Positions 1-64,000 of a stretch of DNA of 64,000 nucleotides are shown here, in pieces. The stretch lies in NCBI RefSeq assembly GCF_000003815.2, contig NC_049984.1, positions 17,830,751-17,894,750 of the forward strand, read 5' to 3'. This DNA is from Branchiostoma floridae. Taxonomy: Eukaryota; Chordata; Leptocardii; Amphioxiformes; Branchiostomatidae. The notes under the pieces are model-generated. The model was not told the origin of the DNA and did no database searches. It worked only from the letters and a program-made list of their open reading frames with translations. Each line of letters starts with the position of its first letter. Position 1 is the stretch's first letter. The position numbers and the translations under genes are program-made.

Positions 1-195
1 GTTTAGGGGATGACGATCTTCCCTTATGTTGTCAGTGAAGCTGGTAAATCAATGAAATATATACTGGGTTCTTAGCTACGCAACCAATTATGTGATAAGG
101 AATTGTAGCATTATGCCTTTAAGAAGGTAGTTGAAAGTTGCAGAAACTTTGTCAGATAAAATCATTTTGGTTGTGTTATTGGGTAGATAAGAATA

Positions 196-394
196 NNNNN
201 NNNNNNNNNNNNNNNNNNNNNNNNNNNNNNNNNNNNNNNNNNNNNNNNNNNNNNNNNNNNNNNNNNNNNNNNNNNNNNNNNNNNNNNNNNNNNNNNNNNN
301 NNNNNNNNNNNNNNNNNNNNNNNNNNNNNNNNNNNNNNNNNNNNNNNNNNNNNNNNNNNNNNNNNNNNNNNNNNNNNNNNNNNNNNNNNNNNNN
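196..394. other. Assembly gap (199 N)
   Basis: This is a run of N, so no sequence can be read. The flanks (1-195 and 395-489) are AT-rich, and I see no gene, splice pattern or repeat boundary in them. Confidence 0.99.
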
Positions 395-695
395 CTTTCT
401 AACCCATTTCCACCAGATGAAAGTATACAGTGGAGCATCTTTGTTCTTCCCTTTAATGTTTACTTTGAAAGAAATTTCTTGAGCTACACTACTCTCATGT
501 CCCTAATAAACATACCTTCCGGAATAAACATACCCCCCGGACAAATCCTCAATATCTAATAAACATACCCCCCGGAATAAACATACCCCCCGGAAAATTA
601 CCAAATTGACAAGTATTTAACTGTGTCCATGCTATTTCTGTCCAAAGAAAAGAAGATGATAAGCAGGTAGGTTCTTTTTATTTATTTATGCCTAA

Positions 696-1063
696 GGCCA
701 CACCAATTTAATTTCTTGGTTCACGGATTTTTTCATAAAAAATATGGAGCGAAAGGGCGAAATAAAAATAAAAATAAAAATTGTAAAATGGTTGGGGTAA
801 AGGTAACGGCTAATCCAAAACATAAAGAAAAAAAGTTTTCAACTTGAAAAAAGTACAAAAACACTATTATTGTACAGTAACAGCACCTGTACCCACACTT
901 TAAGGAGCTTATAATATAAAGGCTAATTTGCTACACCAGAAAGCTGGTGAATGGTTTCATTAATAGTGAAAATTTGCTGAGTGGTAATTTTTATTTTTAT
1001 TTTTTTTTTCCAAAAAATAGGAGCGAGCGAATCCGTGAACCAAGAAATTAAATTGGTGTGGCC
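696..1063. mobile_element. MITE, family B copy 1 (Harbinger-like)
   Basis: Terminal inverted repeats begin GGCCACACCAATTTAATTTC at 696 and end with the reverse complement at 1063. Both sides are flanked by the trinucleotide TAA (693-695 and 1064-1066), which looks like a 3-bp target duplication as in PIF/Harbinger elements. The inside is AT-rich with AAATAA runs and has no coding capacity. Further members lie at 60651-61007 and, more diverged, at 58570-58924. Confidence 0.75.
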
Positions 1064-1312
1064 TAAGAACCACATCAGTTGTATAAATAATGAGCTGAAG
1101 AACTATAACAGATATCTTGTTCGAATTATGATGTTTTCTCCATTTTGTAATAAAAGGTACAGTGAAACCCGCCTTATGAGTAACCTGAGTATAGGTCCCA
1201 CTTGGCCATTTCGGTCAGTTTTCGTCGGTCCGTTGGATTTTTTACCTAATCATTAAGAAATAGTCTATAGCGGTCACCTGTCGAATGCGGTCGCGGCCAG
1301 ACGATTTTCGGT

Positions 1313-3027
1313 CCGGTGTGAAGCTAAATCCCTGCGCCGCCAAATACGTGAGAGGTCAGGTACTGCGGCTGCGCAATGCAGGAGAGGAGCAAGTATTTCG
1401 CAGCGAAGATTACTATGGCAACGACCTTTGTAAAAGCTAACAGATGTTTTGTAGTAGCCGATTCGACAAACCTGTATATTGAAAAACCTATATTTCAACA
1501 ACTTTCCTTGTTTTAAATTCAACTGACTATTTCACAATTTAATACTATATGAATACATGCATTTAAAGGGAACCTTTCAAATGAGCTATTTGCCTTCATT
1601 GATTTCATGGGATTGAAAATTGGGACACTCCATAGAGACCCCTAGGAATCCTTAAGATAATGATATGCAGCGGGAAAACATGGCACTGTTTTGGCGCACA
1701 CCACAGCAGCAATCCTAAAGATAATGATATGCAGCGGGAAAGCATGGCACTGTTTCGGCGCGCACCACAGCAGCAATCCTAATATAAAGATAATGAATGA
1801 ATGGAGACCTTCATTTTACATACATACCCACTGTGTTCAGTACAGGTCGCAACAAGAGATACATGAAGTTAGTATGTTGAAAATATATGATATGCTTTAT
1901 AAGTAAAGGTATGTCTAAATTCATAAGGAATATGAATTTGCCTATATTACTTAGTTGTATGAAGTGGGATAATGATATGCAGCGGGAAAACATGGCACTG
2001 TTTTGGCGCGCACCACAGCAGCAACTTAGTCGTAGTGTTCCGATATAAGAGCCATCAGAAACGGTTACAGCAGGGAAATAAAATATATGTTTGTGACTTT
2101 ATTTGGCTAGCAAAGCGTGTAAAAATGAGCAAATCAGGGCCAGTGTATGACTCTGACCAGATCACCACTTCTGGTCACACGCCGAGCAATGGCGGAAGGA
2201 CGGTCGTTATATCATATCATATCAGGTATCAGAACAATATAAGAAGAATAGACCCCGATTTGGACCAAGGTGAACGAACTGGCCACCATCTGCATAATGA
2301 ATTATAATTGGCGCCCCTCAACTATATTATTACTCTATTTTTAGTCACACAAGGCAATAAAAGAAGTTGATCATAATTCTTGGTCTAGTGCACAAGTGTG
2401 TGTTTTCAGAGGATTATTCTTGTAAGTGTCTATCGTCTATCATGTGCTGACCTGTCATATTCAAATGTAACTTTTTCAAAGAATCATTCTAGGTTGAATT
2501 ATGACGGGTAACAGTTATAAACGTTACTGATCTTTAGATCCTCTCCGTTTTATCTAAAACGGAAAAGAAAATAGAACACAACAAAATTGTGCCCATAGTA
2601 AATATATTGATATATGAGCTGCTAATGCACTGCTTACAAATGCTTTGTATATCAGTCCAAATTAGGTGCTATGCTCTGTGAGGCTATAAAAGGTCATCAG
2701 AGGTGACCTGTGGTTTCGGTGTCATTACTATTAAATAAATCAATACGATTTAGACGCTAAAATGGACGACCAATCCTTTTTCTTCAGTGAAATTGTCCAT
2801 AACTTTAGCTTTGTATTGATTGGATTGAAATATTCTAAAGTAATCATTGTATTTAGTGTTACCATTTAGCCAATCAAAATATATGTCATATTCGAAACCC
2901 CCATGCACACCGTGTATCTCAGGTATTTGGCACGGTGCACAAATTTGGCGCTTGTATCTGCCAAATCAATGCTAGCGCACCTGACCTCTCACGTATTTGG
3001 CGGCGCAGGGATTTAGCTTCACACCGG
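1313..3027. repeat. Perfect 49-bp inverted repeat, about 1.6 kb apart
   Basis: Positions 1313-1361 and 2979-3027 are exact reverse complements over 49 bases (CCGGTGTGAAGCTAAATCCC and onward). The motif TAGCGGTCACC occurs beside each arm (about 1268 and 3048) in the same orientation. The spacer is not an ORF. It contains three copies of a roughly 60-bp GC-richer motif (1658-2024). This is probably a terminal inverted repeat pair of a non-autonomous element nested in a larger one. Confidence 0.7.
1658..2024 (+). repeat. Three copies of a roughly 60-bp direct repeat
   Basis: The motif GATAATGATATGCAGCGGGA, followed by AAACATGGCACTGTTT, a GGCGCGCACC-type segment and CACAGCAGCA, occurs at about 1658-1715, 1719-1780 and 1969-2024. 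The first two copies are adjacent. The third is separated by about 190 bp of AT-rich sequence. The copies differ at only a few bases. The reading frames across them are short, so the repeat is probably non-coding. Confidence 0.75.
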
Positions 3028-3030
3028 CCG

Positions 3031-4257
3031 CTATGCCAACACTGCCGATAGCGGTCACCGGCGCGGCGCGACTGGCGGGGTTCACTTTTTTCAATTTCTG
3101 CACTACATCAGCAAAATGTAGGCTCAAATTAGACGATTTACGAAGGAAACGTTGAATAAAGAAACATTATACAAAATTATGTGATTTTATGCGAAGTTTT
3201 TCCACCAAAGTGGTGTTGAATTCACGCGGCGTTTTTTCTCGTCTCAGACTCTTTGCACTCTACGTATACCCTTCTCTACATCGTCATATCTGTGCAAACT
3301 GGAAGACTATATGGACAGATTTTACAAATAGACCGTCCGTTCATGTATCTGATGTTTTAGGTTCTTGAAATGCATGTACGCTGTCACAATTTTCGTATTC
3401 CGCGGGCCAAAAATGGAAATCTCCGTCTCCGGTAATTTTCCAAGATGGCGTCAGCAGCAGATAAACAAGGTCACTAGGGGTCAGTGGGCGACTCCATTTT
3501 TCCAAGGTAAAATGTCGCAACAAGAATTCTCATGTGTAGCATGAAATACAGTGATTACGGTATAAAAACGATTAAAATCTATTACATGAAACTTTTTTAT
3601 GTGAAAACTAGACTAAGGCTGATTTTTGCCGGGGAAATAAGCCTACGTAGAGAAAGTTTATTTCGACGTGACCTTCTCGGCATAATGGCACATGCATCTA
3701 CAGAGGAAAGTGTTTGTGGCGGTTTGAAGCTTAGAAATGATTATGAACTTGCTGTTTTTACCGACGAATTCCTGCCGTTTTGGAGAATATGCGGCGTCAA
3801 AACTCATATCACAAGGGAAACGAAGTTATAGTTGTTATTTTTACGTCCAGTATTTATTATGTGAACGAATCACTCTTCCGCCTCGCTGACGAAAGAGCAT
3901 GGAACCACAAGACCGGAAATTCCCCGTGCAAGGTGCTGGTTTACGATGTAAACAGAAACTGTAAACTACTACTAAATTAAAACTAAAAGTTATTTATGTA
4001 AAAATTGTATTTCAAAACGTCAGTGCGGTATCTTATTTTCCCCCAAGAACAACATTTACTTCGTAGCGTCATAGCGAGATGGAACGACATCACCGAAAGT
4101 GTACCGCGTACGCGGGTCAAAACGCGGGGAAATCCGCGCTGTTTCGCCCGACAAATAGTGAATTTTGAGCAAAAATACCGCGGAAATATGGGCAGAAACC
4201 CAAAAAACTTCAATTCTTTGAGGATCCTGGCTTAGCAAAGCCCCAATTTTCAGAAAA
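3031..4257. other. No gene recognised
   Basis: Part of the repeat-rich block upstream of CDT1. Short open frames exist (for example 3532-3831 and 4005-4235), but none has a recognisable family, splice context or codon pattern. Confidence 0.5.
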
Positions 4258-4812
4258 AAAATAAACGTACCGTCCAAAATAAGAACGTACCGGGTGGATT
4301 GTGAGGCTGAAAAAAATAAACGTCCCGGTACGTTTATTAGGGACATGAGAGTATTGGAACAATGGGAAGGATAAGTGCATACATTTGCCTGCTTTGGTTG
4401 AAAGGTTTTTCATTATGGTAGCATTTTTAGGATAATGTTAGAGTATGTTGATCCCTTTAACTGTAAGGCGCTCCCCCAGTTTCAAGTTCAATTGCACAGA
4501 CTTATGAAATTCCTGCATTTGCTATAATTGAAAGGATGACTTTTCTAAAGTTTGGCTTTGTGTTGGAGTTAAGTTTCAGCAGATGTCACCCCTAATATAC
4601 TGAACTGTGAGGCTCTGGGCTAATCTGTATGTAAACTGTTCCCACATGTTCAAGTTCAGTCGGAAATGTCAGCCTGATGACGCCATAGCGAGACCCCGGG
4701 GTTAATTCGCATCAGAGCAGATGCGGCAAGGCCTAGGGTCACCGAACCGCATATGTTTTACTGGGAAATTGTGGGGAATTTCTGGCTAAAGTTGTGCTTC
4801 ACCTTAAAGTTT

Positions 4813-5323
4813 CAGGGCTGGAAATTACACCCGAATACAGTACATTTGATGTCCGCTGAGGTGGTGTAAGTGTTCAGTAACAAAATCTCATCAGTAGATT
4901 GAACAAATTTCATTGGTGAATTAGTGTGTGCTGTAAGTTTTGTTTGTTTCATTGCCTCTGAAATCACACTTTTGCATCATGGATCGTACCGTATTTGATT
5001 TACATAGACTCAGTCATAGTTCATACAAATCCAGCTTTATTCTCTCAACAATATCTATCCGCTAGTAGAAAGATGGATGTAAAATTGGACTAATCCATTT
5101 ACTGGGTGTAGAAATACATTATTTAAAGGTTTTGTTTCCTGTACTGATTGTCACCACTGAAATTGAAATGACTTTCTAGACTTTTGATCTGATGATGTTT
5201 TCTCCAACAAAAGTCCTCTTTTCCGACAAAAGATACAGGTATATATGATAATTGTGGTGAAAATTATTTTTCATGTTACAGTGTACAGTGTAGGTATGCA
5301 AAAAAATACTATTTCGAGCCCTG
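4813..5323. mobile_element. hAT-like MITE
   Basis: It starts CAGGGCTGGAAATTACACC at 4813 and ends TACTATTTCGAGCCCTG at 5323. The outer bases are inverted repeats of the CAGGGCTCGAAAT type, typical of hAT termini. No transposase frame is present. A related but longer element lies at 40316-41082. The 8-bp flanks do not match convincingly, so the boundary is approximate. Confidence 0.55.
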
Positions 5324-6087
5324 ACTTCAATCATAGAGTGCACTGACCCCATCACAGTTTGCTGTTAGGCTAATTTGTGTGAGGAATGTGTTAACCTCTG
5401 CGTGGTGAAGTTAACTATCAGGCTGATGTGGTATGGAACATGCTGACCCCTGCAACACATTACAGGAGCTGATAGATTAATTAGTGTGGGCAAGGCCATA
5501 ATTACTGCTAGCCTCAGCTGTATGTGGTTGTCTTTTTAGCCAGTTAATGTTTTCACTTCAAATTGTCAGGCGTTGCGGCAGTTGTGTGAGGTTACGTCAG
5601 GTGGTGGGAGAAACAGATAACGAGATGATGTTCAGTAAATCGCGTGTTTCTCGCCTAACCTCTGGTGACCTAAGAGGAATCATTAAAATAAGATAAAACA
5701 GTCATCCTCAACTAAGGTGAAGCATTATGTTTTTCAAGTAGCTAGTAGTGGACTTTTGGTTTCAAAGACAAAAATACTTGCTGTTGCGTAGAGATACACA
5801 AAAATATCGAAAAAGAAATTATCATGTTACTATATATGATGAGTATGATGAGTATGAATAAGCATGGGTTTTAACAATATGTTCCCTTTATTGTCTTACA
5901 TGTTTCTGTATTGTGTTGGAAGAAATTGTATGTTTCTGTATTATTCATACCTGTGATATATGTTTTTCTTTGGGTATGCTCTCAATGTTATGTCATACTC
6001 CTGCATAGCAATGATATAATTCTGTAAAAAATAAAACATTATGTCTATAAGTATTCTTACCTAGTTTTCTATCCTTTTCTTTATAAG
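5324..6087 (+). other. Region upstream of the first visible CDT1 exon; no gene seen
   Basis: It must hold intron or 5' flank of CDT1. I looked for a first exon encoding a start methionine and a PIP-box (QxxVTDFF-like) and found none here or further upstream. No other feature is supported. Confidence 0.4.
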
Positions 6088-9000
6088 TCTCAGACTAGGA
6101 GCAGAAGATCCTCAGGTGTTCATGAACTACAGAGAAGACTTGCCCGTGTGCAGGAGGAAGCTGCCAAGGTCAAGGCCAAGGAGAAGACTATGACACGAGC
6201 AGAGGTAAGGACAGGCTTTTAGCTAGGATTTTATTACCGCTAGTTCACCTTTATCCGTGGGGTAACCTATGTCTGTTGTTTTTCAAAACAGGGTATTTAG
6301 GCACATCAAGCCGACAGGTGGTAGTTTTAAAATGCACTATACTGAAAATATCGCAATTTGAAACAAAGGTCCGTCCAATGTGTTATCCCCCGATACCATG
6401 TTTTTAAAAGCAACGGATATAGGTTACCCAACGGATAAAGGTTTTACCGTTATAGGGGGTCCAAATTTCTTGGTGAGTCATGGTAAGTGATACAGGCTTG
6501 AGTATCTTAGGAGGGTCTGGGGACATCCACCTTCCATGATGCAGAGGTCTAGTGCATTTGAAGTTAAAATGGTGCATACTAAGGTATCCTTATAACATTA
6601 CTGTCAGAGTCTTCAACTGTGACCATGGTGACCTGTTAGCAACCCTGGTCAATCAGAATTTTATGCTTGTCAGAGGCTGTGCTCCCCAGTGTAAGGGCAT
6701 GTCCAATTTCTTATTACATTTATTTTTAGAACAGCCAGGTCTAAAATGACAGTCTCAAATGAGTCTGAAATAAGGGCCTGGTCTAAAATGACTGGACTCA
6801 TTTCTGGCTAAAGCCTGGGTGAGGACACACATATGGAGCAGTTAAAATTGCATATCAATTTATTTCTAATATTTATTCCTCAGGTTGACTGATTTTCAAG
6901 GAAGTCAAAGTCCATACAAAAACATATGAATAACAATGATATGAAAGTAAATTTATATATAAAAACATAATCAACTCATATTTAACATACATATGGGGTC
7001 TACTGCAAGTCTTTTCATTTCTTATGTGTTTTTAAGTGACTGCAAAGTCTTCAAACAGCAAGCACATTGAATTCAATCTTAATTTAACCAACATCACAGA
7101 CACGCTGTGTCTGAATTGCGTTGTTCTTACAATTTCTAGGTAAGCACATATCCATCATTAAAAGTTTTCAAACACTCCCAAATCCTTTATTAGCGTCATT
7201 AAGATAGATTCACGATCATTAACACATCACATTCTTATTATCTTAATTCAAGATTAGAAGACTTCCGTGCTGTTGCACAATATGATGATGATGTACAATA
7301 TACGGTAGACATAACTCGAAAAGTTTACTGAAACTGAGAAATGGTAATGACTGATTAACTTAATATTCAACAGTCTTCTTGCATTGTTTCCACTTGTGCT
7401 ATTGATTTTTACCCTGCTGCAAAATTTACAGTTGAAATTTATTCCTCCAGTTTCTGTGAAGCTGATTAGAAACGCAATATTCCAGAACTTTTGGTCAGTC
7501 AATCGATAGTCTTAAGTTTGCAGAGCCCAATCAGCCTTGGTTGATTTGTCCAGAGTCCCAGTTGAGGGTCTAAGGTCATTGTAATGAAACATAGATGTCA
7601 CGAAGCAGACACGCAAATCTATAATACATCTGTGTGGGCTGCCTTCCAACATCTGCTGGGATTTGTGGTGGAACATGATTAAACATGAACAATGTGATTA
7701 AAAGGTAACAATCTCACAGCCCTTTAGCCTGGATACCAGACTGTTTCCAGGGCCTATACAGACCAACTGAGTTAGACACTGCACGACAGATATTGGGATG
7801 GGGCTGGGGGTCTGGAATCAAGGCTAATGACCTTTTAGAAGGCCATAGGGGCAGTGGGTTGTATTATCGATGGCATATTATTGGATAAGCCCTTGGACTT
7901 CTGGACAGTATGGCAGAGCAAGAAAAGTTTTGGAAAGTGCCTTTCCCAATAAAAGTGCCTGGCCCAATACAGGAATTCAACCTCTTGGTTCAAAGTCAGC
8001 TAAATTAACTCATGGGCATTTTAAAGGATAAAATGTTGCATCATGTTGAGCTTTGGTCATTCTTTACAGTAACAATAAAAACTGTTTCTTGTTCCAGCTG
8101 CGAGAAAAGCTGATAAAGTCCGGACAGTTGTCTTCTCTTCAACAACACATGAAGTCTATGCAGGAGGGGGCAGAAAAACTTAAAGCCGACAAGTCTAAAC
8201 AGAAACAGGTGCAATCAAGCTCCAGCAAGGAGGCAACAGAAGAAAGGTATGACACAACACAGTAACGAATATTGTCTCTGAATATCCATTCCTTTTTTTC
8301 TAAACACTGAGCATACATTCTTACCAGAATAAGTTGATAGATTAATTAAAATGAGAAATTGCTGAATTTGTGAACCAGCTGCTGCAGTTTTTGTGTGAAC
8401 AGCTAGGTGTCACCCATAGTGTAGAATGTAGTTTCCTGTCATCTGTTTCGTTATCTTGTGATTACATGATTGAATAGTACAAGTACAGTCAAACCTGCAT
8501 TTAAACCACCTGGCCATTGTGACTAATTTCTGGTGGTCGATTATATTAATTTTTCCCATTGATTAAAGCAGTAACGGTTCTATCTGTAGTGCCCACCAAT
8601 ATATAGCCAATTTATTCAGATTCCTTTAGTGGCCACTATATGTTTGACTCCACTGTGTTTGGATGTCAATTTAAGTTTTATGTTCTATGTCGACCTGCAT
8701 GTACCACTGTATAAATGCTGATGCTGTAAGATTAATGCAGAAATGTTTGCGGTGGTTTTATGTTCACGATTTTTGTTTTGGCTACTTCACTGTGAACTTA
8801 AAACCACAGTGAACCACTTTCCATTGTAGTATGTGACTACAATCGCTACCGTGAACTTAAAAACAGCGAACACTCCATTTTCCCTCTACCATGAAATTAA
8901 ATCCCTATCAACGAAAATGCATTTACAGTATCAAATTCTGCCATTTCAGCAGTGACCACCAGGTGGCGCCAGCGTATGTGCGACACCACCACCTCACCAC

Positions 9001-12000
9001 CGCGGTGCCTCCCCCGCCGGCGTCCCTCGGCCTGCCGTACCAGTACAAGCTGCTGGCGGAGATGTTTCGCAGCATGGACACGGTGGTCAGCATCCTGCAC
9101 AACAGGGAGGAGCTGGCCACCTTCCAGAAGCTGAAGAACGCTGTGCAGGAGATGTGCCGCAAGTACGCAGCGAATCAACGTTTACTGCCAGGCCTATCCC
9201 TAAACAATGGAAGAATAGTGCAGCAAAATCTTGTTGTTATCTAAGCCCTGCATTGTGAATTATCAAATTCAGTTAATTTTGTATTTTAAAAAACTCCTCA
9301 AAATCTGCATAGTTTGGCCTAAGTTTCACTCTCCATAGTTCAAACAGCACTATATCGCTTTGAATTTCTGGGGAGGGTCCTGGTTGCTAAATCATTTGTG
9401 ACAAAGTACAGTGTGAGTTCTATGGTCTTTTACAGTCAGGGGATCCAGTATTGAGATCAACCACAAACACACAATGCATACACACACATGACTAAGGGGT
9501 TCTAGAAGCTCATTTAGATTTGACAGAACAAACATTGATACCCATCTCCATTAAACATTGTTTAAAATTTAGACAAATTTTAGAATTCCAGATATGTTGT
9601 TCAAGAAGATCTACCATTGATTAGATTAGACTTACATGAATAATATAGGTTCTGGAACAAAATTTATGGTTTGTGTACAAAAACTAGATGTTTGTCTAAG
9701 TTATGTAATGTGTCTATCCCGTGTTTGTTGCATAGGAAGTTTGAAAAACACCACATGGGACAGATCAAGACCGTGTTCCCATCGGCGTACGTCTTCCGCC
9801 AAGAGAAGGTCAGCCAGTGCTGGCGGAGTCAGGGAGACAAGAAGACGCAGTACGAGCTGACGGTGCAGGCCAACCTGGATGGCCAGCCCAGCGGAGACAC
9901 AAGTGCCTCAGGAAAGCCTGTGCCCCAGGCTAGAGCATCCTTCTCCTCCTCACAGTTGATAAACCGGAGGAACATCTTCCAGACCAATCTGGTCGGCATT
10001 GTGAAGGAGAACCATAGGGTGAGCAAGAACATTTGTTTGTTTGTAAGACATGAACCAATGTAGGAGTAACTCCTCCAAGACTTCATAATCAAATCCTAGG
10101 GGCAAGTTCGCATTATTAGAATGAAAATATGTCTTGTGTGGTAACATGACGATATCCGTTATACTTTATTTGTTTTTATTTTTTATTTTTATTCGCATTC
10201 GTTTTTCGAGCATTGGACAAGAAGCTCACAATGAGTTTATGGAGGTCTTCTGCTCTGTATTACATACAATGACAATCAAAAGTAACAAAATTGAGATTAT
10301 AACGAAACGTATAACTTAAGATGACTTGAACATAAACGTCATTTTGCAACATAAGAATAACATAAATACTAACAACAAAAACGGGCTAAAGCGCATACAA
10401 GGCTGGCATTGCCAATCAATTTCAAATCAGATTAAATAAATCTTCCGGTCATTTTGATAAAATTGAAAACATAGTCAAAGATGTTACAATTTATCGAGTG
10501 TGGGAGGAAAGGGCTGCCCATAGTGAGAAGGGTGCATAAAGCATTGTCAGATGAGTTAAGGGGGTCAGGCGAGAGTAATTCTTCTGGGTTTAAACGGGAT
10601 ATGGAGTGCAACATATGAATCCTTTCGATGTTGTATAGTTCGCAGTGCAACAAGTAGTGCTCAGTTGTCTCGTTTGAATTCCCACATTCACAAGTAGGGC
10701 TAGTTATACAATGGTGTTTGAATTTATACTTTGCTGTATGTCTTACAAGTTGAAAGACCATGGTCAGCATCGGGTATGGCTAAATAGTCCTATTCGAGAA
10801 TGACAATCTCTGTCACATAATTCATATCTGTTAGTTTACTCAGTTCTGTGGCGAAGTTCTTTTCTGCTGATCAGCTTTTCTTCTGCACAAGTCTAGCTTC
10901 CCTTACCAATTTATTAATAGCTTATGTCACTGGTTAATTGCTTAGGTACACCAATTTGCCCTGGACATTATCTGACCACTTTTATTCCCTCCCTGTCACA
11001 TATAGAGGTTTATCCAGACCCTAGCTCCCTCCCCATCTGTGTCTGATGACGCCCTGACCAAGTGGCATCCCAAGTTCCCGCTGGATAAGGTACCAGACAT
11101 CGAACCGTCCCCACTACCGCTGCCACCCAACGTACAGAAGTACTCCACTGCTCAAGACGTCTTGGACCAGGCCAGGGGGAAAATCCTCCCCAGGGTAAGG
11201 AGTTCTGTTAAAATAGCTGACTCAGATTTGCTCATCTGTGACTTACTTTTGACTAGTGCTGTATGTCTCTGTAGTTCTAGCAATGACTGCAAGGTGGGGT
11301 ATGTAACTTAGCTTTGTCATCCAAAATGTTCCTTTTTTGTTTGAAACCTTACAACGTAGGTGGAGAAGGCACTACAGAAGGTTGCACAACTCTCCCCCAA
11401 GGAGACAGGAAAGACCAAGTCCAACACTCCAACATCTGTCTCCACCCCTGCTAACAAAGGTGCACCACTGAGTCTACTGGAGAGGGTAGGTATCATTCTA
11501 GCCTGACTAAAATCACGCTCCTTGTGGCCGGCCCTATTGTTGCTGCCACCTAGAAGGGGGGTCATTAACCCCACCCACTGAGAGATTGTGTAAACACAGG
11601 CTAGGTGTCATTCATAGGAAATGTCAACTCAGTTATCACTGCTTGTCATAAAGATGAAAGAAGAAAATGATGCTGATGTAACTTGATAGGTTAACCTTCA
11701 GTCTGCAAAGGTAGCCAAAGGCACCAAGTTTGTCTTGGTTGTGGGGTTAGGCAGCATGGAGAAGGTTAACGTGTTAGTCTCTTCTACTTATTTCTATCCC
11801 TGTCTGTTATAAGTCTCCACTTATAAAAAAAGTTTTTCATAATTTCTTTATGACTCGTGTGAATCATAATTGTCATGAAAATTGCCAGGAACTTGAAAAT
11901 TGAAACTTTAATTTTTCAAGTTAAACATAGATCTACGCTGTCAACCTTGTCATGTATTATCATGATAAGAGAAAGAAAAGATGCTGATATGATTGAATTG

Positions 12001-13214
12001 GAGCATGTGAACTCAAGAAGATTCACATACAGTCTTCTATATTTCCCTCAGTGTGTTTTTTTGGTATGGAGATTGGTAATTGCTGTTGGTCTTTTTGAAA
12101 GTTTTCTATGTGTTAAAGAATCATTAAATGTTTTACTTGAGATCCTACACTGTGAGTTTTTGCTCCTTGTAAACTAGTGCTGGTAGGAATCATGAAATTT
12201 AGAAAATAACCTTTGAATTGCTTTGACTGTAGATCCGGGCCAAAGAAGCTGCCAAAGCAGAGAAGTACATGACAAGAGATGCTGACCAAGATAGGAAAAC
12301 AGCCATGATTGGACGGCTGCCCGACCTGGCGCGGATCTTGAGGACGTACTTCGTGACGGAGAAGAAGCCAGCTGTCCCCATCGAGTCTGCCGTCAAGAAG
12401 ATGTCCGAAAGCTACAGATCTGTCCTCTCCTCCAGTAGGTTTTTGTGGTTTCTTCTAGTTGTTGTTTCAGTGATATTTAGTATCATTGTGAAATAATTTA
12501 GTTTCATGGTGGTTTTATTGCACAGTATTTGGGAAAAATAGGATTTCCTGCATTTTGAATTCGCAGTTGAACCAACTCTTTAGTTGTGGTATCATGAATT
12601 CGTGGTGGAGAGGTTACAGCTAAGTTCATGAAAATAGAACCACTGTAAACGTTCCAGTATTAACTGCTCATTTTTTTACCATATCCAAAATCTTCACCTC
12701 TGTGTAGAGGTGTTGTTTTTGGTGCGTCTATTTTCCTGTGTTTCCCCATGCTACATATGATGTAGGCATGTTTCACCACATTTACTCAGAGTGACAGGAA
12801 GTGACAGACAAAACAAAAGTTCAATCAGAGTTTGAGGGTGACAGGAAATAGAGTTCTGAGTTAGTAGAATTAGCCATTTGTCAACCTTGGCTGACAAGTT
12901 TTCTAACCTTTTTGTGTCAAGTGTACATAACATGCCACCACTCCTGGTGATGAAGCCAGCGTACTTCAACAATGCTGGTTTACTGCTTAGATGAAGATAG
13001 TGAATTTTTAAATAAAACTATAAACAATGCTAAAACCTTCCTGATGTTTATTCCAGGTGAGTCAGAGGCCCACCTGAAACTGCTGACAGAGATGGCTCCT
13101 GGCTGGTTGTCTGTAGTGAAGATCAGTAAAGGCACTTTCCTTAAGATGGACAGGAACCAGGACATCAACATCATTGTGGACAAACTGAACAAGGCACTCA
13201 AAGACAGCATGTAA
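6088..13214 (+). CDS. CDT1: DNA replication licensing factor CDT1 (5' end not found)
   Basis: CDT1 loads the MCM2-7 helicase onto ORC-CDC6 at origins in G1 and is restrained by geminin and CRL4-Cdt2 (family knowledge). Eight exons join in phase: 6088-6204, 8098-8246, 8950-9162, 9736-10018, 11006-11194, 11360-11485, 12233-12434, 13057-13214, giving 478 residues to the stop. The geminin-binding winged helix is unmistakable: LPYQYKLLAEMFRSMDT (around residue 110), then MGQIKTVFPSAYVFRQEK. The linker has TKWHPKFPLDKVPDIEPSPL. The C-terminal MCM-binding winged helix runs from LLERIRAKEAAKAEK to KALKDSM. The first visible exon is a Lys/Arg/Glu-rich helix (LARVQEEAAKVKAKEK). The PIP degron and start methionine are missing, so at least one upstream exon is not identified. 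Exon 3 may use an alternative acceptor at 8928 supplied by a MITE. Confidence 0.95.
6236..6452. mobile_element. MITE, family C copy 1 (CDT1 intron 1)
   Basis: The left end reads GCTAGTTCACCTTTATCCGT followed by GGGGTAACCTAT. The right end is the approximate reverse complement (ATAGGTTACCCAACGGATAA). There is no coding capacity. A second copy lies at 15717-15855. Confidence 0.6.
8484..8657. mobile_element. Short MITE, family D (CDT1 intron 2)
   Basis: It begins ACAGTCAAACCTGCATTTAA and ends TATATGTTTGACTCCACTGT, with TGGCCA next to each end. These are imperfect terminal inverted repeats. A related fragment lies at 33477-33580 in a PPP1R16 intron (GTGGCCACTATAG to CAGGTTTGACTGTG). Confidence 0.5.
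8722..8930 (+). mobile_element. MITE, family A copy 1, abutting CDT1 exon 3
   Basis: The family has terminal inverted repeats TACTGTAAATGCAG and TGCATTTACAGTA, with internal GTGGTTTTA and GTGAACTTAAAACCAC segments. Here the left end is degenerate (GCTGTAAGATTAATGCAG) and the right end is intact at 8919-8930. The right terminal repeat lies about 20 bp upstream of the CDT1 exon 3 acceptor. Confidence 0.75.
10432..10770 (-). mobile_element. Non-LTR retrotransposon fragment (C-terminus of ORF2)
   Basis: An antisense open frame in CDT1 intron 4 encodes a Cys/His-rich module (CECGNSNETTEHYLLHC) followed by a leucine-rich tail. This is the style of zinc-knuckle found at the C-terminus of many invertebrate non-LTR elements (established for CR1/Jockey/RTE-like families). 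No polymerase motif is in this fragment, so it is a truncated insertion. Exact family cannot be assigned from the sequence alone. Confidence 0.6.
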
Positions 13215-14230
13215 CAATTCTACTGTATAAGCAATTCCATTTTGACATCCTCATACACAATAGTATTGTGGGAAGCTGTTATCCAATGTACTATGATGAG
13301 ATGAGTGCAATTGTTAAGTCGCTGTAAAATTGTCTATTTTCTGTTCTAGTTATTAGGGTGTTAGGACTACAACCTAGGAGAGCAGTTTTCTGAGGAAGAG
13401 ACATGTTTTGTTGTTGTTTGTGTTAACTTCTTATAGATCTAGTTTAGATTTCGTTGAACATTTTAAACATTTTCAATGACATTATAGGAAGTGGAACCCA
13501 GTCAGGAATAAAGAAGAAAAGAGGAAGAAGATGGGAAATATTCTGCTCAGGACCAAAACTTTTGTTCTTTGTTTAAAAATTAACGACCATATGCAGACCA
13601 TCATGTTTCCTCTTTCCTTTACTAGTCGCATTTCACTTCTTGTGCTGTACTTGAATATTACCATTTTTTAGTCATCTTCTGTTTTTAAATCTTCACTTTG
13701 ATTTACTTGTCCTTTTTTTCACTGTATGTTAACATAATTGCTGGTACAAATACCTTTTTAAACATGTTTTTAGAATTAAGCATTTTGTTGGACCAGGATG
13801 GATTTTTCAGGGAATAGTAAGAAATAAATTTTCACATTTTGTGTTCATAATTTATTTTCCTTTGCTCTTGGTCTAAGATCAAGTGCTTACATTTTTTTTC
13901 ATTATTATTCTAATTGTAATTTTTTTTCATTTTAACCCTTCCCCACAATCATTCAGAATTAGTGTGAAAACCATTCTACAGGCATATAGACATGTACATG
14001 TATATAGACAACAGTCTTGTATAATGATAGGAATGGAAGAATGCTGCTTATGCCTGTATTTTATGCATGTAGTTATCCCAAAGGAAATGCCTGACTTGTA
14101 CATTTCTGTAAATGTTGGAACCGTTTTTCAGGGACTGTTTTTTTCATGTTTAAAACTGTTTAGATCAATTCTTGACAGTACTTATCATTCATGTACTAGG
14201 CAATGAAGCAATAAATTCCGTTACATGCTT
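13215..14230 (+). other. Probable CDT1 3' UTR
   Basis: AT-rich sequence after the CDT1 stop with no other gene. A candidate polyadenylation signal AATAAA lies at 14210-14215, and another AATAAA lies near 13824. Either could end the transcript. Confidence 0.45.
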
Positions 14231-14400
14231 CATATGATCTACCCAAGTCTTTTCACTTTATTACATACAACGTTATTTTTAATACAGTGAATTACAACAT
14301 GAGTTTGGTTGAGAGAACATGAGATAGTGCCCCTAGCACCAAATGATGATTTAGATTTAACAGTCAAATGAGATTTACCACATTTGTGTAAGGATTGACA

Positions 14401-14594
14401 TACTGTAAATGCAGAAACGTTTGCAGTGGTTTTATGCTCGCAGTTTTGGTGAGGCAGTCTTACCGTGAACTTAAAACCACCGCGAACACTTTTCCTTTAC
14501 AGTATGTGACTACAGTGTATAGCACTACCGCGAGCACTCCACTTTCCTGTTTACACGAAATTAAATCCCCATTAACTTAAATGCATTTACAGTA
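14401..14594 (+). mobile_element. MITE, family A copy 2, abutting the sulfotransferase exon
   Basis: An intact 194-bp copy: it starts TACTGTAAATGCAG and ends TGCATTTACAGTA at 14594, with GTGGTTTTA and TGAACTTAAAACCACC segments inside. The open frame of the sulfotransferase starts exactly at its right end, so the AG in ATTTACAG (14591-14592), or the next AG (14594-14595), is the only close splice acceptor. Confidence 0.85.
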
Positions 14595-15149
14595 GACGTT
14601 CACCTTTCAAATATGTTAATTATGAGAACAGCTCCACACGGGATCGTCAGTCCAAAGGGGAACACAAAGATTATCTCCATCATGCGGAACCCAAAGGATA
14701 TTGCCATCTCATATTACCACTTCGCAACAAGGCTCAACTTCAACAAGAATGACTGGGAAACGTTCGCTGGCGACTTTCTCAACGGGCGATGGCAATATGG
14801 CGATTTGTACCACCACGTGCTCGGCTGGTGGCAGATGCGTGACGACCCCCACTTTCTCTTCCTGAAGTATGAAGACATGAAGAAGGACAATAAAGGAGCT
14901 GTGGAGAAAGTCGCTGCTTTCCTTGAGGCAGATCTAGAAGAAGACCAAGTGGCAAGCATTACGGAGGCCTGTACCTTTCGCAACATGAAAGCCGTTTACG
15001 ATAAAACAACTGACATCAGGTGTGTTATCACGAGGAAGGGCGTCGTTGGAGACTGGAAATCGATGTTCACTGATGAACAAAACGTGGCATTTGATGCAAA
15101 GTATAAAGAGAAGTTAGATGGAACTGGACTTGATTTTGACTTTGATTGA
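14593..15149 (+). CDS. Cytosolic sulfotransferase (SULT1-like), C-terminal part
   Basis: It would transfer sulfate from PAPS to small phenols, amines or steroids in the cytosol (family function). An unbroken frame of 178 codons from an internal ATG at 14613 holds the 3'-phosphate-binding segment (RNPKDIAISYYHF), FLKYEDMK, and the diagnostic RKGVVGDWKSMF near the C-terminus. Upstream in frame, VHLSN aligns with the family's KTHLP, so the catalytic His would be encoded just 5' of 14613. SULTs are about 290 residues. The first roughly 100, including the TYPKSGTTW loop, are not found between here and CDT1. It is therefore either the last exon of a gene with missed 5' exons, or a truncated copy. 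AATAAA lies at 15228-15233. The exon start is inferred; 14593 and 14596 are both possible. Confidence 0.8.
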
Positions 15150-16072
15150 ATTTCAATGTGAAAAACAACACTAACATGCAGATATGGTACATGGTGTACT
15201 CACATTTTTTAAAGTTGTTTATGTAATAATAAAGTTTCTGGAGCAGTTAGTAAAACTATTCAACATAAAATGGCATAGAGTTTTGAATAGAATGATTATA
15301 GGTTGAATGTTGGAATGTAAATTGGATCATTCAAATTAGAATCTCACTGACATGGTAGTTTCAGCTGTTATTAATGTCATATTAAACTTTATAGGTTTTC
15401 ACAGAAATAGACTTGCATGTTAGGGCTCTCCATGCATAAAAAAAGGAGAATGACACAATGATGGGAAACTGTTAAGTCACATCTTGTTCAACCTGTATGT
15501 TCTGATAACTGGACAATATGTACCAAACATCAGGATACTGTATAATATTCATAGTATTTTAAGTATAGCGAAGCCAAGAGAGAGGGGGTATTGGTAAAGA
15601 ACTCTTCCATGGATTATTAAAAGTAGCCTGGTTTAGTGACTAGTGAACCTAATAGCACTGCTGTTTTACTTTTCTATGATACAATGCTTTAACGCTTTTC
15701 TTTGACTGATATGTTAAACGCTAGTTCACTTTCATCCGCAGGGTAAAAGTAACTTCCAAAATATTGCGCCATGATATCCCTAAATGTTGTTTACAAGAAC
15801 AATGGATATAACATTAGGATCATATGGGTTACCCACAGATAAAGGTGATCGTTATACTTGTGTGGTACTGGTCATTTGCAAAGAGGACAGTAGACTCAAG
15901 AGCTATAATAATAATACGGCTGGATCCCAGGCTAATGTGTGAGAGAAAGAGTGAAAGTTTGTGTTTATGTGTTTGTGAGAGAGAGTTGATGCACCAGCTC
16001 GCAAACCCAGCACGCAACCAATTCAGCCAAAAGTGGGGTTCAAGCAGCATGCACCAAATTACCATGCCAAAC
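15150..16072. other. 3' UTR and intergenic DNA; one MITE
   Basis: It holds the sulfotransferase 3' UTR (signal at 15228), a family C MITE (15717-15855) and a GTGTGTTTATGTGTTTGTGA-type simple tract near 15958. No gene is seen. Confidence 0.5.
15717..15855. mobile_element. MITE, family C copy 2
   Basis: The left end ACGCTAGTTCACTTTCATCC and the right end ATGGGTTACCCACAGATAAA match the ends of the 6236-6452 element. Confidence 0.5.
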
Positions 16073-16162
16073 GGCTTAAGCCTTTTAGCGTAGTGGTTTG
16101 CATTGATGGGTTTGTGAGCTGGCAGCCCGGGATCAGCGCGGGTTCGAATCCCGGGAGTCAGG
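16073..16162 (+). repeat. tRNA-derived SINE head
   Basis: A polymerase III A box (TAGCGTAGTGG, 16086-16096) and a B box (GGTTCGAATCC, 16141-16151) lie 45 bp apart. Around the B box, CCCGGGA and TCCCGGG can pair as a T-arm-like stem. The 5' acceptor arm and anticodon stem do not form a full cloverleaf, so I call this a tRNA-derived SINE head, not a functional tRNA gene. The 3' body is not delimited. Confidence 0.6.
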
Positions 16163-16410
16163 ATATTTGTATACATGTATATTGTTTCCGTCTCATTTGT
16201 ACTCCCTTTTGGGTTCAATCATTTTAATTGCTATCCATTAGAAGTAATAGTATGAGACCTCGTAAAAGTGACGTTCATCACCGAGATACGTCAATTAGAA
16301 AAACAGAGACCTTTCAGACAATCTCACGGTTGCAATTCTATAGCCAGCAAGTTTTATTTAGTACTTGTATAGTGGTCTAAAGTCAATGTGCATGAACGTT
16401 GTGGTGATCA

Positions 16411-16980
16411 TTAAGACAGTGCGGAGTAGAACGCGTAGTTCCCCAGCGCCAAGGCGTAGTGGAACCAGTCAACACGAGGGATGGAGAGAAAGCTCCCTTC
16501 GACCCCAATCACCAGCCCTGATACTGCGTACAACACCGCGCCCGTTACACCTGACGTGTCGCCGTTCCTTCCGCACAAAATTCCCGCCGTTACTACAGAG
16601 ATCCCGCTCAGGAGAAGAGTCGCAAGTTCCGAAACTTTAGGCGGGAGGAACCCATGGATGGCAAGCAAGAGGGCGGCTCCTATTAGACGATAGTCCGTCC
16701 AAAGGTTGTGCCCGGCCACCATCTTGCTGTGCAGCGCGGCAGAAATACAGGCCGTCCCCAGGACGTTAGCTAGCCATGAGAGGGACTGGTGAGCCTGTAC
16801 TAAGCTGGGGGACGGCGAGCCTTGTCCGAAACGCAGAACTCCAAGCCCCGCAGCGATGCCGATGACCAAGAAACCCACGGACCCGACTGGGGAGGGGCGC
16901 CACAGTGTGAGCGCTGGGAGAACAGCAGAGGCCGAGAGGACGAAATCCGACACGGCGGTGCTCAGTTGTGCTGCAGACAT
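16411..16980 (-). CDS. Six-pass membrane protein, TMEM276-like
   Basis: A single intronless frame of 189 residues with a clear start, ending at a stop at 16411. Hydrophobic segments lie at about residues 10-27, 33-50, 66-83, 98-111, 117-136 and 144-161, with short polar loops. From memory, the C-terminal block (GAVLYAVSGLV, then HYALALGNYAFYSAL) resembles vertebrate TMEM276 (AMLGVAGL, WALAVGSWAY). The molecular function of that family is unknown to me. No signal peptide cleavage site or catalytic motif is evident. The start lies about 130 bp from the ETS/GC-box promoter shared with the divergent enzyme gene. A chance ORF is unlikely given the length, composition and promoter. Confidence 0.7.
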   Translation of the reverse strand: MSAAQLSTAVSDFVLSASAVLPALTLWRPSPVGSVGFLVIGIAAGLGVLRFGQGSPSPSLVQAHQSLSWLANVLGTACISAALHSKMVAGHNLWTDYRLIGAALLLAIHGFLPPKVSELATLLLSGISVVTAGILCGRNGDTSGVTGAVLYAVSGLVIGVEGSFLSIPRVDWFHYALALGNYAFYSALS

Positions 16981-17106
16981 ATTCCTTGCCTTTCAGTGGC
17001 TCCTGTGTTGTCAAAATGCAGCATACATAGAAGTCTGGAAGTAAGGACGAGTCTTACAATTTGCACGACTTCACAGCGTCAGCGAAAGAGGAGATGATGA
17101 ACAGTG

Positions 17107-17158
17107 ACCGGAAGTGGGATCTGTAACCGGAAGGGGCGGGGCACCGGAAGGGGCGGGG
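17107..17158. promoter_or_regulatory. CpG-rich bidirectional promoter with tandem ETS/GC boxes
   Basis: ACCGGAAGTG (17107-17116) is followed by two copies of ACCGGAAGGGGCGGGG (17126-17141 and 17143-17158), combining an ETS core (CCGGAAG) with an Sp/KLF GC box (GGGGCGGGG). It lies between the TMEM276-like start (16980, minus) and a donor-like GTAAGT at 17209 on the plus strand. The latter suggests a noncoding first exon (about 17160-17208) for the enzyme starting at 17660. There is no TATA box. ETS plus GC boxes are usual for housekeeping divergent promoters. Confidence 0.7.
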
Positions 17159-17659
17159 TACTCTCACCTGTATTTGACCTGGTGATCAACTCAGTACTGC
17201 CCTGAAGAGTAAGTGCATCAAAAACTTAACCAGCAAAGATTTCATTGACTTAACCTCCTTGATATTACAGTAAAGATAATTACAATCCTCAATCACTATC
17301 ATATGATATAGATTTAACAGCTGTTGTGTAATGAATTGTTCATGAATTCTATGTGAAGAAGATTGCTTTAAGTGTCAGCCAAAAGTTAATGTTTAACTAA
17401 TAAGATTTATAATGTTAGCAATTGAAATTTTGTTGAAGTGTTCCTGACTTAGTCACCAGGTGCAGCAGCATGTATGATGTCCAATACATTTTAAACAGTC
17501 CTCTTTTAGCTTTTAATATTCACTTTCCCCCAATTTTTAGGGTTTTGTTTGGACAATTATGTTTTGTCTAAGTTTCCTCCCTTTGATATGCACTGACTGA
17601 ACATTTGAAATCTTGTATAACTTCCACAGAAAGTATAGCTCTCTAATCTTTGAACCAAG

Positions 17660-19154
17660 ATGGCCTCCTCGACAGACTCCCACGGCTCCCCTCCGCCAGA
17701 TGACCTGCACTTCGACACCCTGGCAGTGATGGCACGCCCTCCTGCGGTCAGCACCAGGCCCATCGCTCCGTCCATCGAAACTACCTCCACTTACGTCATG
17801 GACACTGTTGACGAGTATGTCCACAAGTTGGAGAATGTAAGTAAATTACATAAACGCCAGTACATACTGTAGGTCTTGAAATGTTCACAGTGGTTTTATT
17901 CCCCTGTTGACCTCTCCACTGAGAATCATTAAACTGGGAATATGCATTTCCAATATGTACCCACTGTACTGCACAGTTGTTTCAACTGCTAACTAAAAAT
18001 ACTGCAAAAAAAAAACTCCTTTCCCCTCTTGACTGTGAAATTAACTTTTTAGAAATAATCAAATTTACAGTGATTTTTACTTTTGGTCATAGAAACCGCT
18101 TGACACTTTATAATATTAAATGAACAATTTGGTGTCTTGAAGTGATTCAATGTTGTTTTCAGTCATAATGATATACATACAGTGGGTAGATCATATCAAT
18201 GTTATCAATGCCTGGCAGTAATTAATAATCTCAGAGCAGACGAAAGCTATCAAATGTCAAAGCAAATCGTGCTCTAATGATAGGGACACCTCATCCTTTG
18301 GCTGATCGACAGATTTGTGTCAAATGTCAATGCATGTTACTTTTTGATTTTGATGCCCCCAGAAAGGATACATCTACAGTCGTCATGGAGGCCCCACCCA
18401 GGATGGTGCGGCCTATTCCATTAACCAGCTGGAGGGGGGTTACGGCACCCTGGTGTTCTCCAGTGGCATGGCAGCAGTCAGCACTGTTCTGCTGTCTCTA
18501 CTAAAGGTACGGGTCTCATGGCTACTTTTTGTTTTCACAAGATGTTTGCACTAAACCAAATGATTTTTCCTCGCCAACATTTAGGTGAACCATCTTCCAC
18601 CTTCTACAAGGTAATACCAAGGAGATTAACCTCCTTGGTGATACTGACTGGTTCTACTTTTCATTGCAGGTAGGTGGCGCTGCAGTAGGAATGATGCAGT
18701 CCCAAACATGATAGAGCGTCTATCCCCCCTTATCACCTGACGTAGATGAAACTATTCTTGGACATTTACGTTAAGTTTGTGTGGTTGGGCAACATCTTTT
18801 TTCAACCCCTTTGCCAAGTTAGTACAATTCTTCTGGAAGGGAACTGAGTGACTAGTTAAAATAGTCAGAAAACTATTTTTGTGCTCTCCAATCCTGACAC
18901 TATTTTTGCCTGTAACTTTCTAATAGTAGAAAGTATATGAGCTGTGAAATAAGAATGCTTCAACTGCATACCTCAAAATAACTGTCAAGTTGCTATCTTT
19001 TAAGGGAGGAGACCACGTTATTTGCCAGATGCCAGTTTATGCAGGCACCATGAAATTCCTACAGAGGGCAATGCTGAAGTTTGACGTGGAGGTTACGTGG
19101 GTGAAAGCAGGCACTGTGGAGGAATTTGCCAAAAATATCAAGGACAACACCAAG
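17660..19154 (+). CDS. PLP-dependent Cys/Met metabolism enzyme (cystathionine/methionine gamma-lyase-like), 3' end lost in gap
   Basis: Fold-type I PLP enzymes of this family cleave or form C-S bonds of cystathionine, methionine or homocysteine derivatives in the cytosol. Three in-phase exons are visible: 17660-17836, 18363-18506 and 19005-19154 (157 residues). The N-terminus ends TRPIAPSIETTSTYVMDTVD. The second exon has the YSR motif (GYIYSRHGGPTQDGAA) and the phosphate-binding SSGMAAVS. The third has GGDHVICQMPVYAGTMKF. The PLP lysine and all of the C-terminal domain (about 230 residues) would lie beyond 19154, where a 391-N gap starts at 19278. No further exon is seen after the gap. Upstream, an acceptor at 17629 and donor at 17208 suggest a 5' UTR intron. 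Substrate preference cannot be told. Confidence 0.88.
17868..18073 (+). mobile_element. Probable degenerate family A MITE
   Basis: TACTGTAGGTCTTGAAATG followed by ACAGTGGTTTTA resembles the family A left end. ATTTACAGTGAT near 18065 resembles the right end. The middle has diverged. It lies in intron 1 of the PLP enzyme gene. Confidence 0.4.
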
Positions 19155-19277
19155 GTGAAGTATCATCTCACCTTGTGATGTGAAATGGAAGAGGTTTAAG
19201 TACAAAAAGTCTTACCACCTTCTGTCTTATGTCTTAATTCATTGATTCCTATGTGAGGATTTTCCATATTTGTGGAA

Positions 19278-19668
19278 NNNNNNNNNNNNNNNNNNNNNNN
19301 NNNNNNNNNNNNNNNNNNNNNNNNNNNNNNNNNNNNNNNNNNNNNNNNNNNNNNNNNNNNNNNNNNNNNNNNNNNNNNNNNNNNNNNNNNNNNNNNNNNN
19401 NNNNNNNNNNNNNNNNNNNNNNNNNNNNNNNNNNNNNNNNNNNNNNNNNNNNNNNNNNNNNNNNNNNNNNNNNNNNNNNNNNNNNNNNNNNNNNNNNNNN
19501 NNNNNNNNNNNNNNNNNNNNNNNNNNNNNNNNNNNNNNNNNNNNNNNNNNNNNNNNNNNNNNNNNNNNNNNNNNNNNNNNNNNNNNNNNNNNNNNNNNNN
19601 NNNNNNNNNNNNNNNNNNNNNNNNNNNNNNNNNNNNNNNNNNNNNNNNNNNNNNNNNNNNNNNNNNNN
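19278..19668. other. Assembly gap (391 N)
   Basis: Unreadable. It interrupts the 3' part of the plus-strand PLP enzyme gene and the first intron of the minus-strand SNRPD1-like gene. Confidence 0.99.
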
Positions 19669-19716
19669 AATCGCTAAACATAAATTCTTTTTTGTTGGAT
19701 GGTTTGGAATACTTAC

Positions 19717-19730
19717 CGTACGAGCTTCAT
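19717..19730 (-). CDS. SNRPD1: First coding exon, small nuclear ribonucleoprotein Sm D1 (14 nt)
   Basis: Sm D1 is one of the seven ring proteins bound to spliceosomal snRNAs. On the minus strand ATG starts at 19730 and encodes MKLV plus two bases of an Arg codon (CG), followed at once by a consensus donor GTAAGT (19711-19716). SmD1 proteins begin MKLVRFLMKL, and I recall the vertebrate gene also splitting after MKLVR, so both sequence and phase fit. The upstream sequence is GC-rich and promoter-like, with a YY1 motif AAGATGGCG (19791-19799, plus strand). The remaining exons are not visible: the gap begins 42 bp downstream and the PLP gene lies beyond it. Four and two-thirds codons are weak evidence, so another MKLVR-starting protein is possible. 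Confidence 0.5.
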
Positions 19731-19860
19731 TTTCGCGCAGATTCCTCTCGATACAGGAGGATCCCTCACACAACAAAGACAGCAAATCCAAAGATGGCGT
19801 CCAAACGTTCCCGCGACGCGAGCCTCGTTTTGGTGATTTTGATACGCTTCGGGCCAGCGA
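19731..19860 (-). promoter_or_regulatory. CpG-rich promoter and 5' UTR with YY1 motif
   Basis: A GC-rich stretch in AT-rich surroundings contains AAGATGGCG (19791-19799) and CG-dense sequence up to 19860. It sits directly upstream of the 14-nt coding exon. YY1 sites at or just after the start site are typical of ribosomal and RNA-processing genes. Confidence 0.5.
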
Positions 19861-19869
19861 CCTCTAGCG

Positions 19870-20778
19870 GCTACAGCATACATTACAGAGAACCATTTTG
19901 CTTTCTCATGATCACTCATGACTGGTCTTCAGCTGTACTTTGTACCGACTTTCAAAGTTATCATGTCACTTTGTCCAGACAAATCATTATCAAGCAAAAG
20001 CTATCAAGTGAAGAGTATTTTTCCGAAGGGCTTTCTGGGAGATGCAGGCCCTACAGATTATGCATGTGCAGGGCACAAGCAAAATGATCACGAAGTAAAT
20101 CAGACACAGTTGTCAATACACCTGCACTGCATAACCCTACCTACTCCACATCTTCCAGCAGGAACTCTCCAAGCAGAGTTGGTGGGGAAAATCGTGACTC
20201 TTTACTTATATGCTGTATATTTCAACCATCCTCCCCAAGGCTATTTGTACTCTCAAAGCAGAGGTTGGTGGGGAAAATTGTGACTTTCTCATCTGCCTTT
20301 CTCTTTCGACTCCCACTTCTCTCCCCACTAGCCTCTGCCCCATATGGAGAGGGACTTAAAACTGGTCTCAAAAGTACCACTTCTACATGCTACCATCTTT
20401 AACATTGCAACATGGGGCATATGATGTCACAATTTACCCCTTCAACCTCTGCTGGAAGAGTACCAATGTGTAGATTCTTCACAAAGTCTAGAGTGCTTAT
20501 GGTACGAGGCTGACTTGTAAGCAAACTGTGCCATATGAAACTGTCCTTATGTTCATTGTAGTAATAAGTAGTTGTAGTAGTATCCAAAATTTTCTGGAGC
20601 TTAGTCCTCTGAACTGAACCACTGGAGACAATTTTCCAACAAGTTACTACTGAACATATTTCATTTGGCATCTCTCATGCTTGATGCCAAACAGGGTTTC
20701 GCAAGTCAACTACATGTACCATCATTATCTATGGTTAAGTTCTCATCCTTTTCAGCCCTCGAGTCTCATTCATTCATC

Positions 20779-20821
<43 letters not shown>

Positions 20822-20950
20822 ATGTATATATATATATGCCAATCTGCTATGATGAAAAAACAAAACACCTACACTTTTGAGACTGCAACCATTACACTTA
20901 ACTACCACACATAAAAACCCAATAACAAGACAAATACACATTGTATCCTC
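19870..20950. other. Intergenic DNA with repeats; no gene seen
   Basis: AAGCAGAG followed by TTGGTGGGGAAAAT occurs twice (about 20170-20192 and 20255-20278). It resembles the end of the 44100-44309 element. A compound CT/AT microsatellite lies at 20779-20836. No gene is supported between the SNRPD1 promoter and the RPL13 3' end. Confidence 0.5.
20779..20836. repeat. Compound (CT)n(AT)n microsatellite
   Basis: About 11 CT units are followed by a TA-repeat block interrupted by AATG. It lies about 115 bp past the RPL13 polyadenylation signal. Confidence 0.9.
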
Positions 20951-20988
20951 TTTTATTTTTCATATACGAAGAGTGTTTTTCGTGGCGC

Positions 20989-23571
20989 CTATTTTCTCTT
21001 GGTCTGCGCTGCAGCCTCGGCCTCCTCTGCAGCCTTCTTCTGCCGGGCTCCCAGCAGTCTGCAGTTGGCACGAGCCATCCGCATGGACTGGAAGGCCTGG
21101 TACTTCTTCTCTTCCTCTGTGGGGGCACGGGCCTTCTCCTTCTTGTGAAGCTGTGGTGGGAAAATAACAAACTATTAGGAAATTCTCCACAACCTCACTG
21201 TTACTATGTGTGTATGCATGTCGTACCAAGTGTCCATGTTTTCTGTGTAATTTTGTTACTCCTGGAAGAGTTAGCTGTCAAAGTTACATGCTACAGCAAA
21301 ATGAGTTAACACAGCAATTATCAATAATCATGAATACAAGGCAGCTACATTAATTAAGGTCTATGATAGTGCGGGGGTAAATATGTGTGTTTTAGAGCCA
21401 CTTTAGATTGTTCACCTCCATGAAAAATGGATGTATTTCTTTTGGTGTGTATGTGTGTGTTTGTGTATCCTGATATTTAAGGTCAGCATAACTTTAGAAC
21501 CTTTGGATGGATTGAAATATAAGGAGACTTTGGGCTGCCTGGTGTATGACCGTGTTTTGGTCGCACCAGAACACTTGAATTAGAAACAACTTCAAATTAA
21601 GACATTGCAATAATAAGCAAACTGTGAAACTGACACAAATACCTCGGAAGCCATTGCTATAATAAGCCAACGTCCTGATTTCCATGGGATGTTACATAGG
21701 CAAGAATCTTCAAATTTATCCTAAATTACAAACCTCAATGGCAATGTAAGATGGCTACGTTTTGAGACTGCGACAAACAAATAAGTTTAGGAAATGTCTG
21801 TGCAAGTTGTAAGGGACATTCCACCCACCGTTCGGACAGGCATGACTGCACCTTGCAGCTGTGTGGCCATCTTCAACTCCTCAGCCTGCAAAAGAGTAAA
21901 CAAATATTTAGAAAATGTCGGGTAAGTCTTGTTGGTAAAAGACTACACAAATGAATGATTCCCTGCACATAATACAAATGTATAGAAAGCAAACCATACA
22001 CTTCAGCATGTGACTCAAGTATAGTTGTTTCGTTTCTGCTCATGAGCAAATCTATATCAATTTGAAGAGCTTTTCATTATTCTGCCATTGACTAAATATC
22101 ATACACAAGGCCTGAGAATAAAGCTGTGTACCTAATAAAGTTTAGGTACAGGTACACGGGTTAAGGTACAAGTAAATGTCCGGACCTGTACCTAACAAGT
22201 TTGACGAAGTTATAAATGTAACCAACTGTCTTCTTACTGAGAAATTGTCATCTTCGTATGAAAATTTAGATATTTGAACCTGAAAACAAAGTTTTCTTAA
22301 TTTTCAAGTACAAAATCATCACAATTGTCATCTTTGATTTGGAATTTACTTATCTGTAGTCTCAAGAAGTGGTGTTCAATAGTGATTTCGCTTGTTTAGG
22401 TACAGATGTTTAGGTCCGGACCTCTACCTTAATAATTTCAAAGGTACAGTACAGGTACGGGTATTTAGGTACACTGCCCTACCTGAGACTATGAAAATAA
22501 AAACTACAAGGACAGGGGTGTGCCTTACACAATGATTCGTGTGAATCACATAAGGTACCTACGTTTTCGCATAGTGATTCGTGCGTATCACATAATGTTC
22601 ATACGAATCTCATAGGGTTTGTGCAAATGCTTAGGCACCCTGAAGGACTACTTACACCACTGTCACCCTTCCTGGGTGCGCTGAGTTTCTTGGGGAAGAG
22701 GATGAGCTTGGACTTGTACTCCTTGAGGCGCTGGACATTGGCCTGTAGAGACTCGGTCGACTTGTTACGCCTCCTGGGGTCCACTGAGATGCCGATGGTG
22801 CGGGCATACTTCTTGTTCAGACCTGCAGCCTGTACAGAATGAAGAAGATTAGCATCAAGAAATGTTTGTCACAAGAAACAACTGTGTGATCGACTGGGTC
22901 ACTGTGAGGTGGCAGAGGTAACACAAAGTCCACATGCTGAATTAAGATGCAGGTCAAAAGGCCATGACATAACATATCTGGGCATTGCCAAATAGCAATT
23001 TCTGGAGCAACTGTATATGATTTTATTCCAGTTGCTTGAGTTATTGCTATTTGGCATATCTTTTTACCTGGATGTCTGACCTTTGTCGACATATCCGAAC
23101 ATTGCTATATGCAAACTGACCGATATTATGGATATGAATAACAATAAGCATGGACAAGGCAATAACTGTTAGATTTCAAGGGCCTTCATAATCTTCACTA
23201 CACAGCCAAAGCAATTTCATCTTCCAACATTGCAGAATAATAAAATAACAACAGCTGAAAGCTTATTATATCGTGAGTAGATAAAATCAAAATAACGTTT
23301 TTGATAAATTGTTCTGTATCCATACCTTGATCTCTTCCAGGGTGAAGCCACGCCCAGCCCGGACCTTGGTGTGGTACTTGAACGTCGAGCACCTGACGAT
23401 CGGGCGCAGCGCTCCGCCAGCGGGGCGGGGGGCGACGCGGCGGGCCTTCTCCACACGGGACTTGCGCCTTCGGATCTTCCTGGCCGGCTGGTTAAACCAT
23501 GTCCGCACACGGTTCTGCCAATCCTTGTGGAAATGGCCGTTGGGTATCACGTTGTTGTGTTTGTGAGTCAT
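20989..23571 (-). CDS. RPL13: 60S ribosomal protein L13 (eL13)
   Basis: A structural protein of the large ribosomal subunit. Four coding exons join in phase on the minus strand: 23326-23571, 22656-22829, 21829-21885, 20989-21150 (212 residues, against about 211 in vertebrates). Landmarks in order: [119 protein letters not shown]. The ATG is the first codon after a splice acceptor, so a noncoding exon lies upstream (about 24270-24318). AATAAA on the minus strand is at 20952-20957. The protein ends in a Glu/Ala/Lys tail (QTKRK), usual for the family. The last exon is short and easily missed. Confidence 0.97.
22122..22478. mobile_element. Inverted-repeat element in RPL13 intron
   Basis: The left end reads GCTGTGTACCTAATAAAG, with AGGTACAGGTACACGGG following. 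The right end reads GGTACGGGTATTTAGGTACA and then CTGC, the inverse of the left. Internal TCCGGACCT also occurs near both sides. There is no coding capacity, so it is a MITE-like element of unknown family. Confidence 0.5.
22986..23056. ncRNA. Pre-miRNA-like hairpin in RPL13 intron (candidate)
   Basis: The 14-mer TGCCAAATAGCAAT (22986-22999) is an exact complement of ATTGCTATTTGGCA (23043-23056). Inside it, two mismatched pairs, two pairs, one mismatch and then a nine-pair stem (GAGCAACTG, 23005-23013, with CAGTTGCTT, 23029-23037) close a 15-nt loop. The 71-nt fold has the size and shape of a microRNA precursor and lies between coding exons of a ribosomal protein gene. I do not recognise a known mature miRNA. 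A transposon hairpin is an equal alternative, because part of the flank (ACATATC..CATTGC) recurs at 23090-23105. Strand cannot be decided. Confidence 0.35.
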
Positions 23572-24269
23572 CTGAAGGAAAACAACAAAATTCAGTTTGA
23601 GACAGTTCTTATTTGTTCAGGCATTTATATCTTTCAAATCGAACACAGTTTATCAGAAGGAAATTTAGTATTTAACGTTGCTGTTTTCACTAAATTATCG
23701 TCCCATCATATTCAAACATATCATGAACTGAGTATACATAATAATTAACATGGTGTCTGTCAAGTCTTAAATTTATTTCAAATAACCTTCTATCGATGCA
23801 ATAATGTCAGAAAGACACGCAGTTTGACTTGTTTACAGGCAGAGAAATGTACTTTCTACCCATTCAAATTCAGTCCATGTGTCCAAAAATCAGATCTTAG
23901 TACTGCACCCCCCTCCCCATCCACGAACTAACCTGCCGCACATAACAAATTCTAAAAGCAACCATAAAAAGTCACCACCCTTAACATGTTACATAGCAAA
24001 AAATCACGTAAGCGAACAAATAGTAGCTCCAACTCGGCCACTGTAAGACATTTTATAGATTGAAAGTGATTTTCTATTAGTTCTCCATAGTCATGAAGAA
24101 ACATCGCTTGACGCACTGAGGTATTTACAAACCCGTTCAGACAAAACTAGCGATGTCTGACAAAAAATATCTTATTTATGTTGTAAACCAACATGTTAGC
24201 CTTTATTCTAAAGCTAATTTTCGAATATCAAGATTGAGATGATCCGGTAAAATGAAGGATTCAGTTTAC

Positions 24270-24318
24270 CTTGCCTCACTACCACATCTACGGCAAGATG
24301 TCCGCAGACGAAAAGAAG
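24270..24318 (-). promoter_or_regulatory. RPL13: RPL13 noncoding first exon with TOP motif
   Basis: On the minus strand CCTTCTTTTCGTCTGCGGA (24319-24301) is a typical 5' terminal oligopyrimidine start. It is followed by a consensus donor (AGGCAAG then GTAAAC, exon edge 24270). The coding exon's acceptor directly precedes the ATG at 23571. TOP motifs couple translation of ribosomal protein mRNAs to mTOR and LARP1 (established). The exact start site is inferred. Confidence 0.65.
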
Positions 24319-24589
24319 GTGCCGGGGAGCATGATGGGAAACGCAAGTTCGTCCATGACCCTGCAGTTCTTCAAACTTATGCCAGGTGGCGCACAAGACC
24401 TTTAAAGTTTCTCTCTTTGGGACTTTTCCCTCTTGCCTTTGCAGCAATTACTTAGAACTGATCAGAACTAGCAGTATACTTGGTAGAGAATCTGACTATT
24501 AAACTTGTATTTGTTCACCTTCTTGGGTGGAATATGTATATGTGAACCAGTTTACTGCCAAAAAGGTGATTACGTTGCATTCAGAAAGA

Positions 24590-25020
24590 CTTAATCTTAT
24601 GTCAGACCTGGGATACGAAATTCTTCGATATGGGTGTTCCGGACCGTGTGATAACTTTCCCTATCACACAGGTTCTAAAGTTGTATCACACAGGCTTCCT
24701 TTGAGTAAATCGAACTATTCCGAACGGGCAAAATACGGCACGGTTGAAGATTCGAATACCGGATTCGGACGTTAGAATTGCTGTTGTTATGATCTTTTGT
24801 TCTAGGACACATTTTTCTAGCCTCTGGTACATTTTGCATCGAAATATGTGTTTTCTCAGGTGAGTATGACATCAATAAAATACAACACGATGCATAACCC
24901 TCAGTACCCAGCCCTCCCGCGGGTCGGATCGCCATCCGGCCTTCGGGCAATCCGACCCGCAGTCGGGCTGGTACCTCGGGTGATACGGAATACACCGTGT
25001 TGTATTCTATATGTATCAAT
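24590..25020. mobile_element. Inverted-repeat element, family G copy 1
   Basis: An AT-rich part with the GATTCGAATACCGGATTCGG motif (about 24751) is joined to a palindromic part with AATACAACACG at about 24880 and ACACCGTGTTGTATTC at about 24992. The internal CGGGTCGGAT and ATCCGACCCG also pair. A second copy in opposite orientation lies at 37527-37915. No ORF is present. Confidence 0.65.
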
Positions 25021-27204
25021 GTTAACACTTAACATTTTAAGGCTCATATTGACCTCTAGGATTTACCAGTAAGCCTATTTGCTTCACTCCAATTGATAAC
25101 AGATCATTTAGCTCATGATTAACTTGAAGTCAATACATGACATTTAAGTTTTTCTTTTTACTGTAACATTATATTGTAAATTGTTTGTATGTATGAATCA
25201 AACAAAAACGCAGTGACATGGCATTCTGGTCATTTTATTGAACTCTTGATGGGGCAATTTTCATATCATTACCCACACAATTGTTTTCTCACCAAAATAC
25301 AAAGAAAGCAAACACAGCTGAAGGTTCATTTCATTTATATTCTACATTGAATACAATATTGCTGCAAAGTTAGCATTTAAATCAGTCTATCTAATACAAT
25401 ATCAACTAAACATATACAGCAAGGAAAAAATTAAAAATCATCCAGCAATATGAATTGTATTTCATCATTTGATATAATTATTTTTCTTTCAGTCTAAACA
25501 ATGTTAAGAGCTAATATTTTTTACAGCAGATTGCTCCAATATCTACATATCAAGCTGCAACACCTATCAGATTAAGTTCATTTTCAGCTACTACCGGGGT
25601 AGCTTATGTGATCGTGAGGAAAGCATCATCGTTAGCTGTCATGACAAAATATGGCAAAGAAAGTTCTCTTGGTATGTAAATAAGTAAAGTACAAGATTCT
25701 CTGGTCAATGCTTTACATCAATCATATATCACCTGCTGAGTAAACTCACTCACTGTTCAGGATTTAAAACCAGGCATGTTTGGATTAACAAGTATCATTA
25801 AGTTTCTTCGTTTCAAAGAAAAGCATTTTGGGGAATACCTCTACCTTCCTTTACTTTATGTGCAGAATAACTTGACTGAAAAACAATGTGATATAATGTA
25901 GCACTGTTATACATCTAACTCATATGTTTTATCAATTCATTTTGAAATGTTAAGAGATATATTTGTCATCTGATGGACCAATATTGTCACATTGTAATAC
26001 ATGTACATCAATACACATCAACTTGCATATATTTCCACCTTTCAATTGTGTCTCTTCTGAAGGCACAAAATTCATATTTACACAACCATGAAGGCAAATT
26101 ATGCAGCTTTACTTTGATCTCAAAGCAACATGTAATATACAAACTAGCAAAACGTAGGTTTTGCACATTATCTTCTGTTTCTCTTTAGGATCAATGTAGT
26201 GCATAAATTCTTGCCCAAATATAGACTTGACCTTTGTAATTCAAAAATGTTAAAAAATACAATAAGGCTACCTGAACAACTTATGATTAATGCTGAGAAA
26301 GTTACCTATTAGCATGCAATGTGTATAACGATGTTACATGCTTGAGAATTCTAATTTCCATGCCTATAAAACGAAGCTTGAACAGAGAACAATATTTCAC
26401 TCCCCCACAATGAACATGTACCTTAAATTTACAACAAATAGTTTGCATAACAATAATCGTACTGTAGCAGTGTTTCCCCTCTGTACTGTTGTCTTGACAA
26501 AGTGGCACCCAGAGATCTAGAGACTAACTCCCAGTATGAAAAGTCACTGATGTAAGATACTTACAAACAAACTGTTATATCTTACAATTGGAAATAAACT
26601 ATAAATTATCATTCAGTATACCTTTAAAAAGGGCCACAATGAAAACATTACAACTGTATGCAGCGATATATTTCAAATTGTCCCTTCTTTTCTCTTTGCT
26701 GTCGTCCACCAACATGGACAACATATACAAAAAAAAGCTTTCTACGTTGTATGTTCTATCAAGGAATGTTTGATTTTGGAATGAAATGTTTAGTTAACAA
26801 TATAAATTGAAACACGGGATTACTGAAAAACAAGAGGCACTGGAACTCCTCTATGTTTTGAATAGTTCTGAGCATTTTGTAAAAGAAAGGCAAGCAACGT
26901 TGGAATGCCTCAAGCATGTACAAACATTAGTCCAATTTCTGGAAAATTCTCATCATCAGCCTTGTACGTGTAAAAACACCATGGCACCAATTTGTATCAA
27001 AAGTCTGACACGAATCTAACATTCACATGGTACAGTTTGTAACTGATACTCTTTACATTGTTTGGCAGAGACCTTAATATACACTCAAGTTTATATCAAC
27101 TGTTAGTAACTCGGGAAAGACGTTCCTCAGTTACCATCAGTTTGGTCCAGTTTGATTAGACTGTACGTACTTGTACCTAACATTACAACATCTCAAAAGA
27201 CTTA
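25021..27204. other. Intergenic or long 3' UTR; no gene seen
   Basis: AT-rich sequence with short chance frames only. A minus-strand AATAAA (25234-25239) could be the distal end of PPP1R16, but a 3.8 kb 3' UTR is speculative. Confidence 0.45.
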
Positions 27205-27571
27205 GGCACGATCTAGACACGGTTTTTCCCGATATCGGTGAGACAACAACCTCTTGCCGACACCTTTTTTTCAGCGTCTAGATGGAGATGCAATATCACC
27301 ATAAAGATATCGGGAAAATTTCTCCCGAAAGGTCCGGACCATTCGTACGATAGCTTAGCAGGGGTCCCCGATAGCTTAGCAGGGGTCCCCGACAGCTTCC
27401 GCGCGTGTAGATGTGTCCCGACTTCGGAAAGGCTCATTAGCATACAACGCGGGCTCATTAGGCTATATAGCTGTTTATGACTGCAAGCGCCATGGGTGTC
27501 CCGCGGCCAACGTTCCAGATCCCTCCCGACACATCCACAGATATCGGTAAAAACTGTGTATAGATTGGGCC
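27205..27571. mobile_element. Harbinger-like MITE, 367 bp
   Basis: Terminal inverted repeats of about 35 bp (GGCACGATCTAGACACGGTT at left, complement of GTGTATAGATTGGGCC at right) share the inner GATATCGGT. The element is flanked by TTA on both sides (27202-27204 and 27572-27574), a 3-bp duplication. It is GC-richer than its surroundings and contains a 21-bp tandem duplication (GATAGCTTAGCAGGGGTCCC, about 27349-27390). No transposase. Confidence 0.8.
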
Positions 27572-27574
27572 TTA

Positions 27575-29023
27575 TTTCAAACAATAGCCATTTTTAATCT
27601 GCATTCCCTGTTAGCAGAGTTGAAATATTCTCTGTCCCACTCCCACTCACATTTGTTACATAGAGTAAAAGAACGTTGGAAAATTGTTCTTGGGAAAGTA
27701 TAGCTTACATACATATTTTTGATGCCTACATGTATGTGTGTAAGTTAAAAATTACATGTATGACAATGCATCATATGTAATGTTAGTGGCCGTCGCAATG
27801 CCACTATGTCTATGTTGTATATTATATAGTGTTACTGAGGTATTAATATCATCTAGACACAAACCCCACGTGAGAGCCACATGTATGGTATACTTACAGC
27901 ATTATATTGGTGTTGCAGTTCAGAATATACCCCTGGCCAAAATATACCCATTAGCCTAGTTTGGACAGGGGTGCAGTCTGCACTGCAACACCTGATTATC
28001 CATATAAGCTGCTACCCATAGTTTGTTTGGCCAGTCTTTTATTAGCAGCTGTGCAAGGATACTGTGTATATCTCATATAAAGTACCAATAATAATGCCAT
28101 AGTATACCTTATTTTACTCCGAATAACATCTTCAAGTTAGAAAGCTGTAAACTACAGTTTCTCATAGAAATTGTTCTTGATAAATCAGTTGTATATTGAA
28201 TGTGATGATTTATACATACCACCTGGGTCGTAATAATGTTGCGCTCATGGCTATAGAAAATCAATTATCTATCTATCTATTATCAATACAATTATAAAGC
28301 AGTTCCTTTTACACTGATGCCCTCAAACTACAGCAGGACTGAGGAAACACTTTCCCAGGGCTTCAAGAAGAATTTCTTCTGATGGTGTTGGTGAATCCTC
28401 ACTCCAGTGCTGTTTAGATTTCTGTTGGTCTGAAGACAAAAAAAAATTTCAGTACATACACAATGTAACAGTCTTCTAATTTGAAATAAATAGTAAGAAC
28501 TATTTGCATGAGAAACGTAATGTAATTTATGTATTCAATTAGTGTGAAAGATGGTAACGGTGGTTTTGATTTTGTGGTAGTGTCATATACCGCAGTCACA
28601 TACCTTAATGGACAAATGTTTGTGGTGGCTTTGAGTTTACGATGAAGCGGCAACCGCGAAAACCACAAACACGAAACCACCACAAATATTTCTGCATTTA
28701 CAGTACATGTATCTCAGTACAACATATGCATCATGACATGATTATGTGAAAAAAATTGGTCCTGTCATTGTCACATTAAAGACTGACAGCTCTATTTTTG
28801 TCTACTTCTTTCTACAATTATCATAAACAAGTAACTGGGAAAGAACAATGAAATGACTGAATTGTGATAATTTTGATATGATCTTTTAAGATGCATGACT
28901 CGTACACCTCAAAATATCAATGTCACAGACAAACATGTTTTCACAGCCTGACCAAAAATCTTTTCATTCAATCATCCTTCACTGTTTACGAATAAAAGAG
29001 TTCCACAACATGTACCTGAGTTG
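27575..29023. other. Probable PPP1R16 3' UTR or intergenic DNA
   Basis: No gene is recognised. It holds a short TATC tract (about 28264-28280) and a truncated family A MITE (28553-28705). Confidence 0.45.
28553..28705 (-). mobile_element. MITE, family A copy 3 (truncated)
   Basis: The end TTTCTGCATTTACAGTA (to 28705) plus GGTGGTTTTG and AACCACCACAAATATT segments place it in family A. The other terminal repeat is missing. Confidence 0.65.
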
Positions 29024-34472
<5,449 letters not shown>

Positions 34473-37400
34473 GGTCCTGTGCAAGCTGATCAAACAATGG
34501 GAACTCCTCTAGATCCTGACTGCTTCACCTGGAAAGAAAACGCTTAGATTGTTATGCATAAATCTTAAAATGTTCGAGTTTTTTCTTAAATTTTGATGCA
34601 GTGACCACTTCACTACAAATTCAGAGAACTGCGATCATTATGTTTTCCCCATATAACAACAACATAGAATAGTTTCTGCCAAATTAAGACACTAAATTCT
34701 CATTTTCCTAAATTTGGTACTGCGGAATAAAACCACCAAGTAAAATAATAATGAATTTACAGTTACTGTACAATACTGTACGCTGTCAGGCAAAAACGAT
34801 CTAACAATATTGATCATGATATCCTGATGGACAATAACTAATAGATGACCATAAATTTGATATTCTACTCTTTGATATGTTGTAATGATCTAGTTTTCTT
34901 CAAAATTAAACATAGCATATGTAATTGCAGGTATTATCATGATACCATCAATAAAAGGAACAGAAGGAAAACTCCTTCTGGACTTGGAATTTGAAGGAAT
35001 ATATGACTATCCTCAAGAATATGTATCTCTCTGAGTCTCAGCTATGTCACACAAGCTCTAGCGGTCGTTCTAGTCTACCAGAAACCGATAAGAAGCAAAT
35101 CCACCCCTTCAGTATACAACAGGCCTCCCTGAACATGAAAGGGTCTAAACTATGGCTAAGCCCCCTTTGACCTGTATAGACACAATGTGTGGGTGTAGTA
35201 AGATTCCTCCCTTTAACTAAACAAAGTAGGGTACAATGGTGCTTGGAGCCTCACCCTGTAATGCTGTACTACATAAACTGTTTGTTTGTTTTTTGGATGG
35301 CGACAGTGTCATCAAGAGGGCAGTAGGAGGACACCTTAATGTATACAGGTCTATAATCACTGATAATCACTGACAAATAACTGTCGAACTGTTTGAATGA
35401 TTACACATAACAAGCTCTGTACCATAGTGTTTAACTAGGGGCTTATCAGAAGATAAACTCACCTTAAGAAAATTTTACGCATGACATGCATTGTTATACT
35501 CTCAAAGACTCAATTGTATAGTCGTAGTGATTGACGAATCGTTTATAATTTATACTCTTACAAACAACAAATTTTACTAGGTCATACTATCACTGTACAA
35601 ATGTAGCTTTCTCAACCAAACTTTTAGGTCTCTCAAAATTTCATATATTTTCAGAAATTAGTGCTAACACAATTGATATTTAAGGGACAGACAGCTATAC
35701 AAAGCATCATCTATCTATGGTGACTACTTTTCCTTCTAGTATGTATTGAGAGCACTGACTATTATAACTACATAATATATTCCTACAATTTTGCATAACA
35801 CCATACAAGATCTATCTATTATACACAAACATGTAGCTATAATGTTACCATCTGTCTAGTTCACCCATACTTCATACCACAGACAAAGACATTCCAAATA
35901 TGTACAGAAGCTTTCATCTTTCTAACATTTATAACAGACTGCTGCCTACATCAAACGTTGTTATCTCAACCATAGAGTAGACACACACCAGCTTCCAATT
36001 TCTATCAATACACACTGCAGTCTCGACAAACATCATTACAACAGTGTATTATTAGTGATAACAAAACAAGCTAATCATTGCATAGATTATGTTAATCCTG
36101 TCTGGATTTTTCCCAGAAATTTGGGTCACGCACAATGTGGGAAAAGAATTGTTGGCAGGCACGTAATGTTCACAATACCAGAAGCTCTGCATGGTGTGAG
36201 ACATGACAAAACAACATAATTGTGCTTATGTGAAGCACAGGAAACATATGGCTCCCAAATGTCTGTTCCTTTTCAAAAAATCAATAATCTCCAACGTGCA
36301 AAATACATTTTCAAACAAACACCAGTTCATTTGAAAATATATTTCTACTGTGTTGATAAAGAAAAAAACAATAGGTTAATGAGAAGTATTTGCAGTTACC
36401 TGCAATTTTGGAATACACTAAATTGACAGTTATACTAGTAGTCATAAGCTGAAGGGAAAGTAACATACCTTCCAGTTCCAAGAAGAAAACAAAATAACTA
36501 GATACATGTACTACATTTTGTAGGTTTAGATACCGATTGATCTTCAGTGTTGTTATACTTAAATTGTTTTTTCTTGCCTACCTCAAATAACAATTTGTTC
36601 TGATATTGTATTCAAAGCAATGTCTTTCTAAAGATATGTTTCTTTCATACAGCACTGGAAAATAGTTCGGAGCTGTGAGCTTTAAAAGAACATTTTCAGC
36701 ATCAATAAAGCTAGTGTTTTCTCGTTCACTGCTGGTTGATGGGATTGCCCAATATTTGCAATTAGTCACTGAGCCCTATCCAATCTGACCGGACAAATTT
36801 TCAGGTGATTTTGACATTTGACAACCCCTTGGCAAAGGTCCCTTACGAGTGGGGCCTCCTTAATGCCATGTCTTCAAGGGCATGAAGCGTGTTAGGGATC
36901 GCTGCTATGGGCATGGCAGAAAAATGCTTGTTTGCAGAGGGCAGGACTTTGCTAGGGGAAAGTGCAACATTCTTTTCTTCTTAGTCACAATAATATATGA
37001 CTACAAACAGTATGGGTTAAAGTGCCATGACCTTAATAGGGTCTTAATTACACCCTGGACTGTAAAAAAAAACAAAAACTACCCCCAAAACCCGCAAGTG
37101 AACTAGATCATTTATATACAACCTGCATAGCTGGTAGTCAATATGTCAACTTGTAAGTTGTAGTCCCCCACTCTTAATGTAAGAGGTTTGTAACAAATAA
37201 ATTTGACATTTACGGCTTGACAACACAGTCAGGTCATGGCATATAGCATCACTGTTTAAACTTCAGAAATGTTTGACTTGAATCCAACGCCTACGTGGCA
37301 TAATAAGCTGAAATTATCAATGTTCCGTTCAACTGGACTTGGAGCCAAAGGTTGACAGTGAAAGAAAGACAGCAGAGAACAAAGTCCTTGCAATATTAGC

Positions 37401-37526
37401 CTTCTACCTGTCAATTTGTGTATGCTTCAAGAATATTGAGTTGCTTGTTAATCAGTACAGAATGATTTTAATTGGTCAGTCAGACTGAAGAAAAACACCC
37501 TGCAGTCTGCACTATGAAATTCTAAT

Positions 37527-37915
37527 AGTGCATATAGAATACAACACGGTGTATTCCGTATCACCCGAGGTACCAGCCCGACCCGCGGGAGGACTGGGAC
37601 CGAAGGTGATGATGACACCGTGTTGTATTTCATTTATGTCATACCCACCTGAGAAAACCACTGTTTTGATGCGAAATGCGCCATAAGTTGAACAAATTTG
37701 TTGCCCTCGAAAAAAAAGCGTTGCAACAGTAATGTTCCAACGTCCGAATCAGGTATTCGAACTTTCGATGGCGCCATACTCTGCCCACTCGAAACAGTTC
37801 GATTTATTCGAATGGAGCATGTGTGATAAGCCCGGGCCGTACGGAAAGTTATCAGCCGGTCCGAAACACCCGTATCGAACGTTTTCGCGTCACAGGTATG
37901 ACATAAAATGAATTA
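37527..37915. mobile_element. Inverted-repeat element, family G copy 2
   Basis: Reverse-oriented relative of 24590-25020: GAATACAACACGGTGTATTC, CACCCGAGGTACCAGCCCGA, ACACCGTGTTGTAT, then ACGTCCGAATCAGGTATTCG. The two copies are about 13 kb apart. Confidence 0.65.
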
Positions 37916-39054
37916 TGTACCATTTGCAAAAATTTTCTCTGTTTTTTAACAACTTTTCTCTATGGTGGTATAACATAAAGCTCCATGTACAATGCTTTAC
38001 ACTTTTTCATAAGAACAAAAGGACATATAAGTAGCCTCCTGACATTTTCCATCCACTCATACAAGCAAACCAACATTTCTATTTCCCGGCAACGAACAAA
38101 AGTACAAACAAATTTGTACCTTAATGGTAATAAAACTACTATGTTTGATACTACAGAGCTAAAAAATACTTGGTATATTTACAATGCTAGATTTGTGCAT
38201 CTAAAATTGGTGCTGTGCATCTAATTTTTGACTGACGATTAAGCAGTTAATTCTGGACATTTACAATGTCATAACAAATAATAAAACCTTCCTTGTATCA
38301 TGTTTTACCTTTCAGAATTTCGGATCCGAGTTTTGAACTCAAGAGAGGAAGTATTAGGTTTGTAACAATTACTACATTTTGCTAGCATTCTGTTCACTTT
38401 ATGCTGTGCACCCATTTATTTCTGCACACCTGTCCCGAAAACTGAATTTGGATTGCTATATATATAAATATAGCACCTACAATTGTAACCCTGTGATCTA
38501 ACATTAGCTCATGGACATAGAAGTCTTGAAACTTTTAACCTTTACTGGCACATTGCTCGAGGGAGGAATTAGGTTTTACTTTCATCCCATAAGACACCTT
38601 CCCACCAACACCAACTACTTTCTACTGATCGTAGTGACTCTATAATCATGCTGGCTCTTTGGGACATTTAAAGGAAGCACTCAGTGGATAAAGGGATCAG
38701 ATGTCTAGCCTGTACCTAAACTCTGGTCCCCAGGGATTGTTGACATGATGTTACAGATAGCATTATATACTCCAGAAAAAAAAAAACACACACAATCTAA
38801 TCAAAGATTGCCATCCATATATAAAAAGGAAGCTAATACTGTAATTATTGTGGCTCAGATATTCTTTTATTCAAAATAATTCAGACTAATTATAAATATC
38901 GCCTAAAAACCCTCATGGTGTCTTGGAATGGACTCTACAAGAAAATGAATTGATATGAGATTTTCAATTGAACTGCCCAAATTCTTTTATTCCAACAGTT
39001 GGTGCAGAAAGGTCACCAAACCTAAATATAGGCTAATTCTTTAACTACATCATA

Positions 39055-39266
39055 TACTGTAAATGTATTTAAGTTCGCGGGGATTTAATTTCGCGGTAGC
39101 GGGAAAATGGACTTTTCGCGGTGGTTTTAATTTCGCGGTAGCACCATGCACTGTAGTCTCTTACTGTTATGGAAAAATATTCACGGTGGTTTTAAATTCG
39201 CGGTGAAGCGGCCGCCGCGAAAAACGCGAACATTAATCCACCGCGAACATTTCTGCATTTACAGTA
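39055..39266 (+). mobile_element. MITE, family A copy 4
   Basis: Starts TACTGTAAATGTATTTAAG and ends TTCTGCATTTACAGTA. It has many TTCGCGG and CCGCGAA segments forming internal hairpins (GCGGTGGTTTTAATTTCGCG). 212 bp; no coding capacity. Confidence 0.85.
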
Positions 39267-40315
39267 GGTATCCCACAATATAACGACAACAACACAAGTA
39301 AAAGTGATAGCTTGACACAGTTATTAAACCCTGGTTCTGCATTTGTCTCTGCCAAGTACAAGAGTGAAAGTACACCTAGCTAAAAAGATTTAGGGCAATT
39401 ATGGCGCCCTTTTCAGACAGGTGAGCACTCAAGCTGAAAACTTGGCCTCTGTGGTCTTGTTACACATGTCATTTACGTGGGGCAGTTGATGGGTGTGAAC
39501 AAATATGGGGGAGGTCACAAGACTACCAACTTCAAGGCACTGTAAAATGGATGTCATGGCATCAAAGAAGGGTGTTTGTATTAGTGGGAGGGTAAGACTA
39601 AGAGTAAGACTCGTGTTCTGAAGTTCCGGTAGTGGTTGTTTTTCGAGTGTTCCAGTATGGCCAAGCTGGTTAGGCCAACCAAGTAGGTTTGGAATTGGAT
39701 ATGATTCTTTTTCACAATGAATAAAGGAAAATTATAAAATACAGGAAAGCAAGCAAGAAATCAGAAAATAGCACTAAACCAAAGAAGCCAAAGAAAAACA
39801 CCTGCAACCCAAATTTCTTTGCAGGTGGCTTGAATCAGTTCAGTTCAGTTGAATAGTGGGTGTGTATTGGCTCTCATTTCAGTGCGGGAACATAAAATTA
39901 GACTTTAATAGTTATGTTATACTTATAGGTATGTTGAATTTACAATCAGTAGTGCACTAGTACTAGTACTAGTGGGTAACTACACATCATCTGTGTATGC
40001 ATTCTAAGAAGTGTGCCTTTTACACACTTTGTCTTCTAGCTACAGGGAAAGAGAAAGAGAGAAAACCACTACTAGTAACCACTAGAAAGAGGCACAAAGA
40101 AAATAAACCGGCAAAACATGTGTTGTTATGTTATTTGTATGCTGTAATGTTAAGAAGTCCAAGAAAACTTGTGGTGTGAATAAACATTGCCCTACATCTG
40201 TTTGGAGATTGTATCTCGAAGATGGCCATCCGTGATACCTAGAAAACGTGACAGTCTGTCCTGATCACTCATGAGTGTTACTAAGGATCAGCAGTCTACA
40301 TCCTGTCTACAAGGA

Positions 40316-41082
40316 CAGGGCTCGAAATACCACATGCATATGCAAGTTTGTGCAAGTAAAATTGGTGTGGTGCAAGTAAGTTTAGACCAAACTTGCACCA
40401 GTGCAAGTTACTTTTGTCCTCTAATACCTGACATTAGAAAAAGCTTACACACACCGAGAATATTGTCTGTCATTGAAAGGTAAAAGAAAATAACACTGAA
40501 TAAAAAAAAGCCTAAATTTGTTATTTCTAAATTTGGTTAGACATCCAGGTAAACTATTTTTTTAAACAAATCCATCTCTACAATGCTAATGATTCCTAAG
40601 GTGCTGTCTTACCTTGATTTGCATATGAGTTACATTTGCATACTAAATATGTTCAACTGGTTTTTCCAGTTATATGTATTGTATTGAGTTGTTCTACCAC
40701 TTCATTCTGGAGATGCTTAAGACTAGTTACTGTGATGGATGTCACTCGAAGAGTCCAGAAGAAATCTATGGATCTTATCCAGTTGTAGACATTGAATTGT
40801 CTTTAATTGAGGCTAAATTCACAGTTTTTATGAAACAGTTTATACAATTTCAAACCAAAAATAAAATACGCTACGGAAAAACAAATATCCAAACACGTGG
40901 TCTTTACCGGTATGTATCCCCATTTACTACTAGTCACGTACATTTGCAAATTTTCAGAAGAGGAGATAAGGGTTTAACAGTTCACTATTTTGGGTTGTGC
41001 AAGTAAGTTTCTTTTGGTGCAAGTTACCTTTGGCTTAACTTGCACAGGTGCAAGTTGACTGAAAAGTGTATTTCGAGCCCTG
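40316..41082. mobile_element. hAT-like element, about 770 bp
   Basis: Ends CAGGGCTCGAAATACC and GTATTTCGAGCCCTG are inverted repeats. Next to them are clustered GTGCAAGT or ACTTGCAC subterminal repeats, at least four per side, which in hAT elements bind transposase (established). No transposase frame is present, so it is non-autonomous. Confidence 0.75.
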
Positions 41083-42910
41083 AAGGAACACGGAAGTCTT
41101 CAAGACGGAAACAGCAGCTCAGCTCTGACATATAATACTAGTCTGGATGCTAGACTGTGTGTACGTCCTGGAAATAGTCTGGCATCCAGCTGTCTAATAT
41201 AATCGCTGCCGCAAGACACTGGTGTAAGCCACACAGGCTTCATTCTATGTATATCAGTACAAACAATGAGCTATCCCATTTAACTGTTATATTATAAAAA
41301 CAAGAAATCTCCCTATGTCAGTTATGATCTACATAAAATTATATACTTTAACCTAAGTAACAGGTTGTTGCTGTCAACAACAGAAGGAAGATATACAACA
41401 TTTATCACATTTTATCTTCTTATTTATGAATCTTAAGGATTGTCCCTAATACATAACAATAACTGATTTCAAGAGAAGCCCTTATTAGATGGTGTGTATA
41501 TCAACATACAGAACGGAAATTGTCATTTTCTTTTGCTCAAGTATAACTCGATGTTTCCCATGTGTAGCAGTGCTTACTAAAGTTCCCAGGGAAAAACCGA
41601 GCTATAGAATAGAGGGTGACCCAATAAACTATCTTAAGCCTTATACTTATCATTCTCTAAAGCTGATTACTTCCTGAAAGACAGCCATTGTTGCTGAACA
41701 AATTATCTCCACTAGGATAACCCCTAGTGCATGGTCATGCATGTCAAATAAGGCTAGTATGCTTACTGGTCACAACCTGGCACAGACTGACAGAGGGGGT
41801 AAGCATTTTCATGGGAGGGGGTAGAAGGTTTGCAACCCGATAGAAGAATCCTGCTAAGAAAATAAACATTTTGCAAGGACTTCTCTGGCAGGTTCCTTGG
41901 GTTGTTGGACAAACAGCTAAAAATTGGCCAAATAAATATACTGAATTATTTGCTAGTTACTGTATAGGCTAAGGAGTTACACAATATGGGTTCGTATGGA
42001 TGTAAACTCTTTGGCTCGCTAAATCCTTTGCAAAACCAAAACCATTCAGTCTATTTGGGCAACTATTATATTTGGCTAATTATAACATTACAGGGACTCT
42101 TGTAAGTATAACTGAAATCCTTTGACAAAAAGACTGACTCCTGTCCTGGGATAAACTTGCTAGTGACCGACCACAGTCTGACTATCAGGGTGCAAAGGGA
42201 ACTTCTATGTAAGGCAACTTTTGGAAAGTTTTACATCAATAAGTATCTTTCAAGCATTTCTCATTCCCTATAACATTAATAACCGTACTAAATCATACAA
42301 TACTTTTCTGTGTGGAATAGTTGTTTGCAAAAATAAATGCTATAATTCCTGGTGAAACTACATTACATAATTTGTTAATGTGAATACTATGAACTAAATA
42401 CCTTTAAACTAATAAATCGTGGAGATATAAATATTATAATCATGCTAACAATTTACAATTTGGTATACGGTAACCTTACATATCACACAACACATTCCCT
42501 GTGTAACACGATATCACTTGCCTTCCTAATGGTAATACTCGTATGCTAAATACTCAATACTCGTATGCAAACACCGACATTAACTGTGATCTCTTTCATC
42601 TTGCGACATCGTTGGAAACAACTTAAATGACCTCCTTAAATATATACAGCAATAGAAGGAAGTTGTTGGCTGTCATTTTTGGTTAGACTTCTTGTCAACA
42701 AGAGTTCAAGCCTAACACGACCTCCCTTTATATTTATCCGCTGTGCGACATAGCCACAGTAGAAGTGCAAAGCTGTTACTCTATTACAAGGTCAATATCA
42801 CAAGAGCTGCACAAATTACGACACACACACACGCTATTGTCGGACAAGGTCCACCGATACCTGCAAACTTGTTGGCTCACTATCGAGCGCCCCCCTCCCC
42901 CATAGCTTAC

Positions 42911-43060
42911 CTTGTCCTACTAGCGGTCCGTTGTGTCGGATATCCCGTCGCTTCCAACAAGTGGTTCCGATAATCTTCGCTGGGCCTGTGTCGCATCTAA
43001 GACGTCTCTCTTTCCTTCCTACGTCGATAAGACGCATAGCTCTTCCATGATGTATTTCCT
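42911..43060 (-). promoter_or_regulatory. CpG-rich candidate first exon and promoter of PPP1R16
   Basis: On the minus strand a consensus donor (GGACAAG then GTAAGC, exon edge 42911) follows GC-rich sequence, with no gene between it and the PPP1R16 5' UTR acceptor at 34528. I infer a noncoding first exon. The 5' limit is a guess. Confidence 0.35.
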
Positions 43061-43160
43061 TGGACACTCATGGAAGGAGAAGTTGTGGCTGGGTTTGTGT
43101 CAGACGACAGCGGGACACCTGAGGTAAACCAACTGTGTCCACTTCCCTCCCACCCTCCGG

Positions 43161-43178
43161 CTCATGAATATTCATGAG
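43161..43178. promoter_or_regulatory. 18-bp palindrome resembling a POU dimer site, with E-boxes downstream
   Basis: CTCATGAATATTCATGAG is a perfect palindrome whose core ATGAATATTCAT resembles known POU-domain homodimer sites. CACGTG (43198-43203) and AGGTGTG follow within 40 bp. It lies just outside the CpG-rich candidate promoter. Confidence 0.4.
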
Positions 43179-43269
43179 GGACAGGGCGTCACCACTTCAC
43201 GTGCACAGGTGTGTGAGGAATCGACTAAACTACTCTGCGACTAAACCAAGGACGTAACGTTACTGTAAA

Positions 43270-44099
43270 CAGCGTGGAACTCCGGAACTTAAGAGAAACG
43301 AGTCTCTTAAGTGTGGGATGAAGGCTGTAACGTAATATTTCTAGCATAATTGTTATGTCTTGTTCGTGACACATGTTATGCGGAAAATTTTAAACGGGGA
43401 TAGATCAATAATAGTATGGGGTGGGGCAACGTTGATATATCAATCATTGATAACCATGAATGGAATTCTTTTCTTTTTTTTTTTTGAATGAGGAAAAGGG
43501 AGTGGATTTCAATTGCCTTTGTTAGACAAACGCTAAGTCGATGATTTTTGCATTAAGATAAAACGTTATCGTTATGGGAGATCTATAGATCGTTAGCCAA
43601 GACCTTTCTTCAAGTTGGTAAATTCAGTTGCAAGGTTTGGTGTTATCGACAAGACAAGAGCGCCACCTATGTAGACACAGTATAGTCATCTGAACTCAAG
43701 AACTGTCTGAAATAAAGTTGAACCTCGTGTTAAATAGATTCAACAATCTTTTTAATCCTTGGATATTGCTAATTTCTTCCACCATGTTTTGAAAAACTTA
43801 GAGCAACAGCTAGCATAGAATATCCTTCTTACACTGCATATGATTTACATAATCATACTATGCTCATCTATTCATTTTGTATTTTATTATTCATGTTATG
43901 TCACCGACATGCAGTCGATCTGGCCAAGGATCTGGCGAAGTCATCTTGGAAATGTGTGTCAACAGACCCCACGTGCCTGAAGCAACCACATGTGTAGGAC
44001 CGGTTTTTTTTACGGAAGACGCGTGAGACCACGTGACTCTATTTTTAGCCCTTTGATGCACAGATTTGTCCTAGATTTACCGCGAGTGGTCATTTTATC
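43270..44099. other. Intergenic; no gene seen
   Basis: Nothing beyond short chance frames. A GATCTATAGATC palindrome occurs near 43580. Confidence 0.5.
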
Positions 44100-44309
44100 T
44101 ACTCTCCAAGCAGAGGTTAGGCTCCGGCTGTTTTTTTGCGTTTTTTTAGTCGTTTTNNNNNNNNNNNNNNNNNNNNNNNNNNNNNNNNNNNNNNNNNNNN
44201 NNNNNNNNNNNNNNNNNNNNNNNNNNNNNNNNNNNNNNNNNNNNNNNNNNNNNNNNACGACAAAAAAACGTTAAAAAACAGCCGGAGCCTAACCTCTGCT
44301 TGGAGAGTA
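44100..44309. mobile_element. Foldback MITE, family E, with assembly gap inside
   Basis: TACTCTCCAAGCAGAGGTTA, then GGCTCCGGCTG and T-runs, at 44100-44156 is the reverse complement of 44257-44309. The 100 N between (44157-44256) probably replace the hairpin loop. The AAGCAGAGGTT motif recurs in degenerate form near 20255. Confidence 0.8.
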
Positions 44310-44743
44310 CATTTTATCACCAAGGACACCTTAAACAGAGGCTTTAGTTTAGATCTTGCTTTGGTTTGGGCTCACAATCAGCCCTGATCAACGTACCGAC
44401 AGAGGGTGGTACGTACTACGATGTCGTCGCAAGTTGACAGTGTTTGTGTTTGTGATCTTTTTTTTCTTCTCGATAATAAAAGTAGCCAAGTTCGTCATAG
44501 TCAGAGATCACTTTCACCAGCCAGATACCTCTTGACTTCAGTTTTGATGTGAACTTTTATTCTACTATCTAGAACAAAAGAAAGCATGTTTTACTGATTC
44601 TTTTTAGATCTATTGCATTGAGAATTTAATGGCGCTGTCAACTTCAATTCAATTAGATCTTCTATCAGTTCTAAAGTATAATATAAACAGAGCATGCGGC
44701 ATGCCTTTGGAGTACTACTACTAGCGCATATAACACTGCCCAT

Positions 44744-44898
44744 TATATAAGCATAGAGCACAGTGTAGGGTATTTCTGGATGGACCAAAATACCTTGGGG
44801 GTCACTTCGTGCGTAAGTGGCCAGAGTTCAGGTATGGCTGCTATGCTCAGCCGGTCAGGGTGGGAGGGACGTGAGAGTTGCATTTGCGGATTTATCAT
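44744..44898 (+). promoter_or_regulatory. TATA promoter and noncoding first exon of the phosphatase gene
   Basis: TATATAAG at 44744-44751 precedes GAGCACAGTGTAGGG. A consensus donor (TTATCAT then GTAAGTG) ends a putative noncoding exon at 44898. The next good acceptor (CCATACAG, ending 45512) precedes the coding exon. Copy B has the same TATA box (46741-46748) and donor (after 46878). Confidence 0.55.
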
Positions 44899-45534
44899 GT
44901 AAGTGCTATTCGTGTTCACGACTAGATATCAATCTTTGATACATGTAGTATGAAGTTCAAGTTTAAGCTGTTGGCTTTTGTGTGAGTAGCTTTGCTTCTG
45001 ACATTCGTATTGACATTTGCTTTATCTATAGTTATCTCCAAAGCATTGCAATCATGTGGTTGGATTGTTTGGTGGGTCTTTTGTGGTATTTTCTGCGTTT
45101 CTACACACCTCTCTATAGTGATGTGATGTACTTTTTTTCCTGTTTCACGCGAATCACAAGAAAAGAACGTAAATACAGAAAACACCACAAAGGACCCACA
45201 AAATATGTCCGTCTGATGCACCTGCTTAGGGTTTATATCTGTGACAGTTAGTAGTGGTAGCCATGGTCTTAATGTATACAGGAGGTATGGCCATTGTAGG
45301 TTCGGCCTTCAACATTGAAGTTGCTGTTACCCAATAGACACTGTATACCATCACTTTCGTTACCGTGTGTTTCCACCAATCAAGAAACAAAGAGAAAGTG
45401 TGTGATTTGTTTGCCAAACAACTGCAATGGCTGCAAGTGTCATTACAGTTGTCATGTTTTACACAAGCATATGTTGAACGCTGTTCTCTGTTCCTCTTCC
45501 TTCTCTCCATACAGATGACGGTTGCCGAAGAGAC

Positions 45535-46050
45535 ATGGCGTATTACCGGGTCAACGACCACCTATACTTCAGCAACGCAGTCTCGGCTCGAGATCTAGAC
45601 AAACTTTTGTACCTCAAGATAACCTGCATCATTAACGCCACCCAACGACAACAAAGCGCACAGCACCCATCCATCGATTTCCATCGTATCTCTGTGGCCG
45701 ATTCCCCTCAGGAAGACATCCTCAAGCACTTGGACAGGGCTACAAATATAATCCACGAGACGGCGAGGAAAAACGGGCGGACCTTGGTACACTGCAAGTC
45801 CGGCGTGAGTCGTGCGGCGACCATTTGTATCGCTTACGTCATGAAGTATCAGAACTTGTCATTGCGAGAGGCTCATGACGTGGTGCGCAAAGCACGCTGG
45901 GCGATCCGGCCAAACGACGGTTTCTGGGAGCAGCTCTTGACGTATGAAAAGCGTCTGAGACACACAAACAGCGTAGAGTTCATCACCATACGGTCTCTGA
46001 GACTACCTAGTGTCTATCGACAGGAGTATAGCAATATGAACCAATTGTAA
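45535..46050 (+). CDS. Atypical dual-specificity phosphatase (DUSP14/18-like)
   Basis: Atypical DUSPs dephosphorylate phospho-Tyr and phospho-Ser/Thr, often on MAP-kinase pathway proteins. One coding exon of 171 residues holds the whole catalytic domain: YRVNDHLYFSN start, the general-acid Asp56 (VADSP), the signature HCKSGVSR (86-93) with Cys87 and Arg93, and AYVMKYQNLSLREAHDVVR. IRPNDGFWEQLL follows. The tail VYRQEY resembles the DUSP14/18 C-terminus. No kinase-interaction domain is present. The ATG lies 22 bp after a splice acceptor at 45512; the alternative upstream ATG there is in another frame. AATAAA at 46233-46238. The locus is followed by a duplicate that lacks this exon. Confidence 0.93.
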   Translation: MAYYRVNDHLYFSNAVSARDLDKLLYLKITCIINATQRQQSAQHPSIDFHRISVADSPQEDILKHLDRATNIIHETARKNGRTLVHCKSGVSRAATICIAYVMKYQNLSLREAHDVVRKARWAIRPNDGFWEQLLTYEKRLRHTNSVEFITIRSLRLPSVYRQEYSNMNQL

Positions 46051-46409
46051 CGCTTTGTGCGGAATGAGATGAATATTGTGTATTTTTCTTTTTCGTCACA
46101 AATTACAGAAATATAAAGTTGGTCTCAAATGAGTTGTAACGTAATAAGGATCTACATGTATTTCTATTGTCGGATATTGGCGTCTACAAAAATAAGTTAC
46201 ACCTGTATCTATGTAAAGTTATCATAGCTTCCAATAAATTTTGATAGAAGAATTAATATTGTCCGCCTCTGATACCTTCCTTCCCTTGGTACTGATGAGG
46301 GTACTTGGTATTTGTCCTAAATTTATGAGGCGTCGCCAAGGCCACCGTAGCCAGAGATTTTAGAGCTTGCTTGAGTTTGAACGCCAGAAGTTGGTATGTG
46401 ATGTTACAT

Positions 46410-47545
46410 ATCTTGGCGTCGTCACAAGTTGTCAATTTAAACGGTACTGTGAGGAATTGTTTTTTTGGATCATAAAAGTAGCCATGTGCGGCATACTAGC
46501 CAGATATCACTTTCGCCAGTCGAATACCCAGTGACTTGTCATACTTGATATGAACTTTCATTCTCTTATCCAGAACAAAAGAAAACTGTCTATTTTACCT
46601 GATTTTTCTCTAATGTATTGGAAATCCAAAGGCGCCGTCAACTTCCATTCAATTTGATATTTTTGTACGTAAAGTATAATAAACAGAGCATCCGAAATGC
46701 CTTTAATTGGAGTACTAGTGCTGAATATAACACTGCCCATTATATAAGCATAGAGCACAGTGTAGGGTATTTCTGGATGGACCAAAATACCTTTAAGTGG
46801 CCAGAGTTCAGGTATGGCTGCTATGCTCAGCCGGTCAGGGTGGGAGGGGCGCGAGAGGTGCATTTGCGGATTCATCATGTAAGTGTTATTCGTGTTCACG
46901 ACTAGATATTAGAGTAAGGGCCAATCTTTTATAGTATTAAGTTCAAGTTTAAACTGTTGACTGTCATTTGAATATTGACTTTGTGTAACGTTGCTTTGTA
47001 TCTACTTCGCACTGGCCTTCGCTTTATCTATAGTAATCTGCAAGCAGATGTATCGGTTCGGTTGTTTTGTGGGTCTTTCGTGGCCCTATCTGCGTTTTTA
47101 CATATATTTCCATAGTGATGAAAAATAAACGTAAAGACAGAAAACACCACAAAAGACATAAAAAATAAGTCCAACAGTTACTAGTGGTAGCCGTTTTTTT
47201 TAATATTCGGGTAAAATATTACAACATGTATACAAGAAGTAAGGCCATCATAGGTTCGACCTTCAACATGGAAGTTGCTGTTGCCCGATAGATATACCAT
47301 TATGTTTGTTACGGTGTGTTTTTTCGCACACTACAACAAAGAAACAAAAAAGATCCCTAGAATGTGTGCGACTTGTTAGCCAACAACTGCAATGGCTTCA
47401 ATTGTCATTAAAGTTACACAAGTGTGTGTTGTCCTTTACGTTATAAGTTATACCTGTACCTACGTAAAGTTATTGTAGCTTCCAATAAATAGTGATAGAA
47501 GAATTCTCCGCTTCTGATACCTTGCTTTCCTTGGTACTGAAACGC
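46410..47545 (+). pseudogene. Tandem copy B of the phosphatase locus, coding exon absent
   Basis: It repeats copy A's promoter (TATATAAG at 46741), exon 1 donor and intron up to CACAAGTGTGTGTTG (about 47430). It then continues at the 3' UTR (ATAAGTTATACCTGTACC, TTCCAATAAATA, TGATACC..TTGGTACTGA). That equals copy A joined from about 45476 to about 46188, a loss of roughly 710 bp covering acceptor, whole coding exon and the first part of the 3' UTR. Alternatively the exon was gained in copy A. It may still be transcribed as a short noncoding RNA, since promoter, donor and a polyadenylation signal are kept. Confidence 0.75.
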
Positions 47546-47842
47546 CTTCACAGTAAGAATGACAACAATGATTCGAACTTACGATGTTTACGATAGTTAA
47601 CGTTAATGGTGAAGATTTTTGCATTTTCTGGCCATGATAAGTTGAAGCTAGCCTAATCTTATAGAATATCTCAATTTTCGTCACAATTGGTCCTCGTGAA
47701 GTGGACTATTGAAGTCAGTTTCTGTTATGTCTTCCTTACATTTTACTTACCACTATACTCTTGGCACCTTTTGGGAGAGGGTATAATCAGTCAATTTGAC
47801 ATCGCTATCAGTCAGTTATGCCACTGCTGTTAGGTTCCCGAG
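47546..47842. other. No feature seen
   Basis: Spacer between the phosphatase duplication and the inverted-arm element. Confidence 0.5.
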
Positions 47843-48129
47843 AATAGAGTTAATTCCAGTTGTGGCGGCCATGTTGGATTTCTGGGGTCATCCGGGGTCA
47901 TGGCACCAGAACGAGACTGCAGGTGGTACCAGCTGGGCATTCTACTATATAGGCTGTATTGCAGACATAAGTATGCCATCTTCGGGAATGCATTTCACCC
48001 CTCTAAGATTAACAACTGCACAATATATGCCTGTTATCTATAGAAAATATTGTTTGGGACATTTGAACTTGATTTTGGTGATGTTTTTTATTAATTTTTC
48101 ACATTTTTTCTATGGGTGACCTGAGAACA
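47843..48129 (+). repeat. Left arm of a 287-bp inverted repeat pair
   Basis: From AATAGAGTTAATTCCAGTTG to GGGTGACCTGAGAACA. It is the reverse complement of 50343-50628 with roughly nine differences, mostly in a T-rich stretch. Both arms can be translated into a similar peptide, but there is no independent sign of coding. Confidence 0.9.
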
Positions 48130-48681
48130 ATTAATGTCAGTGTTTATATCCTCCATGTGCGCTGTGTATCGGTAACTGTTATTAAACCCTACAAAAACAT
48201 GAAAATATCGGACTGACAGATCTGTTCATAAAACTACGTACATGTATTACTAAGTTCTATCACCAATTTACCTCTTCCACTGACGATAAAATTTACGTTT
48301 TTCTCAACATTGGCATTGAAAAATCCCTAACAGAAAAAAAGCTGCTACATTTCATCCCACAATTTTATGGACCCAACACGTGGACTTTTTGTGTAGGGTT
48401 ATGTTGTGTAAACTAGAATAAAACAATGAAAACATGAATTGGGAAGAAAGTAGAGGAGCACACCCGGCATGACATTCCCATAGAGCGTAGTTTGCAGAAC
48501 GGATCTTGGCATCAATAAATCATCAGAACAACTGCCAAATGTCTTTTGAATTTCTACCCGCAAAGATGTCATCCCCATATTTTGCGTATTTGTAGGGTTT
48601 AACCCCAATAGTAAACCTACTATATCACAGTTACCAGTACAAAGCACTAATGGATGATATAAACACTGACACTAATTGTTA
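48129..48681. mobile_element. Nested foldback element
   Basis: CAATTAATGTCAGTGTTTAT at about 48128 and its complement (ATAAACACTGACACTAATTG at about 48659) are terminal inverted repeats. CGGTAACTGT..AACCCTACAAA and TTTGTAGGGTTT..ACAGTTACC pair further inside. No ORF. Confidence 0.7.
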
Positions 48682-48971
48682 TATGACTGGTTTATTTCGA
48701 AAACAAACTGACAGTAACATAGCAGCCACAAGGCTGAATTACGACATGTCATTACATCAATCATTAAAGTAGTTAAAATCGAATATCATGAATCATTACA
48801 ATAGTACAGCTCTTAAAAATCGTTGCAGACGAATTAAATCAGTATCGGGATAAAGCATATAAATTAGTATTTGCAGTAATATCAGCATATCCCTTTATCG
48901 GAAGGTAAACAAATATTTAAAATACACAATGACTTACTATTTGATACAAAGCACAAACATACAGGTTACAA

Positions 48972-50360
48972 TTACTTGTTCAAAAGACGGACCATGAAGG
49001 GTACAGCGCTGTTGCGATAGCGTTCAGTTCTACAGCGAGTAGTGTTCAGTTTGTGGGATGACCTTGTCTGTCTACCACTGATCTCACCTCTGGCTGGTGG
49101 CAGTAAGTGCAAGAAATGATCGGACTGACTGAGAGAGTTAGCAAAGTGTGTGATCAGTTCAAGACGTCGTGCTTGTAGCGAAGGTAGACCCAAGTCAGAA
49201 CAGGCATCAGTGTAAGACGTGTATCTCTGTCCCAGTATTATGCGCACAGCTCTCCGTTGGACCTTCTCGATCCTGTCACTAAGTGCAGTGGTGAGCCCGG
49301 AGTGCCAGACAGGGGCACAATACTCCAGGACTGGTCGGATGTAAGTCACATACACTGTGACTAGGTCGCCGATGGACACGTTAAAGTGTTTCAGATCACG
49401 GAGGAGGTAAAGGCGTCGGCTAGATTTGTTACAAATGTTGTCAACGTGAGAGTTCCAACGTAGGTCAGCCTGCAGAAACACGCCCAGGATCCTCATCACT
49501 GGCACCTGTTGTAGCTCAGTGTTGTCGATCATGAGAGATGGTGTTGGGTACGGGACCTTCCTGAAATGGATGTACATAACTTGACATTTCTTGGGATGCA
49601 ACTTCATATGGCTGGTGCGAGACCAGTGGTCCAGGTCGTTCAAGTCCTGTTGCATATGAGACATACTTAGGTTGGGGGTTCTTATTTCCAAGAGATTCAG
49701 GTCGTCAACGAATTTCCAGCGTTTGGAGGCAGCCTGATGTGCGGCGCTGTTGATATACGCAAGGAAAATCAACGGCCCGAGTAGAGTGCCCTGGGGTAAT
49801 CCGCAGGTAACCTTCAAGCTGTCGGAAAGTGTTCCATGGTAGCGTACAACCTGGCTCCTGTTTGAGAGGAAGTCTACGATCCATCTTGTCACAGAGGGGC
49901 GCAGGCCAAGATCAAGCAGACGTTGGATAGCGAGGTTGTGACACACACGGTCGAACGCCTTGCTATAATCGGTTGACACAAGAGAACACAGGACGCCGGG
50001 TTTGTCGGTGGCTTTGAAAACCTCGTTGGTCAGATCTAGGAGGCAATGTGTTGTCGATTTGCCCTTGAGGCAGCCGTACTGTTGAACATCGATTTGAGGA
50101 ACGATGTCGGTCAGCACCCACCGCGAGACAAGGCGTTCGGCGACTTTCGCTAACAAGGATGTAAGGGAGATTGGACGGAGTTCAGTTAACAACGGGGGTT
50201 TGGTCTTAGGAATTGGAACAATAACCGCACATTTCCATTCATCCGGCACTAAGCCTTGTTGGAGGGAGCTATTGAGAATGTCGGTAAAGGGCTCGCTCAG
50301 TTCACACGCAAACTCCTTGATTATTTTACCTGGGATGCCATCTGTTCTCAGGTCACCCAT
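48972..50360 (-). mobile_element. Non-LTR retrotransposon reverse transcriptase, 5'-truncated
   Basis: A continuous 462-codon frame. From residue 6 it reads TDGIPGKIIKEFACELSEP, then PIPKTKPPLLTELRPISLTS, motif A (STDYSKAFDRV), motif B (GLPQGTLLGPL) and motif C with FVDD (usually Y/F-A-D-D). The thumb region has HPKKCQVMYI and a C-terminus LEYCAPVWHSGLT..RIEKVQRRAVRIIL. The endonuclease domain is absent. The first five codons (MGDLR) come from the adjoining arm sequence, so the junction near 50343 is the truncation point. The family (Jockey/CR1/Rex-like) is not resolved. The 3' UTR runs to about 48682, with AATAAA on the minus strand near there. Confidence 0.92.
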
Positions 50361-50628
50361 AAAAAAATGTGAAAAATTGATTTAAAAAATCACCAAAATC
50401 AAATTCAAATGTCCCAAACAATATTTTCTATAGATAACAGGCATATATTGTGCAGTTGTTAATCTTAGAGGGGTGAAATGCACTCCCGAAGATGGCATAC
50501 TTATGTCTGCAATACAGCCTATATAGTAGAATGCCCAGCTGGTACCACCTGCAGTCTCGTTCTGGTGCCATGACCCCGGATGACCCCGGAAATCCAACAT
50601 GGCCGCCACAACTGGAATTAACTCTATT
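50343..50628 (-). repeat. Right arm of the inverted repeat pair
   Basis: See the left arm (47843-48129). It borders the 5' truncation point of the reverse transcriptase frame. No target duplication is obvious outside either arm. Confidence 0.9.
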
Positions 50629-51256
50629 GACATATTAAATTGTTTCAAACTGAAGAAAAATCCCATCAAAACCTGACAAAATGTGCAAATCAGATATATC
50701 ATTTTTGTTTAGATGTAATTCCTGATTGACAGTGACAAGTGGGCTGTCAAAGCTGGTACATGATTCAATTATTTTAAAGGAGAAATAATGAGTTTTCTAT
50801 CAAGTTGGTTAATGTTTTTGCAAAATACTCGGTGCTTTCTTGCTAAGTCATAATTGGCCATCTACACATCAGAGAACCTCCAGTCCGTCTACAAAGACAG
50901 GGAGAAAGCAGATGCTACTGCCTGGGTTGAGGGGGGGGGGGCTGGGGGGGGGGGCTGGGGGGGGGGGGCTTGTCCTTAAAATGGGGGGGAATGTACTTTT
51001 GCCCCCCGGGACCTAACACTGTATCACACATTGCTCACTAAAACCGTCTTTTAATCAATCATTCAGAAAGCTTTCATACAGACTGACCTGGCGTGCTCGG
51101 TCAATTATTCATGACACGAAATCGGTATTAGTTGTTTTTATAAACTGCTCAGTACAACGAAGGCTTATACTTCTAGTACATTATCAGAGCCTTCGCGCTA
51201 CAGTGGCGGACAGTGTAACAATACATTTCAGCTTGGTGTCAGCAACTTAATCATTG
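50629..51256. other. Upstream region of the Gal3ST-like gene; no gene seen
   Basis: It contains a long interrupted G tract (50931-50968) and AT-rich sequence. No other gene is visible. Confidence 0.5.
50931..50968 (+). repeat. G-tract array (quadruplex-forming)
   Basis: Runs of 11, 11 and 14 G (lengths approximate) are separated by CT, about 290 bp upstream of the Gal3ST-like start codon. It can form several G-quadruplexes. Exact lengths may be sequencing-limited. Confidence 0.85.
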
Positions 51257-52979
51257 ATGAACATGGTGCCAGGAAGGTGGGCTGTTTTTGTTCTGCTCGG
51301 ATGTCTGGTAGTCTTTTCCTTCCTGTTCCAGTTTCGCCATACGCTGTACAACTGGAACCACCTCGTATCTGGTAGGCAAGGAGACAATACAACACAGAGT
51401 GTATCTATAAGGTATTTCTTAATAATTTTGTCTTTTCCCAGAAATATCAATATTTTCTCTATGTATATCATAAAATTCTACGGTGAATTATATCTATAAT
51501 ATTAGGCAATCACAGGTAAACGCCAGAAATTGATACTAGCACCTTTCCCGATATAGCCTATCTTTCTTGTTTGTAGACCCGGTATTGTACCGTTGATATC
51601 ACTGTATTATTGATAGTGTCCAAACAATATTGTCTATCTCCCGTATATTGATTATTAGCATTTTGATACCGCACTTGCATGCAAGGTTTTCCTGTTACTT
51701 TCACATGGCGATTATTGTCCATTGGTTTGCGTCAAACTGATAAAGCCATCTTGCATCTAGAGTGATCTATTAATTCGGTTTTCATTTATTGAGGATATGC
51801 GTTTCATTCGGGGTATTTGTTGTTCCCATACTTTGATCATATCTTTATATGATTTTCTTTTTGTAGCTGACTTGAAATTGAAATTATCAACTTGAACTAT
51901 TCGAAAATGCTGAATTTGAAATGACCATTTGGCTTGTTGGTTGGTTGGCAGTTCTACCCTGCATGTTTTAGTTGCTGCCGTTTTAGAATTCATGTAGCAT
52001 TTCTCCCTCCGAGTCTACGTTTTGTGTGCCAGAATGACTGTATGGCAAAACCACGGAGGCTATATTTCTATGTAACCTCCTTGGTAAATCGAATACCGAA
52101 ATAACATTTAAAAATCAGTCAGCCAAAAGGTTCAACAACGACTTTTTGGTCCTTTTGTTCTTTGAACAAAAGAGTTGTCACTGTGTGTAATTCGTTCACG
52201 TCGCAAGCCTGGAAGATCATTAGCCTTCATATATTATGCTTTGTCGCCGTCAAATACTTCACTGTCTGATTCTTTTTGCTATGTATATATTGCTATTATC
52301 TGTCGCAGACACCTGAATCATTCTTCACCCGAAAGGCTTTTTTTATTATGCCCTTTGATTTCAAAACAGGCTTCAGTCCTTGTTGCTAAAAGAACGTGCT
52401 CTGTGCAGTCATGCAACAGGACAATCATTCTAGTGCCGATATTATGGTTACACACAATACGGCTGTCAGAATATATGTACATCAATGTCTATATTCCCTC
52501 TAGGGCAGGGAAAACGCCCAGCGGTCACGTCAAATCGGGCGTGAACATCACGGATAAAAGCCACGCGAAAGAAGACGTTGGGTACGAGATAAACGTTACT
52601 GACGTGTCCTGGAATCACCCCGCGCTTGCTGATCACTGCCAGACTCGGAAGAGTTTTGTTTTCATCAAAGTGCACAAGGCAGGATCACACAACACCGCCT
52701 GCATTCTTCAGGTACGTGTAGCAATACTTGTAGTACGCGAAGAAGCAAATCCTGAAATCCAATTATTAAGGGAATTATCTAAGCCTACACGCAAAATCTA
52801 CACGTTTTGCTGGAGGAGAGTGTGTGACAGAGAGACAGAGACAGACAGACAGAGTCTGGGACAGACAGACAGAGGCAGACAGAGACAGACAGACAGAGAC
52901 GCAGAGATGGCAGGAGGTAGAGAGAGAGACAGGCACAGAGAGACAGAAAGAGACGCAGAGAGAGAAGGAGGCAGAGAAC

Positions 52980-53011
<32 letters not shown>

Positions 53012-54191
53012 GACAGAGACAGAGGCGCAGAGAGAGAAGGAGACGGAAAGCAAGTGACAGAGAGACAGAGACAGAGAGACAGAGTCAGAGAGAGACGCAG
53101 AGGGAGAAGGAGACAGAGAGAGGGGGAGAGAAAGGGAGGGAGGGAGGGAGAGGTTGCGCTAACAATATCATTTTTCTCTTTTGTTTCTCCTCCAGAGATT
53201 TGTATGGACCAACAACCTGACCATCATGCTACCACAGAACCCCGACACGTCCGTTCTGAGACGTCCGGATCTGACGTATGTAAAACCGCCATTCTACCCT
53301 CCATATGACGTCATGCTGCATCACTTACGCTACAACAGGCCCCAGATGTCAAACCTCATGCAGAAGAATGCGGTTTTCCTCGCCATCTTACGTTACCCTC
53401 TCAGTCACCTAAAATCTTCCATCAACTATTTTCACGTGGACAAACGTCTCGGATTACGAAAGGAAAACCCTCTGGAAGATTTTCTGAGCGACCCCAAGTA
53501 TTTTCTCGGCACGATGGCGCTAAAAACAAGGAACTGGCAGGCTTTCATGATGGGCATATCTCCATGGTACTCTGGGAACAAGAAGATGGCGCAAGCTCGT
53601 ATCCAAGAACTTGGGACAGAGTTTGATCACGTGATGATTTTGGAGTATTACGACGAATCGTTGGTGTTGCTGAAAATAAAACTATGTTGGAATCTTCAAG
53701 ACATCTTATACGACAGACAAGTCCGGAATTATCGTTCTTATTCCTACAAGAACGCAGAAATACCGGAGAAGCTTCAAGAAAACCATTACCGCTCAAGCGA
53801 CCTGGACTACAGATTGTACGACTTCTTCAACAAAACTCTCTGGCGGGAAATCGCAGAAGGCGGAGACGATTTTCGGAACGAAGTAGAGTTATTCAAACGA
53901 GTGAACTATGAAGTAAATCTCTACTGCAATAGCTCTGCAAATGAGAGTAGTTATGTTGTGCAAGGGACGATATGGAACGAAGAGTTCACGGTTGACCAGA
54001 AGTTGTGTTCTGAGCTAAAAATGAGCAGGACAGACTGGGATAGGCGCTTTTTCAAAAGGCAGGGGAAGGTACCACAGCGAAGGACAAAGGGCACCAACAT
54101 CAGTTTTATCAAGGATTTTGTAAAGCGTGCAGGTGTAGCTCACCGAAGGAGAGGTCCTCAAATGGGCCCGGTGAATGTTATAAAGGTTTAA
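51257..54191 (+). CDS. Galactose-3-O-sulfotransferase-like type II membrane enzyme
   Basis: Gal3ST enzymes transfer sulfate from PAPS to galactose O-3 on glycolipids or glycoproteins in the Golgi. Three exons join in phase: 51257-51411, 52504-52711, 53196-54191 (452 residues from the first ATG; the next ATG is two codons on). A signal-anchor at residues 8-25 (WAVFVLLGCLVVFSFLF) follows a short basic N-terminus. The 5'-phosphosulfate loop is FVFIKVHKAGSHNTACILQ (103-121), then RFVWTNNLTIMLPQN. The 3'-phosphate segment is ILRYPLSHLKSSINYF (from about 185). LRYNRPQM and DHVMILEYYDESLVLL are further family landmarks. Several N-glycosylation sequons are present (NIT, NVT, NLT, NKT). AATAAA at 54606-54611. 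Intron 2 holds a large purine repeat. Substrate unknown. Confidence 0.9.
52815..53150 (+). repeat. GACA/GAGA purine-rich microsatellite in Gal3ST intron 2
   Basis: About 335 bp of interrupted GAGA, GACA and GGGA units on the plus strand, ending about 45 bp before the exon 3 acceptor (53195). It keeps one forward frame open, giving a spurious Arg/Glu/Asp-rich translation. Confidence 0.95.
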
Positions 54192-54710
54192 TCATTTGTG
54201 GTCCTTCTATGAAGGATAACATAGGAAAAGAGGAAGGCTAAAGTGCTGCTAAAACTAGCTCCTATGCTGATGTAAATGGTGCCAATTTTTCTGATTTTTA
54301 TTCAGGTTTGTTATTGCGTTTATGATGTTGTATGAGAGGCATTTTTAGGGTAAGAAGTTCAATTGCTACGCAATTACGAAGACAACCAGTGGATAAAATT
54401 GTAATCATTATTTGATTTTTTGTCATTCATCCAAGTAGACGACGAGTGTATCACGGGGATTTTTAAAAAAATGAAGAACACATATTGTTGTGTGTTGGTT
54501 CGAGTAAAGATCCTAAACGGGGAACATGCGGCTCCAGCGTCTTTTCTGAAGATGTGGCGTAAGTGTGAACGGTTGGCTTGAGGTTATCTTTCCCCATATA
54601 CTATAAATAAACAACAAGTAGTTACCTGTTTACCGAGCAAAGGTTGTCTCCCTGTACCTTTACCATGAGGACAAAGTTTAACTTTCTCTCACCTGTCGAG
54701 GTCAGGAACA

Positions 54711-57700
54711 ATGGCGAAGCTCGGAACGGCCGGGCTTGTCTTCGTCACGGTATTTGCTGGTTTGCTGTAAGTTATCAAGTTTTCCCATTCTCTCCAGCTT
54801 TCAAATTACCATAACTTTATTAATTTGAGTATCGTTCCCATTTTAGATTCACTATTCGCAATAGATGTTGTTAAACTATGCATTGCATGTATGAAGTTAC
54901 GATCATTGCAGTGTTTTAAATTTCCGAGCCGTCTTTCCGTGGTCTTTTTTTTTTCACAAGAGAACTTAAAAATTAATGAACCACAGCACATACATATATC
55001 TTAGACAAAGTTTTCTAAGGGGCCCATTATTGATCATTTTGAAATAATCGCTAGCGTTGTAACGCCCGAGTGTACGGTACAAAGGTTTCCTGCGACCATT
55101 ATCGTACCCTTTGACCTATGTTTCAGTTGGTGTGTACATGGTCAGCTTGAAGCCAGGACCCTGTTCAGGTAACACAATAACTCTATTGCAGTCCATGCCC
55201 GAAGACTGATTGCAATCGTACAAGAGTACTTTAAATAAGTAAAGTAAACAAACATGCAAACAGTAGACAAATGGGTAGAAGCAAAACTATCAAATAGTAC
55301 TGTTTGGTTCAGCAGCTAGTGTTGACCTGTTTCTACGCCGTTTCAAGTAGACAAAAAAAACTGGATGATTTTGACAGAAAGACTAGGAGAATTGAATATG
55401 AGTATAGATTACCATTATTACCTTTACCATTTTGCAAGTCAATGGAAACATGAACATAATCGACGGTACAAAACGGACGATGAAGAGAGGGCGAGGTTTG
55501 CTACGTTCCAAGACAACCTCCTCAAGATCGAGAAGCTGAACGCAGAATACAGGTGACCAACTCGGCTACTAGTATTTTGAAACGGTCTGTCACCACATAG
55601 AATTTTGAATTTTTGTTCGCTTTCGTTGCGCAGATAATGGTCTAAAGTGATGAATTTTCATAAGGTCTTACACAGGAAATACTTTTATCATTTTTGCTAG
55701 AACGATCTCATGTAATATGACGCTTTCTTTCATGATATTATCTTGGTCCATATTTTCTTATTTTATAAAGGATATTGTACTCGAAGTTGAAAACACAACT
55801 AGTCCAGTGGACTAGCCCCCTGCTGTAGTGATTGTTGTCTGAGAAGACGGTACACACAGAAAGTGCGGGGTAGATGTTAACTAAGGACTAACTAATATTA
55901 TTTATTCATTTACCATAACGTATGCTACTCTGTTGTTTGAATTGCTCAGTGGGACAGAGTTTGCGACTAACCAGTTCGCAGACATGTCAGGGGATGAGTT
56001 CAGGTCGAAGATTCTCATGCGGCCGCTCCCTCCCCCACAACACCCGAGAGAAAGGTACGTTCTGCGTTACCGTTACGTTAGCCTAGCTTACCGTTACCCG
56101 ACACTGGGACTAAATCGACCGCCGTAAGATACCTATCGTACGACTGTTATCGTGCGATAGATTCATGATCAGTTTGCACAGAATAACAACTAGAAATGGC
56201 AAATGCTTTGGGCTATGCTACTATGCGGTGTGTATTTTGGTGTTTGTTGTGACATTTGAATGAATGATAGAGGGGAAACACTACCTTTAGTACAGTAAAT
56301 GACCATCCTATTATTTCTGACCGAAAATATTTCGTCCCATCTGAAGCTTATAACCCTTTCAGTAACCATTCCTTAGCCGATTCAGCACAGTGATTCAACA
56401 ATACATCACGACATATCATTGCAGAATTCAGTCGCCAAAGCCATCTTATTGAGTAAGTAAGCTCTTGTTTCTCATTGGGTCTGTATCTCATTTCGTATTC
56501 GAATTCTGCATAGATATTTGCGGGCTGACGGCGAAGTCAATGACCTACCAGAGGCTTACAACTGGGTGGACCATGGAGCCGTCACTCCCATCAAGGATCA
56601 AGGTAAGATAAGATAGGATCAAGCATATTTCCCTCCCTAGCCCTGTAGTATGACAAATGTACTGGAAAGACTGTGCAAGTATATGGTAAGTCGCATCCCA
56701 CGTGTCCCATGATTATTACATAGTCTGTTACAAAATGTTTTAGTCTCGCAGAGCTCACACATTTAGTTTAAGTAATGGAAGCTGTAAAACGTACACTATA
56801 ATAAGCTGTATTCTATACAAAAGGTATTACTCAAATTATCGTTTTATGTGGATACACTTGGGTAGCGTAGTCGTTTGACATAAGACGATGGCGTAATACC
56901 CCCCCTCACATAAGGCGAAAATCGATCGGACGACGAGTCTGCGAGCTCTCAATTACGAGGAGGTATGACCCTGCTGCCNNNNNNNNNNNNNNNNNNNNNN
57001 NNNNNNNNNNNNNNNNNNNNNNNNNNNNNNNNNNNNNNNNNNNNNNNNNNNNNNNNNNNNNNNNNNNNNNNNNNNNNNTGACCCTGCTGCCGACGAAGAA
57101 ATGGCAGAGTTTCCCCTTCCCGTCAGGGTCATGCCTCCTCGTAATTTAGAGCTCGCAGACTCGTCGTCCGATCGATTTTCGCCTAATGTGAGGGGGGTAT
57201 AAAGAAGCATGTAACCAAGCGGTTAACCTCGAGACGTCACACAAAATCGCTTCACTCATGTCTTCTGCTTCTTGTATCGAAGGTTCGGCTGGATCGTGTT
57301 GGGCTTTCAGGTAAGCATTTAGCCGATAATAACGGGATCTTAATCCGAAATTCGACACTTCATTACCGACCACTATAACTTAACATTTGTAACTTATGTA
57401 TCTAAACTAGCAATTGTAACTTAGGTATTAGTTATCTTGATACATGTAGCGTATCTGTATGAAGTAAAATGCCAGAACCCAACACAAAATTTAAAAGAAT
57501 AGGCCTGGGTGCACGCGCATTAGTGTGCTTGGCTGAAAAAGCGCGCCGTAGCAAAGCCGCATTGCACAACTAAATACTTGAAAAGGCCTTAACGGTTAAC
57601 TCAGTTGAGAATCACTACTTCCCCATCACCTTATACCGTCAGTACCATAGAGAACCTGGAAGGACAGTGGTTTCTGGCGAAACACCCGCTCACAAACCTG

Positions 57701-60022
57701 TCGGTGGAACAAGTGGTTGACTGTGATGACAACACTGACCCCAAAACGTGAGTACAAACACTTCTGTAGAAGAGCTAAATTGTATCAATAACAGCACTTA
57801 CAACGGGCTCCACATATATATTATAGATTGTGTACATGTAGGGGATCTTTCAGAAGATATAATCATATAAGATGCTTGTAGTTTGAATCGGACCAGATGG
57901 TAGGCAAAACATGTCTGTCCTTGGTGCTGAAGGGAGCTCACATCACCAAAACTGACACTTGTACAGTATGCAGCAACTTGTTGTTTATGGGCTATAATCT
58001 ACATATGAGCAAAACTCGTCCTTATGGTTAATGCCTATTTCTTCTTCATTCCTACAGAGGCAATGCTGACTGTGGAGTATTCGGAGGTTGGCCGTACCTT
58101 GCATTTCAATACATCAAGCGTGTGGTAAGTTAAGCATCGTTGTTTTTTTTGCGCTGAGACCTCGTCTATTTCGGCCTATAAACTACACCGAGTAATATTG
58201 AAAAGTGTTGGGTAGTAATTCTACCCTGCGCTGAACGTACTAAGAGGTAGTCGGGAGCAAAGTTGTAGAAAAGTCCTGATTGTGTGACGTGGTCGGAGCT
58301 TCAATTTCTTGCACATTTCCGTACTTTTAGGGAGGTATAGAGAAGGAAGAGGACTACCCGTACTGCAGCGGGTTGGGAGGTGAGAAGGGCACCTGTTTCC
58401 CCTGTCCCGCCCCGGCGTACAACGCCAGCATGTGCGGCCCCGCCGTCAGCTACTGTAACGAGACGGAGAGCTGCGGCTTCAGACTCGACAAGTCCAAATT
58501 TATCCCGGGACTACAAGTCACTGACTGGGCGGCTATTGACACGGTATGATGCCCGGAAACTTAGGCTTCGGCCACACCAGTTTAATTTGTTCATTCTCGC
58601 ATTTTTTCTGAAACAAATTGGACCGGCAGGTCGAAAAAAATAATTAAACAAATAATAAGTTTTCATGTTTCCTTGGCACATTTTATGCAACAAATCAATA
58701 TTGAGGATGGTCGACGATTAGTAAAGCCCCAATTTTGAAAAAAAATACCCTTCCGTCCAAAGTAACCACATACAAGCACTGAAATTTGAGGCCCATAGTT
58801 TATTTGAGAGTCAGGAGAGGCAGTGAAATTTGTCATAGGGAGGTGTGGACTTTTTTTTTTTTTGAAATTGGGAAAAATAGGACAGCCGAGAATCCGAGAA
58901 GCAACAAATCAACTTTGTGTGGCCTTAACGTTATCTCTCCTCCTATAAATATCGTACACAGGATACTATATATAGCATTGAATATTTCTGTCCAAGATCT
59001 AGAGACCAAAGTTATACCGTATGAAAAAGAGACTTGAGTTCGTAGTCGACCTTTCCTTCTTAAAATGTTGTTTCTGTCTGTAACACGTTAACGTTTTCTC
59101 TGCTTGTCACGATTTCTCGCCAATAGAACGAGACAACCATTGCCGTACAGTTGATGAAGATTGGTCCGCTGTCCGTCGCGCTGAATGCAGTCCTGTTGCA
59201 GTTCTACCACAGGGGGGTGTTCGAGCCGCACTTCTGCGATCCGAAAAGTCTGGACCACGGTAAGGACTAAAGGTGCACTCTCACTGCACTTGCGTCAAGC
59301 TTGCGTCACTGCGGGGTTCGTTGACTCAAGGTTGACTGCGTCACTTTTTGGAATTTTCTCCGATTTTTTTATTATTTAGACATTGCGTAAAACGTAAAGT
59401 ATAACTTAGTAGACGACAAAATACACAAAAAGTAAGAACATTCGTTCTTTATCTCTGAAACTCGTGGACATCTTTCTAACCCCGCAGTGACACAGGCTTG
59501 AGCAAGTGCCGTGAGAGTGGACCTTAACGTTACGTCATTAACACGAAAATCTCCTGTGCAACCTTATAACAGGAGATTGCACAGTGTACGCCCTTCTCGT
59601 GAACATGTATCTAAATTTTGTGGCAAGAAAGAACGCTTAACGATTCTTTTCTTGAAGCCTTCTATAACTTTGTTTTGGTTTTCAAAGACCAACTATTTGT
59701 ATGCAACAGACGTGTGCAGGTGCAAGAGACGCAAATGTTTGAAATGCATGCAGCTACTCTCATTGGTCGAACTGTTAATTGGCATGCTGTTATTGGTCAA
59801 ACTGCTAATGGTGATTGACAGCTAACTCTACACTGTGCAGCTGTTCTGCTGACTGGTTGGGGAGTGGAGAAGACCATATTTGGAGAGAAGAAGCCCTACT
59901 GGATCATCAAGAACTCCTGGGGAAAGAAGTGGGGCATGGACGGCTACTTCTACATCAAGCGTGGGGTCGGGCAGTGTGGCATCAACACTCAAGTTGCTAC
60001 AGCCATTCTTCAGAAAACTTAA
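54711..60022 (+). CDS. Papain-family cysteine protease (cathepsin L/F-like)
   Basis: A secreted or lysosomal endopeptidase zymogen. Eleven exons join in phase: 54711-54766, 55127-55168, 55439-55552, 55950-56054, 56514-56602, 57283-57310, 57643-57747, 58058-58124, 58331-58543, 59127-59259, 59841-60022 (377 residues). A signal peptide ([20 protein letters not shown]) is split across exons 1 and 2. The propeptide has a full ERFNIN pattern ([20 protein letters not shown]) and TNQFAD. The mature enzyme starts near [20 protein letters not shown]. Gln135, Cys141 (GSCWAFS), His317 (LDH) and Asn342 (IKNSWG) complete the active site. A Cys-rich insert (residues 214-250, six Cys) is not usual in cathepsin L. 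Catalytic Cys sits in a 28-nt exon. AATAAA at 60499-60504. Intron 5 and intron 9 contain MITEs. Confidence 0.95.
56899..57197. mobile_element. Foldback MITE, family F, with assembly gap inside
   Basis: CCCCCCCTCACATAAGGCGA and onward (56899-56978) is nearly the reverse complement of 57118-57197 (CTCGTAATTTAGAGCTCGCA to GTGAGGGGGG). The flanks TA/ATA could be a short target duplication. The 100 N lie between the arms. It is in intron 5 of the protease gene. Confidence 0.85.
58570..58924. mobile_element. MITE, family B copy 3 (diverged)
   Basis: Ends GGCCACACCAGTTTAATTTG and GTGTGGCC, with ATTTTTTCTGAAAC and GAGAATCCGAGAAGCAACAA inside, match the 696-1063 family at lower identity. It is in intron 9 of the protease gene. 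Confidence 0.6.
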
Positions 60023-62173
60023 AGACTTGTCATGTAACTCTAAAAGCATTATACATTATACAACAAAAAGAAGTGGTTGTAACCCTTAAAATCTATATTA
60101 CACCATAACATCATAAATTTTGCACGAATTATCATATTGCAACTGGGTACTTGGAGAAAAAAACATCAAGACCCAAGCATAACTCTTAAAGAATCGTTAA
60201 GTAATATCTTAGATACCACATGAGGCATCAGCCATCCCGTACTAAAATCGAACAGGAGTCATAGCAAGTATCGGTCTTTTTATCACCGGAAAGAATATGT
60301 TGTCAACAAAATAATGTTAGGGGCATGTTAATCTGAGAGCTTCAAATAGTAGTGAGTGACTGATATGAGTGTTTCAGGTGTGTCAACTGGTTTGGTGTGA
60401 TAACAGCCAACCAACACCATTGTCTGCAAGGCTAGTGCCACACTTGATCATATCTTATTGTACCTCTGCAAAATGTGCCAGTAATTTATGCCCTCAAGAA
60501 TAAAGAAATGTTTGTGGATGAACAAATGAGATGGATAACTCAAGGATAACAAGAGAAAGAAAGACTGATATTACATTTACTGATGTCTGATTCAAGTCTT
60601 CTTACTTCCATTCACAGTTAAATTTTCATTAACTGTTATCCATTCCCTAAGGCCACACCAATTTAATTTCTTGGTTCACGGATTTTTTCATAAAAAATAT
60701 GGAGTGAGAGGGCAAAATAAAAATAAAAATTGTAAAATGGTTGGGGTAAAGGTAAGGGCTAATCCAAAACATAAAGAATAAAAAGTTTACTGTACAGTAA
60801 CAGCACCTGTTCGTTGAATATTACAAAAGTAGTGTTAGTTTTTATGTTTGCTACACCAGAAAGTTGGTGAATGCAAGGAGGTTAAAGAAGGTGAATGGTT
60901 TCATTTATGGCAAAAATTTGCTGAGTGGTAATTTTTTATTTTATTTTATTTTTTCAAAAAATAGGAGCGAGCGAATCCGTGAACCAAGAAATTAAATTGT
61001 TGTGGCCTAAGCTGCATAAAATCATATCAAGACACATGAACAACAGACCATTTTCTTGCCAGGTAAAAAATTTATTGGTATCCAGTGCTGCAAAGCATGT
61101 GTACTGAATGTTGTGCCATACAGGGGTATCCTATTGAAATGTGTTTGATACAAGCTGAAGTGTGCATTAAAACTACACCATACACTTTCCAATCAAATGA
61201 TACACCAGTTCACTGTCAAATTGCATTAGGTAGTTATCATACAATTAACAGCAGAAAAATTGTAAGGAACATTCATTTGGTGCATCTTTTGTCCTATATT
61301 TCCTNNNNNNNNNNNNNNNNNNNNNNNNNNNNNNNNNNNNNNNNNNNNNNNNNNNNNNNNNNNNNNNNNNNNNNNNNNNNNNNNNNNNNNNNNNNNNNNN
61401 NNNNAATATTTCCCTCACTGCATCCCCTCTACTAAGAAAAGGAACTTTGTCTACCCCCCGTTTGAAACATTACATCATGCAGAAGACCAAATGTGCAGCT
61501 CTACCCTGGCATTATTCAATGTACAATTCTATCATTTCTTCCCTTTCATGGAAAATCTTACACCATCAAATTATTTAAAAGCAAAAAAAAAATACTAGTG
61601 GTTATTTCTTTAAAAACAAAAATACTATTAACACTAGTTCATCTTATGATTGAAATTGACAATTATTTGCTAATATCCGTGGTTGAGACCATTAACATTT
61701 TATTCACATTAATGAAGCTACCACTACCAATGACAGGCGATGATCAGTCTACCAATCAAAAGGCATAACACAAATGACATGGGAGGAATAGGGAATGTTT
61801 AGGACTTGATTAGCAATTCTATACACAAGTCATTGTTAGCCACACAACTATGCACATTAGTGTGAGGAATACTGAGGATGGTAAGAGAAACAAACTTACG
61901 AAGCAATGATTTCTTAAGAGACATAATGTTTGCCTAAAGTCATGTAATTCCGAAGAAATACAATGCTATGCATCAATAAGTTGCATTGACTATTCGTGTC
62001 AGATATTATTACTGCTCTCTACTTGCCATGGAACTGAACATAAACCATTACTGGATTGGATTATTTTCTACAAGAGTAGTTAAGGTTTGTCCATATACAG
62101 AGGGATGTGTGTTTCATGGCTAGACTTTTGTTGCGGTTTTGAATCATTTGTTTATACAGTATTCTAGAAAGGC
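60023..62173. other. Protease 3' UTR, MITE and gap; no further gene seen
   Basis: It contains the protease polyadenylation signal (60499), a family B MITE (60651-61007) and a 100-N gap (61305-61404). The stretch 61405-62173, next to the converging zinc-finger gene, shows no gene. Confidence 0.5.
60651..61007. mobile_element. MITE, family B copy 2
   Basis: Same terminal repeats as 696-1063 and flanked by TAA on both sides (60648-60650 and 61008-61010). The two copies agree over long stretches (for example ATGGTTGGGGTAAAGGTAA), so recent activity of the family is likely. Confidence 0.85.
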
Positions 62174-63887
62174 CTAGGTCTGCTCTGTAGCTTCAGTTTC
62201 AGCCTCAGCTTCAACTTCAGCCTCAGCTGGTTGCTGATCCTCCACAGCTGCTTCAGCTTCAGCTTCAGCTTCCTGCTGTGGAAAAAAATGTTGTATTTAA
62301 TATATGATGTTCAATACTAAGGATTACAATGCCTCCAGCAATAATGGAGATAGAATTGGAGCTGTGCATGTATTTCTGATGTCTACCTGCACCTGTCCAT
62401 GTGTAGAGTGACATGGAAAGTATGTTGATCATTACAGTTGTAAGGAAAGTGATTTCAATCCAGTTTTAGCCCACTGTAGAGCTAGTCTTTCACTCATGAC
62501 AGAGAGTATGTACAGTATTTACAGGTTCTTTGTACTAGGGAAATTCCCCTAGCTCTTTTTGACTGTTATGTCACTGACTGTGAATAAGGAAAACTGCAAA
62601 CTCAAAACCCTTGCACTGCTGCTCCCATACATATATATGGCTTGCACAAACGAAGCCTGTGGGCTGTATGCGGGTCTGGTATATACAAAGATTTGGGGGG
62701 TTTCTCACATGAACATGCCATACCACAGCAAAACACACCAAATACAGAAGTAACTCTGCAGCAGAAGTGCAGAAGAGGTAAGTAGTCAAGGATCTGATTA
62801 TGCAATCAGCACAGGGAAGATATACTGGTAATGGTAAAATGAAGGCCAGAAGGACAGAGGTTAGTCAAAAACATCACAAAAATGTGTAAGTTTCTAGTAC
62901 CTCTGCTGGCTGTTCTCCTTCCTCAGTGACAGGAGGAGGAGCCTCTCCCATCTCCTCCCCCTCCGGTTCCTCCTCAGCCTCCTCCTCCTCAGACTTAATC
63001 TTCTTCTTCTGTCGTTTCCTCTTCTGGGGCGTGGACTTGGGCGTGTTGGCTTTCCTCTTACGGGGGGTCTTGGGCTTGCGCTTGGGTGTCTCGTCGATGT
63101 CGTCTCCTGGCCTGTAGTCGACATCTGAGTCTTCTGTGTCAGCATAGAAGAAGAAATAATGTAAGTTTAAAAAAATCATTTATAACATTTGACAAGGGGC
63201 CCATCCCAAAAACAATCTAATTATCTATGTACATCTATGACATTTTTCATTACTAGTTTGTTCCAAAAGTATTATTTCAAAGTATTTATACAACAGCAAC
63301 AAAGTTTCCAAGGTAAGGCATATTCTGTGAGACATTAAAAGCAACATCATCAAACTTTGTGCGACTTTTGAAATGCTGCTCACAAATTAATGTATCATTG
63401 TATTCAATCTGCATCATGTTGCATCATACATAGAAGCATTGGATTGCTCATTCCATGTGAAAAGATTGATGCCATCCAAAATTTTGGTAAGTCCCAAGTT
63501 TGTTTCCAAAATAAGTTAAAATCCTACTTCAAATGGATTCTACAACACGGATGAACTTTCAGCTAAGATTACTGGAGCTGTTCTCATCCTACCGTCCTGC
63601 GGCTCCATTTCCCGCTCCTCCATGCCCTCTCCGTCCATCTGCTGAGCCTCGATCTCGTCCATGGCCTGCTCGAACTCGTGTTCCCCCTCCGACATGGAGT
63701 CATCATCATCGTCCAGCCGGTCGTGTAGCCGGGAACCCCTGCTGCCGCGGCCCATCATGGCGGGCAGCACGGCGCTGGGGTCGTGCGCCTGCTCCACGTG
63801 CTTGCGCAGGTTCCCCTTGCGGGTGAAGGACTTGTCGCAGTTGGTGCAGGCGTAGCGGGGAGGGGTGTAGCCAGGCGTGTGGTGCAC
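62174..63887 (-). CDS. C2H2 zinc-finger protein, C-terminal part (CTCF-like candidate)
   Basis: Three minus-strand exons join in phase: 63593-63887, 62901-63133, 62174-62275 (209 residues, 5' end outside the window). The first has one C2H2 finger (YACTNCDKSFTRKG, Cys14/Cys17/His30/His35) followed by HDPSAVLPAM and an acidic stretch (DDDDDSMSEGEHEFEQAMDE). The second is basic then acidic (KRKPKTPRKRK, QKRKRQKKK, SEEEEAEEEPEGEE, APPPVTEEG). The last is an EA-repeat tail ending TEQT. Finger spacing, the HDP after the last His and the basic/acidic Pro-rich tail resemble CTCF finger 10 and its C-terminus, but other multi-finger proteins are not excluded. A nuclear DNA-binding role is the safe inference. 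Confidence 0.7.
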
Positions 63888-64000
63888 CTTGTCAGGGAAG
63901 GAGCAAACATACTGTTAAAATGCATCTGATACAAGCTGAAGTGTGGACAACAGAGTTATGCTCCTACAATACCAGGAAATTTTATTCATATACTAGTCTC

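Follow-up and report, generated by a model that had tools for sequence, protein, structure and literature searches.

The window, a stretch of 64,000 nt at positions 17830751-17894750 of its contig, carries an intact phosphatase gene (copy A) followed in tandem by a duplicate without the coding exon (copy B), both on the plus strand (Table 1). From the sequence, copy A is predicted to comprise a TATA box, an exon 1 that runs to the donor at 44899, an intron and a single coding exon, whose predicted acceptor (AG at 45513-45514) was rated good. The Pfam search detected a DSPc domain (PF00782, E 7.6e-36) in the product. Its HCKSGVSR satisfies HCX5R, the defining motif of this phosphatase class, and, along with the DSPc domain, this indicates that copy A is, as read from its translation, an atypical dual-specificity phosphatase (DUSP) gene. 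The top PDB match was DUSP21 (E 1.2e-34, 123 bits), with DUSP18 and DUSP14 next; the DSPc domain and the C-terminal part of these proteins align with the copy A product.

Searching the genome (513 Mb, 431 contigs) with the A protein, we obtained 15 matches at E <= 0.001 among 19 scored candidates. The best-scoring match after A itself, L004 on another contig, gave 38% over residues 5-168 (164 residues). The remaining 13 were weaker (31-55% over shorter stretches), and none lay in B. At full identity, this search matched A alone. L004, by score the nearest paralogue, has one open coding stretch (L004:1477-1998) with 183 bits to DUSP14. As copy A reaches 123 bits to its best match, DUSP21, it stands further off from DUSP14 than L004 and is a divergent DUSP member. 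Sequence inspection found no clear acceptor immediately 5′ of the L004 ATG; L004 thus gives no guide to the polarity and does not prove the layout of intron plus coding exon to be ancestral.

Copy B follows copy A in collinear order: the upstream region, TATA box, exon 1, donor and intron, and then the end of the 3′-UTR with its AATAAA. BLAST inside the window aligned 44461-45450 with 46457-47415 (71%, E 1e-153) and 46192-46295 with 47443-47540 (84%, E 4e-26). Pairwise alignment of A and B showed continuous homology on either side of a single gap. These results agree with the sequence-only reading, in which B repeats the TATA box, exon 1 donor and intron and then passes to the 3′ end. The homology seems to reach beyond the 5′ limits of that reading, to the starts given in Table 1, as judged from a 16-nt match and a gapped alignment, both weak; in A it is broken by the 210-bp inverted-repeat element. 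Outside a near-identical block described below, the copies agree in 704 of 968 columns of the MAFFT alignment, a divergence of about 27%. A looser pairwise alignment gave 277/349 upstream and 377/448 in the intron; these identities are higher because that alignment inserts more gaps.

Table 1. Features of the two copies and their surroundings, in window coordinates.
Feature	Position	Strand	Basis
Copy A, intact phosphatase gene	44064..46297 (5′ limit approximate)	+	pairwise alignments
Inverted-repeat (MITE-like) element, 210 bp, A only, 100 N inside	44100..44309	.	sequence
Near-identical block in A, with TATA box, exon 1 and donor plus the first 30 nt of the intron	44728..44929	+	alignment with B
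TATA box TATATAAG, copy A	44744..44751	+	sequence; function inferred
17 nt in A alone; its end makes an extra donor-like TGC/GTAAGT in exon 1	44797..44813	+	alignments
22-codon uORF in exon 1 of A	44834..44902	+	sequence; A/B comparison
Intron in the 5′-UTR of A, from GTAAGT to a pyrimidine tract and ACAG	44899..45514	+	predicted splice sites
Segment of A absent from B, outer bounds	45451..46191	+	breakpoint alignments
Phosphatase CDS, 171 aa, with HCKSGVSR	45535..46050	+	Pfam DSPc, PDB matches
AATAAA of copy A	46233..46238	+	alignment with B
Copy B, duplicate without coding exon	46310..47541 (5′ limit approximate)	+	alignments
Near-identical block in B	46725..46909	+	alignment; sole other genome place found is A
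TATA box TATATAAG, copy B	46741..46748	+	alignment; function inferred
22-codon ORF in B, one residue off A	46814..46882	+	sequence; A/B comparison
Donor GTAAGT, intact in B but lacking the acceptor that it pairs with in A	46879..46884	+	sequence
Deletion junction in B, ambiguous interval	47416..47443	+	alignments
AATAAA of copy B, homologous to 46233	47484..47489	+	alignment with A

We find no coding exon or remnant of one in B, as tblastn of the window with the CDS product returned nothing else with an E below 0.16. The parent protein is no longer encoded by B, while promoter, exon 1 and intron remain collinear with those of the parent, as in an unprocessed pseudogene. On these sequence features, we class copy B as a duplicated pseudogene with an internal deletion; its promoter looks intact, and it may still be transcribed. 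The earlier description of a promoter-bearing locus with no protein, a 'ghost gene', fits the sequence. As B lacks the entire CDS, it shares little with the A mRNA beyond exon 1 and the 3′ end. Outside the near-identical block, the B sequence fits evolution without constraint.

The 12 best joint alignments listed place the A breakpoints at 45450-45459 and 46164-46177, with 713-726 nt missing; other A/B alignments permit outer limits of 45476 and 46192. B has thereby lost the acceptor and all of the CDS, along with 38-64 nt on the intron side and 113-141 nt on the 3′-UTR side. The junction in B was thus well anticipated by the sequence-only reading, which had put it near 47430. Its statement that B lost exactly the coding exon stands insofar as acceptor, CDS and proximal UTR are gone; 'exactly' is wrong, since the cut runs from within the intron to a point within the 3′-UTR. 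The A-only segment has no second copy within the window beyond 15-nt words.

Presence in A and absence from B carry no direction by themselves, and B is continuous across the site. An alternative proposed earlier is that the coding exon was inserted into a pre-existing noncoding unit in A, with B as the original state, and the absence of a clear acceptor just before the L004 ATG fits it. However, a retroposed or inserted exon should show a target duplication or poly(A) at its edges. The longest word shared by the flanks of the A-only segment was 6 nt, equalled in 970 of 2000 shuffles, and its right edge has only a run of five A. The end of the 3′-UTR with AATAAA is common to both copies, and under insertion it would have to have been present before there was any coding exon. 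Insertion into A is therefore unsupported. It would also require a piece carrying an intron end, an acceptor, the CDS and some 3′-UTR to have landed correctly, and we consider it very unlikely. Loss from B is the simple reading, because the donor and poly(A) signal of B are best understood if an exon once separated them. By parsimony, then, deletion from B appears likelier than insertion into A, and the deletion account draws support from the genome search, in which no near copy of the CDS was found elsewhere.

The near-identical block begins 16 nt 5′ of the TATA box and spans exon 1. Its identity is 180/185 columns (97%) vs the 704/968 elsewhere (Fisher p 6e-17). The best 180-column window held 175 matches, a value that none of 5000 column shuffles reached (maximum 172), and two aligners concur on the block. 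The best-fit edges lie at 44728-44738 on the left and 44858-44944 on the right. Leaving out the 17-nt indel, mismatches number 0/124 columns at 44728-44868, then 5/38, then 0/23, and the indel sits mid-way in the mismatch-free run. Judging by sequence, B appears to have retained the ancestral promoter in that run, with no mismatch but the one 17-nt indel. Beyond the stop of the upstream ORF (uORF), 26 of 27 bases are identical, into the intron.

Searching the genome at E 0.001, we found the block in A and B only; the search skips very common words, so that absence elsewhere is unproven. This assembly contains the duplication, the missing segment and the block, the latter at two genome places. 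With only these two places found, we rejected the block as a dispersed repeat. A small RNA gene was rejected as well: in the window, Rfam gave 0 matches at the gathering threshold, the tRNA scan gave 0 matches, and the folds were near shuffled means (exon 1, z 0.46 in A and -0.39 in B; exon-1 and block folds, z 0.46 to -1.43). The longer of the antisense ORFs over the block (46558-46878) had no family match in Pfam. A 22-nt pattern from the block gave 0 matches in viral contigs, an uninformative result. A literature search by title and abstract start found no paper about this locus, which does not exclude that one exists.

The uORF peptide, MAAMLSRSGWEGRE(S/R)CICGFIM, has an unbroken frame in A as in B, and the two share a start context, GGT ATG G, which is a good one. 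The uORFs of A and B differ at four nucleotides, all at third codon positions; three differences are synonymous and one changes Ser to Arg. Third positions thus differ at 4/23 (17%), which is the rate outside the best tract (148/858), and first and second positions at 0/46 (Fisher p 0.010, a comparison of two sequences in which the pattern was seen first and tested afterwards). We then placed five substitutions at random within the right-hand 116 nt of the block (n=20000) and counted ORFs of at least 20 codons that were intact in both copies with at least four differences, all at third positions. Only 34 runs gave this pattern, and 202/20000 did so with at least three differences, again a post hoc test with few differences. 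In a simple simulation, the neutral chance of the uORF staying intact was 1.0-1.4%.

As a control, we surveyed both strands of A 44325-45475 for ATG-to-stop stretches of at least 12 codons, which gave 27 when nested starts were treated as separate. Four of them align gap-free in B, and three are intact, namely the uORF, its nested start and an intron ORF of 21 codons (45272-45337). The intron ORF carries nine differences at codon positions 1, 1, 2, 3, 1, 1, 3, 1 and 2, and hence shows no third-position bias. As this control ORF also survives, ORF survival alone is not rare.

With the predicted splicing of A, the last uORF codon would be split, and a TGA at 45516-45518 would end the uORF 16 nt before the phosphatase ATG. 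The 17-nt indel sets the first ATG of A (44780) in the uORF frame, giving 40 codons. In B, an ATG at 46777, earlier than the uORF, opens an overlapping frame of 42 codons. Performing Pfam searches, we rejected these 40- and 42-codon frames as known proteins (only sub-threshold matches, E 0.12 and 0.2). That exon 1 codes in frame with the phosphatase was also rejected, as no ATG lies past the last in-frame stop with either donor. The uORF peptides of both copies had no Pfam match, that of A had no PDB match, and a genome search with the A peptide, run to E 10, hit two places, those of A and B.

Two inverted repeats lie in the duplicated region. The element at 44100-44309 has arms of about 50-60 nt, measured as 61 nt with 89% complementarity, and is flanked by a 9-bp target duplication, CATTTTATC, at 44091-44099 and 44310-44318. 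In the gapped alignment, the corresponding position of B lacks the element. The 9-bp duplication and the absence from B are what a true insertion that postdates the gene duplication would leave. The N gap inside the element may reflect hairpin trouble in assembly. The other inverted repeat lies in the intron of both copies (A 45060-45215, B 47055-47170), with a strong fold in A (z -6.5) and a weak one in B (z -1.6). Of its 60 pairs in A, 32 are kept in B, 8 are broken, 20 are unaligned and 0 are changed on both sides, and the ungapped repeat finder gave no inverted pair of at least 15 nt at 45060-45215. With the weak fold in B and no two-sided pair changes, we rejected a conserved hairpin RNA; the repeat is probably an older, decayed inverted-repeat element that predates the duplication.

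The neighbourhood carries further features. Downstream of B, on the minus strand, 48972-50381 holds a reverse transcriptase ORF (RVT_1, E 2e-24, 469 codons stop to stop) that looks like part of a retrotransposon. The stretch 50343-50628 is an inverted copy of 47843-48129, just downstream of B (97% over 287 nt), and the pair lies on opposite sides of the reverse transcriptase ORF. Coding stretches with a galactose-3-O-sulfotransferase domain (PF06990) and a sulfotransferase domain (PF00685) were seen at 53163-54191 and 14565-15149, respectively.

From these observations we infer the following order of events. An ancestral phosphatase gene with a TATA promoter, an untranslated exon 1, one intron and one coding exon underwent tandem duplication. 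Later, a single deletion of about 0.72 kb would have stripped B of its acceptor, its entire CDS and some of its 3′-UTR. What remained was a promoter, exon 1, an orphan donor and a poly(A) signal. Were B transcribed, an unspliced RNA of about 0.7 kb would be expected, starting at about 46772, some 30 nt past the B TATA box, ending just past 47484 and encoding no phosphatase. Most likely, the block was kept alike because the two copies, which lie about 2 kb from each other, underwent gene conversion fairly recently. We hold duplication, deletion in B and then conversion of the block to be the best explanation, with a probability of roughly one half. Conversion would explain the length and edges of the block, the indel within an identical run and the identity beyond the uORF; the indel in the mismatch-free run and the identity into the intron fit a copied tract better than base-by-base constraint. 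Conversion does not predict the third-position pattern of the uORF, nor that the tract starts 16 nt before the TATA box and covers exon 1.

Those last features are what a tentative second explanation accounts for, which we rate as possible. In it, B also arose by deletion, but the block is under purifying selection and B is a live unit whose product is the 22-aa uORF peptide or an exon-1 RNA; the uORF would throttle phosphatase translation in A and act without a main ORF in B. The match of the block to TATA box and exon 1, the bias to third positions, the shared start context and the low neutral chance of intactness all favour selection, as does the control intron ORF, whose differences, unlike those of the uORF, are spread over all codon positions. 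A precedent is JPX, which keeps the translated uORF of the lost USPL gene (PMC5577775). However, the bias comes from a post hoc test on only four differences, of which one alters a residue, the control intron ORF survives as well, the identity extends beyond the uORF to the leader and the intron start, and the overlapping frame in B opens at an earlier ATG. The peptide searches and the exon-1 RNA folds likewise gave nothing unusual. A stricter form, in which subtraction turned B into a microprotein gene in its own right, its main ORF deleted and its promoter and uORF selected, with the uORF no longer a translational brake, seems doubtful to us. Conversion and selection could both be at work, and two sequences cannot separate them.

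B could be an inert relic in which the high identity of the block arises by chance or alignment; the rest of B does decay freely, the intron inverted repeat included, but the shuffles and the agreement of the two aligners make this exceedingly improbable. An assembly artefact, with collapsed or mis-joined haplotypes giving B or its missing exon, is also hard to credit, since A and B lie on one contig, no N occurs in 44257-49200 and a divergence of about 27% far exceeds allelic differences. On its side are the 100 N at 44157-44256, which mark imperfect assembly nearby, and the high heterozygosity described for lancelet genomes (PMC12373286).

The kind of locus is already known. Duplicated (unprocessed) pseudogenes with an internal deletion likewise retain, in a tandem copy, intron and promoter without the CDS; B differs in that its promoter and exon 1 are almost the same as those of the parent, against a divergence of about 27% elsewhere. 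Loss of coding potential is a described source of lncRNA (PMC5577775; PMC5644071). The nearest parallel to B is JPX, which derives from USPL and, like B, lost the main ORF and kept the promoter and the first exon with its uORF (PMC5577775). The first exon of JPX is reported to show promoter activity and to contain an ORF that is translated and can be aligned with the uORF of USPL and USP12 (PMC5577775). JPX derives from the lost USPL gene itself, whereas the coding parent of B adjoins it, and the JPX peptide is described as not conserved among mammals (PMC5577775), whereas the A and B peptides differ at 1 of 22 residues. The lincRNAs described from pseudogenised or duplicated coding genes resemble B in that coding capacity is lost and a coding relative exists (PMC5644071). 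Those lincRNAs are annotated (PMC5644071), whereas B is a putative transcription unit predicted from sequence.

The notable part would be a uORF that outlives its main ORF. If B is transcribed and its uORF translated, the A/B exon pair, with and without the enzyme, would be a natural experiment on the uORF peptide, asking whether it has a job of its own or merely controls the main ORF. If conversion is true, the locus would show how a gene and its pseudogene can have their promoters homogenised, and would be a caution against taking the conservation of a pseudogene promoter as function.
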